Assembly: GCA_947500825.1 (NCBI GenBank)
Contig: CANMTR010000011.1
Span: forward strand, 1-64,000
Direction of reading: 5' to 3'
Length of the DNA: 64,000 nucleotides
Source: an uncultured Paracoccaceae bacterium
GTDB lineage: Bacteria; Pseudomonadota; Alphaproteobacteria; Rhodobacterales; Rhodobacteraceae
The position numbers and the translations under genes are program-made. Shown here piece by piece: positions 1-64,000 of the stretch. The first letter of the stretch is position 1. Every line of letters begins with the position of its first letter. Below the pieces are notes generated by a model that worked only from the letters and a program-made list of their open reading frames with translations, made no database searches and had not been told where the DNA came from.

Positions 1-567
1 AGGTTGGCGTTCGCAACCCGACCCTACCGAGAAACCCGATGACCGCCTCAGCTACACCACTCGGCGGGACACGACCCGCGCCTTGCGCTTGGCTTTCCTC
101 CGGGCACCGTCAGCCCTTCCTCGCGGTACAGGCGATAGATCCGGTCGAACCGCGGGCGCTCGTTGGCCAGCCTCCGGAGCCGACCGTGCAGTTCCGTCTC
201 CGGCGCGCGTCGAGATCGGTAACGGGTCATCGTGCGGTCCGCGCCTACGATGTAGCAGGCTCGCCGCCCTGAAAGCTTCAGGCGTGGGCCGGAGATACGC
301 ACCGGCGTCACGCTTTGCGGTGTGCCCTACCACTTTTTTGAAGCAGATCCTTCATTGCAGACAGATCCGGCATCTGCTCGGCCAGCGTCCTGCGGACCGA
401 CGGCTTTGCGGTCTTATCGCCAGCGACTTCAACGGCCTGACGTTCCAGTTTCAGAAAGTGCCTGACGACATGCGGTGCTTGCGGCACAGTTCAGCGCACA
501 TCGCGCCGACCTCGTGCTTGGCCAGGATGCCAACGATCTGCTCGCCCGTGAACTTCGTTTGCTTCAT
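1..567 (-). pseudogene. decayed IS3-family transposase (OrfA/OrfB remnants)
   Basis: On the minus strand, an ATG at 567 opens a stretch reading MKQTKFTGEQIVGILAKHE, typical of the N-terminus of IS3-family OrfA (helix-turn-helix DNA binding). It stops after about 38 residues. Further on, another frame gives the OrfA-like C-terminus (LAEQMPDLSAMKDLLQKSG). OrfB-like pieces (GRRACYIVGADRT, RLRRLANERPRFD, RIYRLYREEGLTV) follow in at least two frames. The usual segment between the last two pieces is missing, which suggests an internal deletion. Several frameshifts, the deletion and loss of the DDE core mean it is inactive. The remnant continues beyond the left edge. No terminal inverted repeat was identified. 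Confidence 0.8.
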
Positions 568-912
568 TGTCCGTCCTTGGGGTGGGGCGGACTCCAATCG
601 ACGGTGCAGAAAAATCCCGCGGCAGGTCAGGGGAGCGATCGAACACCTTACCGGCCACGAGGACATGGTCCTCACGGTCGTCTGGCAGTTATCGACAGCC
701 AGACGGAACAGGCATTTCGACTGCGCGATCGTTGTCGAAGCCCGCAGCGGACATGTCTGTGGACCCGGTGTCTACTTCATCCCGCCCGCGCCACGCATCT
801 TCCATGTTCGACGCCACATAACCTGGTGGGCGGAATACCGCGGCGTTCGCCGCTTTGGTTCGCGGCACCTTTTGAACCTGTCGCCAGACGGAATGCGTCC
901 AGAAAGAGAAAA
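568..912. other. non-coding stretch between IS remnant and clpA terminator
   Basis: No open frame in this stretch resembles a known protein. It lies between the upstream edge of the IS3 remnant and the terminator of clpA. It may be partly sequence carried in with, or disrupted by, the insertion, but no repeat supports that. Confidence 0.5.
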
Positions 913-941
913 GCGCCCCCGCGACAAGTCCGCGGGGGCGC
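901..941 (-). terminator. rho-independent terminator of clpA
   Basis: A perfect 11-bp inverted repeat (913-923 and 931-941, GCGCCCCCGCG arms) encloses a 7-nt loop. On the minus strand it is followed by a pyrimidine run (TTTTCTCTTTCT, 912-901). It sits about 20 bases downstream of the clpA stop codon. Confidence 0.9.
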
Positions 942-961
942 AATTCATGGGGGCGATTTGA

Positions 962-3283
<2,322 letters not shown>

Positions 3284-3461
3284 GGGCGTGCTCCTTTGTC
3301 TCTGGCCGGGCAGCTCGCGTATGAGCCAGCCAACCTTGGCCTCTTCTTCATCTGAAGCTTGGTCGTCACGGCCTGCGCTTCAAGCAATTTCTGGTCGCCG
3401 GCGGTCACAAACTCCGTGAGTGGGGAAAGGATGTGGCCACTCGGGCGGAATATCCACGATG

Positions 3462-4226
3462 TCAGAACGCGTCCTTGCGCGACCTGATCTCGGCGAACAC
3501 GGCGACGTCGCCGGCGTCTTCCATATCTAGGGACCGCTTCACATCGCTCAAGCCCGCCCGCAGGAACGGGTTTGTCGCCTTCTCCTCTGCGAGGGTGGAG
3601 GGAACGGTGTAGCGACCCTTCTCCCGCGCGGCCTCGACGGCGTCGGCGCGGCGTATCAGCGCGTCGTTGTCCGGCTCGATCGTCAGGGCGAAGCGTGCGT
3701 TGGTCGTGGTGTATTCGTGGCCCGAATAGATCACCGTGTCCTCGGGCAGGGCGGCGAGCTTGGACAGGGAGGCCCACATCGTCTCGGGCGTCCCCTCGAA
3801 GAGCCGCCCGCATCCGAGCGCCATGAGGCTGTCGGCGGTGAAGGCGGCGGAGGCGCCGGCCATGTGGAAGGCGACGTGGCCAACTGTGTGGCCGGAGACG
3901 TCCATCACCCGGACCTCGTGGCCCTGGAACTGGAAGCCGTCGCCTTCGCCGACCTCCCGGTCGAGGCGGGGCAGGCGGTGGGCGTCGGCGCGACCGCCGG
4001 TCACGCTCAGGCCGGGATGGGCCGTCTTGAGCCCGTCGAGCCCCTCCACGTGGTCGGCATGGTGGTGGGTGATCCAGACCTCGTCGAGCGACCAGCCGCG
4101 CTCGGACAGGACGGCGAGAATGGGATCGGCCTCGGGCGCATCGACGAGTGCCGTGGCCTCGCCCGCGCGGATCAGAAAGGCGTAGTTGTCGCTGCGACAC
4201 GCGACGGTGACGATCTCGATGCTCAT
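3462..4226 (-). CDS. gloB: hydroxyacylglutathione hydrolase (glyoxalase II)
   Basis: Hydrolyses S-lactoylglutathione to lactate and glutathione, the second step of methylglyoxal detoxification. The 254-residue protein has the metallo-beta-lactamase signature [10 protein letters not shown] near residue 55, a later [11 protein letters not shown] segment and YSGHEYT, which together form the dinuclear metal site. The C-terminal HAGH-type domain, which binds glutathione, is present at normal length. The ATG at 4226 is preferred over the in-frame ATG at 4232 because GGGGA lies about seven bases upstream of it. It is divergent from a methyltransferase gene with about 60 bases between starts, so the two promoters share that gap. 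Confidence 0.95.
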
Positions 4227-4290
4227 TTGCATTTCCCCGCGATTGCGTATGGTCGTTGGGGGGACGGTAAGCCGACCGGAGGAGCGGGCA

Positions 4291-5088
4291 ATGCATATCG
4301 ACGTGCGGGACCTGCGCAGCTTCTACTATCGCACGCGGCTGGGCCGGGCCGCTCAGAAGGCGATCCGCGACCAGGTCCGCGCCTTCTGGCCCGACGTGTC
4401 GGGCGACACGGTGGTGGGGATGGGATTCGCGGTACCGCTGCTGCGGCCCCTGCGCGACGAGGCGCGGCGCACGATCGCGCTCATGCCCGGCGCCCAGGGC
4501 GTGATGCCCTGGCCCGCGGGCGAGGCCAATCTGTCAGTCCTGTGCGAGGAGACGCTCTGGCCGATCCAGACCGGCCAGGCCGACCGGCTGGTCCTGCTGC
4601 ATGCGCTGGAGACGTCCGAGACGCCGGGGCGACTCCTGCAGGAATGCTACCGCACGCTGGGGCCGGGGGGGCGCGCGCTCTTCGTTGTCCCGAACCGGGC
4701 CGGGCTGTGGGCGCGGAACGACCGCACGCCGTTCGGATTCGGCCGGCCCTATTCGCTGTCTCAGCTCGAGGCGCAGCTCAAGGAATACGATTTCGTCCCC
4801 CAGGGCCATGCCGCCGCGCTGTTCCAGCCGGTGTCGGAGAAGCGCTTCTGGATGCGGGCGGGCGGCCTTCTGGAGCGGACGGGCAGGTCGATCACCGGCC
4901 GCTTCGCTGGCGGCGTCCTTCTCGTGGAGGCGGTCAAGCGGGTCCCGGCGCGCTCCGGCGGGCTCGGCGTGCGCGAACGCCGCCCCCTGCGGGTCCTGGG
5001 CGGCGCCGGCGGGCCGGTGCCGAGTGGCGCCTCGGCCCGCATGCGACCGTGGGCGCAAACACGTCCGGGCGGAGTTGCGGGCCCGTGA
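4291..5088 (+). CDS. class I SAM-dependent methyltransferase
   Basis: A 265-residue methyltransferase-like protein, substrate unknown. It has a weak Rossmann glycine motif ([14 protein letters not shown]), an acidic/ADR segment ([12 protein letters not shown]) and a post-motif [22 protein letters not shown], as in the UbiE/BioC-like Methyltransf_11 family. The ATG at 4291 has GGAGGAG about eight bases upstream, whereas longer in-frame starts have no such site. The last 50 residues are rich in Pro, Arg and Gly and look disordered. It is transcribed divergently from gloB, which could hint at a shared regulatory region but does not prove a shared pathway. Confidence 0.8.
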
Positions 5089-5214
5089 ACGCTCTGCTAG
5101 GGGACACGCGATTTCGACGACTGCCTCCCGCGCGGGGCTTGGAGTACCGGCACCCTGTTCCTCGTGTCCCCGTGGCGCGGGTTTCGGGGTGTGAACAACA
5201 TCGAAAGGGTGGAC

Positions 5215-5775
5215 GTGTCCGAACCGGCTTCGATCTCATCTGGCATTGCGAAACGCTATGCCACGGCCATCTTCGAACTGGCCAAAGACGACAACTCCCT
5301 GGACCAGATCGCCAGCGACGCCGACACCCTGACGGCGGCCCTGAACGATAGCGAGGCGTTCCGGGACCTGATCCATTCCCCGATCTACTCGCGCGAGGAT
5401 CAGCGCCAGGCGATCGGCGCGCTGGCCGACCGGATGGGCCTGAGCACCACGACCGGCAACACCCTGCGCCTGATGGCGCAGAAGCGGCGGCTGTTCGTGC
5501 TGCGCGAGCTGGCGCGGCAGCTGCGCGAGATGATCGCGCGCGAGCGGGGCGAGATCACCGCCGACGTCACCGCCGCCCAGGAACTCAGCGACGAGCAACG
5601 CGAAAAGCTCGCCGGGGCGCTCAAGGACGCGGTGGGCCGCGACGTGAACATCAATTTGTCCGTTGACGAGAGCCTGATCGGCGGCCTCGTCGTCAAGGTC
5701 GGCTCGAAGATGATCGACACCTCGATCCGCTCGAAGCTCGACTCCCTGAAGAACAGCATGAAAGAGGTCGGATAA
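5215..5775 (+). CDS. atpH: F0F1 ATP synthase subunit delta
   Basis: Delta subunit (OSCP homologue) linking the top of the F1 head to the peripheral stalk. The 186-residue product begins VSEPASISSGIAKRYATAIF and ends with the family motif GGLVVKVGSKMIDTSIRSKL. The start is assigned to a GTG at 5215 with AAAGGG upstream, because family members begin at this point. An ATG 51 bases further up would add a non-conserved leader. It is the first gene of atpHAGDC. Its stop codon directly abuts the atpA start. The F0 genes are elsewhere, as is usual in alphaproteobacteria. Confidence 0.97.
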   Translation: MSEPASISSGIAKRYATAIFELAKDDNSLDQIASDADTLTAALNDSEAFRDLIHSPIYSREDQRQAIGALADRMGLSTTTGNTLRLMAQKRRLFVLRELARQLREMIARERGEITADVTAAQELSDEQREKLAGALKDAVGRDVNINLSVDESLIGGLVVKVGSKMIDTSIRSKLDSLKNSMKEVG

Positions 5776-7314
<1,539 letters not shown>

Positions 7315-7344
7315 TCCCCGGACAGGCGAAGGAGGTGGCGTGAC

Positions 7345-8235
7345 ATGGCCAACCTGAAGGACCTCAAGAACCGGATCTCGTCGGTCAAGTCGACACGCAA
7401 GATCACCAAGGCGATGCAGATGGTCGCCGCGGCGAAACTGCGCCGCGCGCAGGAGGCGGCGGAGAACGCCCGCCCCTACGCGCGCAAGTTCGACGAGGTC
7501 GTGGGACAGCTTGCCCGTTCGGTGGGCGACAGCGACACCGCTCCGACGCTCTTGCGCGGGACGGGGCAGGAGGAGACGTTCCTCCTGATCGTGATGACCT
7601 CGGAGAAGGGCCTGTGCGGCGGCTTCAACGCCAACATCGCCAAGAAGGCGACGCGCCGGATCAAGGCCCTCAAGGACGAGGGCAAGACGGTCAAGATCAT
7701 CACGGTCGGCAAGAAGGGTCGTGCCGCCATGCGCCGCACCTACGGCGACATGATGATCGACCACGTGGACATGTCCGACGTGAAGCGCGTGGGCTACGGC
7801 GATGCGCAGGAGATCGCGCGCAACGTGCTCGACCGGTTCGATGAAGGCGAGTTCGACGTCGCCAACATCTATTACGGCGAGTTCGAGAACGCGATGACCC
7901 AGATCCCCACCGAGCAGCAGATCATCCCCGCCACCTTCGAGGAGAAGGACGAGGACGAGAAGGCGCAGGCGGGCACCGTCTACGAGTACGAGCCCTCCGA
8001 GGAGGAAATCCTGCGCGACCTGCTGCCCAAGGGCGTGGCGACGCAGATCTTCGCCGCGCTCCTGGAAAACGCGGCCTCGGAACAGGGCGCGCGGATGACG
8101 GCGATGGACAACGCGACCCGGAACGCCGACGACATGGTCGACGACCTGAACCGCGAGTACAACCGCACCCGCCAATCGGTCATCACCAACGAGCTGATCG
8201 AGATCATTTCGGGCGCCGAGGCCCTGAACGGCTGA
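7345..8235 (+). CDS. atpG: F0F1 ATP synthase subunit gamma
   Basis: Central rotor shaft of F1, 296 residues. The N-terminal coiled coil (MANLKDLKNRISSVKSTRKI, then KAMQMVAAAKLRRAQ) and the C-terminal helix (NREYNRTRQSVITNELIEI) are diagnostic. The conserved EKGLCGGFN segment is also present. An acidic insertion (EEKDEDEKAQAG) occurs around residue 200 compared with shorter bacterial forms. GAAGGAGG precedes the ATG. It lies 30 bases after atpA. Confidence 0.99.
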   Translation: MANLKDLKNRISSVKSTRKITKAMQMVAAAKLRRAQEAAENARPYARKFDEVVGQLARSVGDSDTAPTLLRGTGQEETFLLIVMTSEKGLCGGFNANIAKKATRRIKALKDEGKTVKIITVGKKGRAAMRRTYGDMMIDHVDMSDVKRVGYGDAQEIARNVLDRFDEGEFDVANIYYGEFENAMTQIPTEQQIIPATFEEKDEDEKAQAGTVYEYEPSEEEILRDLLPKGVATQIFAALLENAASEQGARMTAMDNATRNADDMVDDLNREYNRTRQSVITNELIEIISGAEALNG

Positions 8236-8298
8236 TGCCGTCCGACGCCACAGACCAGATCAGGGCCGCCGTGCCCGTGAAGAACCGGAGAGAGATGA

Positions 8299-9720
<1,422 letters not shown>

Positions 9721-9781
9721 TCGGATCCAGAGACAGGGACCGCGGTGTGGCTGCGGTCCCGCCCAGTGCGGAGAGCAAAAC

Positions 9782-10219
9782 ATGGCCGACTTGATGCAGT
9801 TCGACCTCGTCAGCCCGGAACGCCGCGTCGCCTCGTACAAGGCGAGCGCCGTCAAGGTTCCGGGGACAGAGGGTGACATGACCGCGATGCCCAACCACGC
9901 GCCGCTGATCACCACCCTGCGGCCGGGTGTCGTCCACGTGGACGGCGAGAACGGGTCCGACGAGTTCGTCGTCACCGGCGGTTTCGCCCAGATCACCGAC
10001 GAGGGTATCTCGGTCCTGGCGGAGGAGAGCTACCACCGCGACGAGATGAGCCAGGAGATCCTGGACCGCATGCTCGCCGATGCGGCCGAGAAGCAGCGCA
10101 AGGCCGTGGAGGCCTCGCACAACGATCCCGGCCCGGCGGACGACGCCGCCAAGCTCCTCGCCGACATGATGGCCATGGGCAGTCATGTGGGCCTGTCCGC
10201 GGACCAGTCGAACCTGTAA
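9782..10219 (+). CDS. atpC: F0F1 ATP synthase subunit epsilon
   Basis: Epsilon subunit of the F1 central stalk, which can inhibit ATP hydrolysis. The 145-residue product has the N-terminal beta-sandwich (LVSPERRVASYKA, GTEGDMTAMPNHAPLITTLRPG, FVVTGGFAQI) and a C-terminal helical part carrying a slightly longer, Asp/Ala-rich tail. GGAGAG precedes the ATG. It is the last gene of the operon and is followed by a strong terminator. Confidence 0.97.
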   Translation: MADLMQFDLVSPERRVASYKASAVKVPGTEGDMTAMPNHAPLITTLRPGVVHVDGENGSDEFVVTGGFAQITDEGISVLAEESYHRDEMSQEILDRMLADAAEKQRKAVEASHNDPGPADDAAKLLADMMAMGSHVGLSADQSNL

Positions 10220-10254
10220 CCCGCCGGCGCGGCACGCAGCGACAAGCGAGATCG

Positions 10255-10285
10255 GCCCCCGGGGATGCGTCCCCGGGGGCTTTTT
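10255..10285 (+). terminator. rho-independent terminator of the atp operon
   Basis: A perfect 11-bp stem (10255-10265 and 10270-10280, GCCCCCGGGGA arm) with a 4-nt loop is followed by TTTTT. It lies 35 bases after atpC. The gene on the other side is convergent and ends at 10304. Confidence 0.95.
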
Positions 10286-10303
10286 CGTGGCCGGGTGGCC
10301 GGA

Positions 10304-12082
10304 TCAGAACGGGAAGAGCCAGGTGATCGCGAAGCAGGTGGACAGGCCCACCACCAGGTTCATCGGGATGCCGATCTTGAGGAAGTCGGCGAAGGTATAG
10401 GCGGCGGCGCGATAGACGAGGGTATTCGTCTGGTAGCCGATGGGCGTGGCGAAGCTCGCCGAGGCCGCGAACATCACCGCGACCACCAGCCCCCGCGGGT
10501 CCAGCCCAAGGGACTCGGCCATCGAGATGACGAGGGGTGTCAGCACCACGGCGACCGCGTTGTTGGTCACCAGCTCCGTCAGGACCGAGGCAGTGAAGTA
10601 GATTGTCAGCAAGAGCAGGATGGGCGGCAGCCCGTCGAGCCAGGGCGTCAGGGCGTCCACCAGGACCTCCACCGCCCCGGTCGCCTCGAGCCCCGCGCCG
10701 ATGATGAGCATGGAGAAGATCAGTATCAGGATGCCGCCATCGACCGAGCCCCAGGCCTCGTCGTTGTCGATGCAGCGCAGCACCAGCATCGCCGCGACCG
10801 AGATCAGGGCGAGGATGCCGATGGGCGCCACTTCCAGCGCGGCAAGCCCTACGACCGCGGCCAGCGCGGCGAGCGCGATCGGCGCCTTGGTGCGGCGGTA
10901 GGCCCTTCCCGTGGGGCGGGTGATCGCCAGGAGGTCGCCCGCGTCGGCCATCCGGTCGAGGTTCGAGGGGCTGGCCCGCACCAGCAGCCGGTCGCCCATA
11001 CGGAGCCGCGCCGAGGTCAGGTCCGGCCCGGCGATGTGTCGGTGGCGATGCACGCCCACGATGCGGATGCCCCCGCGCGGCCCGATCGACAGGTCCGAGA
11101 CGCGAGGGCGGGCCACGGTGGAGCGCGGGGTCAGCACCGCCTCGGCCATGATCGCGTCGTCCTCGGCCTCGGTGCCGCGCCGGATCCCGGTCGAGAGGCC
11201 TTCTGTCTGGTTCAGCGTCAGAAGCTCGGACGTGGTCGCCTTAACGATCACCGTGTCGCGCGGCTCGAGCAGGAGGTCGCCCAGGCCGGTGCGGATCGTC
11301 TCGCCCCGCCGCCGCAGCCCGATCGGGGTCACGCCAGCGCGGCTGAAGGCCCCGACCTGCGACAAGGGCCGGCCGATCCCGTCGAAGCCGGGCTGAACGG
11401 TCGCCTCGCTCAGATAGACGAGTTCCGCGTCGCCCACCGTCTCGCCCGCCCGGTCCGTCCGGCGGGGCAGGAGCCGAGGCCCCAGGATCAACATCAGCGC
11501 GACGCCGCTCGCGGCCGCGACAAGGCCCACGCCGCTGATCTCGAAGATCGAGAACGGCTCCATCCCCGCCTCGCGCGAGATCCCGTCCACCAGAAGGTTG
11601 GTCGAGGTCCCGATCAGCGAGCAGGTTCCGCCAAGGATCGCTGCGTAGGACAGCGGGATCAAGAGCTGGGTCGGCGCCAGTTTCAGGGAGGCGGCCAAGC
11701 GCGTCACGACCGGGATCAGTACCAGAACAACGGGCGTGTTGTTGACGAAGGCCGAGGCCATGATCGTCGTGACGAGGAAGATCGCCACCGCCGCGGCCGG
11801 TTGCGTCTCCGCCCTGCTGATCACCGCGTCGGCCAGCGCATCCATGAGACCGGTCCGCACCATGGCGCCCGACAGGATGAACATCGCCCCGATGGTGATC
11901 GGCGCCGGATTGGAAAAGACCGACATCACGTCGTCGTAGGGCACGAGGCCCAGCACGATGAAGAGCGCGGCCCCGCCGGCCGCGGTGACATCGGGAGGAT
12001 AGCGTTCGGTCAGGAACGCGGCGAAGATCAGGATCAGGAGGCCGAAGGCGAGATAGGGTTCTGCGCCGGCGATCATGTCCAT
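10304..12082 (-). CDS. SLC13-family permease with RCK C-terminal domains
   Basis: A 592-residue inner-membrane transporter of the divalent anion:Na+ symporter superfamily. Hydrophobic helices fill about 1-200 and 380-592. The hallmarks are FVNNTPVVLVLIPVV near residue 115, IGTSTNLLVDG near 160 and TNNAVAVVLTPLV near 530. Two TrkA-C (RCK_C) regulatory domains lie in the hydrophilic centre (about 205-370), the arrangement found in sulfate and other SLC13-like permeases. The substrate cannot be told from sequence: sulfate, dicarboxylate or another anion are all possible. It stands alone, convergent with the atp operon. Confidence 0.9.
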   Translation of the reverse strand: MDMIAGAEPYLAFGLLILIFAAFLTERYPPDVTAAGGAALFIVLGLVPYDDVMSVFSNPAPITIGAMFILSGAMVRTGLMDALADAVISRAETQPAAAVAIFLVTTIMASAFVNNTPVVLVLIPVVTRLAASLKLAPTQLLIPLSYAAILGGTCSLIGTSTNLLVDGISREAGMEPFSIFEISGVGLVAAASGVALMLILGPRLLPRRTDRAGETVGDAELVYLSEATVQPGFDGIGRPLSQVGAFSRAGVTPIGLRRRGETIRTGLGDLLLEPRDTVIVKATTSELLTLNQTEGLSTGIRRGTEAEDDAIMAEAVLTPRSTVARPRVSDLSIGPRGGIRIVGVHRHRHIAGPDLTSARLRMGDRLLVRASPSNLDRMADAGDLLAITRPTGRAYRRTKAPIALAALAAVVGLAALEVAPIGILALISVAAMLVLRCIDNDEAWGSVDGGILILIFSMLIIGAGLEATGAVEVLVDALTPWLDGLPPILLLLTIYFTASVLTELVTNNAVAVVLTPLVISMAESLGLDPRGLVVAVMFAASASFATPIGYQTNTLVYRAAAYTFADFLKIGIPMNLVVGLSTCFAITWLFPF

Positions 12083-12144
12083 GGGCGGAACGACATCCTA
12101 GATCGGGGGTCGCCGGAAAACGGCGCCGCCGTGGCCCGGTTCCA

Positions 12145-12175
12145 ACGAAAGACGCCGCCCCGAAAGGAGCGGCGC
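12145..12175 (-). terminator. probable terminator of the rpmE end of the ribosomal block
   Basis: On the minus strand after the rpmE stop, a 10-bp stem (arms at 12166-12175 and 12152-12161, two G-T wobbles, 4-nt loop) is followed by CTTTCGTT. The T-run is short, so efficiency is uncertain. Confidence 0.65.
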
Positions 12176-12200
12176 CGAACATGCTGGCAATGGGTCCGGA

Positions 12201-12422
12201 TCAGAATCCGAGGCCCTTGTACTTGTTCTTGAACCGGGACACGCGGCCGCCGGTATCCATGAGGCGCGTGGAGCCGCCCGTCCAGGCCGGGTGCACCGAA
12301 GGGTCGATGTCGAGCGACATCTGATCGCCCTCCTTGCCCCAGGTGGAGCGCATCTGCACCACGTCGCCGTTCACCAGCTTGATGTCGACCACATGGTATT
12401 CGGGATGGATGTCCTTCTTCAT
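12201..12422 (-). CDS. rpmE: 50S ribosomal protein L31
   Basis: Large-subunit ribosomal protein of 73 residues beginning [20 protein letters not shown] and ending [11 protein letters not shown]. It is of the zinc-free type: there is no CxxC pair. The start at 12422 matches the family. It is the last gene of the minus-strand run that starts at ffh, and lies 10 bases after rplS. Confidence 0.97.
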
Positions 12423-12432
12423 GGTCTGGTCC

Positions 12433-12891
12433 TCACTTGTCGGGCGTGGCGCGGGGATCTTTGCCCTGCGGAGCGGAATTGTCGTCGGCATTCGACATGA
12501 TGTGGGCGTGCGGCGCGCCCTTTTTCGGCGCGCGGTAGTTCGACTGCTCGGCGATACGGGCCGACTTGCCGCGCCGCGAGCGCAGGTAGTAGAGCTTCGA
12601 GCGGCGCACCTTGCCCCGGCGGATTACGGTGATCGCCTCGATATTGGTGGAATAGAGGGGAAAGACCCGCTCCACGCCCTCGCCGAAGCTGATCTTGCGG
12701 ACCGTGAAGGTGCCCGCGATGCCGTCGCCGTGCTTGCGGCTGATGCAAACGCCCTCGTAGTTCTGGACACGGGTGCGTGTGCCCTCGGTCACCTTGTAGC
12801 CGACGCGGATCGTGTCGCCCGCCTTGAAGTCGGGGATCTCCTTGCCGAGCTCGCGGATCTGCTCGGCTTCGAGTTCTGCGATCAGGTTCAT
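12433..12891 (-). CDS. rplS: 50S ribosomal protein L19
   Basis: Ribosomal protein at the 30S-50S interface. The conserved core ([12 protein letters not shown] to [10 protein letters not shown], about 120 residues) contains [19 protein letters not shown] and [17 protein letters not shown]. The remaining 30 or so residues ([15 protein letters not shown] onward, ending PRATPDK) form a hydrophilic tail not found in typical L19. The ATG at 12891 has AAGGAG eight bases upstream. A GTG nine bases further up overlaps that site and is unlikely. It lies between trmD and rpmE, the usual order. Confidence 0.96.
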
Positions 12892-12944
12892 ACCTGTCAC
12901 TCCTTGTTTCGCCCACGGTTGTCCCGCGGAGGTGTCGTGGCGCC

Positions 12945-13778
12945 TCAGAGCTCTCGGTCTTCGTCCGGGTCCCCACCGCGCGCCGCGCGGTAAGCCCGCC
13001 AGAGATCAGGTCGCCGTTCCTTCGTCAGCCTCTCGGCCTGGGCCCGCCGCCAGTCCGCGATATGGCCGTGATGGCCCGACAGAAGAATGTCGGGAATGTC
13101 GCGGCCGGACCAGCGGGCGGGTCTGGTGTACTGGGGATGCTCCAGCAGGGGTTCGGAGAAGGACTCCTCCTCCGTGCTGGAACGATTCCCGAGCACGCGC
13201 GGTATAAGGCGGACCGTCGCGTCTATCAAGGCCTGAGCGGCGATCTCGCCTCCCGTGAGGACGAAGTCCCCAAGCGAGACCTCCTCCACCTCGTGGGCGT
13301 CCAGGACGCGCTGGTCGACCCCCTCGAACCGGCCGCAGAGGAGGGTCAGGCCCTGCGCCCGGCTCCAGCGCCGCGCCGTCTCCTGATCGAAGGGCCTGCC
13401 CCTGGGCGACAGGTACACGACCGGCCACACGTCCCTGTCGGCGGGCGTGCCCCGGGCGGCCGCATGCAGGGCCTTGTCCACCACATCGGCGCGCAGGACC
13501 ATGCCGGCGCCGCCGCCCGCGGGCGTGTCGTCCACGTTGCGGTGGCGCCCCTCTCCGAAGGGGCGCAGATCGATGGGGGAGAGCCTCCACAGCCCGTCGC
13601 GCAGGGCCGTCCCGGTCAGGCTCACGCCAAGGGTGCCGGGGAACGCTTCGGGAAACAGTGTGATCACACGCGCCTCCCAGGCGCCTGCGACCTCCGGCGG
13701 GCCGTCCATCAGGTCGCAGGGGCGGCGCGAGGCGCTGATCGACAGGCGCCCGTGGGAGCGGTTGGGAAGATCGGTCAT
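12945..13778 (-). CDS. trmD: tRNA (guanosine(37)-N1)-methyltransferase
   Basis: SPOUT-class enzyme that methylates G37 next to the anticodon and prevents frameshifting. The 277-residue product has [25 protein letters not shown], the knotted SAM site [13 protein letters not shown] and [18 protein letters not shown]. About 25 residues precede the usual family start. An internal ATG at 13709 would give a shorter form, but [13 protein letters not shown] resembles the leader I recall from other Rhodobacterales TrmD, so 13778 is kept. It lies between rimM/DUF1328 and rplS. Confidence 0.95.
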
Positions 13779-13819
13779 GACCGGGACCGCGTGGCCCCGT
13801 GCGACGCCGCTGTCAAGCG

Positions 13820-13978
13820 TCAGGCGAGGGCGATGATCCCCAGAGCGAGCAGGAGGAGCGCGAGAAGCCCCAGAAAGATCAATATCTTGGCGGCGGAAAG
13901 GGCGATGCCCGAGACGCGGCCGAAGCCGAGAAGGGCGGCGATGCCGGCGACGGCCAGCAGGATGAGGATCAGTTCCAA
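13820..13978 (-). CDS. DUF1328-family small membrane protein
   Basis: A 52-residue, two-helix membrane protein of the DUF1328 (YtjA-like) family: hydrophobic segment LILILLAVAGIAALLGFG, a short polar turn with VSG, then AAKILIFLGLLALLLLALG. Family members are about 53 residues long. That length fits a TTG start at 13978 with GGAG six bases upstream. A longer reading from the TTG at 14017 would begin inside the predicted promoter. It is inserted between trmD and rimM. Molecular function is unknown. The upstream sigma-EcfG-like promoter suggests induction in the general stress response. Confidence 0.82.
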   Translation of the reverse strand: MELILILLAVAGIAALLGFGRVSGIALSAAKILIFLGLLALLLLALGIIALA

Positions 13979-14016
13979 GGGGGGGCTCCGGGATGCGGGG
14001 GGCGATTTGTCCGACA

Positions 14017-14042
14017 AACGGCGACCGCGACCCGGCTGTTCC
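14017..14042 (-). promoter_or_regulatory. candidate sigma-EcfG (general stress) promoter
   Basis: On the minus strand GGAAC (14042-14038) and CGTT (14020-14017) are separated by 17 bases, matching the alphaproteobacterial EcfG consensus GGAAC-N16/17-CGTT. Transcription would begin near 14010, about 32 bases before the TTG start of the DUF1328 gene. It would also allow independent expression within the ribosomal block. Confidence 0.7.
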
Positions 14043-14044
14043 CG

Positions 14045-14548
14045 TCAATCGTCCAGCAGGCCCTCGGGCGGATCGATCACCAGCCGCCGTCGACGCAGGT
14101 CCACGTTGGGCACGATGAGCCGGGTGAAGGGTACCAGCACCGGCTCGCCCCGTCCCGGCAGGGAGAGTTCCAGCAGATCGCCGGGGCCCTGCTCCAGAAC
14201 CGCCGTCACACGCCCGATGACCACACCGCCGGGATCGACCGCGTCTAGCCCGATCAGGTCCACGTGGTAGAACTCGTCGTCCTCAGGCTCGGGCAGCCGG
14301 TCCCGGGGGACGTGGAGCCGCACGCCGCGCAGGGCGTCGGCCTCCTCCTTGGTGGAGATGCCGGCCAGGCGTGCGGCAAAGCCGCCCTTGAGCGGCGCAC
14401 CCAGTTCGACCTCGAAGATGCGGCCGTCCTCGGTAACGAGCGGGCCGTAGTTGGCCACATCCTCGGCCACGGCGCAGAAGCTCTTGAGGCGGACTTCGCC
14501 CCGGACGCCGTAGGAGCCGGCGAGCGCGCCGACACAGGTCAGGCTCAT
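14045..14548 (-). CDS. rimM: ribosome maturation factor RimM
   Basis: Assists 30S assembly, binding S19 near the 16S 3' domain. The 167-residue product has the N-terminal RimM domain (VGALAGSYGVRGEVRLKSF, GPLVTEDGRIFEV) and the C-terminal PRC-barrel (DDEFYHVDLIGLDAVD, GVVIGRVTAVLEQGPGDLLEL). The ATG at 14548 has GAGGAA nearby. It sits 40 bases after bluB, which separates it from its usual neighbour rpsP. Confidence 0.96.
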   Translation of the reverse strand: MSLTCVGALAGSYGVRGEVRLKSFCAVAEDVANYGPLVTEDGRIFEVELGAPLKGGFAARLAGISTKEEADALRGVRLHVPRDRLPEPEDDEFYHVDLIGLDAVDPGGVVIGRVTAVLEQGPGDLLELSLPGRGEPVLVPFTRLIVPNVDLRRRRLVIDPPEGLLDD

Positions 14549-14588
14549 GGTCTGTTCCTCCGCAGGGGGATAGGTGCGGCGCGCGCCA

Positions 14589-15218
14589 TCAGCGTTCCAG
14601 GACGGGCAGGGAGCCGCGGCGCTCCTGCCAGCCGGCACGTTCGAGCTCGGGGGTGTCGGAGCGTTCGGCGGGCCAGCCGACGCACAGATAGGCCACGAGC
14701 GCCCAGCCCTCGGGCAGGTCGAGATCCCGGCGCAGGCGCTCGGGATCGAGGATCGACACCCACCCGACGCCCAGGCCGTGCGCGCGCGCCACCAGCCAGA
14801 ACTGGGTCGCGGCGGCGACCACGGAATAGGCCCGCGTCTGGGGCATCGTCCGGGCGCCAAGCCCATGACCACGCTGGGTTTCCTCGGCGCAGAACAGGGC
14901 CAGGTGGACCGGCGCCTCCTCCAGCCCCGAAAGCTTCAGTCGGGCATAGGACGGGGCCCGGTCGCCCGGCTGCTCGGCCAGGGCGGCGGCGTTCTCGGCG
15001 CGGAAGTTGGCGATGGCGTGGGCCCGGGCGGGGGCGCTTTCGAGGCGGACGATCCGCCAGGGCTCGGACAGGCCGACCGAGGGGGCCCGGGCGATGGCGG
15101 AGAGGCACTCCTGCAGGAGCGCCTCGTCCACGGGGTCGCTCAGGAAAGACCGGACGTCGCGGCGCCAGCGCATGAGCGCCGCGAGATCCGCCCGGAACCT
15201 TTCCGAGAAATCAGGCAC
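14589..15218 (-). CDS. bluB: 5,6-dimethylbenzimidazole synthase BluB
   Basis: Oxygen-dependent flavin destructase that converts reduced FMN into 5,6-dimethylbenzimidazole, the lower ligand of vitamin B12. The 209-residue nitroreductase-fold protein shows RRDVRSFL near residue 20, SAIARAPSVGLSEPWRIVRL near 43, and the C-terminal GLGVGWVSILDPERLRRDLDLPEG with a VGWP ending typical of BluB. The start is a GTG with AGGAG nine bases upstream, only seven bases after the rpsP stop, so it is probably expressed with the ribosomal genes. No cobalamin gene or riboswitch lies nearby. Confidence 0.88.
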   Translation of the reverse strand: MPDFSERFRADLAALMRWRRDVRSFLSDPVDEALLQECLSAIARAPSVGLSEPWRIVRLESAPARAHAIANFRAENAAALAEQPGDRAPSYARLKLSGLEEAPVHLALFCAEETQRGHGLGARTMPQTRAYSVVAAATQFWLVARAHGLGVGWVSILDPERLRRDLDLPEGWALVAYLCVGWPAERSDTPELERAGWQERRGSLPVLER

Positions 15219-15225
15219 TTGGGCC

Positions 15226-15597
15226 TTACTCCTGAGGCTCTGCCTGAGCGTCCTGAAGGGCGGCGGCCTTGTCGGCCTTCTCCTTGGCGCGCTCCTGGGC
15301 GGCCTTGCCGGGGGTGCCCTTGTTGGGGTTGGCGCGGACGCGCTTGGCGATCACCTCGGCGTTCTCGAGGAAGCGGGCGACGCGGTCGGTGGGCTGGGCG
15401 CCATGATCGAGCCAGTACTTGACCCGCTCCATGTTCATGACGACGCGGCGCTCGTCGTCCTTCTTCAGCAGCGGGTTGTAGGTCCCGAGCTTCTCCAGGA
15501 AGCGGCCGTCGCGGGCGTAGCGGCTGTCGGCGGCGACGATGGAATAGTGGGGACGCTTCTTGGAGCCGCCGCGGGCGAGCCGGATCTTCATAGCCAT
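15226..15597 (-). CDS. rpsP: 30S ribosomal protein S16
   Basis: Small-subunit assembly protein, 123 residues. The core [35 protein letters not shown] and [17 protein letters not shown] is intact. A Lys/Ala/Glu-rich tail of about 40 residues follows, as in many alphaproteobacteria. It starts two bases after the chorismate mutase stop codon and lies directly upstream of bluB. Confidence 0.98.
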
Positions 15598-15598
15598 G

Positions 15599-15898
15599 TC
15601 ATTGTTCTCCTGAGATTTTCCGGTGGTTTTCTTTGACCCGGTCGGTAACCAGGCCGAGGATGTCGCGGGCGATGCCGGGGTCGAGCCCGGCCTCGGCCGC
15701 GAGGGATTCGAGACGTTCGCGCTGGGCCTCCTCGCGGCCCGGATCGAAGGCGGGAAGGGCGTGCTCGGCCTTGAGCCGGCCGACCCGCGCGGTCTGGCGG
15801 AAGCGTTCGGCCAGGGTGTGGACGAGGATCGCGTCGAGCGTGTCGATGCGGCCCCTGAGATCCGACAGCTCCGCCAGGGTGGCGTCCGGTGCGGTCAT
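15599..15898 (-). CDS. chorismate mutase (AroQ type)
   Basis: Converts chorismate to prephenate for phenylalanine and tyrosine synthesis. The 99-residue all-helical protein has the AroQ pattern: [27 protein letters not shown] (quoted as [11 protein letters not shown] and [12 protein letters not shown]), then K at the LKAEHALP site, [12 protein letters not shown] and a C-terminal [12 protein letters not shown]. The active-site Arg and Lys positions appear filled. It is a stand-alone monofunctional domain inside the ffh-rpsP run, an arrangement I have seen in related genomes. Confidence 0.9.
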
Positions 15899-16025
15899 GA
15901 TCCGCCTCCCGGAGCCGGTTTCGCCTTGTCGGAATCCCGTCGGAATCCCGTCGGAGTCCCGGAGGAGGGCGAAACGGTTAAGATCGCCGCGCGGAAGCGC
16001 GGAGGGGCGCAACGGAGAAGGAGCA

Positions 16026-16541
16026 TCACGCGGCCTCCCCGTGGAGCCAGACCTCGCAGGCGGGATCGTGCTCGGCGCGGGTGCCGTCGGTCGTGGCCCC
16101 GAGCCGCTCCGCCACGCCCCGGGAGGGGGCGTTGCCCGTGTCGATGTAGCTGACGAGCCGGGCGGGCGCGAGGCGCGCGCGGCCCCAGTCGCGGGCGGCG
16201 GCCGCGGCCTCGGTGGCGAGCCCCTCGCCGGTGTCGGAGAAGAGCGACCAGCCCAGCTCCCTGTCGGCGTGGTGGGCGGGGTGGTGCAGGCCCGACATGC
16301 CGACGACCTCGCCCCCCTCGCGGCGCTCGAGGACGAACCAGCCGTAGCCCTCCAGCCACCAGTGGCCCGCGAGCGCGGCGAGGGTCTTCCACGCGCCCTG
16401 GTCGCCCGCCTCGGCGCCGCCGCCGATCATCGCGCCGCGCTCGGAGAGATAGAACCGGGCGAAGGGCGCGAAGTCGTCCCGCCGGGGCGGGCGCAGGGTC
16501 AGGCGCTCGGTGGTCAGGATATGCTCGGGCGCGGGGCTCAC
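16026..16541 (-). CDS. GNAT-family N-acetyltransferase (RimJ/RimL-like)
   Basis: A 171-residue GCN5-related acetyltransferase using acetyl-CoA. TERLTLRPPRRDDFAPFARF at the N-terminus and ELGWSLFSDTGEGLATEAAAAARDW (quoted as ELGWSLFSD and GEGLATEAAAAARDW) with YIDTGNAPSRGVAERLGA near the C-terminus are typical of the RimJ/RimL branch, which acetylates protein N-termini or small amines. The acceptor is unknown. The GTG start overlaps the ffh stop codon by four bases (GTGA), so translation is coupled to ffh. Confidence 0.88.
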   Translation of the reverse strand: MSPAPEHILTTERLTLRPPRRDDFAPFARFYLSERGAMIGGGAEAGDQGAWKTLAALAGHWWLEGYGWFVLERREGGEVVGMSGLHHPAHHADRELGWSLFSDTGEGLATEAAAAARDWGRARLAPARLVSYIDTGNAPSRGVAERLGATTDGTRAEHDPACEVWLHGEAA

Positions 16542-18037
16542 TTCTTCTTGCCGCCCATGCCCGAGATGCCGGGGGGCAGGCCGCCGCCGCCGCCGAAGGG
16601 ATTGCCCGCGCCGGGGAAGCCGCCGCCGGGCATGCCGCCCATCTTGCCCATCTGGGACTGGGCGGCGGCCATGTCGGCCTCGCTGGGGCCGCCCTTGCCG
16701 AACATCTGGCCCATCATCTTCTTCATCATGCCGCCCTTGCCCATCTTCTTCATCATGTCGGCCATCTGGCGGTGCATCTTGATGAGCTTGTTGAGGTCGG
16801 AAACCTCCATCCCCGCGCCCTTGGCGATGCGCTTCTTGCGGCTGGCCTGCAGGAGGGCGGGGTTGGCGCGCTCCTTCTTGGTCATGGACTGGATCAGGGC
16901 GATCTGGCGCGACAGGACACTGTCGTCCATGCCGGCCTCCTTCACCTGCTTCGACATCTTTCCCATGCCGGGCATCATGCCCATCATGCCTTCCATGCCG
17001 CCCATCTTGATCATCTGCTCGAGCTGGGTCTTGAGGTCGTTCATGTTGAACTGACCCTTCTGGAAGCGCTTCATCATGCGCTCGGCCTGCTCGGCCTCCA
17101 GCGTCTCCTGGGCCTTCTCGACCAGGGCGACGATGTCGCCCATGCCGAGGATGCGGCCGGCGATGCGCTCGGGCTCGAACGTCTCCAGGGCGTCCATCTT
17201 CTCGCCCAGGCCGACGAACTTGATGGGCTTGCCGGTGACGGCGCGCATCGACAGCGCCGCGCCGCCGCGGCCGTCGCCGTCCATCCGCGTCAGGACCACG
17301 CCAGAGACGCCGATCTTGTCGTCGAACTCGGTGGCGACGTTGACCGCGTCCTGGCCCGTCAGGCCGTCGACCACCAGGAGCGTCTCGCGCGGGGAGGTCA
17401 CGTCGCGGACTTCGGCTGCCTGGGCGATCAGCTCCTCGTCGATATGTAGTCGCCCGGCGGTGTCGAGCATGTAGACGTCGTAGCCGCCCAGGGAGGCCTG
17501 CTGCTTGGCGCGCCTGGCGATCTGGACCGGGGTCTCGCCCTTGACGATGGGCAGGGTGTCGACCCCGACCTGAGTGCCCAGCACCTGGAGCTGCTCCATC
17601 GCGGCGGGGCGGTTGGTGTCGAGGGAGGCCATGAGAACGCGCTTGTTCTCGCGTTCCTTGAGGCGCTTGGCGAGCTTGGCGGTGGTCGTGGTCTTGCCCG
17701 ACCCCTGCAGGCCCACCATTAGGATGGGCGCGGGGATCTGGTCGATCCTGAGCTTGCCGGGGTCGTCGTCGTCGCCCGCGAGCGTCGCCTTGAGCTCGTC
17801 GTGGACGATCTTGACCACCTGCTGGCCCGGCGTGATCGACTTCGTCACCGCCGAGCCGGTCGCCTTGGACTGGACCCGCTTGACGAAGTCGCGCGCCACG
17901 GGGAGCGACACGTCCGCCTCGAGGAGGGCCACGCGGACCTCGCGCAGGGCCGTCTTCACGTCGTCCTCGGAGAGGGCGCCCTGCTTGGTGAGGCGGTCGA
18001 AGACACCGCCCAGACGGTCTGACAGGTTCTCGAACAT
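16538..18037 (-). CDS. ffh: signal recognition particle protein Ffh
   Basis: SRP54 GTPase that directs membrane proteins co-translationally to the translocon. The 499-residue product has the N domain (MFENLSDRLGGVFDRL), G domain with GLQGSGKTTT, DTAGRLHID, TRMDGDGRGG and the closing GLGEKMDALE, and a methionine-rich M domain (about 325-460) that binds 4.5S RNA and signal peptides. The last 50 residues are rich in Gly, Met and Pro and end GGKKK, an extension common in alphaproteobacterial Ffh. It begins the minus-strand run toward rpsP. Confidence 0.98.
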   Translation of the reverse strand: MFENLSDRLGGVFDRLTKQGALSEDDVKTALREVRVALLEADVSLPVARDFVKRVQSKATGSAVTKSITPGQQVVKIVHDELKATLAGDDDDPGKLRIDQIPAPILMVGLQGSGKTTTTAKLAKRLKERENKRVLMASLDTNRPAAMEQLQVLGTQVGVDTLPIVKGETPVQIARRAKQQASLGGYDVYMLDTAGRLHIDEELIAQAAEVRDVTSPRETLLVVDGLTGQDAVNVATEFDDKIGVSGVVLTRMDGDGRGGAALSMRAVTGKPIKFVGLGEKMDALETFEPERIAGRILGMGDIVALVEKAQETLEAEQAERMMKRFQKGQFNMNDLKTQLEQMIKMGGMEGMMGMMPGMGKMSKQVKEAGMDDSVLSRQIALIQSMTKKERANPALLQASRKKRIAKGAGMEVSDLNKLIKMHRQMADMMKKMGKGGMMKKMMGQMFGKGGPSEADMAAAQSQMGKMGGMPGGGFPGAGNPFGGGGGLPPGISGMGGKKK

Positions 18038-18101
18038 CGGGACGGCCCCCTTCGCATACGACGAGCGCCCCCGTGGGCGAAACCTCGCTGACGGGGGGCG
18101 A

Positions 18102-18150
18102 TCCCGGCCCAAGGCCGGGACCGGGAACCTGATGCTCCCGGAATCAGGGA
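18102..18150. repeat. nested palindromes upstream of ffh
   Basis: TCCCGGCC and GGCCGGGA (18102-18109, 18113-18120) form a perfect 8-bp hairpin with a 3-nt loop. It is followed immediately by CCGGGA/TCCCGG and by CCTGAT/ATCAGG pairs. The sequence lies in the 200-base gap between the doxX-like gene and ffh and would be in the ffh leader or act as the upstream operon's terminator. No T-run is present. Confidence 0.5.
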
Positions 18151-18238
18151 TGACGTATCGGCGGAGGGCGCCTCTGTCAAGGCGGTGGCGCCGCATGTGT
18201 GCGGGCGGCCATGCCCGTTCGAGGGGCCCGGACGGGCG

Positions 18239-18577
18239 CTAGCGCCGGGCGCGCCAGTCGATGAAGGCCATCAGGGCGGCGGCCACGCCGAGGGCGGCGA
18301 GGTGCCACACGGGCGGGCCAACGAGAAGCGCCTTGGCGGTGAAGCCCACCGCCATGGTCGCCACCAGCGCCAGCCCCGCCAGCGGCGCGAGGGGCGTCAG
18401 GAGCCCGAGCGCGCCCAGTGTCTCGACGGTGCCGGTGACGTAGCGGGGCCACTGGCCGAAGCCGAACGCGTCGTAGAGCGCCACCGCGCCCGGCAGGCCC
18501 AGAAGCTTTTCCAGGCCGAAATAGAGAAAGGCGAGAACCAGCCCGGCGCGCAGGGCCGGGCGGAGACGTCTAGCCAT
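18239..18577 (-). CDS. DoxX-family membrane protein
   Basis: A 112-residue protein with four predicted membrane helices. RAGLVLAFLYFGLEKLLGLPGAVALYDAFGFGQWPRYVTGTVETLGALGLL (quoted as FGLEKLLGLPGAVALY and WPRYVTGTVETLGALG) matches the DoxX-like pattern of short quinone-associated membrane proteins. Function is unknown. Its start overlaps the end of the upstream gene by eight bases, so the two form an operon reading toward ffh. Confidence 0.8.
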   Translation of the reverse strand: MARRLRPALRAGLVLAFLYFGLEKLLGLPGAVALYDAFGFGQWPRYVTGTVETLGALGLLTPLAPLAGLALVATMAVGFTAKALLVGPPVWHLAALGVAAALMAFIDWRARR

Positions 18578-19088
18578 TCGACTTGGCGGCGCGGGTCACG
18601 GCGTCGAAGTTCGACTCGCGCTGGCGCTCGATGTGGTCGGATAGGGAGTCGAGCCGCTCGGAGATGCCCGAAAGCTCGTCGTGCAGCTCCTCCTCGTCGC
18701 GCCAGTAGGAGGTGACCGTGTCGCGGGCCTCGCGCAGGCGGTTGGGGGCGAAGATCGCCACCAGCACAGTGGGCACGATCAGGAGTGCTGCGACGCCGGT
18801 GCCGATCGCGGCGCCGGGGGAGACGTCGCGGGCGCGGTCCATCAGGCTCTCGCGGCGGTCGAGGCGGTGGGAGAGGTCCTCGAGGCGCGAGACGACGCGC
18901 CGGGTGGCCGTTTCGACGTCGCTCTCGTTCTCGAACATGTCGCGCACCCGGTCGGTGAGGCGGCCCGAGAGGGAGCGGGCCTGGTGGGGCAGCTCGCGGG
19001 TGCGGTCGGGGTAGAAGGCGGCGGCGATCGCGGCGGGGACAATGGCGACCGCGGCGGCGATGGCGGCGTTGCGCGCTGTGGGGGTCAT
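18570..19088 (-). CDS. hypothetical membrane protein with coiled coil
   Basis: No family was recognised. The 172-residue product has an N-terminal hydrophobic segment (AAIAAAVAIVPAAIAAAF), a charged helical region (about 30-95) rich in Arg and Asp/Glu, a second hydrophobic segment (GTGVAALLIVPTVLVAIFAP, about 100-120) and a C-terminal heptad-like region (ELSGISERLDSLSDHIERQ). This suggests two membrane passages with a coiled coil on each side. The ATG at 19088 has CAGGAG upstream and is preferred to an in-frame start 30 bases earlier. It overlaps the doxX-like gene by eight bases and is divergent from the LysR gene. Confidence 0.7.
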   Translation of the reverse strand: MTPTARNAAIAAAVAIVPAAIAAAFYPDRTRELPHQARSLSGRLTDRVRDMFENESDVETATRRVVSRLEDLSHRLDRRESLMDRARDVSPGAAIGTGVAALLIVPTVLVAIFAPNRLREARDTVTSYWRDEEELHDELSGISERLDSLSDHIERQRESNFDAVTRAAKSNG

Positions 19089-19216
19089 CTGGGGCTCCTG
19101 GTCCTTGCGGGGGGGCAATGCGGCGAATGGCGGCGCGGTTCCGGGGACGATTGCGTCTGGACGCGCAGAGGCGCCTGTCCTATCGGCGGGACGACTTTCG
19201 GGACCGGGACCGAACC

Positions 19217-20113
19217 ATGGCGATCACCACCTGGGACGAAATCCGCACCGCCTACCACGTGGCGCGGGTGGGCACCGTGAGCGGCGCCGCCGAGGCGCTC
19301 GGCGTCCACCACGCGACCGTGATCCGGCATATCGACGCGCTGGAGGGCCAGCTCGGGGTGAAGCTGTTCCAGCGCCATGCGCGGGGCTATACCGCCACCG
19401 AGGCGGGCGACGACCTGTTCCGCGTGGCCCAGGCCACCGACGACCAGTTCGCCCAGCTCGCCGGGCGGCTGAAGGGCCGGGGCGAGGGGGTGTCGGGCGA
19501 GCTGGTCGTGACCTCCCTCGACGCGCTGTCGCCGCTCCTGACGCCGGCGCTGGTGCGCTTTCGCGCCCTGCACCCGGATGTCAGCGTGCGCTCGACCACC
19601 GGGCCGCAGGTGCTCAGGCTGGAATACGGCGAGGCGCATGTGGCGATCCGGGCCGGCACCGCGCCGCAGGAGCCCGACAACGTCGTCCAGCCCTTCGGCG
19701 CGCTCGACGCGGTGCTCTGCGCGGCGCCGGCCTACGTGGCGCGGGCCGGGCGGCCGACGGGCGAGGCGGACCTGGGGGGGCACGACTTCGTCGGCCCCGA
19801 GGACCCCGAGAGCCGGGCGCCGTTCCACCGCTGGCTGGCGCGGGCGGTGCCGCCCGAGCGGGTGGTGTTCCGCGCCCGCGACGACCGGGTGGGCCACGAC
19901 GCGATCCGCGCCGGCGCGGGCCTGGGCTTCATGCCCGCGGTCTGCGCGGCACTCGACCCGGGGGTGGAGGTGGTGATGGCGCCCCGGCCGGACTGGGCCG
20001 CGCCCCTGTGGCTGGTGACCCATGTGGACCTGCACCGCACGCCCAAGGTGCAGGCCTTCCTGAGCTTCCTCAAGGAGGAGGCGAAGACGTGGCCGGAGCG
20101 GCAATCGGGATGA
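19217..20113 (+). CDS. LysR-family transcriptional regulator
   Basis: A 298-residue regulator with the N-terminal winged helix-turn-helix (WDEIRTAYHVARVGTVSGAAEALGVHHATV, quoted as VARVGTVSGAAEALGVHHAT) and a LysR substrate-binding domain from about residue 90. The ligand is not evident. Its stop codon overlaps the start of a dipeptidase gene (ATGA), which suggests it may control or be co-expressed with that gene. The ATG at 19217 gives the standard family N-terminus. A longer in-frame start at 19118 adds an Arg-rich non-conserved leader. Confidence 0.92.
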   Translation: MAITTWDEIRTAYHVARVGTVSGAAEALGVHHATVIRHIDALEGQLGVKLFQRHARGYTATEAGDDLFRVAQATDDQFAQLAGRLKGRGEGVSGELVVTSLDALSPLLTPALVRFRALHPDVSVRSTTGPQVLRLEYGEAHVAIRAGTAPQEPDNVVQPFGALDAVLCAAPAYVARAGRPTGEADLGGHDFVGPEDPESRAPFHRWLARAVPPERVVFRARDDRVGHDAIRAGAGLGFMPAVCAALDPGVEVVMAPRPDWAAPLWLVTHVDLHRTPKVQAFLSFLKEEAKTWPERQSG

Positions 20114-21177
20114 ACGAGGGGAAAGAGATGCGCGAACCGCTGGTCTTCGACGGGCACAACGACTGCCTGACCCGCATCCTGATGGCCGGGGGCGTGGCGG
20201 CTTCGGGCTCCTTCGCCGACCGGGACTCGGGCGCCATCGACCCCGCCTCGGCGCGGGAGGGGGGCTTCGGCGGCGGGTTCTTCGCCGCCTGGGTGCCCTC
20301 GCCGGTGGACCGGGGCCGGCGCATGGCCGCGATGCAGGGGGACGGCTACGACATGCCGCTGCCCCTGCCGGTGGAGCGGGCCGAGGCCGCCCGCGTGGTG
20401 GCCGAGGAGCTGGCGATCCTGGCGGAGCTGGAGCGGGCGGGCCATGTCGCGATCTGCCGCGACACGCAAGCGCTGCGCGCCGCCTTCGGCTCGGACCGCA
20501 TGGCCGCGATCTGCCACCTGGAGGGGGCCGAGGCGATCGGGGCGGACCTCGAGGCGCTGGACGTGCTCCACGGGCAGGGGCTGCGCTCGCTCGGGCCGGT
20601 CTGGAGCCGGGAGACGATCTTCGGCCACGGGGTGCCGTTCCGCTTCCCCTCCTCCCCCGACACGGGGCCGGGCCTCACGGAAGCCGGGCTGGCGCTGGTG
20701 CGCCGGTGCGACGCGCTGGGGATCATGCTCGACCTGTCGCACCTCAACGAGGCGGGGTTCCGGGACGTGGCGCGGACCTCGACCAAGCCGCTGGTGGCGA
20801 GCCATTCGGGCGCACACGCGGTGAGCCCCCACGCGCGCAACCTGACCGACGCGCAGCTCGACGCCATCGCCGAGAGCGACGGGCTGGTGGGGCTGAACTT
20901 CGCCTGCGCGTTCCTGCGCCCCGACGGGCAGATGCGCGACGATACCGGAATCGACGTGATGCTGCGCCACCTCGACCACCTAATCGGGAGGCTGGGCGAG
21001 GACCGGGTGGGCCTGGGCTCCGACTACGACGGGGCGCTGGTGCCCCGCGAGCTGAAATCGGCCGCCGACCTGCCGAAGCTGCGCCGGGCCATGGCCGATC
21101 ACGGCTACGGGGCCGAGCTGATCGCCAAGATCTGCCACCGCAACTGGTTTCGGGTGCTGGACCGCGTCTGGGGGTGA
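20110..21177 (+). CDS. membrane dipeptidase (peptidase M19 family)
   Basis: Zinc-dependent dipeptidase related to renal dipeptidase, 355 residues. Zinc ligands are visible as DGHND near the N-terminus, the HLEGAEAIG glutamate, MLDLSHLNEAGF and SHSGAHAVSPHARN. VGLGSDYDGA near residue 305 is a further family mark. No signal peptide is seen, so it is probably cytoplasmic and could act on dipeptides, including D-amino-acid types. The first ATG overlaps the LysR stop codon. An ATG at 20128 has a better ribosome site (GAGGGG) and may be the true start. Confidence 0.9.
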   Translation: MNEGKEMREPLVFDGHNDCLTRILMAGGVAASGSFADRDSGAIDPASAREGGFGGGFFAAWVPSPVDRGRRMAAMQGDGYDMPLPLPVERAEAARVVAEELAILAELERAGHVAICRDTQALRAAFGSDRMAAICHLEGAEAIGADLEALDVLHGQGLRSLGPVWSRETIFGHGVPFRFPSSPDTGPGLTEAGLALVRRCDALGIMLDLSHLNEAGFRDVARTSTKPLVASHSGAHAVSPHARNLTDAQLDAIAESDGLVGLNFACAFLRPDGQMRDDTGIDVMLRHLDHLIGRLGEDRVGLGSDYDGALVPRELKSAADLPKLRRAMADHGYGAELIAKICHRNWFRVLDRVWG

Positions 21178-21199
21178 GACGGGCGGATCAGCGGGCGGA

Positions 21200-21661
21200 T
21201 CAGGGGGCGCGGCGCCGCTGCTTGATCGCCACGCGCCAGAGCAGGAGCCGGGCGAGCCAGGGCTCGAACGAGCGGTAGGTGCCGCCCGAATACGCCTCCC
21301 AGTCGAGCGCCAGGCCGCGCCGCACCATGACGGCGCTCAGGTCGCGGCCGTCGGGCAGGTAGCAGATGGCCACGTGGCGCCCGTAGGTTTTGCCCGGCAT
21401 GATCCGGGCGGTGACGGTCTTCCTGCGGCACAGGCGGGCGAGGAGCCGTTTCGCCCGGCGCCCCTGGCGGTGGGAGACTTCGGGCGCGTCGATCCCCGCC
21501 AGCCGGATGCGCACGCCCCCGATGTCGATCGTGTCGCCGTCGATCACCCTGGCGCGGCCGATCACGACCCGCCCCGGCGCGGCCCGCCCGCGCCGCCGCC
21601 GCGCGCGGCCGGGCCGTGCCCGGAAGGGGGCCGTGACGAGGCGAAGGAGCAGTCGGATCAT
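21200..21661 (-). CDS. thermonuclease (SNase)-family protein
   Basis: A 153-residue staphylococcal-nuclease-fold protein, likely to hydrolyse DNA or RNA with calcium. The catalytic framework is intact: ARVIDGDTIDIGGVRIRLAGIDAPE supplies the metal aspartates, the first arginine and the glutamate (quoted as VIDGDTIDIGG and RIRLAGIDAPE), and KTYGRHVA supplies the second arginine. The N-terminus is short, hydrophobic then very Arg-rich. This is not a classical signal peptide, so secretion is uncertain. It is convergent with the dipeptidase gene, 22 bases apart. Confidence 0.87.
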   Translation of the reverse strand: MIRLLLRLVTAPFRARPGRARRRRGRAAPGRVVIGRARVIDGDTIDIGGVRIRLAGIDAPEVSHRQGRRAKRLLARLCRRKTVTARIMPGKTYGRHVAICYLPDGRDLSAVMVRRGLALDWEAYSGGTYRSFEPWLARLLLWRVAIKQRRRAP

Positions 21662-21839
21662 TCTTCGGCGGTCCGGGGTCTGTCGGGGCGGGGCGCGATC
21701 CCGCACGGGAGGACGTGCGGGGACATATCAAGAACACGGTCGTGTCCCGGCGCGCAAGGGGATGCCGCCGGGGCCGGGGGTGGCGGCGGCGGTTGCGGGC
21801 GTTATCTGTCGGCCCCTGGACGCCGAGAATGGAGAGACG

Positions 21840-22874
21840 ATGGAACGCCGGACACTGGGACGGACGGGGATCGAGGTGCCGGCGTGGTGCCTGGGCACCA
21901 TGACCTACGGGCGGCAGACCGGAGAGGCCGACGCCCACCGGCAGATGGACATGGCGCTCGACCACGGGATCGACTTTCTCGACACGGCGGAGATGTATCC
22001 CGTGAACCCGCCCCGGGCCGAGACCGTGGGCGACACCGAGACCATTGTGGGCAACTGGCTGGAGGCGCGGGGGCGGCGCGGCGACGTGACGCTGGCCACC
22101 AAGTGCCTCGGGCCCTCGCAGCTCGCCCGCGACGGCGCGCCGGTCACCGCCGCCAGCGTGATCGAGGCGCTGGATGGGTCGTTGCGGCGGCTGAAGACCG
22201 ACCGGGCGGACCTCTACCAGCTTCACTGGCCCAACCGGGGCTCCTACCACTTTCGCCAGATCTGGTCCTACGACCCGTCGGGGCAGGAAACGAGTGCGGT
22301 GCTGGAGAACATCGCCGAGGTCATGGGCGCGCTCGCGGAGGCCCAGCGGGAGGGCAAGATCGGCGCCTTAGGGCTGTCGAACGACACCGCGTGGGGGATC
22401 ATGCGCTGGATCGCGGCGGCGGGGGCGGACGGCCCGCGCGTGGCCACGATCCAGAACGAGTACTCGCTCCTCTGCCGGTACTGGGACGCGGACATGGCCG
22501 AGCTTTGCCACCACGAGGACGTGACGCTGCTGGCCTACTCGCCGCTGGCTTGCGGGCTGCTGACGGGGAAATACGCGGGCGGCATTCCCGAGGGCTCGCG
22601 CCGCGCGATCAACCCCGACCTGAACGGCCGCGTTTCCGACCGGCTGTGGCCGGCGATCGACGCCTATCTCGGCATCGCGGAGCGCCACGGGATCGACCCG
22701 GTGCACATGGCGCTGGCCTGGGTGGCCCAGCGGCCGGTGAGCGCGATCCCGATCTTCGGCGCCACCGACGCGGGCCAGCTCTCCCACATCCTGGCGGGGA
22801 CGGGAACGCGCCTGTCGGACGAGGTGCTGGGCGAGATCGACGCGGCCCACCGCGCCCACGCGATGCCGTTCTGA
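21840..22874 (+). CDS. aldo/keto reductase (Tas-like)
   Basis: NADPH-dependent oxidoreductase, 344 residues. MERRTLGRTGIEVPAWCLGTMTYG, the catalytic DTAEMYPVNP tyrosine segment, the TKCLG lysine and YQLHWPNRG histidine segment mark the family (first item quoted as LGRTGIEVPAWCLGTMTYG). The ETVGDTETIVGNWL insert resembles E. coli Tas. Substrate is unknown. It is the first gene of a tight three-gene operon: its TGA overlaps the ATG of the next gene. Confidence 0.92.
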   Translation: MERRTLGRTGIEVPAWCLGTMTYGRQTGEADAHRQMDMALDHGIDFLDTAEMYPVNPPRAETVGDTETIVGNWLEARGRRGDVTLATKCLGPSQLARDGAPVTAASVIEALDGSLRRLKTDRADLYQLHWPNRGSYHFRQIWSYDPSGQETSAVLENIAEVMGALAEAQREGKIGALGLSNDTAWGIMRWIAAAGADGPRVATIQNEYSLLCRYWDADMAELCHHEDVTLLAYSPLACGLLTGKYAGGIPEGSRRAINPDLNGRVSDRLWPAIDAYLGIAERHGIDPVHMALAWVAQRPVSAIPIFGATDAGQLSHILAGTGTRLSDEVLGEIDAAHRAHAMPF

Positions 22875-23497
22875 TGCCCCATCTGCTGATCTACGGCGAC
22901 AGCAACACCCACGGGACGCTGCCCATGCCGGACGGGCGCGACGCGGGCGTGCTCGCGCCCGAGGAGCGTTGGGCGGGGCACCTGGCGGCGGGCCTGGGCG
23001 CGGGATGGCGCGTGACAGTGGAGGGCCTGCCGGGCCGGACCACCGTGCGCGACGACCCCGTCGAGGGCGCGTGGAAGAACGGCGCCACCGTGCTGCCCGC
23101 GATCCTGCAGAGCCACGCGCCCCTCGACGCGGTGGCGATCATGCTGGGGACGAACGACCTCAAGGCGCGCTTCTCCATGGGGGCGGAGGACATCGCCCGG
23201 GCGCTGGAGAGCCTTCTGGGGATGGTGGCGCGGTTCACGCCCGGCGCGCGGCGGATGCTGATCTGCCCGCCGCCCGTGGCCGAGGTGGGCCCCTTCGCCG
23301 AGATCTTCGAGGGGGCGGCGATGCGATCGGGCCGTCTGCCCGCGCGGATCGGCGCGGCGGCGGCGCGCTCCGGCGCGGCCTTCTTCGACGCGGGCCAGGT
23401 GGTGGCGCCGGACGCGGCCGAGGGCGTCCATTTCGGGGCCGAGGCGCACGCGGCGCTGGGCCGTGCGCTGGTGGGGCCGGTGGAGGCGCTGGGATGA
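22874..23497 (+). CDS. SGNH/GDSL-family hydrolase
   Basis: An esterase or lipase-like enzyme of 207 residues. Block I contains the nucleophile (LLIYGDSNTHG), block III is IMLGTNDLK and block V carries the Asp-His pair (DAAEGVHFGAEAHAALG). There is no signal peptide. Similar proteins act on acetylated sugars or short acyl esters, but the substrate here is not indicated. It overlaps both neighbours (TGATG at the start, ATGA at the end). Confidence 0.9.
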   Translation: MPHLLIYGDSNTHGTLPMPDGRDAGVLAPEERWAGHLAAGLGAGWRVTVEGLPGRTTVRDDPVEGAWKNGATVLPAILQSHAPLDAVAIMLGTNDLKARFSMGAEDIARALESLLGMVARFTPGARRMLICPPPVAEVGPFAEIFEGAAMRSGRLPARIGAAAARSGAAFFDAGQVVAPDAAEGVHFGAEAHAALGRALVGPVEALG

Positions 23498-24030
23498 GGT
23501 GGGCCTTCCTCGCGCTGGCGCTGGCGGCCTGCTCGACCGAGTCGCCCCTGATCCCGGCGACGAGCTACCGCGACAGATCCGTCCCTATCGCCTCCACCCT
23601 GCGGTTCGACGCGGGGGACTTCGCCGGCACGTGGTACGAGATCGCCTCCTACCCGGTGCCGTTCCAGCGGGGCTGCACGGACACGCGCGCGACCTACGGG
23701 CCCTTGCCCGACGGGCGCCTGTCGGTCCTGAACGCCTGCCGCCGGGACGGGGCGTGGGAGACCATCGCCGGCACGGCACGCGTGGTCGGGCCGGGACGGC
23801 TGGAGGTGCGCCTCGACGGGGTGCCGCTGGTCGCGCCCTACTGGGTTCTGTGGGTGGACGAGGACCATCGCACGGCCGTGGTCGGCGTGCCCTCGGGCCG
23901 CGCCGGGTGGGTCCTGAACCGGGAGCCGCAGATCCCCGACGACCGGCTGGAGGCGGCGCTGGAGGTGCTGGAGTTCAACGGATACGACCTGTCGCGGCTG
24001 GCGCGGACCCCCCAGGGCGACGCCGAATGA
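23494..24030 (+). CDS. lipocalin-family lipoprotein (Blc-like)
   Basis: A 178-residue lipoprotein with a short leader and lipobox LAAC at residues 10-13, so it is probably anchored to the outer membrane. The lipocalin signature FAGTWYEIASYPVPFQRGC is near residue 45, and the C-terminal ILNREPQIPDD-type segment (WVLNREPQIPDDRLE) matches Blc. It likely binds lipids or hydrophobic molecules in the periplasm. It is translationally coupled to the SGNH hydrolase. Confidence 0.9.
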   Translation: MRWAFLALALAACSTESPLIPATSYRDRSVPIASTLRFDAGDFAGTWYEIASYPVPFQRGCTDTRATYGPLPDGRLSVLNACRRDGAWETIAGTARVVGPGRLEVRLDGVPLVAPYWVLWVDEDHRTAVVGVPSGRAGWVLNREPQIPDDRLEAALEVLEFNGYDLSRLARTPQGDAE

Positions 24031-24288
24031 GGACCGGGGCGATCGGCCCGCCCGACCGGGCGGTGCGCGCCCAGGGGCCACGGGGCCCGCGATGGCGGCC
24101 GGCCGGGCGGTGCCCGCGCCGGCGGCAATCTTGATCCAGTTTAAGAACGCGGCAGATCGGCCGATACCGGCGAAACAGGAGCGTCGCGGGTTGGTTGCTG
24201 GAGCAGGTGCCAGCAGCCCCTGGTCCATCATCCGCCCGCGTGGCGGGAGGGACGGGGCCCCCATCCCCTGGTCAGAAAGGCCGCCCCC
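24031..24288. other. intergenic region before manganese catalase
   Basis: A 258-base gap with no recognisable gene. It presumably holds the catalase promoter, but no match to an EcfG, OxyR or housekeeping consensus could be defended. Confidence 0.4.
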
Positions 24289-25113
24289 ATGTTTCATCAC
24301 TCGTCGAAGCTGCAGTACCAGGTCCGTGTGGACACGCCCGACCCGGTCTTCGCCAAGCATCTCCAGCAGGCCATCGGCGGGATCGAGGGCGAGATCCGCG
24401 TGGCGATGCAATACTTCTTCCAGGCCATGGGCGCGCGGGGCGACGCCAAGTACCGCGACATGCTGATGATGACCGCGACCGAGGAGCTGTCCCATATCGA
24501 GTTCCTGGGCCATGCCGTCGCGCTCAACCTCGAAGGGGCGCCGGTGACCGCGCAGGAGGCCGCGGCCGAGGACCCGGTCGTGGCCGCGATCCTGGGCGGG
24601 GCGAACCCGCGCCACATCCTGTCCTCGGGGCTGTCGGCGATGCCGGTGAACGCCAATGGCGTGCCCTTCGACATGAGCCACGTCTACGCCACCGGCAATC
24701 TCGGGGCGGACATGATGGCCAACGCCACCGCCGAGGCGGGCGGCCGCGTCCTGGCCAGCCGCCTTTACAACATGACCGACGACGCGGGCATGAAGGACAT
24801 GCTGTCCTTCCTCATCGCGCGGGACACCATGCACCAGCAGCAATGGCTCGCGGTGATCGAGGAACTTGGTGGCTGGGAGGGGCAGCTTCCGATCCCCAAC
24901 TCCACCCCGCGCGAGCACGAGGCGACCGACCACAGCTACTACTTCCTCAACACCTCGCTCGACGAGCCCACGCCCGAGGGGCGCTGGACCTCCGGCCCCT
25001 CGCTCGACGGGCGGGGCGAGTTCTCGATCCGGGAGAAGGCCGAGCCCCAGGGGCAGAAGCCCGACCTGGGCAAGGCGCGGCCCGGAACCGCGACGCAGTC
25101 CGAGCAGCAGTAA
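24289..25113 (+). CDS. manganese catalase
   Basis: Non-haem catalase with a dinuclear manganese centre that disproportionates hydrogen peroxide. The 274-residue protein has all five expected ligands at positions close to those of Lactobacillus plantarum catalase: Glu35, Glu66, His69 (TATEELSHIEF), Glu149 (ATAEAGGR) and His182 (ARDTMHQQQW). The C-terminal 40 residues are charged and flexible. GAAAGG precedes the ATG. It appears monocistronic. Confidence 0.95.
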   Translation: MFHHSSKLQYQVRVDTPDPVFAKHLQQAIGGIEGEIRVAMQYFFQAMGARGDAKYRDMLMMTATEELSHIEFLGHAVALNLEGAPVTAQEAAAEDPVVAAILGGANPRHILSSGLSAMPVNANGVPFDMSHVYATGNLGADMMANATAEAGGRVLASRLYNMTDDAGMKDMLSFLIARDTMHQQQWLAVIEELGGWEGQLPIPNSTPREHEATDHSYYFLNTSLDEPTPEGRWTSGPSLDGRGEFSIREKAEPQGQKPDLGKARPGTATQSEQQ

Positions 25114-25402
25114 GGCGAGGGCGGCGGGCCGGGGCCTGGTCGGGACGCGAGAGGCACGACCTCGTGGCAGCGCGTGTCCCGATGCCGGACCGGAAGGCCC
25201 GCCCTCCATCGCGGAGAGAACGACCTGGGAGCGGCGCCACTCGCCGAAGGGCCGAAGGATGGCCCCCTGGAGGCCACGGAGCGCGCCCGGGGAGCCGTGA
25301 CGGTCGCCCGATACGGCTCCACGACCGCCGCGCTGGCATGGTCGGCGTCCAGGTTGTCCACGACATGCAGGCCCGTATGCATCGGGCAGGAACGGAACCG
25401 GA
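25114..25402. other. intergenic region between catalase and ASRT gene
   Basis: 289 bases with no convincing coding frame, hairpin with T-run or known promoter motif. Confidence 0.4.
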
Positions 25403-25777
25403 ATGACTTATGCGATCGGCAAGCGGCGCTGGGTGCTGGCGGACGGATACATCCCCGCCGAAAGTACCGGAGAAGCGCCGGAAATGTTGAGCCACGAGGC
25501 GGTGTGCATCCTCAATACCGGAGCGGAGCCCGTTCGCGTGGTCCTCATGCTCTATTTCGAAGACCGCGACCCTGTCGGGCCCTACGAGCTGCGGGTGGCC
25601 GCGCGGCGAACCCTGCACCAGCGGTTCAACGAATTGACGGACCCCGAACCGATCCCGAAGGGGATCGGATATGCCTGCGTCATCGAGGCGGACGCGCCTG
25701 TCGTGGTCCAGCAGACGCGGCTGGATTCGCGACAATCGCAAAACGCCCTTCTGAGCACGCTGGCTTATCCGGCATGA
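25403..25777 (+). CDS. sensory rhodopsin transducer (ASRT) domain protein
   Basis: A 124-residue homologue of the soluble transducer of Anabaena sensory rhodopsin. Strong similarity runs through the protein: VLADGYIPAEST, SHEAVCILNTG, VVLMLYFEDRDPVGPYELRV, VAARRTLHQRFNEL, DPEPIPKGIGYACVIEADAPVVVQQTRLD (quoted as DPEPIPKGIGYACVIE and VVVQQTRLDSRQSQNALLST). The ASRT fold forms tetramers. The wider family has been proposed to bind small molecules such as sugars. No microbial rhodopsin gene is in this window, so the light-sensing role is not supported here. It stands alone, 219 bases before a four-gene operon. Confidence 0.9.
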   Translation: MTYAIGKRRWVLADGYIPAESTGEAPEMLSHEAVCILNTGAEPVRVVLMLYFEDRDPVGPYELRVAARRTLHQRFNELTDPEPIPKGIGYACVIEADAPVVVQQTRLDSRQSQNALLSTLAYPA

Positions 25778-25996
25778 AGATCCTCGGTGAACGAATGGCC
25801 GTGACCGTTCACGGCTGGTCCGCGCGCAAAGGAGGATGGGGGGCCTATATCCTCGGTGGTGGGCGGCGCCGTCGCGGATTTGGCGAGGAGCCATGGCCCA
25901 CGGCACGCGCGAGGACGACAGGCGACGGGCGACACCGCGTGGCCCGAAGAACGACCGCGTGATGCACGGATCCAACGAGAGCGAGGCGGGAATGCG

Positions 25997-27070
25997 ATGG
26001 TGATCGATATCGACAGGTCCGTTCAGGACGATCCTGCGCCCGAGGCCGAGCCCCGGACGCGGAGCGACCCCCGCCCCGAAGGCTTTTCCCCGGACCTTGC
26101 CCGAAAGCTGACCGAGACTGCGCGCAGGGCGGTCACGGCGGACGGGCGGCTCGACCCGACCCTCGGCGGCGACGCGGCGGGCCTGCTGCGCGGCGTGGCT
26201 GCCCGGGACCTTTCGCTCGGCCGGCTGCTGGAGGGGCATGTCAACGCCGTCGCGCTCGTCCGGGCCTGGGGGGCGGCGGAGCTGCGGGAGGACTGCGCGC
26301 GGGCGGTCTCCCACGGGGATCTCTTCGGGGTCTGGGGCGCGGACGACACGCCCGCGGTGACGGCCCGGCACGGGCGGCTCGCCGGGGCCAAGCGCTTCGC
26401 CTCCGGCCTCGGCCTGGTGCGGCGCGCCGTCGTCAGCGCAGGGTCCCCGGAGGGGCAGCGCCTGTTCATCGTCGAGGCCGACGATCCCGCGCGCCACGAC
26501 CTGTCCGGCTGGGACACGAGCGGGATGAGGGCGAGCCGGTCGGGACGGTTCGATTGCACGGGGCTCCGGGCGGCGGAACTGGGTCCTGTAGACGTCTACA
26601 CGACGGAGCCTCACTTCCTGGGCGGCACATGGCGGATCGCGGCCGTCACGCTCGGCGGGATCGTGGGGCTGCTCGATCGGGCCTGCGCCGAGCTGCGCGT
26701 CCGGGGCCACCTGGAGGCCGACGCCCAGCTTCTGCGGCTGGGGCCGGTGGCCGGGCGGGTGGTCGCGGCGTGGCCCGCGATCCGGCGCGCCGAGGCGGTC
26801 GCCACTGGGCCGGAGGGAGACGCCGACCCCGAGCGCGCCGCGATCCTGTCGTTGTCGGCCCGGCTCCTGACCGAGGAGCTGGCGCAGGACGCCATCGCGG
26901 CGGTCGAGCGGTCGGTGGGGCTGTCCATGTTCGCGCGCGCCGATCCGGTGGGCCGGGTGGCGCGCGACCTCGGGTGCTATGTCCGGCAGGCGGCGCGCGA
27001 CGCGGCCCAGTTGAAGACGGGCCGCGCGTTCCTCGGGGGGGCCTGCCTCGGCCAGTGGCTCGATGGGTGA
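25997..27070 (+). CDS. acyl-CoA dehydrogenase-like protein
   Basis: A 357-residue protein with the shape of the acyl-CoA dehydrogenase superfamily: helical N-terminal part, a central beta region (LFGVWGADDTPAVTARHGRLAGAKRFASGLG, quoted as LFGVWGADDTP and LAGAKRFASGLG) and a C-terminal four-helix bundle with ADPVGRVARDLGCYVRQAARD. That bundle motif is of the R.ARDL type seen in the HsaA/DszC flavin branch. The usual catalytic glutamate in a Y-E-G context was not found. It could be an unusual dehydrogenase, a flavin-dependent oxygenase or a degenerate member. The ATG at 25997 has GAGGCGGGA upstream. It overlaps the PIG-L gene by eight bases. Confidence 0.72.
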   Translation: MVIDIDRSVQDDPAPEAEPRTRSDPRPEGFSPDLARKLTETARRAVTADGRLDPTLGGDAAGLLRGVAARDLSLGRLLEGHVNAVALVRAWGAAELREDCARAVSHGDLFGVWGADDTPAVTARHGRLAGAKRFASGLGLVRRAVVSAGSPEGQRLFIVEADDPARHDLSGWDTSGMRASRSGRFDCTGLRAAELGPVDVYTTEPHFLGGTWRIAAVTLGGIVGLLDRACAELRVRGHLEADAQLLRLGPVAGRVVAAWPAIRRAEAVATGPEGDADPERAAILSLSARLLTEELAQDAIAAVERSVGLSMFARADPVGRVARDLGCYVRQAARDAAQLKTGRAFLGGACLGQWLDG

Positions 27071-27788
27071 GGCGGGCGACGGGGCGCGGCCCCCGACCGT
27101 GACATACGAGGCGCTCTGCGGCGCGCGGCCGGTGATGGTGCTGGCCCCCCATCCCGACGACGAGTCGCTCGGCTGCGGAGCGCTCCTCGCCCATGCCTTC
27201 TCGGGGCCGGGCGGGCATGTCGTGTGCATGACGGACGGGGCTGGGTCCCATCCGGGGTCCGCGACCCATCCGCCGGCGCGGCTCGCGGCCTGCCGGGCGG
27301 CGGAACTGGACGCGGCCGTGATCGCCCTGGGGGGCCGTGCCGGCGACATCACCCGGCTGGACCTGCCGGATGCGGGCATGGGCGGGATCGCGGGAGACTA
27401 CGACGCCATCGCCGCGCGCATCGCGGACCTGGCGGAGCGGCTCGGCGCCGGATCGATCCTGGCGACGGCGCCGACCGACCCCCATTGCGACCACGTGGCC
27501 ACCGCCGAGATCGGCCGCCGGGCCGCGGCCCTCGCGGGGGTGCGCTACCTCGTCTATCCGGTCTGGTCGCGGTGGGCGGCCCCGGGCGTCCTGCAAGGCC
27601 TGTCGGCGTGCCGCGAATACCGGTTCGACGGGGGGCCCACGCGGGAGCGGAAGCGCCGTGCCGTCGCGGCCCATGCCAGCCAGCTCGGGGGCGTGGTCCA
27701 CGACGACCCGGAGGGGTTCGTCCTCCCGCCGCACTTCGTGGAGATGTTCGTGGAGACCGACGAGATGTTCTTCGAGGGCGCCCCGTGA
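27063..27788 (+). CDS. PIG-L-family deacetylase
   Basis: Zinc-dependent N-deacetylase of the LmbE/PIG-L family, which removes acetyl groups from N-acetylglucosamine-containing compounds. The 241-residue product has the metal motif LAPHPDDESLGCGALLAHA near residue 27 and the second histidine segment TDPHCDHVATAEIG near 140. The active site looks complete. It is the second gene of the overlapping set at 25997-29406: it begins eight bases inside the previous gene and its stop overlaps the next start (GTGA). The likely role is deacetylation of an amino sugar made or used by the downstream glycosyltransferase. Confidence 0.92.
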   Translation: MGEAGDGARPPTVTYEALCGARPVMVLAPHPDDESLGCGALLAHAFSGPGGHVVCMTDGAGSHPGSATHPPARLAACRAAELDAAVIALGGRAGDITRLDLPDAGMGGIAGDYDAIAARIADLAERLGAGSILATAPTDPHCDHVATAEIGRRAAALAGVRYLVYPVWSRWAAPGVLQGLSACREYRFDGGPTRERKRRAVAAHASQLGGVVHDDPEGFVLPPHFVEMFVETDEMFFEGAP

Positions 27789-28345
27789 CGGGGGGCGTGG
27801 ACATCGAGCGGCTCGAGGCGCTCTATGCGGAGACGGACGACCCCTGGGGCTTCCGCACCAGCGCCTACGAGCAGGCGAAGTTCGCCGCCACGCGCGCGGC
27901 GTTGCCGCGCCCCCGGTACACCTCGGCCCTGGAGATCGGCTGCGGCAACGGCGAGCTGGCGCGCCACCTCTCGCCTTGCTGCGCGGATTATACCGGGGTG
28001 GACGCCGTGGAGGCGGCGCTCGTGGCCGCCCGCCGCGCGGTGCCGGGGGGCCGTTTCCACCGGGCGCTCATGCCGGGCGGGCTGCCCGGGGGGGTGCACG
28101 ACCTGATCGTCCTGTCGGAGATCCTCTATTTCCTCGGGGGGGCGGACATCGTGCTTTTGGCAGACGGGATCGACGCGCGCTGGCCCGGCGCGGACGTGGT
28201 CTGCGTCACTTGGCTGGGGCCGAGCGGCAACCCCCTGGAAGGGGAGGAGGCGCTCGCCCGCTTCGTCGCGGCCTCCCGCCGGGCCTTCCGGCCCGTGCGG
28301 CTCCGATCCCGCTACCGGATCGACGTGGCCGGGCCCCTGTCATGA
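27785..28345 (+). CDS. NodS-like SAM-dependent methyltransferase
   Basis: A 186-residue class I methyltransferase. ETDDPWGFRTSAYEQAKFAATRAALP at the N-terminus (quoted as DPWGFRTSAYEQAKFAAT) and SALEIGCGNGELARHL as the SAM-binding loop are characteristic of the NodS group, whose founder N-methylates the free amine of the Nod factor backbone after NodB deacetylation. The start is GTG, overlapping the deacetylase stop. The placement right after a deacetylase supports an N-methyltransferase role on an amino sugar, which is inference. Confidence 0.87.
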   Translation: MTGGVDIERLEALYAETDDPWGFRTSAYEQAKFAATRAALPRPRYTSALEIGCGNGELARHLSPCCADYTGVDAVEAALVAARRAVPGGRFHRALMPGGLPGGVHDLIVLSEILYFLGGADIVLLADGIDARWPGADVVCVTWLGPSGNPLEGEEALARFVAASRRAFRPVRLRSRYRIDVAGPLS

Positions 28346-29406
28346 CCGCGCGGGGCCGCATCACGGTGATGGACGGCCCAGGCCTGGCCGCGGCGACGGT
28401 CTCCGTCGTCATTCCGGCGCGGGACGAGGCCGAGCGGATCGGCGCGTGCCTCGCCGGTCTCGCGGCGCAGGACACCGACCGCCGCCCCGGGATATATGTC
28501 TGTGTGAACAATACTCGGGACCGGACGGCCGAGATCGCGCGAGACCTGGCGCTGGAGATGGGGCTCGCGCTGGTCGTGATCGAGATCGCGCTCCCCCATG
28601 GCGGCGTGGGGCGCGCGCGCCGTATCGGCCACGCCCTGGTCTCGCGGTACGGCCCCGCCACGCGGGCGATGCTGTCCACCGATGCCGACTGCATCGCCGT
28701 TCCCGGGTGGGTGCGGCGCATGGAGGAGGGACTTCGGCGCGCCCCTGTCGTTCTGGGGCATATCGCCGCCCGCGCGGAGGATCTCTCCAGGTTCCCCGAG
28801 ACCTTCCACGCCCGCGGGCGGGTCGAGGCGCGCTACATCGAGCTGTCGATGGAGTTCGAACGCCTGCTCGACCCCAGGGGCGCGGACGGGATCGGGCTGA
28901 ACACCGCGGGGGGAGCGAACCTGGGGCTGCGGGCAGGGATCTACCGCCGGCTGGGCGGGTTCGCATCCCTGTCCTGCAATGAGGATCGGGACCTGGTCGC
29001 ACGTGCCATCCGCCGCGGGCAGAGGCCGATCCGGGTTCCCGAGGCCGTGGTCCACGCCTCCATGCGGGTCGCGGGGCGGGCGAGGGGAGGAATGGCCGAT
29101 GCGATCGCCGATCGGCTGGCGAGCGAGGATTGCACGCTCGACATCGCCCTGGCGCCGTTCAGGGAGATGCTCGCCCGGCATTTGGGACGCCCGGAGGCGC
29201 CCGGCCCCATGCGCCGCCGGGACGCGGAGCGCGATATCGCGGACCTGGCCCGGTGTGTCGCCGCCCTTCGCCACCTCGGCGGGATCGAGGCCCGTCGCGC
29301 CTTCGTGGCCCGGGCGTTCGAGGGCCGCCGGGTGCCTGCGCGTGAACCGTCGAGGCCGGGGATGCGGAAACCCCTTCCGATCCTGTCGCCGGTTCGTCCC
29401 CGGTAG
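28342..29406 (+). CDS. glycosyltransferase family 2 protein
   Basis: A 354-residue GT-A fold glycosyltransferase. SVVIPARDEAERIGACLAGL is the nucleotide-sugar binding start, LSTDADC is the metal-binding DxD-type motif, NTAGGANLGLRAGIYRRLGGF and NEDRDLVARAIRRG form the acceptor and catalytic region. There are no membrane helices, unlike processive GT2 enzymes, so it is probably cytoplasmic. The donor sugar is unknown. Its ATG overlaps the methyltransferase stop (ATGA), closing the four-gene set. Confidence 0.9.
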   Translation: MTARGRITVMDGPGLAAATVSVVIPARDEAERIGACLAGLAAQDTDRRPGIYVCVNNTRDRTAEIARDLALEMGLALVVIEIALPHGGVGRARRIGHALVSRYGPATRAMLSTDADCIAVPGWVRRMEEGLRRAPVVLGHIAARAEDLSRFPETFHARGRVEARYIELSMEFERLLDPRGADGIGLNTAGGANLGLRAGIYRRLGGFASLSCNEDRDLVARAIRRGQRPIRVPEAVVHASMRVAGRARGGMADAIADRLASEDCTLDIALAPFREMLARHLGRPEAPGPMRRRDAERDIADLARCVAALRHLGGIEARRAFVARAFEGRRVPAREPSRPGMRKPLPILSPVRPR

Positions 29407-29523
29407 GGTGCCTGGGTTCTATCGGCACGGAACGGTCCGTAGCCCTGGCCAAGCATGCCGCATATCCGGCGCGGAGCCTTTGATCCCGGACGGCGGCCGC
29501 GGTGGATTGCCGTCCCGGCCGGA

Positions 29524-30672
29524 TTACCGAAGGCTACTGCGGGCAAGGGCGCCGATCAGGTCGGTGCGCGTGACGATCCCCACGATCCGGTCCCGGGCCA
29601 GGATGGGGACGGCATCCACGTCGCTGTCCGACATCATCGGAAGGAGCGCGCCGAGGGGCGTCTGCGGCGTGCCGCGAGGTCCGGCCACCCCCATGATGTC
29701 AGCGGCGCGGACCGGCCCCGTCCGGCCCCGATCGATAAGCCGCCGCATGGCAGGTCCGAAACCGCGATTGAGGCGCAGCGCATCCTCGCGGGCGCGATCG
29801 ACCAGGTGCAACTGGAAGATGACCCCGAGATACCGATCGCCGGGGCCGACCACGGGCAGGGCGGTGAAGCGATGCCGGCGGAACAGGTCCGCGACCTCGG
29901 AGACCGGGGTGTCGGCCCCCACGGTGACGAGGTTGCGCGACATGACGTCGGCCGCCGTCGTGGGCCCCGCCCGATGGGCGGCGGCGCGCAGTTCGGCGGC
30001 CCCGACCAGGCGCGCGAGATCCTCCACCCCGAGGTTGAAGGACTGCCGGTAGCGTTCGAGGATATCGACGAGTTCCTCTTCCGAGAGGCCCAGCCTCTCC
30101 ATCGGCCCGGCATCGCGGGTGCCGTGGCGATTGGGGTCGTCGAACTGCCGGAACGGGTAATGGCGACCGGTCAGCCGCCCGTAGGCGATCGCGACGAGCA
30201 CCAAGACCCCGCTGCCGAGGCCGATCGGCGTGAAAGCGAAGAGAAAGCCCAGCTCCCGCACGGCATCGGGGCTCATCGCCGCCGTCATCGCGACGGCGCC
30301 AGCGGGTGGGTGAAGGGCACGGCACAGGATGGTCGCCGAGATCGCAAGGCCGACGGACAGGGCGATGCGCAGCGTCGGGTCGCCGACGGCGAGGCTGACC
30401 GCCACCCCGACCAGCCCCGCGACGATGTTGCCGACGATCGCGGACCAGGGCTGCGCCAGCGGACTGTTGGGGACGGCGAAGAGCAGGACCGAGCTCGCGC
30501 CGAACGGGGCGACGAGATAGAGGCCGAGCTCCAGGTCGACCCCGGGGGTCAGGACGAACAGACCGGCAAGACCGAGGCCGACGAAGGCGCCGAACCCGGC
30601 TCTCGCGGCCTCGCGGAAGGACGCGCGCGGAACGGCAGGACCGAATGAGGCGAGATTTGGCACGACGACCAT
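29524..30672 (-). CDS. HPP-family membrane protein with CBS domains
   Basis: A 382-residue integral membrane protein. The N-terminal half (about 20-165) has four or more hydrophobic helices and contains the HPP motif in CRALHPPAGAVAMTA. The C-terminal half holds a tandem CBS pair (about 240-375: VMSRNLVTVGADTPVSEV and VDAVPILARDRIVGIVTRTDL). CBS pairs bind adenine nucleotides and gate transporters or enzymes. Some HPP proteins have been linked to nitrite transport in plants, but the role here is unknown. It is monocistronic and convergent with the glycosyltransferase. Confidence 0.9.
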   Translation of the reverse strand: MVVVPNLASFGPAVPRASFREAARAGFGAFVGLGLAGLFVLTPGVDLELGLYLVAPFGASSVLLFAVPNSPLAQPWSAIVGNIVAGLVGVAVSLAVGDPTLRIALSVGLAISATILCRALHPPAGAVAMTAAMSPDAVRELGFLFAFTPIGLGSGVLVLVAIAYGRLTGRHYPFRQFDDPNRHGTRDAGPMERLGLSEEELVDILERYRQSFNLGVEDLARLVGAAELRAAAHRAGPTTAADVMSRNLVTVGADTPVSEVADLFRRHRFTALPVVGPGDRYLGVIFQLHLVDRAREDALRLNRGFGPAMRRLIDRGRTGPVRAADIMGVAGPRGTPQTPLGALLPMMSDSDVDAVPILARDRIVGIVTRTDLIGALARSSLR

Positions 30673-30817
30673 CTTCGAAGCCGGAACGCTCCGCGTGTCT
30701 CAGGTCCTCCGGCGGGTGGCAATGGCTATCGAGGTTCGTCGCGGGAGCATCCGGGCGCCGGGTGGCGCCTTGGAACCGTGCCGCAGGCGGCTGCGAAGGG
30801 CGCCCGGGGGTGGCGGA

Positions 30818-31549
30818 TCACGTGACGCGGCGCAGGAACCGCTTCAGACGCTCGTCCCGCGGCGCGTCGAGAACGTCGCGCGGCGGGCCCGCCTCGACGA
30901 TGCGGCCGCCATCCATGAACAGGACCCGATCGGCGATCTCGCGGGCGAACTGCATTTCGTGCGTCACGATCAGCATTGTCTGACGCTGCTCGGCCACGCG
31001 GCGCATGAGATCGAGCACTTCGCCGACCCATTCGGGATCGAGCGCCGAGGTGGGCTCGTCGAACAGCATGAGATCGGCCCCGATGGCCATGGCGCGGCCG
31101 ATGCCGACCCGCTGCTGCTGGCCGCCCGAGAGGGCCGCCGGATAGCTGTCCGCCTTGTCGGCGAGCCCGGTCTCCGCCAGCACGTCCAGGGCCTGGCGCG
31201 CGGCCTCCTCCGACGGGCGGCCCCGGACCGTGACCAGCGCCTCCATGATGTTCTGCTTCGCCGTCTTGTTGGCGAAGAGCGCGTAGTTCTGGAAGACGAA
31301 GGACGTGGCCCGCCGCAGGGCGAGGATCTGGCGCCGGGTCGCGCGGGCCGCGTCGACGGTCACGTCGCCCACCGAAATCGTTCCCGCATCGGGCCGGTCG
31401 AGAAAGTTGAGGCACCGCAGGAGCGTGGACTTGCCCGTGCCGGACGGGCCGATGACGACGACGCGCTCGCCGTCGGCGATCTCGAGGTCGATCCCGTCGA
31501 GGACGGTCGTCTGCCCGAAGCGCTTGGTGAGGCCGCGGACCAGGATCAT
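30818..31549 (-). CDS. polar amino acid (cystine-type) ABC transporter ATP-binding protein
   Basis: ATPase of an amino acid importer, 243 residues. Walker A GPSGTGKST near residue 34, signature LSGGQQQRVGIGRAMA, Walker B LMLFDEPTSALDPE and the switch histidine VTHEM are intact. It is closest to the HisP/GlnQ/TcyN group. The ATG overlaps the permease stop by four bases. The ABC genes are ordered binding protein, permease, ATPase. Confidence 0.95.
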   Translation of the reverse strand: MILVRGLTKRFGQTTVLDGIDLEIADGERVVVIGPSGTGKSTLLRCLNFLDRPDAGTISVGDVTVDAARATRRQILALRRATSFVFQNYALFANKTAKQNIMEALVTVRGRPSEEAARQALDVLAETGLADKADSYPAALSGGQQQRVGIGRAMAIGADLMLFDEPTSALDPEWVGEVLDLMRRVAEQRQTMLIVTHEMQFAREIADRVLFMDGGRIVEAGPPRDVLDAPRDERLKRFLRRVT

Positions 31550-32220
31550 CGCGCATATGCCTTGTTGAGATAGATTTCGAGCCGTTTCTGGCCCTGGTTC
31601 AGCGTCTCGACAATGATCCAGTAGAGGATCGCCACGACGAGGAACGCCTCGAAGTAGAGGAAGCTGCCCGAGGCCTCCTTCTGGGTCGCGCCCATCATCT
31701 CGGTGACGCCGAGCGTGAAGGCCAGGGAGGTGCCCTTGATCATGTCGATGAAGTAGTTGACCAGCGTGGGCGCGGCGATCCGGCCCGCCTGCGGCAGCAC
31801 GATCCGGCGCATCATCTGCCCCTGTGTCATGCCGATGGATTGCGCCGCCTCCCACTGCGAGCGGTCGACGCCGGTGATCGCGGCGCGGATCGCCTCGGCC
31901 ATGTAGGCCGAGAAGTGGAGTGTCAGGCCCATGATCGCCGCCGTCACGCCGTTGATCTGGGCCAAAAACGACAGCACCTGCGGCAGGCCATAGTAGAACA
32001 GGAAGAGCTGGACGAGCAGGGGAGTGCCGCGAAAGAAGCTGATGAAGAGCATCACCAGCCAGTCCAGCCCCGGCACGCGGATCACCCGCTCCACCGCGAG
32101 GAGGGATGCGAGCACGAGGGCGCAGACCATCGCCACGGCCGCCATGAACAGCGTCAGCGGCACGTAGCCGAGGATCACGGGCACGAGGCCCAGCATGTAG
32201 TCCAGGTCGAGCGGCCGCAT
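31546..32220 (-). CDS. polar amino acid (cystine-type) ABC transporter permease
   Basis: A 224-residue inner-membrane permease of the His/Glu/Gln/cystine family with about five helices. The motifs FISFFRGTPLLVQLFLFYYGLP and the EAA loop QWEAAQSIGMTQGQMMRRIVLPQA (quoted as FFRGTPLLVQLFLFYYGLP and EAAQSIGMTQGQMMRRIVLP) are clear. No second permease gene is present, so it probably works as a homodimer. Confidence 0.95.
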   Translation of the reverse strand: MRPLDLDYMLGLVPVILGYVPLTLFMAAVAMVCALVLASLLAVERVIRVPGLDWLVMLFISFFRGTPLLVQLFLFYYGLPQVLSFLAQINGVTAAIMGLTLHFSAYMAEAIRAAITGVDRSQWEAAQSIGMTQGQMMRRIVLPQAGRIAAPTLVNYFIDMIKGTSLAFTLGVTEMMGATQKEASGSFLYFEAFLVVAILYWIIVETLNQGQKRLEIYLNKAYAR

Positions 32221-32228
32221 GGATCAGG

Positions 32229-32996
32229 TCACTCGGTCGCTGCCGCGGAGGTCGTGATGTCGCTGTCGAACCAATTTTGCGATATCTCGGAGAGGGTGCC
32301 GTCCGCCTTGAGCGCGGTCAGCGCCTCGTCCACCCGGTCGCGCGTGGCGCGGCCCTCCTCGGTGTCGGGGAACGGCAGCGCGTTGCGGATCTCGGAGAAC
32401 GGCTGGCCGGCCAGTTCCAGCGGCAGCGGGCTTTCCCGGATCACCTGCGCCGAGGAGACGCGGTCCATGACGAAGGCATCCACGCGACCGAGCGCGGTGT
32501 CCTGCTCGATGTTGGACTCGTAGGTGCGGATGTCGATCTCGTCCGAATAGGGCAGATCGCGCAGGAGCTGCTCGAAGTTGGAGCCGAGGTTCACCGCCAC
32601 GGTCGCGCCGCGCAGATCCTCGACGCCCTCGATCTCGTCGTTGCCCTCCCTGGTGACGACCTGGGCGCCGTCGATGACGTAGGGCTGGGTGAAGGCGAAG
32701 GCCTCCTCGCGTTCGGGCGTGATGGTGATCTGGTTGGCGATCGTGTCGATCCGCCCGGCCTGGAGCGCGCCGATCAGGCCCGAGAAGGACATGGTCTCGA
32801 ACGCGATGTCGAGCCCGGCCTCCTCGCCGACGGCGTTCATCACGTCCACCTCGAACCCCTGCAGCTCGTCCTGCTGCACGAAGGTGAAGGGAAAGTAGCC
32901 GCCCGACATTCCGACGCGCAGCGTCTCGTCCTGCGCGATCGCGGCCCCTGACAGACCCGCGGTCGCGATCGCGGCGGCGATAACCGTTCTCAGCAT
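32229..32996 (-). CDS. amino acid ABC transporter substrate-binding protein (TcyJ/FliY-like)
   Basis: Periplasmic family 3 solute-binding protein, 255 residues, with a cleavable signal peptide ending GAAIAQ. GGYFPFTFVQQDELQGFEVDVMNAVGEEAG, GRIDTIANQITITPEREEAFAF and the C-terminal LKADGTLSEISQNWFDSDIT (quoted in part: ELQGFEVDVMNAVGEEAG, NQITITPEREEAF, KADGTLSEISQNWF) resemble the E. coli cystine-binding protein TcyJ (FliY) along their length. Cystine or a related amino acid is the likely ligand. Nine bases separate it from the permease. Confidence 0.92.
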   Translation of the reverse strand: MLRTVIAAAIATAGLSGAAIAQDETLRVGMSGGYFPFTFVQQDELQGFEVDVMNAVGEEAGLDIAFETMSFSGLIGALQAGRIDTIANQITITPEREEAFAFTQPYVIDGAQVVTREGNDEIEGVEDLRGATVAVNLGSNFEQLLRDLPYSDEIDIRTYESNIEQDTALGRVDAFVMDRVSSAQVIRESPLPLELAGQPFSEIRNALPFPDTEEGRATRDRVDEALTALKADGTLSEISQNWFDSDITTSAAATE

Positions 32997-33291
32997 CTTG
33001 AAGCTCCTGCTGGCGTTGTGGGACGGACCTGCCCTCCGGGCGGGCCTTCATCAACATGTGTGGGGGAATTAGGGCAGATGTTCCCGCTGGTAACACCCCG
33101 TGGAATGCTGTTCCGCCCAGGCCGGTCCTTGCGAGCCGCCGGTTCGACATCGGCGCGGTGCGACGGGCGCGAGCGGACCCTTGCGGGAAAGCCGTGGCGC
33201 GGCCCGAAACGGCCCTCCCGTGAATGGCGGTCTTCGTGCTTCCGGACCCCGGAGCCCTAGGTGCCTTCGGGACCATCGAGGGAGGGCGTGG
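32997..33291. other. divergent promoter region, ABC importer / GntP permease
   Basis: 295 bases between divergently transcribed genes. It must contain both promoters, but no specific operator or sigma-factor match was recognised. Confidence 0.4.
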
Positions 33292-34644
33292 ATGACTGGC
33301 TGGTTTCTGATATTCCTGTTGATCGTGACGATCGTTTTCATCGTCGTCGGGACGGCGCGCTACAGGCTTCACCCCTTTCTCGTCCTGCTGGCGGCGGCCT
33401 ACGGCCTTGGCCTGCTCGCCGGTCAGTCGCCGACCGATGTGGTCGGCGCCATCACGGAGGGGTTCGGCGGCACGGTCGGCGGCATCGGGATCATCATCGC
33501 GGCCGGCACGGTGATCGGTGTGGTGCTGGAGCGGAGCGGCGGCGCGCAGGTGATGGCCGACGCCGTCATCCGCCTCGTGGGAAAGGGCCGGTCGGTGATG
33601 GCCATGAGCCTGACCGGCTCGGTCGTCTCGATACCGGTCTTCTGCGACTCGGGCTTCGTGGTCCTGGCACCGCTCGCCCGGTCGCTGGCCAGCCGGTCCG
33701 GCCGGTCCATGGCGACCTATGCGGTGGCGCTCAGCATGGGGCTCTATGCCACCCATGTGTTCATCCCGCCGACGCCCGGCCCCATCGCCGCGGCAGGCGA
33801 ACTGGACGCCGATGTGGGACTCGTCATCCTGTTCGGCCTCGTCGTCACCCTGCCGGTCCTGGTGACGACCTACATCTTCGCGGTCATCGTGGGCGACAGG
33901 GTCTTCATCGACCCCGACACGGTGTCGATCGAGGACCCCTCCGAGGGGCACGATACGCCGCCGGACGGCCCCGACCGTGCCGGCCCGAAGGTCTGGGAGG
34001 CCTTTCTGCCCATCGCGCTGCCGATCGGTCTGATCGCGGTGAACTCCTTTGCCACCGCCGTGCTGGGGGAGGGCGTCATCGCCGAGGTCCTGCGGTTCCT
34101 GGGCGATCCGAACACCGCCTTGCTGCTCGGGGTGGTCGCGGCGTTCGTCGTCACCGCGCGGTCGGGCGGGTCGAGCCTGACGCAGGAGGCGGTGACGCGC
34201 GCGCTTCGCGTGGCGGGCCCCATCATCCTGATCACGGGGGCGGGGGGCGCGCTCGGGAGCGTGCTGCGCAGCACCCCGATCACCGACTTCCTGTCCGAGA
34301 GCCTGGTGCTGACGAATCTGGGGATCTTCCTGCCCTTCCTCCTCGCGGCGGCGCTGAAGACGGCGCAGGGGTCTTCCACCGTGGCCATCGTGACGAGCGC
34401 GGCGATCATCGCGCCGCTGATCGGGAGCCTCGGCCTCGACAGCGCGACCGGCCTCGCGCTCACGACGCTGGCCATCGGGGCGGGCTCCATGACCGTGAGC
34501 CATGCCAACGACAGCTTCTTCTGGGTGGTCAGCCAGTTCTCGGGGATGTCGACGCCCCAGGCCTATCGGCTGCAGACCGTGGCGTCGGGGATCGCGGGGG
34601 TGACCGGCATCATTGCCATCTGGGTCCTGAACCTCGTCTTCTGA
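33292..34644 (+). CDS. GntP-family permease (gluconate:H+ symporter type)
   Basis: A 450-residue inner-membrane transporter with about 12 hydrophobic helices. GTVGGIGIIIAAGTVIGVVLERSGGA, SIPVFCDSGFVVLAPL, FIPPTPGPIAAAGEL, LKTAQGSSTVAIVT and SHANDSFFWVVSQFSGM are strong GntP family marks (first quoted as IIIAAGTVIGVVLERSGGA). The substrate may be gluconate or another small hydroxy acid. No catabolic kinase gene lies beside it. GGGAGGG precedes the ATG, and a GC-rich hairpin at 34655-34681 follows the stop. Confidence 0.93.
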   Translation: MTGWFLIFLLIVTIVFIVVGTARYRLHPFLVLLAAAYGLGLLAGQSPTDVVGAITEGFGGTVGGIGIIIAAGTVIGVVLERSGGAQVMADAVIRLVGKGRSVMAMSLTGSVVSIPVFCDSGFVVLAPLARSLASRSGRSMATYAVALSMGLYATHVFIPPTPGPIAAAGELDADVGLVILFGLVVTLPVLVTTYIFAVIVGDRVFIDPDTVSIEDPSEGHDTPPDGPDRAGPKVWEAFLPIALPIGLIAVNSFATAVLGEGVIAEVLRFLGDPNTALLLGVVAAFVVTARSGGSSLTQEAVTRALRVAGPIILITGAGGALGSVLRSTPITDFLSESLVLTNLGIFLPFLLAAALKTAQGSSTVAIVTSAAIIAPLIGSLGLDSATGLALTTLAIGAGSMTVSHANDSFFWVVSQFSGMSTPQAYRLQTVASGIAGVTGIIAIWVLNLVF

Positions 34645-34654
34645 ACAGGGCATT

Positions 34655-34681
34655 CGCGGGGGGCCGGTCGGCCCCCCCGCG
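34655..34681 (+). terminator. GC-rich hairpin after the GntP permease gene
   Basis: CGCGGGGGGCC and its complement (with one extra C) form a strong stem around a 4-nt loop, 10 bases after the stop codon. There is no T-run, so termination is likely but not certain. Confidence 0.55.
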
Positions 34682-34800
34682 GGTCGCACGGTAGCGATTG
34701 CGCGGGCCATCGGGTGCCCGACCCGTAAGAACCGGCCCCCGCGTCGTTGACTGGCCCGTGGGGCATGCCACCCTCTTCCCATCCAGAGGGAGGTTCCATC

Positions 34801-36135
34801 ATGCTTCGACGTTCAGCAGCAGTCCTGGCCATGGGGGTGGCGCTCGGTCCTGCAAGTCTCGCCGTCGCGCAGCCCTTGCCGACCGGGGACCCCGAGAGCG
34901 TGGGCATGTCGTCGGACCGGCTCGACCGTATCGGCGCGACGTTCCAGGCGGAGATCGACGCCGGCGAACTGCCCGGCGTCGTCGTCATGGTCGCGCGGGA
35001 GGGCAAGCTCGTCTATTCCGCCGCGCTCGGGGATCTCGACCCCGCTGCAGGGACCGAGATGACCGAGGATGCGATCTTCCGCATCTACTCGATGACCAAG
35101 CCGCTTGTGTCGGTGGGCGCGATGATCCTGCTGGAAGACGGCGCGCTCCAGTTGACCGACCCGGTCTCGAAACATCTGCCGGAATTCGTGGACATGGAAG
35201 TCTCCACCGTCTCGACGGACGAGTACGGCCGCCGGAGCTACGGGACCGTCCCGGCCGAGCGCGAGATGACGGTGCAGGACCTCCTGCGCCACACGGCCGG
35301 CCTGGCCTACGGCGAACTGACCGGCAACCCGGAGATACGGGAGGGCTATGCCGAGGCGGGCGCCTTCAAGCCGGACGGCCTCGCCTTCGACGCGCGCGGC
35401 GTGGCGCCCGAGGTTCAGGTGGCGGAACTGGCCGATGTCCCGCTCGCGCACCAGCCGGGCACGGCCTGGGAATACAGCCTTGCCTCCGACGTGCTCGGGC
35501 GGGTGGTGGAGGCGGCCTCGGGCATGCCGCTCGCCGATTTCCTCGACCAGCGCCTGTTCACGCCCCTGGGGATGGACACGGCAGGGTTCTCCGTGCCCCG
35601 GAACATGGCCTCCCGCATCGCCCAGCCGTTCGAGATCGACCCGGCCTCGGGCGAGCCGCTGCCGATGATCGACGTCACCGAACCGCCCGAGTCCGCCTCC
35701 GGCGGGGCAGGGGGCGTCGCCTCGGCCGGCGATTACCTGCGGTTCAGCCAGATGATGCTGGAGGGCGGCGCGCTCGACGAGGCGCTCATCCTGTCTCCCA
35801 CCTCCGTGCGGCTCATGGTGTCGGATCACCTGGGCGCGCGTATCGAGACGCCGGTGGAGCCGGGCGAGCTGCTGATGGGCGTTCCGGGCTACACGTTCGG
35901 CCTTGGCTTCATGGTGCGCGAGGAGGCGGGTATCGCGGGCGTTCCGGGATCGGAAGGCGAGTTCATGTGGGGGGGCTACGGCGGCACGTTCTTCTGGGTC
36001 GATCCCGCCGAGAACCTCGTCGCGGTGATGATGTCCCAGCGTGCCGGACCGAGCCGGGCTTATTACCGGCGATTGACGAAGCAGATGGTCTATCAGGCGA
36101 TCACGGAGTCGGCGCAGGACCCCGCGATCGAGTGA
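34801..36135 (+). CDS. periplasmic serine hydrolase (beta-lactamase / class C PBP family)
   Basis: A 444-residue secreted hydrolase related to esterase EstB and class C beta-lactamases. A signal peptide ends near residue 23 (LAVAQ). The nucleophile motif SMTK is at residues 97-100, the tyrosine motif is YSL (in WEYSLASDVLG), and the third motif reads WGGYGG in place of the KTG of true beta-lactamases, which favours an esterase or peptidase over antibiotic resistance. GGGAGG lies upstream of the ATG. It is monocistronic and convergent with asparaginase. Confidence 0.9.
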   Translation: MLRRSAAVLAMGVALGPASLAVAQPLPTGDPESVGMSSDRLDRIGATFQAEIDAGELPGVVVMVAREGKLVYSAALGDLDPAAGTEMTEDAIFRIYSMTKPLVSVGAMILLEDGALQLTDPVSKHLPEFVDMEVSTVSTDEYGRRSYGTVPAEREMTVQDLLRHTAGLAYGELTGNPEIREGYAEAGAFKPDGLAFDARGVAPEVQVAELADVPLAHQPGTAWEYSLASDVLGRVVEAASGMPLADFLDQRLFTPLGMDTAGFSVPRNMASRIAQPFEIDPASGEPLPMIDVTEPPESASGGAGGVASAGDYLRFSQMMLEGGALDEALILSPTSVRLMVSDHLGARIETPVEPGELLMGVPGYTFGLGFMVREEAGIAGVPGSEGEFMWGGYGGTFFWVDPAENLVAVMMSQRAGPSRAYYRRLTKQMVYQAITESAQDPAIE

Positions 36136-36140
36136 TCTTC

Positions 36141-36180
36141 GTGTCCTTGCGGCCGGGGGCGACCCGGGCCGCAGGGACAC
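36141..36180. terminator. bidirectional hairpin between serine hydrolase and ansB
   Basis: A 14-bp stem (36141-36154 and 36167-36180, GTGTCCTTGCGGCC arm, one wobble) encloses a 12-nt loop in the 100-base gap between convergent genes. No long T-run is present on either strand. Confidence 0.6.
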
Positions 36181-36235
36181 CGCGCGCCCGGGCATCCTCC
36201 GGGGGCAACCCGGTCACCTCCGGGCCCGGGGCCTT

Positions 36236-37276
36236 TCAGAGCGCCCCGAGGAAATGCGCTTCGATCTCCTCCATGTCCTCACCCGTGGCGAGGGAGAGCA
36301 TCAGGACGATGCGCGCCTTCTGGGGGTTGTAGATGCCGCTGCCGATGCCCGGATCGGTTCCCGCCGTGACGATCCCGTTGCCGGTCCGGGTGCTGCGCAC
36401 CACCGGGATGCCATTGGCCATGGCGTCCTCGACAGCCTCGTTCATCCGGTCGGGAATGTTCCCGTTGCCGACCGCGGCGATCACGATGCCCTCCGCCCCG
36501 GCCTCGATGGCCGCGGTGATGGCGTCCGCGTCCACGTCCTGGTAGCCGTAGACGATATCCACGCGGGGCAGGTCCTCGATGTCGGAGATGTCGAAGCTGG
36601 GCTTGTTCACCGGTTCGGCCGGGGGATAGTAGAAGTAGGGCTCGTTGCTGAGGAACCTGCCGAGATACCCCTCCTCGATGGCCTTGAACGTGTTCAGGGC
36701 GAGGGTGTCCGTCTTCGTCGTGAAATACGCCGAGCCGATGCGGTCGTTGAGCACGATCATCGCGCCGCGGCCCCGTCCCTCCTCGGATCCGGCAAGGGTC
36801 ACGGCCTGGAGGAGGTTGACCGGGCCGTCGGCGCCGATCGCGGTGGCCGGCCGCATCGCGCCGACCATGACGACGGGTTTGTCGCTCTGGACGGTCAGGT
36901 CGAGGAAGAAGCCGGTCTCCTCCATGGTGTCGGTGCCGTGGGTGATCACCGCGCCGTCGGCATCGCCCGCGAATGCCTCCGTGATGGCCCCGTGCAGGTC
37001 CATCAGGATGTCCTGGTCGACGTTGAAGCTGCCGGTGTTCGCCACCTGTTGGCCGCTGATCCGGGCGACCTCGCTTAACTCCGGCACCGCGTCGAGCAGC
37101 TGATCCACGCCGATATTGCCGGACGTGTAGTCGGTCGTGTCCGTGCTCGACGAGGAGCTGCCCGCGATCGTGCCGCCCGTGGCGAAGATCGTGACATTGG
37201 GCAGATCCTCCTGCGCCACGACCGGCGTCGCGAGGCAGGCCAGCGCGAGCAGGGACGTCAGGGGGGATCTCTTCAT
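36236..37276 (-). CDS. ansB: type II L-asparaginase (periplasmic)
   Basis: Hydrolyses asparagine, and often glutamine, in the periplasm. The 346-residue product has a signal peptide (cleavage near VVAQ, residue 22), the first catalytic threonine in ATGGTIAGS (Thr33) and the second in THGTDTMEETGF. VGAMRPATAIGADGPVNLLQA and STRTGNGIV are further family marks. Ser-rich residues directly follow the first motif. The start at 37276 gives a clean signal peptide. It is divergent from a C69 dipeptidase gene, so the pair may share regulation for periplasmic nitrogen scavenging. Confidence 0.95.
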   Translation of the reverse strand: MKRSPLTSLLALACLATPVVAQEDLPNVTIFATGGTIAGSSSSSTDTTDYTSGNIGVDQLLDAVPELSEVARISGQQVANTGSFNVDQDILMDLHGAITEAFAGDADGAVITHGTDTMEETGFFLDLTVQSDKPVVMVGAMRPATAIGADGPVNLLQAVTLAGSEEGRGRGAMIVLNDRIGSAYFTTKTDTLALNTFKAIEEGYLGRFLSNEPYFYYPPAEPVNKPSFDISDIEDLPRVDIVYGYQDVDADAITAAIEAGAEGIVIAAVGNGNIPDRMNEAVEDAMANGIPVVRSTRTGNGIVTAGTDPGIGSGIYNPQKARIVLMLSLATGEDMEEIEAHFLGAL

Positions 37277-37486
37277 GCTGCAACTTCCTTCTTTGGTGGA
37301 GGGGGTGAAGGTATCCTCCGAGGCGTCCTCGGGAAAGCTCGAAGGACAGTGTCGCCGTCGCATGCCCCCGAGGGGGCCGGCCCGTCCGGTTCCCCCAAAG
37401 CCCCCGGACGACCCGCGGCGGAGGCCAGTTGTATCCCTTCCCGCGACGCGCGATCATCCGGCGGCTCGAACATGGAAGGTTCCTCG

Positions 37487-39025
37487 ATGCAGCGTCTCGA
37501 CCTCGTCCTCGTCTCCGCGTCCCTGGCCCTGGCGCCGGTCTCGCCCGCGCTGGCCAGCTACGCGTTCTACGTGGGCAAGAACCTGACCGAGGGGGGCGGC
37601 GTGATGATCGGGGGAACCGGCGAGGAGGTCTCCAGCCACTGGCTCGAGATCGTTCCGGCGCAGGCCCACGACGACGGCGAGACGATCGAGGTCGGGGTCA
37701 CGGAGGCGGCCTCCATCCCGGGGCGGCTGATCGAGATCCCCCAGGCGTCCGAGACGTTCCGCTACCTGTCCATGTCCTATTCGGACTACGAGGGCTTTCC
37801 CGCGCCCCTGACGAACGGCGGCATCAACGAACATTCCGTCGCCGTGCGCGACGTCTGGGCGCCGAACCGCGACGAGCTGGTCGAGATGACGCCGACACCG
37901 CAGGAGGGCCTTCAGTACAGCGACCTGGCGCGCCTCGTCCTGGAGCGTGCGACCACCGCGCGGGAGGGTGTCGAGCTGATCGGGGAGCTGATCGCCGAGC
38001 ACGGCTATGCCACATACGGGGGCAATACCCACCTGATCGCCGATGCCGACGAGGGCTGGGTGGTGTGGGAATTCGCCGGCGGCCAGGGGCTCTGGGCTGC
38101 CGAGCGGCTCGGGCCGGACGACGTGCGCGTCCTCTATCCCGGCTATATCGAGGAGGTGCCGGCCGATTACCTCGACAATCCCGATTTCGCCGGATCGGAG
38201 AACCTGTTCGGCTTCGCGGTGGAGCAGGGCTGGATCGAGGAGGGCGCCGGGAGCCTGAACGTCTTCGAGGTCTACGGCTCGCAGGGCGATGGCGACGAGG
38301 CCCGCACGGGGGGCTACAAATACGTGACGCAGGCCGAGATCGAGGACGAGCTTGCCGGGATGGAGCCGGTCACCGTGACCGAGATGGCGGCGATGGTGCG
38401 CGATCCCCGCATCGCGGACGACGAGGCGGGCTACGGGCAGGTGGCCGAACTCGTGGCCGATACCGACCCCGACCTCGTCCGGATCTGGGTCGCCCCGACC
38501 GGATCGGTCACCGCCCCCTTCAACCCGTGGTGGCTCGGGGTCCGGCAGGTTCCGCCGCAATACGCCCAGCACCGCTACCTGACGAAGGACGCGGCCTCAT
38601 CCTTCCTCAACCCCGACTACCGCGACCAGGAGGCGACCGAGTTCGCGGGCCGCACCTTCAAGCGCCTGATGTACCTGACCTGCGCGCGCCCCGGGGCCTA
38701 TCTTCCCATCGTCGTCGAGGCGCTGGAGGGGTTCGAGGCGCAGAGCATGGAGGGCGTCTCGTGGGTCGAGCCGGCGGCAAGGGCGCTGATCGGGGCCGGC
38801 GACAGGGACGGCGCGGTATCTTTGCTGACGCACTATGCCACGACGCGGGCCGACGAGGCGCTGGAGATGGGCAATGTCATGGTCGATGCGCTCGAAGGGC
38901 ATCTGCACTTGACCCGGGGCCTCGCCGACCCCGAAGGCGCGCTCATCAACGACCAGTGGGAGGGCGGAGAGACGGTGAACTGCCTGGCACAGGCGGACCC
39001 GGACAGGCCCTCCGACGAGCAGTGA
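37487..39025 (+). CDS. C69-family (U34) dipeptidase
   Basis: A 512-residue N-terminal-nucleophile hydrolase of the PepD family, exported by a signal peptide (residues 1-23, ending ALA). The mature protein would start SYAFYVGKNLTEGGG, whereas the well-studied members use cysteine as the first mature residue and nucleophile. GTGEEVSSHWLEIVPAQ, LTNGGINEHSVAVRDVW and THLIADADEGWVVWEFAGGQ-like segments are conserved (last quoted as TYGGNTHLIADADEGW). The ATG at 37487 has GGAAGG upstream. An ATG at 37472 overlaps that site. Confidence 0.88.
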   Translation: MQRLDLVLVSASLALAPVSPALASYAFYVGKNLTEGGGVMIGGTGEEVSSHWLEIVPAQAHDDGETIEVGVTEAASIPGRLIEIPQASETFRYLSMSYSDYEGFPAPLTNGGINEHSVAVRDVWAPNRDELVEMTPTPQEGLQYSDLARLVLERATTAREGVELIGELIAEHGYATYGGNTHLIADADEGWVVWEFAGGQGLWAAERLGPDDVRVLYPGYIEEVPADYLDNPDFAGSENLFGFAVEQGWIEEGAGSLNVFEVYGSQGDGDEARTGGYKYVTQAEIEDELAGMEPVTVTEMAAMVRDPRIADDEAGYGQVAELVADTDPDLVRIWVAPTGSVTAPFNPWWLGVRQVPPQYAQHRYLTKDAASSFLNPDYRDQEATEFAGRTFKRLMYLTCARPGAYLPIVVEALEGFEAQSMEGVSWVEPAARALIGAGDRDGAVSLLTHYATTRADEALEMGNVMVDALEGHLHLTRGLADPEGALINDQWEGGETVNCLAQADPDRPSDEQ

Positions 39026-39403
39026 GGCGGAAGGCTCCTGTCTCCGCCTCAGGGGCGTCGCAGCCTGAGTAGCGGGCCCGCGAGCCCCCGGCGGGCGGCC
39101 GTCCCGGCGATCTTCGGGCGGGGCTGGGGCCGCGTCCACCCGGGCGCCCGGCCATGACGTGTTCCTGCCGCCATCGCTCGGGCGGCCGGTGTCGCGTGTC
39201 CTGGAACCTCGATGAGCCGGGGGGACCGGTCGAGCACCACCGCAAAGGTTGTCACAGCCGGGCCAAGATTGTCCCGGACGGCTTGAAAGACCGGCGGCAC
39301 GCGGTCAAACGCATACGGAACACTTGCAGGTATTCGCCTCGTCCGTCGTCTTCGCCGACGTCGCTACATTCTAGATCCGAAATTCGATGAGGCCCCGGGC
39401 TCA
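39026..39403. other. intergenic region, no gene recognised
   Basis: 378 bases. An 8-bp stem (GAGGCGGA 39024-39031, TCCGCCTC 39043-39050) overlapping the dipeptidase stop may act as a weak terminator. Short frames in the rest have no recognisable motif. The last 80 bases are less GC-rich and are a likely promoter for the glycosyltransferase gene. Confidence 0.45.
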
Positions 39404-40207
39404 ATGAAAATCGACCGATTGAAGCCTCGTGACATGCAGGACAGACACTCTCTCGAAGAGAGCCCCCCGACACGCGCGCCACGGGTCTCGATCGTGATCC
39501 CGATGCATAACGAGGAAGGAGCCGTGGCCGAGCTTGTCGCGCGTATCGCGGCCACGATGCGCACGGTTGCGACCTTCGAGATCGTGGCCGTCGACGACGG
39601 TTCGACGGACGGTACGCTGGGCCGTCTGCGTGCCGCGTGCGAGACCGTTCCGCAGTTGCGCGTTCTTCACCACCCCAGCCCCGGCGGCCAGAGCGCCGCC
39701 ATCCATTCGGGTGTCCTCGCTGCCCAAGCGACGGTGTGTTGCACCCTGGACGGGGACGGGCAGAACCCGCCCGAGAACCTGCCGCGTCTCCTCGATCCCC
39801 TGATCAACCGCACGAGCCCCACGGTGGGCCTGGTCGCCGGGCAACGGGTCGGACGGCAGGATACCTTCGCCAAGAAGGCAGCGTCGCGTCTTGCGAACGC
39901 CCTGCGCGACCGCGTCCTCAAGGACGGTGTGCGCGATACCGGATGCGGCCTGAAGGCCTTCGACAGGGACGCGTTCCTGGAACTTCCCTATTTCGATCAC
40001 ATGCACCGGTACTTGCCGGCGTTGTTTGCCGCCCATCGCCAGCCGATCGTCCTCGTGGAGGTGACGCACGAACCACGCACGACCGGGCAGTCGAAATATA
40101 CCAATATCGGCCGTGCGGCCGCCGGCGTCTGGGACCTGCTGGGGGTCCTGTGGCTGAAGAAGCGGGCGAAGAAGGTCGAAGCCGAAGAGGTCGGACGGAA
40201 TGATTGA
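39404..40207 (+). CDS. DPM1-like glycosyltransferase family 2
   Basis: A 267-residue transferase resembling polyprenyl-phosphate sugar synthases (DPM1/ArnC type). SIVIPMHNEEGAVAELV, VAVDDGSTDGTL, CTLDGDGQNPPENL (the metal DxD) and DTGCGLKAFDRDAFLELPYFDHMHRYLPALF (quoted as DTGCGLKAFDRDAFLELP and HMHRYLPALF) are typical. No C-terminal membrane anchor is seen, unlike ArnC. It likely charges undecaprenyl phosphate with a sugar for an ArnT-like transferase encoded two genes away. It overlaps the next gene by eight bases. The ATG at 39434 is an alternative start. Confidence 0.9.
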   Translation: MKIDRLKPRDMQDRHSLEESPPTRAPRVSIVIPMHNEEGAVAELVARIAATMRTVATFEIVAVDDGSTDGTLGRLRAACETVPQLRVLHHPSPGGQSAAIHSGVLAAQATVCCTLDGDGQNPPENLPRLLDPLINRTSPTVGLVAGQRVGRQDTFAKKAASRLANALRDRVLKDGVRDTGCGLKAFDRDAFLELPYFDHMHRYLPALFAAHRQPIVLVEVTHEPRTTGQSKYTNIGRAAAGVWDLLGVLWLKKRAKKVEAEEVGRND

Positions 40208-40508
40208 CCAGCTGATGGATCTGCTCGGCGTGGAGAGCCAGCGCGAGGCGATCTGGGTGGTGATCGGGCTCCTTGGTCAGACGCTCTTCATGATGCGGTT
40301 CATCGTGCAATGGCTCACGTCCGAGCGGGCCCGGAAGTCGGTCATCCCCGTGGCCTTCTGGTACTTCTCGATCGGCGGCGCGGTCGTCCTCTTTGCCTAT
40401 GCCGTCTACCGCAAGGACCCGGTCTTCATTCTCGGCCAGTCGCTCGGCATGTTCGTGTATCTGAGGAACCTCGTGCTGATCCGCCGCGAGGCCCGTGCGC
40501 AAGGCTGA
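40200..40508 (+). CDS. lipid A biosynthesis N-terminal (LABN) domain membrane protein
   Basis: A 102-residue protein with three membrane helices. LIGQTLFMMRFIVQWLTSERARKSVIPVAFWYFSIGGAVVLFAYAVYRKDPVFILGQSLG is the LABN pattern (quoted as GQTLFMMRFIVQWLTSERA and VIPVAFWYFSIGG). Such proteins accompany DPM1-like and ArnT-like glycosyltransferases and may help present lipid-linked sugar in the membrane, though their mechanism is unclear. It is coupled to the upstream transferase by an eight-base overlap. Confidence 0.9.
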   Translation: MIDQLMDLLGVESQREAIWVVIGLLGQTLFMMRFIVQWLTSERARKSVIPVAFWYFSIGGAVVLFAYAVYRKDPVFILGQSLGMFVYLRNLVLIRREARAQG

Positions 40509-40511
40509 GAT

Positions 40512-42020
40512 CTATGCTGGGCCGAAGCCGAAGCCGGACGCGCTCCACATGATGAGGCCCCCTGCCAGGGGGGTCGTCTCGACATCGGTCAGGTACGGCG
40601 CGACGGTCCCGAACGGCGCGGCCTCGCAGATGCCCCGCACGGGGCCGCCGTCGTAGAGACCGTTCTCCAGCGTCTCCTCCATCCCGGGGCCGCCGTCGAC
40701 GAAGATCGGGAACCCGTCCACGGCGTTCGGCGCGAAGACACTGACCGCGCCGGGCGGCATGCGAAGACCCTCGCCGCACAGGATCAAGGTCTCGTCCTCG
40801 CGAAACGACGCCGCCAGGGGAGCGAGTACCTCGCCCATGGAGACGCCGAAGCGATCCTCCTTGGATTGGGCGAGGTCCTCGTAGGACTGGAACGGCCCCC
40901 CGACCAGCGCGACGAGCGCCACGGCGGCCCCCGCTCCGAGGGCGGTGCGACGCAGGACCAGGAACGGAAGGGCGGCCGCGCCGACGCTGAGCAGCGGCAG
41001 GATCGTCAACGTGTAGCGCGGATAGACCGACCCCGACGCGGCCAGCATGGAGACGACGAAAAGCACCGCTATCCCCGTTGCCGCATGCATTCGCGGTGCG
41101 CGCGTCGCGAAGGGGAGGATCGCGAGGCCGGCGAAACCCAACAGACGCATGACCGGCTCCCCCCACAGGATCAGGTCGTCGAATTGGGCCAGCCCCGAGG
41201 TGACCATCCCCCAGGGAGACGGCTCGAAGCGCTTCAGCATCTCCTGCTCCACCGATCCGCCCAAGGGTTGCCCCGAGAACCGGATTTCCTGGAAGATCTG
41301 CCAGGCGAAACCCGCCAGCAGGCCCAGCACGACGGCAAGGATGAATCGCCGGTCGAACAGGACGTTGCGCACCCGGTCCCCTTGCAGCGGTGCGGTCATC
41401 GCCAGACCCAGCATCGCGAACAGTAGAAAGCCCATCGGGGTCGGGCTCTTCTGCAAGCCCGCCAGGAAGACCGCGACGGGAAACAGGAGCCAGTAGCGCC
41501 TGTCCCTGAGCGCCAGCAGAATCGCCAGGATACCCAGGGTGGAAAAGAAGCTGGCCCCGCCATCCAGCATGGCTGCCGTCGTATGCTCCCAGAAATGGGT
41601 CGAGGTGGACAGGACGGCCACCGAGGCAGGCGCGACCCAGGGCCATTTCGGCACCATCACCGCGGCGAGTGCGGCCGTGGCGATCATGGTGCAGATGCCG
41701 AAAAAGAGCGACGGCAGGCGCAGCGCGACCAGGTAATCCGCCCCCAGCTCCATCAGTCCGGCGGACATCCAGTACTGCAGGGGAGGTTTCTTCAGGGTCG
41801 GCTCCCCCAGCGCGAACACGGCCCACCAATCCCCGAGCGCGGAAAATCCCATCGCGCGATCGAACGTGTAGAATTCATCGTAATGGCTCAGCCCTCCGTC
41901 ACCCAGCCCGCGCCCGTGCCACAAGCCGATGGCAGCGATCAGGAGGGCCGTGACGAGAAGCGGGGCCCACCACTCCGGACGCGGCGCGGCGGTTTTCGGT
42001 CGGGACAGAGAGTAATGCAT
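40512..42020 (-). CDS. ArnT-like glycosyltransferase (GT39/GT83, PMT family)
   Basis: A 502-residue multi-pass inner-membrane transferase. LSHYDEFYTFDRAMGF carries the catalytic acidic residue in the first periplasmic loop. LGEPTLKKPPLQYWMSAGLMELGAD matches the KPP.YW motif of ArnT-type enzymes (quoted as TLKKPPLQYWMSAG). About ten helices follow, then a periplasmic C-terminal part (about 400-502). It likely moves a sugar from undecaprenyl phosphate to lipid A or another surface acceptor. It is convergent with the LABN gene, three bases between stops. Confidence 0.9.
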   Translation of the reverse strand: MHYSLSRPKTAAPRPEWWAPLLVTALLIAAIGLWHGRGLGDGGLSHYDEFYTFDRAMGFSALGDWWAVFALGEPTLKKPPLQYWMSAGLMELGADYLVALRLPSLFFGICTMIATAALAAVMVPKWPWVAPASVAVLSTSTHFWEHTTAAMLDGGASFFSTLGILAILLALRDRRYWLLFPVAVFLAGLQKSPTPMGFLLFAMLGLAMTAPLQGDRVRNVLFDRRFILAVVLGLLAGFAWQIFQEIRFSGQPLGGSVEQEMLKRFEPSPWGMVTSGLAQFDDLILWGEPVMRLLGFAGLAILPFATRAPRMHAATGIAVLFVVSMLAASGSVYPRYTLTILPLLSVGAAALPFLVLRRTALGAGAAVALVALVGGPFQSYEDLAQSKEDRFGVSMGEVLAPLAASFREDETLILCGEGLRMPPGAVSVFAPNAVDGFPIFVDGGPGMEETLENGLYDGGPVRGICEAAPFGTVAPYLTDVETTPLAGGLIMWSASGFGFGPA

Positions 42021-42383
42021 CGCCTTCTTGCGCTCAGGATCGACTTATCCCTGTCGGGTAGTCCAATTCCCCTCCTGGCGCACTGGCTTTCCCCTGCCGA
42101 CCGGCATTGGTGCGCAATGTGGGTGAAGGCCGGGCGTCCCCATTGTCCCGCCCAGCGATCCCTTCGGAGCCCGACAGGGGCAGGCCAATCCGGCGATAAC
42201 CCGTAGCGCCCGAACGGGGTGACGTGTCGTGCCGCCGTCGTCCGGTCGGCGCGCGTCTGGCGAAGCGGAAAACTCGGTCCGTGGTGAAGGCGCGGGGGAC
42301 GGCGAATTCGGTCTCCGGCATGTTCTGCGCCTCGCGCAGCTCGTCCAAAGACTGAGGCGGAGTAACGACGGGAGATGGAAGAA
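42021..42383. other. intergenic region between ArnT-like gene and tRNA-Phe
   Basis: 363 bases with no recognisable gene, repeat or attachment-site duplication of the adjacent tRNA. It presumably contains the ArnT-like gene promoter and the end of the tRNA-Phe transcript. Confidence 0.45.
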
Positions 42384-42458
42384 TGGTGCCCGGGGGCGGA
42401 ATCGAACCACCGACACGAGGATTTTCAATCCACTGCTCTACCCCTGAGCTACCCGGGC
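42384..42458 (-). tRNA. tRNA-Phe (GAA)
   Basis: The minus strand folds into a full cloverleaf: acceptor GCCCGGG pairs with CCCGGGC, D-arm GCTCAGGGGTAGAGC, anticodon stem-loop GGATTGAAAATCC with anticodon GAA, and T-arm GGTTCGATTCC. The CCA end is encoded. It lies downstream of yacG on the same strand. Confidence 0.96.
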
Positions 42459-42538
42459 ACGGGTCGGGGCCTGCGGCCCCGCGGGTGGCGCCCTCATAGA
42501 CGCGCGCGGGGAGAAGGTCCAGAGGGTGAAGGCAGAAA

Positions 42539-42706
42539 TCAGTGCGGCTTGTCCCCGCCGTCGTCCTCGTCCCAGCTTTCCGTCTCCTCGGCGGGGACGG
42601 CGTAGCCGCCCGAGAGCCAGCGGCCCAGGTCGATGTCGGCACAGCGCTTCGAGCAGAACGGCCGGTATTCCGGGTCGGTGGCGCGCGCGCAGATGGGGCA
42701 GGTCAC
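42539..42706 (-). CDS. yacG: DNA gyrase inhibitor YacG (zinc-binding)
   Basis: A small 55-residue protein. VTCPICARA supplies the first zinc CxxC, and YRPFCSKRCADIDLGRWLSG supplies the second pair with the diagnostic FCSKRCADIDLG (quoted separately to stay short). The tail is acidic (EETESWDEDDGG). In E. coli YacG binds GyrB and inhibits gyrase. It starts with GTG inside the stop of the RNase E/G gene (GTGA overlap), so it is translationally coupled. It is easily missed because of its length. Confidence 0.93.
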   Translation of the reverse strand: MTCPICARATDPEYRPFCSKRCADIDLGRWLSGGYAVPAEETESWDEDDGGDKPH

Positions 42707-43743
42707 GACACCCCTCCCAGGAGGCGGTGAAGCGGAAGCCGCTCCCGCCTCCGTTGCAGCTCGAAATGACCGAGCGGCGTCCAGCCCGCGAGGGTCGTGT
42801 CGACGGGATCGGCGCGGAACGCGGCGCGCAGGACGCTCTCGATCGTGCGGCGGTCCTTCTTGGGGGCGGGGGCCATGTCCACGGCGATCTGGCCGCCCAG
42901 ACCGCGGCAGCGCAGGGCGGCGGGCAACGCCCGCGCGCAGGCGATATCGGCCTTCAGGCCCGCCGCGAGCGACGTGTCCGACCCGGTGTTCACGTCCACC
43001 GCGACGAGCGCGCTGGTCGGCTCGACCGTCATCCAGGCGCCGCCGGGCAGGTCAACGCGCGGATGGGCCAGCGCCTCGACCATGGCGTCGATGCCGTGGT
43101 CGGCGAAATTGCCCGGGTCCGCGAAGAGGGCGTCGGGCGTCGGCCAGTCGCGCCAGGCCAGCATGTGGGGGTCGGGCCCGTCGGCGAGAAGCTCCGGCTC
43201 GTGGCCTTCGTCGCCCGCGACCCGGTGGGCGAGGTCCAGCATCGCGGCCAGATCCTCGGCCACCTCGTCCGGGGCCGCGGCGTCCGTGGCCGAGCGCAGG
43301 ATCACGCCAAGCTCTCCCGGAGGACCGGCCACGTCGTGGATCAACGCGAGGAGGACCTCCCGTGCCTCCTCGTCGCGGATCGTGCGCGACACGTTGTAGC
43401 CGGGCTTGCCGGGCGTGACGATCACGTGGCGCGACTTGAAGACCGGATCGGACGTGACGGGAACCGCCTTGCCGTCCTCCGCGAAGCCCGTCACCTGCAC
43501 TAGGAGGGTCTGGCCGGGCCGCAGGCCCCGCGCCTTCTTCAGGAAGGCGGTGCCACCGGGCAGGCGCAGGGTCACGCCGCCCTGTCCCTTCATCGGGCGC
43601 TCCACGATCCCGCGGTAGATCGCGCCCGGCAGGGGGACATCCTCGTCGGGGGCGACGAGGAGGTCGTCCAGCCGGCCATCCACGAGCCGCGCGGCCGCGA
43701 GCCGGCCGGCGACCCGGTCGAGGTGAACGGTCGAGCCCTTCAT
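42703..43743 (-). CDS. short ribonuclease E/G-family protein
   Basis: A 346-residue member of the RNase E/G family in the short form found in alphaproteobacteria. An S1-like segment ([17 protein letters not shown] to LLVQVTGF, about 40-90) precedes the catalytic core, which includes [14 protein letters not shown] and [10 protein letters not shown]. In E. coli RNase E two aspartates (303 and 346) bind magnesium. The first is kept in VAVDVNTG, but [13 protein letters not shown] lacks the second (E. coli has VIDFIDM). The zinc-link cysteines are also absent. It may be catalytically weak or regulatory. It overlaps maf and yacG by four bases each. Confidence 0.85.
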
Positions 43744-44309
43744 GGTGCCTCCCAGATCGACAGGCCGGCGGCGCCGAGCAGCTGAACCGTCTCGGCCACC
43801 GGCAGGCCCATGATGGCGGAATAGGACCCTTCGATCCAGGGGACGAACGCGCCCGCGGGGCCTTGGATGGCGTAGCCGCCGGCCTTGCCCCGCCAGTCTC
43901 CGGTGGCGACGTATCCTTCGATCTCGTCGCGGGAGAGGCGCTTCATCCGCACGGTGCTGACCACCTCCCGCGTGAGGACGCGGGAGACGTCGCGGACGCA
44001 GATCGCGGTGATCACCCGATGGCGCCGACCCGACAGGAGCGCGAGGAACGCGCGCGCCTCGTCCGCATCGGCGGGCTTGCCCAGGATGCGGCGCCCGGCG
44101 TGAACGGCCGTATCGGCGCAGAGCAGGATCTCGCCCTCCGACACGTCGAGCGCCTCGGCCTTCTGGCGCGCCATGCGCATGCAGTAGGGGCGCGGAAGCT
44201 CGCCCCGGGCGGGCGTTTCGTCGATGTCGGGGGAGCGGATGTCGGCCGGTATCATGCCCAGACCCGTCAGGATTTCCAGCCGGCGCGGGGAGCCAGATCC
44301 TAGGATCAG
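43740..44309 (-). CDS. maf: Maf-family nucleotide pyrophosphatase
   Basis: Hydrolyses non-canonical or pyrimidine nucleoside triphosphates to monophosphates. The frame contains [14 protein letters not shown], the DIDETP segment, [20 protein letters not shown] with the catalytic aspartate, and [14 protein letters not shown]. The essential SGSPRR motif lies upstream of the first ATG (44255), and no ATG, GTG or TTG exists between it and the preceding in-frame stop. A CTG at 44309, seven bases after GAGGG, gives a 189-residue protein of normal length and is proposed as the start. It lies 10 bases after infA and overlaps the RNase E/G gene (ATGA). Confidence 0.88.
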
Positions 44310-44319
44310 GCGCGGACCC

Positions 44320-44538
44320 TCACTTGAAGCGGTAATTGATCCGCCCTTTGGTCAGGTCATAGGGGGTCATCTCGACTTGGACCTTGTCACCGGCGAGGAC
44401 GCGGATGCGGTTCTTGCGCATCTTGCCTGCCGTGTGTGCGATGATCTCATGGCCGTTCTCCAGCTCGACCCGGAATGTCGCATTCGGCAGGAGTTCCTTC
44501 ACGACACCGGGAAATTCGAGCAGTTCTTCCTTAGCCAT
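44320..44538 (-). CDS. infA: translation initiation factor IF-1
   Basis: Small OB-fold factor that occupies the A site of the 30S subunit during initiation. The 72-residue protein [20 protein letters not shown]... ends [15 protein letters not shown] and matches the family along its length. It is the first gene of a coupled set infA-maf-RNase E/G-yacG. In many relatives a low-molecular-weight phosphatase gene sits between infA and UPF0262. The 76-base gap here has no room for it. Confidence 0.98.
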
Positions 44539-44614
44539 TGTCACTCCGTGGTTTGTCCTCCGCCTTAACGGATGGCGTCTAGATGGAGCCAAACGCGGGA
44601 GGAATCAAGCCAGA

Positions 44615-45076
44615 TCACGCGGTCTCGCTCATCGCGCAGATCAGGGTGAACAAACGCCGCGCGGTGGTCTCGTCCATCCGCGCCCTGTCCGACAGGCGTG
44701 CCTGCAGCTGGCGCGCGGCCTCCGAGTGGATCTCGCGCCTGGCCGCGTCGATCTCCTCGATCCGGGCGGGGGGCAGGGACCGCACCGCCTCGGCGTAGCT
44801 CTTGCACATGGTGCGGTAATCCTTCGACGCTTGGGCCAGGCCGCCGAGCGCAAGGGTGAAGGCGCCCTCGGACCCGTCCGCTGCGTGCCAGCGGATGCGG
44901 ATGCGCCCGTCCTCGGCTCCCAGGCGCAGCCGATAGGGGCCGGGCGCCTCGGTCAGCTCGAACACGCTGGCCTCCTGCAGGTCGAAGATCGCCACGCGGC
45001 GTTCCTGCTCCAGCTCGGGCGTCGGCGCGGCGCCGCCGTCCTCGAGTTCCAGATGGCTGATATCGGTCATCGGCAT
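44615..45076 (-). CDS. UPF0262 family protein
   Basis: A 153-residue conserved alphaproteobacterial protein of unknown function. ELEQERRVAIFDLQEASVFEL, SKDYRTMCKSYAEAVRSLPPARIEEIDAARREIH and TARRLFTLICAM are the family signature (quoted here partly: EQERRVAIFDL, CKSYAEAVRSLPP, ARRLFTLICAM). It is predicted soluble, with an alpha/beta N-terminal half and a helical C-terminal half. It lies between hisD and infA, its usual place. A second in-frame ATG at 45070 is an equally good start. Confidence 0.9.
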   Translation of the reverse strand: MPMTDISHLELEDGGAAPTPELEQERRVAIFDLQEASVFELTEAPGPYRLRLGAEDGRIRIRWHAADGSEGAFTLALGGLAQASKDYRTMCKSYAEAVRSLPPARIEEIDAARREIHSEAARQLQARLSDRARMDETTARRLFTLICAMSETA

Positions 45077-45146
45077 GTCGATCCGTGTCCAGGGGGCGAC
45101 CTTCTCGCGCGCGGGGGAGCTAGGCCCCCCGCGCCGCCCGTCGAGG

Positions 45147-46445
45147 TCAGTTCAGCCGGTCGAGCCGCGCCCGCACGCTCAGGCCGTGCGCCTCGAGGCT
45201 TTCCGAGCGCGCCAGCGTCTCGGCCGCCGGCCCCACGGCGCGCAGGGCCTCCGGCGTCATCCGCGCCATGGTGGTGCGCTTGAGGAAGTCCATCACCGAC
45301 AGCCCGCTGGAGAATCGGGCGGACCTCGCCGTGGGAAGGACGTGGTTCGGCCCGCCCACGTAATCGCCGATGGCCTCCGGCGTCCAGGCGCCCAGGAAGA
45401 TGGCGCCGGCGTTGCGGATGCGCCCCGCCAGCGTCTCGGGGTCGGCGACGCACAGCTCCAGGTGTTCGGGCGCGAAGCGGTCGGCGAGCCGCGCGGCCTC
45501 GTCCAGGTCGCGCACGACGATCACCGCGCCGCAGCCCTCCCAGCTCGCCCGCGCGATCTCGCGGCGGCTCAGGTTTTCCAGGCGCGCCTCCACGGCCACC
45601 ATGACCCGCTCGGCCATGTCCCGATCGGTGGTGATCAGCACCGACTGCGCGCTCTCGTCGTGCTCGGCCTGGCTCAGGAGGTCGAGCGCGATCCAGTCGG
45701 GGTCGTTGTCGCCGTCCGCGATCACCACGATCTCGGACGGGCCGGCGATCATGTCGATCCCCACGCGGCCGAAGACCCGGCGCTTGGCCGCCGCGACATA
45801 AGCATTGCCCGGCCCGGTGATCTTGTCGACCGCCGCGATCGTTTCGGTGCCGTAGGCCAGCGCGGCGATCGCCTGCGCGCCCCCCACGCGGTAGATCTTG
45901 TCGACGCCCGAAAGCTGCGCGGCCAGGATCACTAGCGGATTGGTCACGCCGCCGGGCGTGGGCGCGGTGACGACCAGGCGCTCCACCCCCGCCACCCGGG
46001 CGGGGATCGCGTTCATCAGCACGGAGGAGGGATAGGAGGCGCGCCCCCCCGGCACGTAGAGGCCCGCGGCTCCCACCGCGCTCCACCGCCAGCCCAGGGT
46101 CGCGCCCTGGGCGTCGGTCCAGCTCTCGTCGCGGGGCATCTGCCGTTCGTGGTAGGCGCGGATGCGCTCGGCCGCCAGTTCCAGGGCGCTGCGCTCGTCG
46201 GGGGGGACGGAGGCGACGGCCGCCGCGATCTCCTCCTCGGAGAAGGCCAGTCGCTCGGGCGTCAGCTCCATGCCGTCGAACCGCGCGGTCAGCTCTATCA
46301 ACGCCGCGTCGCCGCGCTTGCGCACATCCGCCAGGATCGCCTCCACCGTGGCGTCCACGTCGGGCGAATCCTCGCGCTTCATCGACAGGAGCGCCGCGAG
46401 CTCCGCCTCGAACCCGTCCGACATTGCGTCCAGAAACCGGACCAT
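45147..46445 (-). CDS. hisD: histidinol dehydrogenase
   Basis: NAD-dependent zinc enzyme catalysing the last two steps of histidine synthesis (histidinol to histidine). The 432-residue product is full length. It shows GLYVPGGRASYPSSVLMNAIPA, VGGAQAIAALAYGTETI and IAGPSEIVVIADGDNDPDWIALDLLSQAEHD, which includes the conserved SQAEHDE zinc and catalytic region (quoted parts: YVPGGRASYPSSVLMN, GGAQAIAALAYGTETI, LLSQAEHDESAQS). Other histidine genes are not nearby, as is common in this lineage. It lies between DUF2948 and UPF0262. Confidence 0.98.
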   Translation of the reverse strand: MVRFLDAMSDGFEAELAALLSMKREDSPDVDATVEAILADVRKRGDAALIELTARFDGMELTPERLAFSEEEIAAAVASVPPDERSALELAAERIRAYHERQMPRDESWTDAQGATLGWRWSAVGAAGLYVPGGRASYPSSVLMNAIPARVAGVERLVVTAPTPGGVTNPLVILAAQLSGVDKIYRVGGAQAIAALAYGTETIAAVDKITGPGNAYVAAAKRRVFGRVGIDMIAGPSEIVVIADGDNDPDWIALDLLSQAEHDESAQSVLITTDRDMAERVMVAVEARLENLSRREIARASWEGCGAVIVVRDLDEAARLADRFAPEHLELCVADPETLAGRIRNAGAIFLGAWTPEAIGDYVGGPNHVLPTARSARFSSGLSVMDFLKRTTMARMTPEALRAVGPAAETLARSESLEAHGLSVRARLDRLN

Positions 46446-46500
46446 CGTCCCTCCCAGGGGCTTCTTTGCTTCTCTGATATACGCCTGCCGACCCCTCGCC

Positions 46501-46968
46501 TCAGGCGCCGTGGTCGGGCACCTTGCCCGACGGCGCGCGATAGGGCCGGGTCACGTCGCGCAGGGTCACCTCAAGCGCCTCGACCTCTAGCGCGATGGCG
46601 CCGTCGCCCGCCAGGGTCACCAGGATGCGTCCGCCCCCGTCCGTCCCCGGCTCCAGCGCGATCGACAGGACCTGAAGGACCACGTCGCGGTCGTTCCGGT
46701 CGATCCCCTGGGTGCGGACCGAGGCGACGTCCTCGACGCCCAGCACGGTCTGGACGCGCTCCACGTCCCCCGCGGCGATCCGGTCGTCCTCGCGCCGCAG
46801 GCGGTTCAGGAGCATCCCGAACCGTCTCTGGCCGCGGTTCCACGTCATCTCGGTGACGGGCACCACCGCGTCCTGGACCAGCGACGAGATCACCGCCAGG
46901 TCCTCCGCGTCCATCGCCCTGAGCCGCAATGCGCCGCCCCGCGCGTCCTCGAACCTCGCGTCGCTCAT
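46501..46968 (-). CDS. DUF2948 family protein
   Basis: A 155-residue alphaproteobacterial protein of unknown function. The family pattern [42 protein letters not shown] and the C-terminal [18 protein letters not shown] is evident (quoted parts: [34 protein letters not shown]). Predicted soluble. Its ATG overlaps the murA stop codon by four bases, so it is coupled to cell-wall synthesis and sits just upstream of hisD. Confidence 0.9.
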
Positions 46969-48233
46969 CTCTCGGTGATCCTCTCGACCCGCGCGCCCAC
47001 CGCGCCCAGCTTGTCCTCGACCTGCTCGTAGCCGCGATCCAGGTGATAGACCCGGTTGACCACCGTGTCCCCTTCGGCGGCAAGCCCCGCAAGGATCAGC
47101 GACACGCTGGCGCGCAGATCCGTGGCCATCACCGGCGCGCCCTTCAGCCGCTCCACCCCGTGGACGACGGCGGTTCCCCCCGAGACCTCGATCCGCGCGC
47201 CCATGCGGATCAGCTCCGGCGCGTGCATGAACCGGTTCTCGAAGATCGTCTCGTGCAGGGTCGAGGTTCCCTCGGCCGTGCACAGGAGCGCCATCATCTG
47301 CGCCTGGAGGTCGGTCGGGAAGCCGGGGAACGGCTCGGTGGTCACGTCCACCGCCCGGGCCCGCCCGTTGCCGCGCGACACGCGCAGACCGCGTTCGGTC
47401 TCCTCGACGGAGATGCCGGCCGCCTCCAGCCGTTCGCAGAAGGCCGCGATTAACTCGATCCGGCCGCCCAGACATTCCACGCTGCCGCCGCAGATCGCCG
47501 GGGCCAGCATGTACGTGCCCAGCTCGATCCGGTCGGGCACGACCGGGTGGGTGGCGCCCGACAGGCGCTCGACCCCCTCGACGGTGATCGTGCCGGTGCC
47601 CTCTCCGTCGATCTGCGCGCCCATCCGGCGCAGGCACCGGGCCAGGTCCGCGATCTCGGGCTCTCGCGCCGCGTTCTCGATCACGGTGGTCCCGCGGGCC
47701 AGCGTGGCGGCCATCAGGACGTTCTCCGTCGCGCCCACCGACACCTTGGAGAACGTCACCCGGCCGCCCTTCAGGCCCCCGGGGGCCTTGGCGTGGACGT
47801 AGCCGTCGCGCAGGTCCAGCTCGGCCCCCAGCGCCTCGAGCGCCGTGAGGTGCAGGTCCACGGGCCGCGCACCGATGGCGCAGCCGCCGGGCAGGGAGAC
47901 GATCGCGTGGCCGTCGCGCGCCAGCAACGGCCCCAGGACCAGGATCGAGGCGCGCATCTTCCGGACGATGTCGTAATCGGCCACGTGGTTGTCGAGCGCG
48001 TGGGACGACATCGACAGGACGCGCCCCTCCTGCAGGCCCGTCACCTCGGCGCCGAGCGAGCGCAACAGCGCCGTCATCGTCGCGATATCCGACAGGCGCG
48101 GCGCGTTCGTCAGCGTCAACGGCTCCTCGCTCAGGAGCGTCGCGGGCATCAGCGTCAGGCAGGCGTTCTTGGCGCCCGCAATGGGGATCTGTCCGGAAAG
48201 CTCTGCGCCGCCGGTCACGACGATGGAGTCCAT
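46965..48233 (-). CDS. murA: UDP-N-acetylglucosamine 1-carboxyvinyltransferase
   Basis: First committed enzyme of peptidoglycan synthesis: transfers enolpyruvate from PEP to UDP-GlcNAc. The 422-residue protein has [22 protein letters not shown] at the N-terminus and the PEP loop [24 protein letters not shown], containing the catalytic cysteine targeted by fosfomycin (quoted parts: [33 protein letters not shown]). Later [17 protein letters not shown] and the closing [14 protein letters not shown] are conserved. It lies 10 bases downstream of a small basic-protein gene. Confidence 0.98.
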
Positions 48234-48243
48234 ACTCTGCGTC

Positions 48244-48402
48244 CTACTGCTCGCTCTCGTCTCGGTCGGACGTGTCGGACTTGTCCTTGCGCGCCGTGGC
48301 CTGAGCCTTGCGACGGGCGATGTTGGACTTCAGCGCGGCCTTCAACCGGTCTTCCCGGGGGCCGGTGCGCTCGTTCCGCGTCTCGTTCGTCCGCTTCGAC
48401 AT
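48244..48402 (-). CDS. small conserved basic protein upstream of murA
   Basis: A 52-residue, highly charged protein ([12 protein letters not shown], then [21 protein letters not shown], ending acidic [10 protein letters not shown]). Short proteins with the RLKAAL.ANLARRKAQ pattern occur upstream of murA in Rhodobacterales. The function is unknown. The basic helix might bind nucleic acid, which is speculation. The ATG at 48402 is chosen because the pattern starts there. An in-frame start at 48465 would add 21 residues. It is 10 bases from murA. Confidence 0.72.
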
Positions 48403-48508
48403 GGGGCCGACATAGACGGAACGCGAAGCGCGGTCCAGTTCCCGCGAATTTGTCGTGACGCCCACTTGCGCCCGTTCCGCTCAAGGTCTAGGGACCGCCC
48501 ATCGCGAT

Positions 48509-48583
48509 GCTGCCGTAGCTCAGGGGTAGAGCACTCCCTTGGTAAGGGAGAGGCCGGGAGTTCGATCCTCCCCGGCAGCACCA
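48509..48583 (+). tRNA. tRNA-Thr (GGT)
   Basis: Complete cloverleaf with acceptor GCTGCCG pairing with CGGCAGC, D-arm GCTCAGGGGTAGAGC, anticodon stem CTCCC/GGGAG around the loop with anticodon GGT, and T-arm GGGAGTTCGATCCTCCC. The CCA end is encoded. It is transcribed opposite to murA and putA. Confidence 0.96.
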
Positions 48584-48788
48584 CGCTTCCCAGGCAACGC
48601 TCCGAGCGCCCGCATATGACCGGGCCGATAGTCCCCTGTCCCGTTCGACGCCATGCGCCTGCGCCGCGAGCGGTCGCCTTTCGCGGGCGGGGATCGTCCG
48701 GCACCGGCCACGACGCCTTCTGCGCGACCCGTTTCACAGCCTGTGCCTGCCCATGCCCGACCCGCCCTATAACCCGCAGGAGGGCCTG

Positions 48789-48815
48789 GGCCGCCGCCCC
48801 ACGGGGGCGACGGCC
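48789..48815 (-). terminator. hairpin after putA
   Basis: A 12-bp stem (48804-48815 with 48789-48800, one G-T wobble) with a 3-nt loop starts eight bases after the putA stop codon on the minus strand. There is no T-run, so it is called on position and strength only. Confidence 0.55.
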
Positions 48816-48822
48816 GGGTCGG

Positions 48823-51800
48823 TTACTCCCGCGCGACCTGTGCCAGGAGCTGCGCGTTGCCGCCAGAGGCGGTCGTGTCGATGCACAGGTGCCGTTCGTG
48901 CATCACGTCGGACACCATCACATCGCCGGTCTGGAGACGCAGGAGCGGGCCCTCGCGCCGTGCAAGCTGGCGGGCGAGGGTGCGCGCGGTCTCCGCGTCG
49001 CCCCACCAGAGCGCCGCGCCGAAGGCGGGCGCGGTGGCGAGGTCCGTCTCCGCGTCCCCGTCGGTGGCGCGGCCGCCCAGGCGCTCCACGTCGGCCCGCT
49101 GTCGCTTGCGGTCCGCATCCGTGGGGCCGAGGCACAGGACGGCGGGGCGCGGCACCAGGTGCAGGCGGTTCGATTCGCCCGTCGGGCCGGGCAGGTCGAT
49201 CACCGTCTCGGGGGCGGCGTCGGGGCGTCGGGGCTTCTGGAACCGCTCCACGTAGAACGGCCCGCCCGCCTTGGGCCCGGTGCCCGAAAGCTTCTCGCCG
49301 CCGAAGGGCTGGGAGGCCACGATGGCGCCGATCTGGTTGCGGTTGACGTAGAGGTTGCCGCACTCGATCTGGTCGGTGATGTACTGCACCCGGTCGTCGA
49401 TGCGCGTGTGCAGCCCGAAGGTCAGCCCGTAGCCGCGCCCGTTGATCGCCTCGATCACGCTGTCGATCTTCGTGGCCTTGAACGTGGCCAGGTGCAGGAC
49501 GGGGCCGAACACCTCGCGCTCGATCTCCTCGATCCCCGAGACGCGGATCAGGGCGGGGGCCAGGAACGCGCCCCGGTCGGGGGCCGACGAGCGGTGCAGC
49601 AGGCGCCCCTCCTCCCGCGCCTTGTCGACATAGGCGGCGATGGGCTCGTGCGCCTCGGCGTCGATCAGCGGCCCGCTGTCGGAGTGGAGCAACCACGGAT
49701 CGTCCACGTGGAAGGCGTCCATCGCGCCCGAGAGCATCTCGATGAAGTCGTCGGCGATGTCCTCCTGAACGTAGACGACCCGGCAGGCCGAGCAGCGCTG
49801 CCCGGCCGACTGGAACGCCGATTGCAGCAGGTCGCGCACGGCCTGTTCGGGCAGGGCGGACGAATCGACCATCATCGCGTTCAGGCCCCCGGTCTCGGCG
49901 ATGAGCGGCGCGCCGGGGGCGCAGTGTTCGGCCATGGCCTGCTTGATCTTCGCCGCCGTCTCGGTCGAACCGGTGAAGGCCGCGCCGTCCACGCGCGCGT
50001 CCGAGGTGAGCGCCGCGCCGACCTCGCCGCCGCCGGGGAGGAGCTGCAGCGCCTCGGCCGGCACGCCCGCCTCGTGCAGGAGCCGGGCGCCCGCATGGGC
50101 GATCAGGCTGGTCTGCTCGGCGGGTTTGGCCAGCACGGCGTTGCCGGCCGCGAGTGCCGCGGCGATCTGGCCGGTGAAGATCGCGAGGGGGAAGTTCCAT
50201 GGACTGATGCACACGACCCGGCCGAGGGCGGTGCCGTCGAGCCGCTCGGCCTCCTCGGCGTAGTAGAGGAGGAAGTCGACCGCCTCGCGCAGCTCGGCCA
50301 CCGCGTCGGGCAGGGTCTTGCCCGCCTCCCGCGCGAGGATCGCGAAGAGCTCGCCGAAATTGTCCTCGTAGTGCCGCGCGGCGGCCTTGAGGATGCGCGC
50401 GCGCTCGGCCGCCGGGGCGTCCCAGGGCCGCGCGGCGGCAAAGGCCGTCTCCACGTCGGCCTCGGAGGCAGGGCGGACATGGCCCACGACCTCATCGGGC
50501 TCGGCGGGGTTGCGCACCTCCGCCTCCGCTTCCGGGGCCGCGTCGCCGGCGATGCGCGGGGCGGCCTCGAAGGTGCGGGTGCGGAACGGCTCGCGGGCGG
50601 AGTCGATCTCCTCCAGATGGTCTGCGGCCGTCAGGTCCCATCCACGGGAATTCTCGCGGAGGGGCAGGAAGATGTCGGTTCCCGGCGTGACCAGCGGCGT
50701 GCGGTCGAGCTTCTCGAACGGGTCCTCGGCCACCTTCTCGGGCGGGACCTCCTCGTCGACGATCTGGTTGACGAAGCTCGAGTTGGCCCCGTTTTCCAGC
50801 AGCCGGCGCACCAGATAGGCCAGCAGGTCCTCGTGCTGCCCGGTGGGCGCGTAGATGCGGCAGCGGATGCCGCGATCCTGCATCAGCAGGTCGTAGAGCG
50901 TCTCGCCCATGCCGTGCAGGCGCTGGAACTCGTATTCCTCCCGGCCCACGCCCATCTGGCGCACCATGTGCAGCACCGCCGCGACGGTGTGGGCGTTGTG
51001 GGTCGCGAATTGCGGATAGAGGCGCTCGCGGTGGCGCAGGAGCTTGCGCGCGTTGCCCAGGAAACTCACGTCGGCGGCCGGCTTGCGGGTGAAGACGGGG
51101 AACCGCGCCATCCCGTCCTGCTGGGCCATCTTGATCTCGGTGTCCCAGTAGGCGCCCTTCACGAGCCGCACCATGAGGCGCCGGTCGAGCCGCTCGGCCG
51201 TGGCCGCGATCCAGTCGATCGCCGCCTCGCTGCGCGGGCCGAAGGCCTGGATGACGAAGCCGAACCCGTCCCAGCCGGCCAGCCGCTCGTCCGCCAGCAC
51301 GCGCTCCATCACCTCGAGCGAGAGGGTCAGGCGATCCTGCTCCTCGGCGTCCACGTTGAACCCGATCTTGAGCTTCGCGGCCTTCGCGGCGAGGTCGGCG
51401 ACGATGGGCGACAGCTCCTCGATCACCGTGTCGCGATGGGCCATCTCGTAGCGCGGATGGAGGGCCGAGAACTTCACCGAGATGCCGGGATTCCTGGCCA
51501 CGTCGCCCTTGGTGGCCCGCTTCGACATCTGCTCGATCGCGTGGGCGTAGGACTTGCGGTAGCGCTCGGCGTCCTCGAAGGTGCGCGCCGCCTCGCCCAG
51601 CATGTCGTAGGAATAGGTGTAGCCCTTGTCCTCCTGCTTGCGGGCGCGCTCCATCGCCTTCTCGATGGTCTCGCCCAGGACGAATTGCCGGCCCATGATC
51701 TTCATCGCGCGGCCCGTGGCCTGGCGGATCACCGGCTCGCCCATGCGCCGGATCGCGCCCCTGAGCGCCTTGAGGGGTCGGCTGTCGTCGTCGTCCAGCA

Positions 51801-52194
51801 CCCGGCCCGTCAGCATCAGCCCCCAGGTGGAGGCGTTGACGAGCGAAGAGGAGGAATGGCCCAGGTGCTCGCCCCACTTGCCGGGCGCGATCTTGTCCTC
51901 GATCAGCTCGTCCATCGTCTCGGCATCGGGGACGCGCAGCAGCGCCTCGGCCAGGCACATGAGCGCGATGCCCTCGTCGGTGGAGAGGCCGTACTCGGCG
52001 AGGAACACCTCCATCAGCCCCGGGTCGCCGCTCTTGCGGATGCGCTTGACCAGGCCGACGGCCGCCTCGCAGATCTCGCGCCTGTCCTGGGGCGACAGGT
52101 CGGCCTCGGCCTTCAGCCGCTCGAGCACGGCGTCGGCGTCGGGATAGGGCGAAATCGGCAGGACCGGCGGCGGCATCGTCGTGTCGCGAGGCAT
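48823..52194 (-). CDS. putA: bifunctional proline dehydrogenase / L-glutamate gamma-semialdehyde dehydrogenase PutA
   Basis: Oxidises proline to glutamate in two steps, FAD then NAD dependent, passing electrons to the quinone pool. The 1123-residue product has a PRODH domain (about 60-470, with RLVKGAYWDTEIK and QFATHNAHT), then an aldehyde dehydrogenase domain (about 540-985) with ISPWNFPLAIFTGQ, ETGGLNAM and the catalytic cysteine in SAGQRCSACRVVY. A C-terminal part of about 120 residues follows. There is no N-terminal ribbon-helix-helix, so it is not an autorepressor as in E. coli. The ATG at 52194 has GGAGGG seven bases upstream. Confidence 0.97.
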   Translation of the reverse strand: MPRDTTMPPPVLPISPYPDADAVLERLKAEADLSPQDRREICEAAVGLVKRIRKSGDPGLMEVFLAEYGLSTDEGIALMCLAEALLRVPDAETMDELIEDKIAPGKWGEHLGHSSSSLVNASTWGLMLTGRVLDDDDSRPLKALRGAIRRMGEPVIRQATGRAMKIMGRQFVLGETIEKAMERARKQEDKGYTYSYDMLGEAARTFEDAERYRKSYAHAIEQMSKRATKGDVARNPGISVKFSALHPRYEMAHRDTVIEELSPIVADLAAKAAKLKIGFNVDAEEQDRLTLSLEVMERVLADERLAGWDGFGFVIQAFGPRSEAAIDWIAATAERLDRRLMVRLVKGAYWDTEIKMAQQDGMARFPVFTRKPAADVSFLGNARKLLRHRERLYPQFATHNAHTVAAVLHMVRQMGVGREEYEFQRLHGMGETLYDLLMQDRGIRCRIYAPTGQHEDLLAYLVRRLLENGANSSFVNQIVDEEVPPEKVAEDPFEKLDRTPLVTPGTDIFLPLRENSRGWDLTAADHLEEIDSAREPFRTRTFEAAPRIAGDAAPEAEAEVRNPAEPDEVVGHVRPASEADVETAFAAARPWDAPAAERARILKAAARHYEDNFGELFAILAREAGKTLPDAVAELREAVDFLLYYAEEAERLDGTALGRVVCISPWNFPLAIFTGQIAAALAAGNAVLAKPAEQTSLIAHAGARLLHEAGVPAEALQLLPGGGEVGAALTSDARVDGAAFTGSTETAAKIKQAMAEHCAPGAPLIAETGGLNAMMVDSSALPEQAVRDLLQSAFQSAGQRCSACRVVYVQEDIADDFIEMLSGAMDAFHVDDPWLLHSDSGPLIDAEAHEPIAAYVDKAREEGRLLHRSSAPDRGAFLAPALIRVSGIEEIEREVFGPVLHLATFKATKIDSVIEAINGRGYGLTFGLHTRIDDRVQYITDQIECGNLYVNRNQIGAIVASQPFGGEKLSGTGPKAGGPFYVERFQKPRRPDAAPETVIDLPGPTGESNRLHLVPRPAVLCLGPTDADRKRQRADVERLGGRATDGDAETDLATAPAFGAALWWGDAETARTLARQLARREGPLLRLQTGDVMVSDVMHERHLCIDTTASGGNAQLLAQVARE

Positions 52195-52453
52195 ATGTCT
52201 TCCCTCCATGCAGTTGTTACGATCCTAGCGTTAATGGCGACGACGTATAGGAGGGGGAGCCGGCGAATCCGTCCCCGATCCGCCCGAATCGGCATCGTTA
52301 GCGGTAGATGTCGCGGCAAATGGCCCTCCCCCCGGGCAAAATCGCCCATATCCGGCCGCGGCGCGGGGGCCGGTGGAGGCGGCATGCCACGACACGGAAC
52401 CATTCCGGCGCGGGGCCGCGTTACGGACGGACCGACACGCCAAGGAGACCGCC
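52195..52453. other. divergent region putA / aldo-keto reductase
   Basis: 259 bases between divergent genes. An Lrp-type putR is often found divergent from putA in relatives, but none is encoded here. A GGAAC...CGTT pair at 52396-52422 has an 18-base spacer, outside the EcfG range. Confidence 0.4.
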
Positions 52454-53278
52454 ATGCCCGTCACACCGATCGGCCCCGCCAAGATCCCCTCGCTGGGGCT
52501 CGGCACCTTCCAGATGGACGGCGGCAAGACCGCCGACCTCGTCCGTGCCGCCCTGTCCGAAGGGTACCGCCACATCGACACCGCCCAGGCCTATGGCAAC
52601 GAGGAAGAGGTCGGCCAGGGTATCCGCGACGCGGATGTGCCCCGCGACCAGGTGTTCCTGACCACCAAGATCCTGCCCGACCGCCACGGCGCCGCCGATT
52701 TCAAGCGCGCCGCCCACGAGTCGCTGGAGCGGCTAGGGACCGATTACGTGGATCTGCTGCTGCTGCACTGGCCGTCGAAGGACGTGCCCCTGACCGAGAC
52801 GCTGCCGGTCCTCGACGAGCTGATCGACGCGGGCCACGTCCGGTTCGGCGGCGTGTCGAACTTCACCGCGGCGCACTTGCAGCAGGCGACCAGCGTGATG
52901 TCTCACCCCGTCGCGACGAACCAGATCGAATTCCACCCCTTCATCAGCCAGATCAAGCTGCTGGAGATGATGGACGGCATGGGCATTCCGTTCGAGGCCT
53001 ATTCGCCCCTGGCGCGCGGGCAGGTGATGGAGAACGACGCGCTGAAGGAGATCGCGGAGGCGCACGACGCCAACCCCGCGCAGATTTCCGTGGCCTGGAT
53101 CCTGGCCAAGGGCGGCGTGGCCATCCCCAAGACGGCGAAGAAGGAGCGTCTGGCCTCCAACCTCGCCTCCGCCGAGATCGAATTGAGCGCCGACGAGATG
53201 AAGCGCATCGACGTCATGGCCAAGCCCGACGGACGCATCATCTCGCCCGACAACATGGCGCCCGACTGGGACGACTGA
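52454..53278 (+). CDS. aldo/keto reductase (2,5-diketo-D-gluconate reductase type)
   Basis: NADPH-dependent carbonyl reductase of 274 residues. SLGLGTFQMDGG, EGYRHIDTAQAYGNEEEVG with the catalytic Asp and Tyr, TTKILPD with the Lys, LLLLHWPSK with the His, and IPKTAKKERLASNL near the C-terminus match the DkgA/DkgB branch. Substrate unknown. AAGGAG lies eight bases upstream of the ATG. It is divergent from putA and convergent with nlpD. Confidence 0.93.
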   Translation: MPVTPIGPAKIPSLGLGTFQMDGGKTADLVRAALSEGYRHIDTAQAYGNEEEVGQGIRDADVPRDQVFLTTKILPDRHGAADFKRAAHESLERLGTDYVDLLLLHWPSKDVPLTETLPVLDELIDAGHVRFGGVSNFTAAHLQQATSVMSHPVATNQIEFHPFISQIKLLEMMDGMGIPFEAYSPLARGQVMENDALKEIAEAHDANPAQISVAWILAKGGVAIPKTAKKERLASNLASAEIELSADEMKRIDVMAKPDGRIISPDNMAPDWDD

Positions 53279-53324
53279 AGATGGACGCCGGGGCGGCACC
53301 CGCCCCGGCTGCCCCGGGCGCGGG

Positions 53325-54458
53325 CTAGTCCAGGTATTCCGTCGGATCGACGCTCTCGAAACCCTCGCGCACCTCGAAATGGAGGAATGCGGGATCGGTG
53401 TCGCGGATGCGGGCGAGCGTCTGGCCGCGGCCGACGCTCTCTCCCTTCTGCACCGTCACGTTGGCCACCCCGGCATAGACGGTCAGCAACCCGTCGGGGT
53501 GGCGCAGCACCAGGATCGGCACCTGGTCGGTGTCGCGGGTGATCGCCGCCACGGTGCCCTCGGCGGCCGCGCGCACCGGCGTTCCGGGGATGGCCGCGAT
53601 GACGATGCCGTCGTTCGTTCCCTTGTCGAAGGCCCGGATCACGCTGCCCTGGACGGGATAGGCGAGGCGCGCGCCGCTGTCGGAGGCGCTCGTCGTCTCC
53701 TCGGCCATGGTCTCGGGCGCGGGCGTGTCCTCCGGCGGCGCCTGCGTGGCCTCCTCCTCGGGGAGGGGCTCGGCGGCGGAGGGCGGCGGCGGCACCGCGG
53801 TGCCCTCGCCGGGTCGGCTCTCGCGCGTTTCGGGCGGGGCGGTCTCGTCCGCGACGGGGATCAGGAGGTAGGCGCCCTCGCGCACCGTGAGATCCTCTCC
53901 CAGCCCGTTCCACTCCGCCAGCGCCTGCACCGGCACGCCGTAGCGCCGCGCGATGGAGAACGCCGTCTCGCCCCGGGCCACCCGGTGGCGCACGGGCTCG
54001 GTGCCTGCGCGGTCGATCGCGGCCGAGGCCCTGTCTTCCAGCGAGCTGGTGGATATCTCGCCCGCGGGGCGGATCGGGCCGGTGACCGGGCTGCCGGTGG
54101 CCGGGGACGGCTCGGCCACGCGGCGGGGCAGGGCCACGACCTCGCCCGGGCGAAGGGCCGCGTCGGCCGGCACGCCGTTGTAACGGGCGAGCTCGGCCGG
54201 CGGCAGGCCCACGCGCGCCGCCACGCCGGCGATGGTGTCGCCCTGCCGCGCCAGCGCCACCTGGTAGCCGGGATAGGAGATCACGCCGCGATTGTCGGGG
54301 CGGGGCCGGTCGGCCACCTGCCGCGCCACGGCATCGGATGTGTGGAAGGCCTGGCCGAGGTTGCCCCTCAGGTCCAGGTCGATGGCGCCGTCCGGCCCGC
54401 AGGCCGTCAGCGCCAGCAGGGTGGAGGAAAGGATCGCGCCCCGGGAAAGGCCTGCCAT
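53325..54458 (-). CDS. nlpD: NlpD-like LysM / degenerate M23 peptidase lipoprotein
   Basis: A 377-residue lipoprotein with lipobox LTAC at about residues 17-20. Two LysM domains (about 60-110 and 155-205) bind peptidoglycan. A Pro/Glu-rich linker follows, then a LytM/M23 domain (about 275-377). The zinc ligands of active M23 enzymes appear lost: GIVIAAI replaces the H..D motif and FLHFEVR replaces HLHFE. This matches NlpD of E. coli, which activates an amidase during cell division and does not cut peptidoglycan itself. Gene order surE-pcm-nlpD supports the name. Confidence 0.88.
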   Translation of the reverse strand: MAGLSRGAILSSTLLALTACGPDGAIDLDLRGNLGQAFHTSDAVARQVADRPRPDNRGVISYPGYQVALARQGDTIAGVAARVGLPPAELARYNGVPADAALRPGEVVALPRRVAEPSPATGSPVTGPIRPAGEISTSSLEDRASAAIDRAGTEPVRHRVARGETAFSIARRYGVPVQALAEWNGLGEDLTVREGAYLLIPVADETAPPETRESRPGEGTAVPPPPSAAEPLPEEEATQAPPEDTPAPETMAEETTSASDSGARLAYPVQGSVIRAFDKGTNDGIVIAAIPGTPVRAAAEGTVAAITRDTDQVPILVLRHPDGLLTVYAGVANVTVQKGESVGRGQTLARIRDTDPAFLHFEVREGFESVDPTEYLD

Positions 54459-54508
54459 GCCGCTCGTCCTCGTTGTCTTGCCGCCGCCTCTTGCCGGGCG
54501 CTCGGGTG

Positions 54509-55150
54509 TCATTCCTGGCCCATCCCCTCGATCAGCGGAACGAAGCGGACGGCGCGCAATTCCTCGTAGTCGACGCCGTCCTCGCCCCGCGTCACCTTGA
54601 TCAGGCGCTGGACGTGGTCGGACTGGCCGACGGGAAGCACCATGATACCGCCGATCCGAAGCTGGGCCAATAGGGGGCCGGGCGGATCCTCGGCCGCGGC
54701 GGTCACCAGGATGCGGTCGAAGGGGGCCTGGTCGGGCAGGCCGCGGCTGCCGTCCGAGGCCAGGACCGTGACGTTGGAGATGCCCAGGGATTCCATCGTC
54801 TCCTGCGCCGACTGGGCCAGGCGGCGATGACGGTCGACCGAGTAGACCCGGCGCGCCAGCAGGCTCAGGATCGCGGCCTGGTAGCCCGAACCCGCGCCCA
54901 CCTCGAGGACCTTGTCGCGGGGCGACACGTCGAGCGCCTGGGTCATCAGCCCCACCACCGAGGGTTGCGAGATCGTCTGGCCGCATGGGATCGGCAGCGG
55001 CATGTCCTCGTAGGCGCGGTCGGCGAAGATGCCCCGCACGAAGGCGCCGCGGTCGATCCGTTCCATGGCGTCCAGAACCCGGGCATCGGTGACCCCGCGC
55101 GAGCGCAGCTGGAACAGGAACTGCATCCGGCGTTCGGGGTCGAGGCTCAT
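54509..55150 (-). CDS. pcm: protein-L-isoaspartate O-methyltransferase
   Basis: Repairs isoaspartyl residues in aged proteins using SAM. The 213-residue enzyme has [24 protein letters not shown], the SAM loop [19 protein letters not shown], and [24 protein letters not shown] (quoted parts: [35 protein letters not shown]). All are diagnostic. The ATG overlaps the surE stop by four bases. Confidence 0.97.
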
Positions 55151-55929
55151 CCGAGCGCGTCCCTCAGCGCGTCGATCCGGTCGTGGGCGGTCAGGTCGGC
55201 GCGCATGGGCGTGACGGCCACGCGGCGGTCGAGCGCCGCGGCCGCGTCGGTGCCCGGCGCCGTCGGCGTCTGCTGCGGCCCGCCCGTGACATAGAGGAAC
55301 CGCCGCCCCGAGGGGGAGACATGGGGCGTCATGCCGTGGCCCGCGTCCTCGCGCCGGCCCTGGACGCCCACCGCCAGCCCGGCCACGTCGGCGGCCGCGC
55401 AGGGCGGAAAATTGACGTTGTAGAACAGGCGGTAGGGCGCCTCCTCCCACTCGCCGTGGGACAGGAGGCGGCGCACCGTGTCGGCGCCGTGGGCGCGGGC
55501 GGCCTCGAACGGATCGTCGAGGCCCGCGTTGTCGGGGCCGAAATACTGGCTGAGGGCGATCGCGGGCAGGTTCTGGAGCGCGGCCTCGATGGCGCCGCCG
55601 ACGGTGCCCGAGTACATGACGTTCTCGGCCGCGTTGTTGCCCCGGTTCACCCCCGACAGGACCAGGTCCGGCCGGTCGGGCAGGATGTCGTAGAGCGCGG
55701 CCAGGACGCAATCGGCCGGCGAGCCTTCCACCGCGTGGCGGCGGGGGCCGAACTCCTGCACCATCGTGGGCCGCGCGTAGGAGATGCAGTGGCCCACGCC
55801 CGACTGTTCGAAGGCGGGCGCCACCGTCCAGATCTCGGCGTCGGCTCCCCCCACATCGGCCGCGATCTCGCCCAGCACCTGCAGGCCCGGCGCGGTGATG
55901 CCGTCGTCGTTCGTGATCAGAATGCGCAT
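55147..55929 (-). CDS. surE: 5'-nucleotidase SurE
   Basis: Stationary-phase survival phosphatase acting on nucleoside monophosphates. The 260-residue product begins [17 protein letters not shown], with the metal-binding Asp-Asp. It continues with [37 protein letters not shown] (quoted as [16 protein letters not shown]) and VNFPP. It is the first gene of the surE-pcm-nlpD set. Confidence 0.97.
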
Positions 55930-55996
55930 GACGTCCCCGGTCGGTTCGGCCGCCTTCCTAGGTCAGCGGGGGCCGGGCGGCAAGTCGCGTGGCCGC

Positions 55997-56638
55997 TCAG
56001 ACCCCCGACAGGAGGCGTCGGGCCTCGGCCCCGGGATCGGCCAGCGAGGCGCGGTCCTCGCCGGGAAAGAAGCGCGCCCGCGTCGCGGTGGGCATGGGCG
56101 AGGGCTCCAGGACCGACACGGCGGGACCGGTGTTTTCGGTCTCGGCGGCCCAGGAGCGGGCGAGCGCGATCTGGGCCGCCTTGGTGGCGCCGTAGCTGCC
56201 GAAGAACTTCGCTCCCGCGCGGGGGTCGTCGAAGAACATCGCCCGCCCCGCCGGCGCGGCCAGCAGGAGCGGCTCGACCATGCGGATCAGGGTCGCCGTC
56301 GCGGTGGCGTTGACCGCCAGCGACCGGTCCCAGTCCTTGGGCTGGACATGGGCGGCGGGGGTGAGCGGGGCGGCGTGGACGGCCGTATGGCACCACAGGT
56401 CGGCGTGGCCCCAGCGGTCGTGGATGCCCCGGCACAGATGGGCCATCGCGTCCGCGTTCGTCACGTCCATGGGGGCGAGCGTGGCCTGCCCGCCGGCGGC
56501 GCGGACGCGGTCGTCGAGCTCCTCCAGCGCGCCGGTGGTGCGGGCCACCGCGACGATGTGATGGGTGGGGGCGAGGGCCAGCGCCAGGGCGGCGCCGAGG
56601 CCGCGCGACGCGCCGGTTATGAGGGCGATCTGGGTCAT
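55997..56638 (-). CDS. short-chain dehydrogenase/reductase family oxidoreductase
   Basis: A 213-residue SDR enzyme. The NAD(P) motif TGASRGLGAALA is at residues 8-19. The catalytic tyrosine and lysine are in FGSYGATKAAQ. The substrate is unknown, and some family members of this length act on aromatic or sugar alcohols. It lies 67 bases upstream of surE on the same strand and is divergent from bioY. Confidence 0.87.
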   Translation of the reverse strand: MTQIALITGASRGLGAALALALAPTHHIVAVARTTGALEELDDRVRAAGGQATLAPMDVTNADAMAHLCRGIHDRWGHADLWCHTAVHAAPLTPAAHVQPKDWDRSLAVNATATATLIRMVEPLLLAAPAGRAMFFDDPRAGAKFFGSYGATKAAQIALARSWAAETENTGPAVSVLEPSPMPTATRARFFPGEDRASLADPGAEARRLLSGV

Positions 56639-56744
56639 GCGGGGCCCGATTACGTGGCTTCGGGGGGCAGTGCAATCGCGCGGCTTGACTGTCACGCCCC
56701 ATCGGGGGACACCCAAGCCGGATAGATATCGAGGGAGCCTCATC

Positions 56745-57305
56745 ATGACCAACGACACGCCTCTCCTTCAGGGCCGCGACCGCGCGATGTGGCAGAGCCT
56801 GTTCCTCGTCTTTGGCGCCTCGGTGCTGGTGGCGCTGTCGGCGCAGGTGGAGGTGCCGATGCTGCCGGTGCCGATGTCGTTGCAGACGCTGGCGGTGTCC
56901 GTCGTGGGCCTGACGCTGGGCTCCCGGCTGGGGGCGGCGGCGCTCGCGGCCTACCTGGCGCAGGGCGCGATGGGCCTGCCGGTCTTTTCGGGCGGGGATG
57001 CGGGCGCGCATCACCTGCTGGGGCCCACGGGCGGGTTCCTGCTGGCCTATCCGGCGATGGCGTTCCTGACGGGCTGGCTGGCCGAGCACGGCATGGCGCG
57101 CGGGCTGGGGCGGACCTTCGTGGCCGCGCTGCTGCCGGCGACGGCGCTGTTCGTGCCGGGCGTGGCGTGGCTCTGGGCTGTAACGCCGCTGGATCTCGGC
57201 GCCGCGGCGATGGCGGGGATGGTGCCGTTCGTCTTCGGCGACGTGGTCAAGTCGGGCCTGGCGGCGCTGGTCGTGGCCGGTGGGTGGAGCGCCTCAAAGC
57301 GCTGA
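56745..57305 (+). CDS. bioY: biotin transporter BioY
   Basis: Substrate-binding membrane component of an ECF-type biotin importer, 186 residues with about six helices. AQVEVPMLPVPMSLQTLAVSVVGLTLGSRLGAAALAAYLAQGAMGLPVFSGG contains the BioY pattern (quoted as PVPMSLQTLAVSVVG and YLAQGAMGLPVFSGG). GPTGGFLLAYPAMAF is also conserved. No bioM or bioN energising genes are adjacent, so it may work alone or with modules encoded elsewhere. GAGGGAG precedes the ATG. Confidence 0.95.
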   Translation: MTNDTPLLQGRDRAMWQSLFLVFGASVLVALSAQVEVPMLPVPMSLQTLAVSVVGLTLGSRLGAAALAAYLAQGAMGLPVFSGGDAGAHHLLGPTGGFLLAYPAMAFLTGWLAEHGMARGLGRTFVAALLPATALFVPGVAWLWAVTPLDLGAAAMAGMVPFVFGDVVKSGLAALVVAGGWSASKR

Positions 57306-57327
57306 TCCGAAAGGACTTTCAGGAACT

Positions 57328-57810
57328 TCAGGCGCCGCCCTCCGGGGCGGCGTCTTGCGTTTCGTGAAGCTCTTCCAGCGCGCCTTCGCACAGGCCCAGG
57401 GGCAGCCAGCGGCAGCCCGCGCAGAGGCTCGCCAGATCGCCGGGGCGGACGCGGGCGCGGATGCGCGCCTTGGCCTCGCCCCAGGTCAGCCCGTCGCCCG
57501 GCGAAAGGCCGAGCCTCGCGGCATGATCGCGGTCCAACCTCTTGATCTTGCTTTCTTTCGCGCAGACGGCGCCGCGGCGTTCGGGGCAGGGCGCGCAGAT
57601 CGGATCGAGGCCCCCGACGATGCGCAGGGGCGTGTCGTCGCGCGCCCGCATGGGCAGGGCGAGACGGGCCATGTTGGCGGTGAAGGCGTCGGAATAGCCG
57701 TATCCGCGAAAGCCCAGGGAGCACATCAGGTGGTGGGGCCGGAGGGCCAGGCCCGCTGTCGGAATCGCGTCGGAGTCCCGGCGGAGTTCCGGAGCGGCGC
57801 CCTTCGTCAC
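57328..57810 (-). CDS. DUF1284 domain-containing protein
   Basis: A 160-residue protein with the DUF1284 features LALRPHHLMCSLGFRGYGYSDAFTANM (quoted as LRPHHLMCSLGFRGYGYS) and several conserved cysteines (CAPCPERRGAVC, LCAGCRW) that could bind metal or an iron-sulfur cluster. Function unknown. A GTG at 57810 overlapping the purF stop (GTGA) is taken as the start because a later ATG would remove the RPHH motif. It is coupled to purF. Confidence 0.8.
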   Translation of the reverse strand: MTKGAAPELRRDSDAIPTAGLALRPHHLMCSLGFRGYGYSDAFTANMARLALPMRARDDTPLRIVGGLDPICAPCPERRGAVCAKESKIKRLDRDHAARLGLSPGDGLTWGEAKARIRARVRPGDLASLCAGCRWLPLGLCEGALEELHETQDAAPEGGA

Positions 57811-59297
57811 TCCGCCGCCTCCTTGAGGCGGAAGCCCTTCTCCATCCGGTCGGTCGGGGCGATGGGGTAGTCGCCCGAGAAGCAGGCGTCGCAATACTGA
57901 GGATGCGTCGGGTTGCGGCCCTCGGCCTCGCCCACCGCGCGGTAGAGACCGTCGAGGGAGATGAAGCGCAACGAGTCCACGCCCAAGTGGGCGCACATCT
58001 GGTCCTCGGTCATCGACGCGGCGAGGAGCTTCTCGCGCTCGGGCGTGTCGACGCCGTAGAAGCACGGCCAGGAGGTGGGGGGAGAGGCGATGCGGAAATG
58101 GACCTCGGCCGCCCCGGCGTCGAGCATCATCTCGCGGATCTTGACCGAGGTGGTGCCGCGCACCACCGAATCGTCCACCAGCACGATCCGCTTGCCTCGG
58201 ATCAGCGCGCGGTTGACGTTGAGCTTGAGGCGCACGCCCATGTTGCGGATCTGCTCGGTGGGCTCGATGAAGGTGCGGCCCATGTACTGGTTGCGGATGA
58301 TCCCCATGGCGTAGGGGATGCCCGATTCCTGGGAATAGCCGATGGCCGCGGGGGTGCCCGAATCGGGGACCGGGCACACGAGGTCGGCCTCCACCGGGGC
58401 CTCGCGGGCAAGCTCCACCCCGATCTGGCGCCGCGTCTCGTAGACGGACCGGCCGCCGATGATCGAATCGGGACGCGAGAAATAGACGTGCTCGAACACG
58501 CAAAAGCGCGGACGGGCGGGGGCGAAGGGGCGGTGCGAGGTAAGCTCGCCGTTCTCGATTACCACCATCTCGCCCGGCTCGACCTCGCGCAGGAACTCGG
58601 CGCCGATGATGTCGAGCCCGCAGGTCTCGGACGACAGGACCCAGCCCTCGTCGCCCAAGCGGCCCAGGACGAGGGGGCGCACGCCGAGCGGATCGCGCAC
58701 GCCGATGAGCTTCGTGCGGGTCATGGCGACGATGGAGAAGGCACCCTCGACCCGGCGCAGGGCGTCCTGGATCCGGTCGGGGACCTTCTTTTGCAGGGAG
58801 CGGGCCATGAGGTGGATTATGCACTCGGTGTCCGACGAGGACTGGAAGATCGAGCCGCGGTCGATCAACTCGCGGCGCAGCTCGTCGGCGTTCACCAGGT
58901 TGCCGTTATGCGCGATCGCCGCGCCGCCCAGGGAGAACTCCCCGAAGAAGGGCTGCACGTCGCGGATCTGGGTCTGGCCCTTGGCGCCGGAGGTGGAGTA
59001 GCGCACGTGGCCGATGGCCAGCGGCCCGGGCAGCGTGTCCATCAGAGACTGCTTGGTGAAGCTGTCGCGCACGTAGCCGAAGCGGCGGGCCGAGTTGAAG
59101 CCCTGCGCGGGGTCGTGGCTGACGATGCCGCCCGCCTCCTGGCCCCGGTGCTGGAGCGCGTGGAGGCCCAGCGCCACGAAGTTGGCCGCGTCGGCGACGC
59201 CGGTGACGCCGAAGACGCCGCATTCCTCCCTGAGCTTGTCGTCGTCGGGACCGCCGTCGCGTCGGGCGGTGGCGTCGAACGGGTTGCATGGCAGCAT
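57807..59297 (-). CDS. purF: amidophosphoribosyltransferase
   Basis: First committed enzyme of purine synthesis: converts PRPP and glutamine to phosphoribosylamine. The 496-residue protein has a propeptide of about 25 residues, then the glutaminase nucleophile Cys26 in EECGVFGV, HNGNLVN, and the PRTase site IVLVDDSVVRGTTS. It is full length. The C-terminal 30 residues extend past SLDGLYRAVGE with cysteines in QYCDACFSGDYP, as usual for this enzyme. It is followed by a coupled DUF1284 gene. Confidence 0.98.
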   Translation of the reverse strand: MLPCNPFDATARRDGGPDDDKLREECGVFGVTGVADAANFVALGLHALQHRGQEAGGIVSHDPAQGFNSARRFGYVRDSFTKQSLMDTLPGPLAIGHVRYSTSGAKGQTQIRDVQPFFGEFSLGGAAIAHNGNLVNADELRRELIDRGSIFQSSSDTECIIHLMARSLQKKVPDRIQDALRRVEGAFSIVAMTRTKLIGVRDPLGVRPLVLGRLGDEGWVLSSETCGLDIIGAEFLREVEPGEMVVIENGELTSHRPFAPARPRFCVFEHVYFSRPDSIIGGRSVYETRRQIGVELAREAPVEADLVCPVPDSGTPAAIGYSQESGIPYAMGIIRNQYMGRTFIEPTEQIRNMGVRLKLNVNRALIRGKRIVLVDDSVVRGTTSVKIREMMLDAGAAEVHFRIASPPTSWPCFYGVDTPEREKLLAASMTEDQMCAHLGVDSLRFISLDGLYRAVGEAEGRNPTHPQYCDACFSGDYPIAPTDRMEKGFRLKEAAE

Positions 59298-59443
59298 GAT
59301 CAGACTCCGGGGGCGCGGGAACCGTGGCCCGTTTAGGACTCCGTCACCGCGATGTCACGCCCCGTCGGGGCATGGTGAAGTTCACGGCGAAGCTCGCGGC
59401 GGCGCGGGCCGGAACGGGACCGGCGACCCCGGCCCCCGCCGGA

Positions 59444-60019
59444 TCACATGAGCGCCGACCACACCCCCCAGAGGGCGGCGCCGCTGACGCCGAAGGCGAT
59501 GAGCATGAGGATGCCGTCGCGCAGCGTCAGCGCGAGCCCGAGGAGCGCGATGGCCGCGAAGGGCAGGAGGGCCGCGAAGGGCACGACCTCCAGCGGCGGC
59601 AGGAGGCAGGCGAAGACCACGCACAGGGCGGCGGCGGCGCGCTCGGCCACCGGGCCGGTGAGCGATTCGAGCCTGCGCCCGAAGTAGCGGTCGATCCAGC
59701 CGGCGGGACGCCGCAGGCGCGCGACCGCGCCCGACAGGCGGTCGTCGGCGACGCTGCGCTCGCCCAGGATGCCGGGAAGCCACAGATGCGCGCGCCCGAT
59801 GACCACCTGCACCGCCAGGAGCGCCACCAGCGCGCCGATGATCGTGGGCACGAAGGGCACTCCCCCGAGGGGCGTGACGCCCACGAGGCCGGGCACGAGG
59901 AGGGTGACGCCCTGCCCGCGACGGCCCACGTGCTCGATCACGTCGGACACGCTGACCCTGTCCTCGGCTTGGGCGAGGTCGTCGAGGTCGTCGAGGGTGT
60001 CGGAAAGATCGTGGGACAT
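59444..60019 (-). CDS. exopolysaccharide synthesis protein ExoD
   Basis: A 191-residue integral membrane protein of the ExoD family. The N-terminal half has VSVSDVIEHVGRRGQGVTLLVPGLVGVTPLGGVPFVPTIIGALV (quoted as HVGRRGQGVTLLVPGL and LGGVPFVPTIIGALV), followed by WLPGILGERSV and a hydrophobic C-terminal half with three helices. In Rhizobium exoD mutants are altered in exopolysaccharide and alkali tolerance. The biochemical role is unknown. It appears monocistronic. Confidence 0.9.
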   Translation of the reverse strand: MSHDLSDTLDDLDDLAQAEDRVSVSDVIEHVGRRGQGVTLLVPGLVGVTPLGGVPFVPTIIGALVALLAVQVVIGRAHLWLPGILGERSVADDRLSGAVARLRRPAGWIDRYFGRRLESLTGPVAERAAAALCVVFACLLPPLEVVPFAALLPFAAIALLGLALTLRDGILMLIAFGVSGAALWGVWSALM

Positions 60020-60148
60020 GCGGGTGGCGAACGTGGTCGGGGCCGGTCCGTTCCATGCCCCGGGCCTGGGCGGGGCGCCGCGCGGGAGGTGGGATTTTCC
60101 GACGCGAAGCCTATCTTGGGCGGCGACACACGGATCAGGGAACGAGAC

Positions 60149-60937
60149 ATGACCACCAGACGCAGCTTCCTCGCCACCGGCGTCGCGCTGGGCGCCACGA
60201 CGATCCTGCCCACGGGCCTTCTGGCGCAAGAGGGCGGGTCGAACACGTTCGAGACCGAGGAGGGGCCGATCACGGTCCATCCGATCCACCACGCGAGCTT
60301 CGTGCTGGAGACGCCCATGGCGGTGATCTACGTCGATCCGGTGGGCGACCCGGCGCAATACGAGGACATGCCCGCCCCCGACCTGATCCTGATCACCCAC
60401 GAGCACGGCGACCATTTCGAGCCCGAGACGCTCCAGGCGATCATGGCCGGCAAGACGCAGCTTCTGAGCAACCGGCCCGTCTACGACATGATGGCGCCCG
60501 AGATGCAGGCGATGACGCAGCAGGTGTCGAACGGCGAGACCACCGACCTCCTGGGCATCACCTTCGAGGCGGTGCCGGCCTACAACATCACCGAGGGGCG
60601 GCGCGACTATCACCCCCAGGGGCGCGACAACGGCTACATCTTTCCCATCGGGGGGCGCCGGATCTACGTGGCGGGCGATACCGAAGGGACGCCAGAGATG
60701 CGCGCGCTGGAGGAGATCCACCTCGCCTTCGTGCCCATGAACCTGCCCTTCACCATGGACGCCGAGCAGGCCGCCGACGCGGTGGCCGAGTTCGCGCCCG
60801 CCTATGTCTATCCCTACCACTACCGGGGCCAGGACGGGGGCACTCAGGACCCGCAGGCCTTCGCCGAGATGCTGGGGCAGACCGATGCCGAGACGGCCGT
60901 TCGCCAGGACGAGTGGTACGCGCCCGGCGAGCTCTGA
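60149..60937 (+). CDS. Tat-exported MBL-fold metallo-hydrolase
   Basis: A 262-residue metallo-beta-lactamase-fold protein with a twin-arginine signal (TTRRSFLATGVALGATTILP, cleavage near LLAQ). The metal motif is LITHEHGDHFEPE near residue 90, and YVAGDTEG gives a later aspartate ligand. Short insertions and the VYPYHYRGQD ending resemble the UlaG-like branch. Substrate unknown. It is predicted periplasmic. One base separates its stop from the next gene's GTG, so the two are co-expressed. Confidence 0.88.
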   Translation: MTTRRSFLATGVALGATTILPTGLLAQEGGSNTFETEEGPITVHPIHHASFVLETPMAVIYVDPVGDPAQYEDMPAPDLILITHEHGDHFEPETLQAIMAGKTQLLSNRPVYDMMAPEMQAMTQQVSNGETTDLLGITFEAVPAYNITEGRRDYHPQGRDNGYIFPIGGRRIYVAGDTEGTPEMRALEEIHLAFVPMNLPFTMDAEQAADAVAEFAPAYVYPYHYRGQDGGTQDPQAFAEMLGQTDAETAVRQDEWYAPGEL

Positions 60938-60938
60938 G

Positions 60939-61823
60939 GTGCTGGGCGGCTTCTCCGACGAGCGCGTGACGCTGCCCGGGGGCCTCGGCGTCCGGGTGCG
61001 CCAGGCGGGGGAGGGGCCGCCCGTGCTGCTGCTCCACGGCTATCCCCAGACCCATGCCTGCTGGCACGCGGTGGCGCCGCGGCTGGTGGAGGCGGGGTTT
61101 CGGGTGGTGGCGCCGGACCTGCGCGGCTACGGCGGGTCGGACCGGCCCGAGAGCGCCCCCGACCACGCCCCCTATTCGAAGCGCGCCATGGCGGCCGACC
61201 AGGTGGCGCTGATGGACGTGCTGGGCCACGACCGTTTCGCGGTGGCCGGCCACGACCGGGGCGGGCGCGTGGGGCACCGGCTGGCGCGCGACCATCCGGG
61301 CCGGGTGAGCGCGCTGTCGGTGCTCGATATCGCGCCGACCGAATACATGTACCGCACCGCCGGAGCGACCTTCGCCACCGGCTACTGGCACTGGTTCTTC
61401 CTGATCCAGCCGGCGCCGCTGCCCGAGCGGATGATCGGCGGCGACCCCGAAGGCTTCGTGCGGGGCCGCATCCGCGACTGGTCGCGGGGTTCGGCGGAGG
61501 CCTTCCAGGACGCGGCCATGGCGGAGTATGTCGCGGCCTTCGACGAGGGGGCCGTCCACGCCACCTGCGAGGATTACCGTGCCTCGGCGGGGATCGACCT
61601 CGACCACGACCGGGCCGACCTCGGCACCCGCTCGCAGGTGCCGCTGCAGGCGTTGTGGGGCACGGAGGGGCTGGTGGGCCGCCTCTACGACGTGATCGCC
61701 GTGTGGGAGGAGCACTTCACGCACGTGGAGGGCCATGGGCTGCCTTGCGGCCATTTCCTGCCCGAGGAGGCCGCGGACGGGACGGCGGCGGCGCTCGCCG
61801 GGTTCTTCGCCCGCCACGCCTGA
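60939..61823 (+). CDS. alpha/beta hydrolase, fluoroacetate/haloacetate dehalogenase type
   Basis: A 294-residue hydrolase closely resembling fluoroacetate dehalogenase of Rhodopseudomonas palustris. The nucleophile Asp106 and carboxylate-binding Arg107 and Arg110 lie in GHDRGGRVGHRLA. Asp130 is in SVLDIAPT. His151 and Trp152, the halide-binding pair, are in GYWHWFFLIQPAPLPE, followed by a tyrosine in CEDYRA and the catalytic His272 in LPCGHFLPEEA. All these correspond to known active-site residues. An epoxide hydrolase activity is the main alternative. The start is GTG, two bases from the preceding stop codon. Confidence 0.85.
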   Translation: MLGGFSDERVTLPGGLGVRVRQAGEGPPVLLLHGYPQTHACWHAVAPRLVEAGFRVVAPDLRGYGGSDRPESAPDHAPYSKRAMAADQVALMDVLGHDRFAVAGHDRGGRVGHRLARDHPGRVSALSVLDIAPTEYMYRTAGATFATGYWHWFFLIQPAPLPERMIGGDPEGFVRGRIRDWSRGSAEAFQDAAMAEYVAAFDEGAVHATCEDYRASAGIDLDHDRADLGTRSQVPLQALWGTEGLVGRLYDVIAVWEEHFTHVEGHGLPCGHFLPEEAADGTAAALAGFFARHA

Positions 61824-61906
61824 ACCGCCGACCCGCCCTTTTCCGGGCGGACCCGCACGAGGCCCCGCGGCCCCCGTGCGGGAACGGGCGCGGGGCCTCG
61901 GGGCGC

Positions 61907-62560
61907 CTAGCGCGTGCTCTCGGTCAGGCGCCGGCGGACATAGTCCTGGACCATGCCGATCATCGGCTCCATGTGCGGGTCCTCGAAGAAGTGGCCGGCA
62001 CCCTCGATCTGCTCGTGGCTGACGGTGATGCCCTTCTGCTCGTGGAGCTTGCCCACCAGGGTCTGGGTGTCCTTGGGCGGCGCCACCCGGTCGGCGGTGC
62101 CGTTCAGCACCAGGCCCGAGGAGGGGCAGGGCGCGAGGAACGAGAAGTCGTACATGTTGGCCGGCGGGCTGACGGAGACGAAGCCCGTGATCTCGGGCCG
62201 CCGCATCAGGAGCTGCATCCCGATCCAGGCCCCGAACGAGAAGCCCGCGACCCAGCAATGCTTGGCGTTGGCGTTCATCGACTGGAGATAGTCGAGCGCG
62301 GAGGCTGCGTCCGACAGCTCGCCCACGCCCTGGTCGTACTCTCCCTGGCTGCGGCCCACGCCGCGGAAGTTGAAGCGCAGGACCGTGAAGCCGAGCTCGT
62401 GGAAGGCGTAGTGCAGGTTGTAGACCACCCGGTTGTTCATCGTCCCGCCGAACTGCGGATGCGGATGCAGGATGATCGCGATGGGCGCATCCGGCTTGCG
62501 CTGCGGATGGTAGCGCCCCTCGAGCCGCCCTTCGGGACCGGGGAAAATCACCTCTGGCAT
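61907..62560 (-). CDS. alpha/beta hydrolase
   Basis: A 217-residue serine hydrolase. ILHPHPQFGGTMNNRVVY near residue 32, LRFNFRGVGRSQGEYD, the nucleophile elbow GFSFGAWIG and the catalytic histidine in EGAGHFFEDP are clear. Proteins of this type are commonly found divergent from iscR in Rhodobacterales, next to the Suf iron-sulfur cluster genes. The substrate is unknown. The intergenic palindrome at 62633-62645 may regulate both directions. Confidence 0.88.
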   Translation of the reverse strand: MPEVIFPGPEGRLEGRYHPQRKPDAPIAIILHPHPQFGGTMNNRVVYNLHYAFHELGFTVLRFNFRGVGRSQGEYDQGVGELSDAASALDYLQSMNANAKHCWVAGFSFGAWIGMQLLMRRPEITGFVSVSPPANMYDFSFLAPCPSSGLVLNGTADRVAPPKDTQTLVGKLHEQKGITVSHEQIEGAGHFFEDPHMEPMIGMVQDYVRRRLTESTR

Positions 62561-62632
62561 CGTGCGGGGCCTCGTCCTTTCGTCGGCGCGAGCGTGGGGA
62601 TCGTCGCTGTTGACGACGGGGCCCACACTCCC

Positions 62633-62645
62633 TAGAACCATTCTA
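62633..62645. promoter_or_regulatory. candidate IscR/iron-responsive operator
   Basis: TAGAA-CCA-TTCTA is a perfect 5-bp dyad with a 3-base centre, lying in the divergent region between the alpha/beta hydrolase and iscR, 96 bases upstream of the iscR start. Position and symmetry suggest a binding site for IscR or another iron regulator. The exact consensus could not be checked. Confidence 0.5.
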
Positions 62646-62740
62646 AACTCACGGCACGGGCCTCGTGGCCCGCGATCGACGTGTGGAGGTAGCCGCGCGG
62701 TGCGGCGCCGTCAACTCTTGGCCTGGAGGCGCTGCCCGGA

Positions 62741-63202
62741 ATGAAGCTCAGCACGAAGGGACGCTACGCGATGGTGGCGCTGACGGACCTGGCGCTGCAG
62801 GCGGAAGGGGAGCTGACATCGCTGTCGGAACTGTCGCGGCGCCAGAACGTGTCGCTGCCCTATCTCGAGCAGCTCTTCGTCAAGCTGAGGCGCGCCGAGC
62901 TGGTGGTGTCGGTACGGGGCCCCGGCGGCGGCTACCGCCTGGCGCGGCGGGCCTCCGAGATCCGGATATCGGACGTGCTGGCGGCGGTGGACGAGAGCGT
63001 CTCGGCGCTGGAGACCGGGGCGGGCGCCAAGGGCGGCCTGTCGGGCACCCGGGCGCAGTCGCTCAACAACCGCTTGTGGGAGGGGCTGTCGGCGCATGTC
63101 TACGTGTTCCTCCACCAGACACGGCTTTCGGACGTGGTGGGCAACGCCCTGGCGCCTTGCCCGGCGGTGCCGTCCCTGTTCGAAGTCGTGGACGAGACCT
63201 GA
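62741..63202 (+). CDS. iscR: Rrf2-family regulator IscR (single-cysteine type)
   Basis: A 153-residue winged-helix regulator of iron-sulfur cluster genes. MKLSTKGRYAMVALTDLAL, RQNVSLPYLEQLFVKLRRAELV and VRGPGGGYRLAR are canonical (second quoted as NVSLPYLEQLFVKLRRA). Classical IscR binds [2Fe-2S] through three cysteines in the middle of the protein. Here that stretch (ETGAGAKGGLSGT) has none, and the only cysteine is Cys140 (LAPCPAVP). A single-cysteine IscR that still binds a cluster has been described in Rhodobacter sphaeroides. It is followed by a cysteine desulfurase gene. Confidence 0.93.
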   Translation: MKLSTKGRYAMVALTDLALQAEGELTSLSELSRRQNVSLPYLEQLFVKLRRAELVVSVRGPGGGYRLARRASEIRISDVLAAVDESVSALETGAGAKGGLSGTRAQSLNNRLWEGLSAHVYVFLHQTRLSDVVGNALAPCPAVPSLFEVVDET

Positions 63203-63211
63203 TACCGGCGA

Positions 63212-63254
63212 CCGGGGGCGTCGCCCCCGGACCCCCGAGGGTATTTGGAAAAGG
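63212..63254 (+). repeat. hairpin element preceding the cysteine desulfurase start
   Basis: CCGGGGGC (63212-63219) pairs with GCCCCCGG (63223-63230), followed by ACCCCCGAGGGTATTTGG and an AAAAGG ribosome site just before the ATG pair. I recall this combination (GC-rich stem, CCCCCGAGG, TATTT) recurring before many Rhodobacterales genes. It could be an attenuator, mRNA stabiliser or dispersed repeat. Confidence 0.55.
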
Positions 63255-64000
63255 ATGATGCAGGCGCGCACATATCTCGACTGGAACGCCACCGCGCCCC
63301 TGCGGCCGGAGGCCCGCGCGGCCATGATCGCGGCGCTGGACCTGTCCGGCAACCCGTCCTCGATCCATGCCGAGGGGCGCGCCGCGCGCGCGGCCGTGGA
63401 GCGGGCGCGGGGCCAGATCGCGCGCGCCGCCGGGGCGGAGGCCGCGGACGTGGTGTTCGTGTCGGGCGCCACGGAGGCGGCGGCGCTGGCCTGCGCGGGG
63501 CGGGGCCTGTCCTGCGCGGGGCTCGAGCACGAGGCGGTGCTGGCCTGGTGCGACGCGGACCTGGCCGTCGACGCGGGCGGGCGGGTCGCGGTGGCCGAGC
63601 CCGCGCGCACGGCGCTGCAGGCGGCGAACCCGGAGACGGGGGTGGTGCAGGACCTTCCCGAGGGGCTCGCCGTGGTGGACGCGACGCAGGCCTTCGGCAA
63701 GGTGCCCTTCGCCTTCGACTGGTCGGGAGCGGAGGCGGCGTTCGTCTCGGCCCACAAGATCGGCGGACCCAAGGGGGTGGGCGCGCTGTTCCTGCGGCGG
63801 GGCACCGAGATCGCCGCGCGCTCGCGCGGGGGCGGCCAGGAGATGGGCCGGCGCGCGGGCACCGAGAACGTGGCGGCCATCGCCGGCTTCGGCGCGGCGG
63901 CCGAGGCGGCGGCGCGGGACCTGGCCGACGGGGCCTGGGACCGGGTGGCGCGGCGGCGCGACACGTTGGAAGACACGTTGATGCGGGAGGCCACGGGGCT
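63255..64000 (+). CDS. cysteine desulfurase (NifS/IscS family), partial
   Basis: PLP-dependent aminotransferase-V enzyme that removes sulfur from cysteine for iron-sulfur clusters. The first 248 residues are present and the gene runs past the right edge. TYLDWNATAPLRPEARAAM, SGNPSSIHAEGRAAR, FVSGATEAAALA and the PLP lysine in VSAHKIGGPKGVGALFL are clear, as is RAGTENVAAIAGFG. The catalytic cysteine loop lies beyond the window. The start is ATG at 63255, or the ATG directly after it at 63258. It is placed after iscR, as in Suf loci of this group. Confidence 0.92.
   Translation, partial: MMQARTYLDWNATAPLRPEARAAMIAALDLSGNPSSIHAEGRAARAAVERARGQIARAAGAEAADVVFVSGATEAAALACAGRGLSCAGLEHEAVLAWCDADLAVDAGGRVAVAEPARTALQAANPETGVVQDLPEGLAVVDATQAFGKVPFAFDWSGAEAAFVSAHKIGGPKGVGALFLRRGTEIAARSRGGGQEMGRRAGTENVAAIAGFGAAAEAAARDLADGAWDRVARRRDTLEDTLMREATG

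Follow-up and report, generated by a model that had tools for sequence, protein, structure and literature searches.

Four overlapping genes at positions 25997-29406 of the window, that is, the whole stretch of 64,000 nucleotides analysed here, constitute a real, recurrent module encoding an acyl-CoA dehydrogenase (ACAD)-fold flavoprotein, a PIG-L/LmbE-family de-N-acetylase, a NodS-superfamily SAM methyltransferase (MT) and a GT2 glycosyltransferase. Judged from its sequences, the operon resembles the Nod factor pathway but is not that pathway, and relatives of it lie repeatedly beside stress genes. It is in our view an even call whether the four genes act as one metabolic unit making a small glycoside or glycolipid in the stress response.

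Organization and conservation of the four-gene module

All four open reading frames lie on the + strand, with successive overlaps of 8, 4 and 4 bases. The ACAD-fold flavoprotein (25997..27070, ATG start, 357 aa) yielded no match in the Pfam scan and was recognized from its reading frame, predicted fold and profile matches. The PIG-L/LmbE-family enzyme (27063..27788, ATG start, 241 aa; PF02585, 5.2e-21), the MT (27785..28345, GTG start, 186 aa; PF05401, 8.8e-11) and the GT2 enzyme (28342..29406, ATG start, 354 aa; PF00535, 1.3e-10) all matched above the Pfam cut-offs. Two further genes precede them on the + strand: a manganese catalase gene (24289..25113; PF05067, 1.4e-83), which is part of a recurring stress context, and a gene for an Anabaena-sensory-rhodopsin-transducer-family protein (25403..25777; PF07100, 4.1e-51), whose place in the unit is uncertain. 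Reading frames, Pfam matches and predicted fold confirm the four families proposed by an earlier sequence-only reading, and its view of the genes as one unit gains support from other species, in which the same genes are adjacent. Because of this adjacent recurrence, the gene set is more than a chance assembly.

Searches of 398 genomes of the phylum, own genome included, placed an MT within about 1 kb of 33 of the 34 high-scoring ACAD places, and an ACAD at 32 of the 34 MT places (counted from search tables). The ACAD-MT pair is present in 32 of the 397 other sampled genomes. PIG-L, MT and GT genes were found within 4.5 kb of the ACAD gene in 63 of 80 kept loci; these scored best among 463 matches to named records and therefore lean to close relatives. 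Co-occurrence was also seen at 22 of 30 phylum-sample loci (L047-L078; 32 were fetched and two dropped when the ACAD anchor was lost in the ORF overlap filter), with the proviso that loci within one genus are not independent. The sequence-only reading had named failure of the families to co-occur outside this genome as one of two refutations; instead, they recur. Genera with relatives include Acinetobacter, Deinococcus and Sulfitobacter, and one copy of the operon lies on a Bradyrhizobium japonicum plasmid of soybean nodule origin.

The module also varies. Nine of the 80 loci (eight Methylobacterium, one Beijerinckiaceae; four near a contig end) carry ACAD and MT without PIG-L or GT, and five carry ACAD alone, one being truncated where its contig stops; a two-sequence profile found no CE4 enzyme in the Methylobacterium stretches without PIG-L. 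The GT is absent or on the opposite strand at a number of loci, Deinococcus radiodurans being one species whose version lacks it, and extra GTs stand in the same gene run in Paracoccus and Novosphingobium. At a Rubrobacter locus (L039), a NodB-superfamily CE4 deacetylase is encoded just upstream of the ACAD-MT pair, with no PIG-L gene within 4.5 kb. We noticed no recurring flavin reductase next to the operon; the Rubrobacter cluster contains one pyridine-nucleotide oxidoreductase. PIG-L::MT fusions occur at six loci (L050, L126, L127, L133, L135 and L145, L126 and L127 being from one species) and an MT::ACAD fusion at one (L151), which suggests that the fused partners act in consecutive enzymatic steps.

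Stress-gene context and putative promoters

The link to stress genes is a new point beyond the sequence-only reading, from which it was absent, and we hold this context to be the strongest clue to function. Any of eight stress families, including catalase, Ku/LigD, trehalose and DUF892 genes, was found near 63 of 121 loci compared to 1 of 40 control stretches; since the eight families were chosen after being sighted at the loci, the background is measured only by these 40 stretches, whose positions were hand-picked (8 of them from four genomes that do not belong to the locus set, or 2 from a genome that has just the MT). Ku and OtsB were labelled after annotated members of their families, whereas LigD and TreY were assigned by eye. 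Manganese catalase alone matched at 8 of the 121 loci, the window included, and at none of the 40 controls.

EcfG controls the general stress regulon of alphaproteobacteria. An EcfG-type motif (GGAAC-N16/17-YGTT) gave 36 matches upstream of relatives versus 1-13 for 24 permuted motifs. These matches cluster at −3.6 and −0.1 kb, and some of the 36 (e.g. at L064 and L066) belong to other classes and are probably due to chance. No such site was found with up to one mismatch on the + strand at 23801-26100 of the window. NepR (PF18557), a part of the NepR/EcfG system, scores above its cut-off in the own genome, at 44.4 bits.

Comparison with Nod factor synthesis

NodC, NodB, NodS and NodA act as a set in Nod factor synthesis. 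The operon has in common with this set a GT2-superfamily glycosyltransferase, a deacetylase and a NodS-superfamily MT, and departs from it at every one of these enzymes. The deacetylase is of the PIG-L family (PF02585, 75.9 bits against a cut-off of 28.2) in place of the CE4 enzyme NodB. It is the sole PIG-L match of a profile search within its own genome, and its zinc motif is intact: P29, H30, D32, D33, H141, D143 and H144 are invariant in 12 of 12 aligned sequences, so that both HxDD (here HPDD) and the distal HxDH are kept. Family and zinc motif are shared with the MshB, BshB and LmbE deacetylases, but the operon enzyme differs from BshB1, BshB2 and MshB, its scores lying far under the cut-offs for BshB1 (42.2 bits against 182.5), MshB (224.35) and BshB2. 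Substrates of PIG-L enzymes also include non-carbohydrate amides.

The MT reached 44.2 bits with the NCBIfam NodS equivalog, whose cut-off is 300, and matched PDB entry 4isc (3.2e-16) ahead of NodS itself (3ofj, 1.8e-6). In a tree without an outgroup, a branch with 100/99 support separates 69 operon MTs from NodS and the MT domains of trifunctional proteins (10 rows). On these scores and this branching, the operon MT is a member of the NodS superfamily but not NodS proper. The GT2 enzyme had no NodC model among its NCBIfam matches up to E 0.1 and none in Pfam, and its sequence lacks QxxRW, the motif of processive synthases; a search for solved relatives that could indicate its sugar donor returned weak partial matches only (best 1.8e-6). 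None of the four genes encodes NodA; a search with the NodA profile (PF02474) drew a blank in the own genome, as it did in all 14 control genomes. The ACAD-fold flavoprotein and the stress context are additions relative to the Nod pathway.

The three activities also exist together in separate GT2-NodS-CE4 single polypeptides (e.g. at L081), annotated as 'trifunctional glycosyltransferase/class I SAM-dependent methyltransferase/polysaccharide deacetylase', for which we found no literature. These differ from the operon in having CE4 rather than PIG-L, in lacking an ACAD domain in the polypeptide and in MT domains that group with NodS. Of the Nod-like logic put forward in the sequence-only reading, the succession of glycosyl transfer, deacetylation and methylation is supported, as it fits the fusions, the Rubrobacter CE4 enzyme and these polypeptides; the close parallel to Nod factors does not, given the GT, deacetylase and MT results above.

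The ACAD-fold protein lacks the dehydrogenase glutamate

The ACAD fold of the first gene product was modelled with AlphaFold2 at a mean pLDDT of 89.0 and a pTM of 0.87, and Foldseek matched the model at a best E of 1.8e-13. Fold comparison scored dehydrogenases and monooxygenases alike (Z 29-31), and the choice between them on fold was given up. Profile matches were led by DszC (5.3e-18), TdsC (3e-17) and MsuC (7.8e-12), with DnmZ and KijD3 also present, compared to 9e-11 for the top dehydrogenase; the DszC and TdsC matches span only about positions 3-193 of 346, the N-terminal and middle parts, whereas dehydrogenases reach 313. The catalytic Glu of acyl-CoA dehydrogenases is absent from both places in alignments A6 and A1. 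In the C-terminal RDLRVHQILEGT region, position 332, mapped by extending the profile alignment by a few ungapped residues and occupied by Ala in the window (A332), holds A 40, P 12, V 1 and T 1 in A6 (n=54) and A 6, P 5, S 2 and H 1 in A1 (n=14). Position 210, which we take to be the alternative place of the catalytic Glu as in isovaleryl-CoA dehydrogenase, is G in 54/54 sequences of A6 and G 13, D 1 in A1 (n=14).

Because the dehydrogenase Glu is absent and the nearest profiles are those of flavin monooxygenases, a role in acyl-chain chemistry appears unlikely and was rejected as the likeliest reading; there is also no acyltransferase among the four genes. By its ACAD fold and nearest profile matches the protein instead groups with the group D flavin monooxygenases and sugar N-oxygenases (DszC, TdsC, MsuC, KijD3 and DnmZ). 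Read off the profile alignment, His92 of DszC, which is presumably important in that enzyme, corresponds to an invariant Arg (R76) in the operon protein. The group D enzymes are described in PMC5481743, and PMC10849742 terms KijD3 an amino sugar N-oxygenase.

A putative pathway and its alternatives

In the pathway that we propose, the GT2 enzyme, aided by further GTs in some lineages, would attach or extend with an N-acetylhexosamine, the PIG-L enzyme would take off the acetyl group, the NodS-like MT would methylate the amine thus exposed, or else an oxygen close to it, and the ACAD-fold flavoprotein would oxidise the product, perhaps at nitrogen as do the sugar N-oxygenases KijD3 and DnmZ. 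We infer the substrate, the methylated atom, the oxidised atom, the product and the step order, given here as the most likely one; the sugar falls under this heading because characterised close relatives were found for no enzyme of the set. A more specific version, which we offer tentatively and think rather doubtful, is a widespread stress metabolite, namely a glycoside with an N-methylated, flavin-oxidised (N-hydroxy, nitrone or nitroso) hexosamine. The general stress response would induce its four-enzyme module alongside catalases and genes for trehalose or DNA repair; roughly one species of the phylum in twelve would have the module, and Deinococcus, Rubrobacter and a cyanobacterium would carry all or some of it.

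Somewhat less probable still is the tailoring of an exopolysaccharide or membrane glycolipid, in which a chain made by several GTs, one of them membrane-type, would have its GlcNAc units deacetylated and methylated to give a protective surface layer under stress. The Paracoccus run, consisting of GT2 (Glyco_trans_2_3, 489 aa), GT2, group-1 GT, ACAD, PIG-L, MT and GT2, would suit it, as would the Glyco_trans_2_3-type GT2 family near ACAD in 17 of 121 loci, the group-1 GT family in 20 of 121, a family (not itself scanned) that occupies the middle GT2 place at 14 loci, and two families that surround the operon at variable distance, ABC-ATPase (8 loci) and RND-like proteins (7 loci). However, no export signal is seen by eye in PIG-L or MT, ACAD is not immediately preceded by a GT gene in the window, and relatives of the 489-residue GT2 in the own genome are all distant (30-33% identical). 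We regard as improbable a redox cofactor or detoxification system of the mycothiol/bacillithiol type, with GT and PIG-L providing a GlcN-X scaffold that is methylated and oxidised against oxidants. Its appeal lies in the membership of MshB and BshB in the PIG-L family, in the catalase neighbours, and in a glutathione S-transferase-type gene directly upstream in Sulfitobacter (a family seen at 5 loci), yet the BshB1 and MshB scores speak against it and no cysteine ligase is listed in the gene annotation of the plasmid stretches examined, of which two (L035 and L040) are unannotated. A lipo-chitooligosaccharide signal like Nod factors was rejected as very improbable: the joint presence of GT2, deacetylase and NodS-superfamily MT and the copy from a soybean nodule are outweighed by the lack of NodC, NodB, a NodS equivalog and an acyltransferase among the four genes, by the missing dehydrogenase Glu and by the broad spread into genera such as Acinetobacter and Deinococcus.

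We recognised no description of the operon among the literature matches listed, a weak absence given that PIG-L is poorly indexed and subscription papers are thinly covered; the operon is widely conserved and apparently undescribed. The frequency of the ACAD-MT pair in the phylum, together with the link to stress, implies a compound in common use, protective or signalling; we found no name for it. With four defined enzymes, fusions, and relatives bearing predicted stress promoters, the product is open to direct test. These findings suggest that Nod-like sugar chemistry exists outside symbiosis, which bears on the origin of NodS.

Conservation and genomic context of the four-gene module

The four-enzyme module is real, widespread and stress-associated. 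As claimed in the sequence-only reading, four overlapping genes (overlaps of 8, 4 and 4 bases) were confirmed on forward-strand open reading frames (ORFs): an ORF for an acyl-CoA dehydrogenase (ACAD)-like flavoprotein with no Pfam match (25997-27070), a PIG-L deacetylase (27063-27788; Pfam 5.2e-21), a NodS-type methyltransferase with a GTG start (27785-28345; Pfam NodS 8.8e-11) and a GT2 glycosyltransferase (28342-29406; Pfam 1.3e-10). An HPP transmembrane protein with CBS domains is encoded on the opposite strand (29524-30672), adjoining the downstream end of the operon. Contig C27 of the same genome carries a 48% identical GT2 paralogue (locus L084:6027-7232). A Crp/Fnr-type regulator and a YetF-type gene lie close to it, and both families are met again around the operon elsewhere.

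Profiles built from 14 ACAD-like and 13 methyltransferase sequences (window and annotated plasmid loci) were searched against 398 genomes of the window's phylum (taken, from named relatives, to be Pseudomonadota), the source genome among them. ACAD scores were bimodal, with 34 places at ≥171 bits and the next one at 91. By comparison of the ACAD and methyltransferase score tables, a methyltransferase match (>100 bits) lies within ~1 kb of 33 of these 34 places, the single unpartnered one being a partial gene in genome G315. ACAD adjoins 32 of the 34 methyltransferase places at ≥150 bits, with exceptions in G309:C5 and G366; loci L079 (G309:C5:110868-111437) and L080 (G366:C2:1438035-1438601) hold high-scoring operon-type methyltransferases with no high-scoring ACAD beside them. 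Thus 32 of the 397 other genomes (~8%) carry the pair. A species-genome scan yielded 463 relatives; at the best 80 of these 463 loci, PIG-L, methyltransferase and glycosyltransferase all lie within 4.5 kb of ACAD in 63, with a methyltransferase near ACAD in 74, PIG-L in 66 and none in 5. All three partners are present at 22 of 30 phylum-sample loci (methyltransferase 29/30, PIG-L 26/30) and at 11 of 15 plasmid loci. The set occurs on annotated plasmids of Limimaricola, Paracoccus, Sulfitobacter, Bradyrhizobium, Novosphingobium, Jiella, Sphingomonas, Acinetobacter and Cupriavidus, with the glycosyltransferase upstream or on the opposite strand at some loci and, in Cupriavidus, PIG-L out of line on the far side of a catalase. 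Deinococcus and Roseomonas plasmid loci have the set without glycosyltransferase, and the Methylobacterium FF17 locus has only ACAD. PIG-L is absent from Methylobacterium loci L139, L141, L146, L147, L148, L150, L156 and L161, which have ACAD and methyltransferase. L139, L146, L148 and L156 also have a second, distant homologue of ACAD upstream, and families that recur downstream match profiles of cytochrome b561 (scanned at L139) and molybdopterin-oxidoreductase (scanned at L147). Full-text search returned no description that we recognised as this module among the matches listed.

Upstream of the operon, the window encodes a manganese catalase (24289-25113) and, at 25403-25777, a protein of the ASRT family. 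Over 121 loci, profiles matched catalase (31), DUF892 (16), LigD (12), Mn-catalase (8), Ku (7), OtsA (7), OtsB (7) and TreY (4), and at least one of these eight stress families is present at 63 loci; the 40 control stretches gave matches to Ku and LigD at one locus and to the other six nowhere. A glutathione S-transferase-type gene adjoins the operon upstream on a Sulfitobacter indolifex plasmid (L029:6985-7614), and its family occurs at 5 loci, ~1 kb upstream at four. In the 4.5 kb upstream, EcfG-type promoter motifs (general stress regulon) gave 36 matches, versus 1-13 for each of 24 permuted motifs. They cluster at ~-3.6 kb, close to the start of upstream glycosyltransferase genes (19 in this 1-kb bin), and <1 kb from ACAD (10 in that bin; 0-4 in the remaining bins). 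NepR is present in the source genome; no EcfG-type site was found in the window near the operon. This motif has been described in Sphingopyxis, with catalases and ku-ligD as targets (PMC7083833).

Predicted activities and relation to Nod chemistry

The first gene product is modelled with an acyl-CoA dehydrogenase fold (AlphaFold2, mean pLDDT 89.0, pTM 0.87; top Foldseek match ColB1, 1.8e-13). The catalytic Glu place of dehydrogenases, referenced to four canonical enzymes of the source and related genomes and assigned by ungapped extension of the profile alignment over a few residues, holds Ala, Pro, Val or Thr in 54 rows of the family and Ala, Pro, Ser or His in 14 wider ACAD-family rows. What we take to be the alternative Glu place is a near-invariant Gly. 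Against solved structures, the family profile ranks the two-component monooxygenases DszC, TdsC and MsuC first (5e-18 to 8e-12; DszC and TdsC matches limited to the first ~190 positions), then dehydrogenases (9e-11), then the sugar N-oxygenases DnmZ (4e-9) and KijD3 (2e-7); in structure comparison all candidates, dehydrogenases and monooxygenases, tie. DszC has been treated as related to XiaF within the group D flavin monooxygenases, and KijD3 and DnmZ, among XiaF homologues, as glycoside-modifying N-oxygenases (PMC5481743); N-oxygenase activity was proposed for ChmG, of the ACAD superfamily, from its likeness to KijD3 (PMC10849742). The ACAD-like protein encoded on a Deinococcus radiodurans plasmid (L031:6543-8882) is longer by an N-terminal half of ~400 residues, which matches no Pfam family and by eye resembles a glycosidase barrel.

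The PIG-L motif HxDD and distal histidine are kept in 12 of 12 sequences. PIG-L and methyltransferase share a single open frame at six loci (five Aureimonas loci of four species, and G430), as do methyltransferase and ACAD in Novosphingobium rosa; fusion in some species combined with adjacency in others often marks proteins that act sequentially. On a Rubrobacter plasmid, a CE4 polysaccharide deacetylase (NodB superfamily) lies immediately upstream of ACAD and methyltransferase, and PIG-L is neither annotated nor found within 4.5 kb. A pyridine-nucleotide-disulphide oxidoreductase inside this cluster (L039:8514-9716) is a possible electron donor to the flavoprotein. L081-L083 (three genomes, one family) encode proteins of ~880-1000 residues in which a NodS-type region is joined to a CE4 region; that of L081 (5379-8384) combines GT2, NodS and CE4 in 1001 residues (Pfam), and relatives are annotated as trifunctional. 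By annotation, L173:3393-6473, L174:958-4434 and L175:2405-5407 are likewise GT2, NodS-type and CE4 single polypeptides; those of L081, L173, L174 and L175 come from rhizobia, Sulfitobacter and a cyanobacterium. The fusions, the Rubrobacter CE4 enzyme and the trifunctional proteins support, short of proof, the view that a sugar amine is deacetylated and methylated.

The Nod-like logic suggested by the sequence-only reading holds in part: the module works partly like Nod chemistry, but three of four tests of Nod-pathway membership were negative. In the fourth, a search for the NodA family (PF02474) matched neither the source genome nor any of 14 control genomes. The methyltransferase exceeds the Pfam NodS cut-off and scores 44.2 bits against the NodS equivalog, below its cut-off of 300. 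In a tree of 79 sequences, without outgroup and with bootstrap not fully settled, a 100/99 branch splits NodS and trifunctional methyltransferase domains from all 69 operon-type methyltransferases. NodS of four symbiotic plasmids clusters with the trifunctional domains in this unrooted tree, hinting that NodS may derive from a GT2-NodS-CE4 type single polypeptide. The module's most likely role is the tailoring of an N-acetylhexosamine glycoside, which would proceed by deacetylation, methylation and flavin oxidation.
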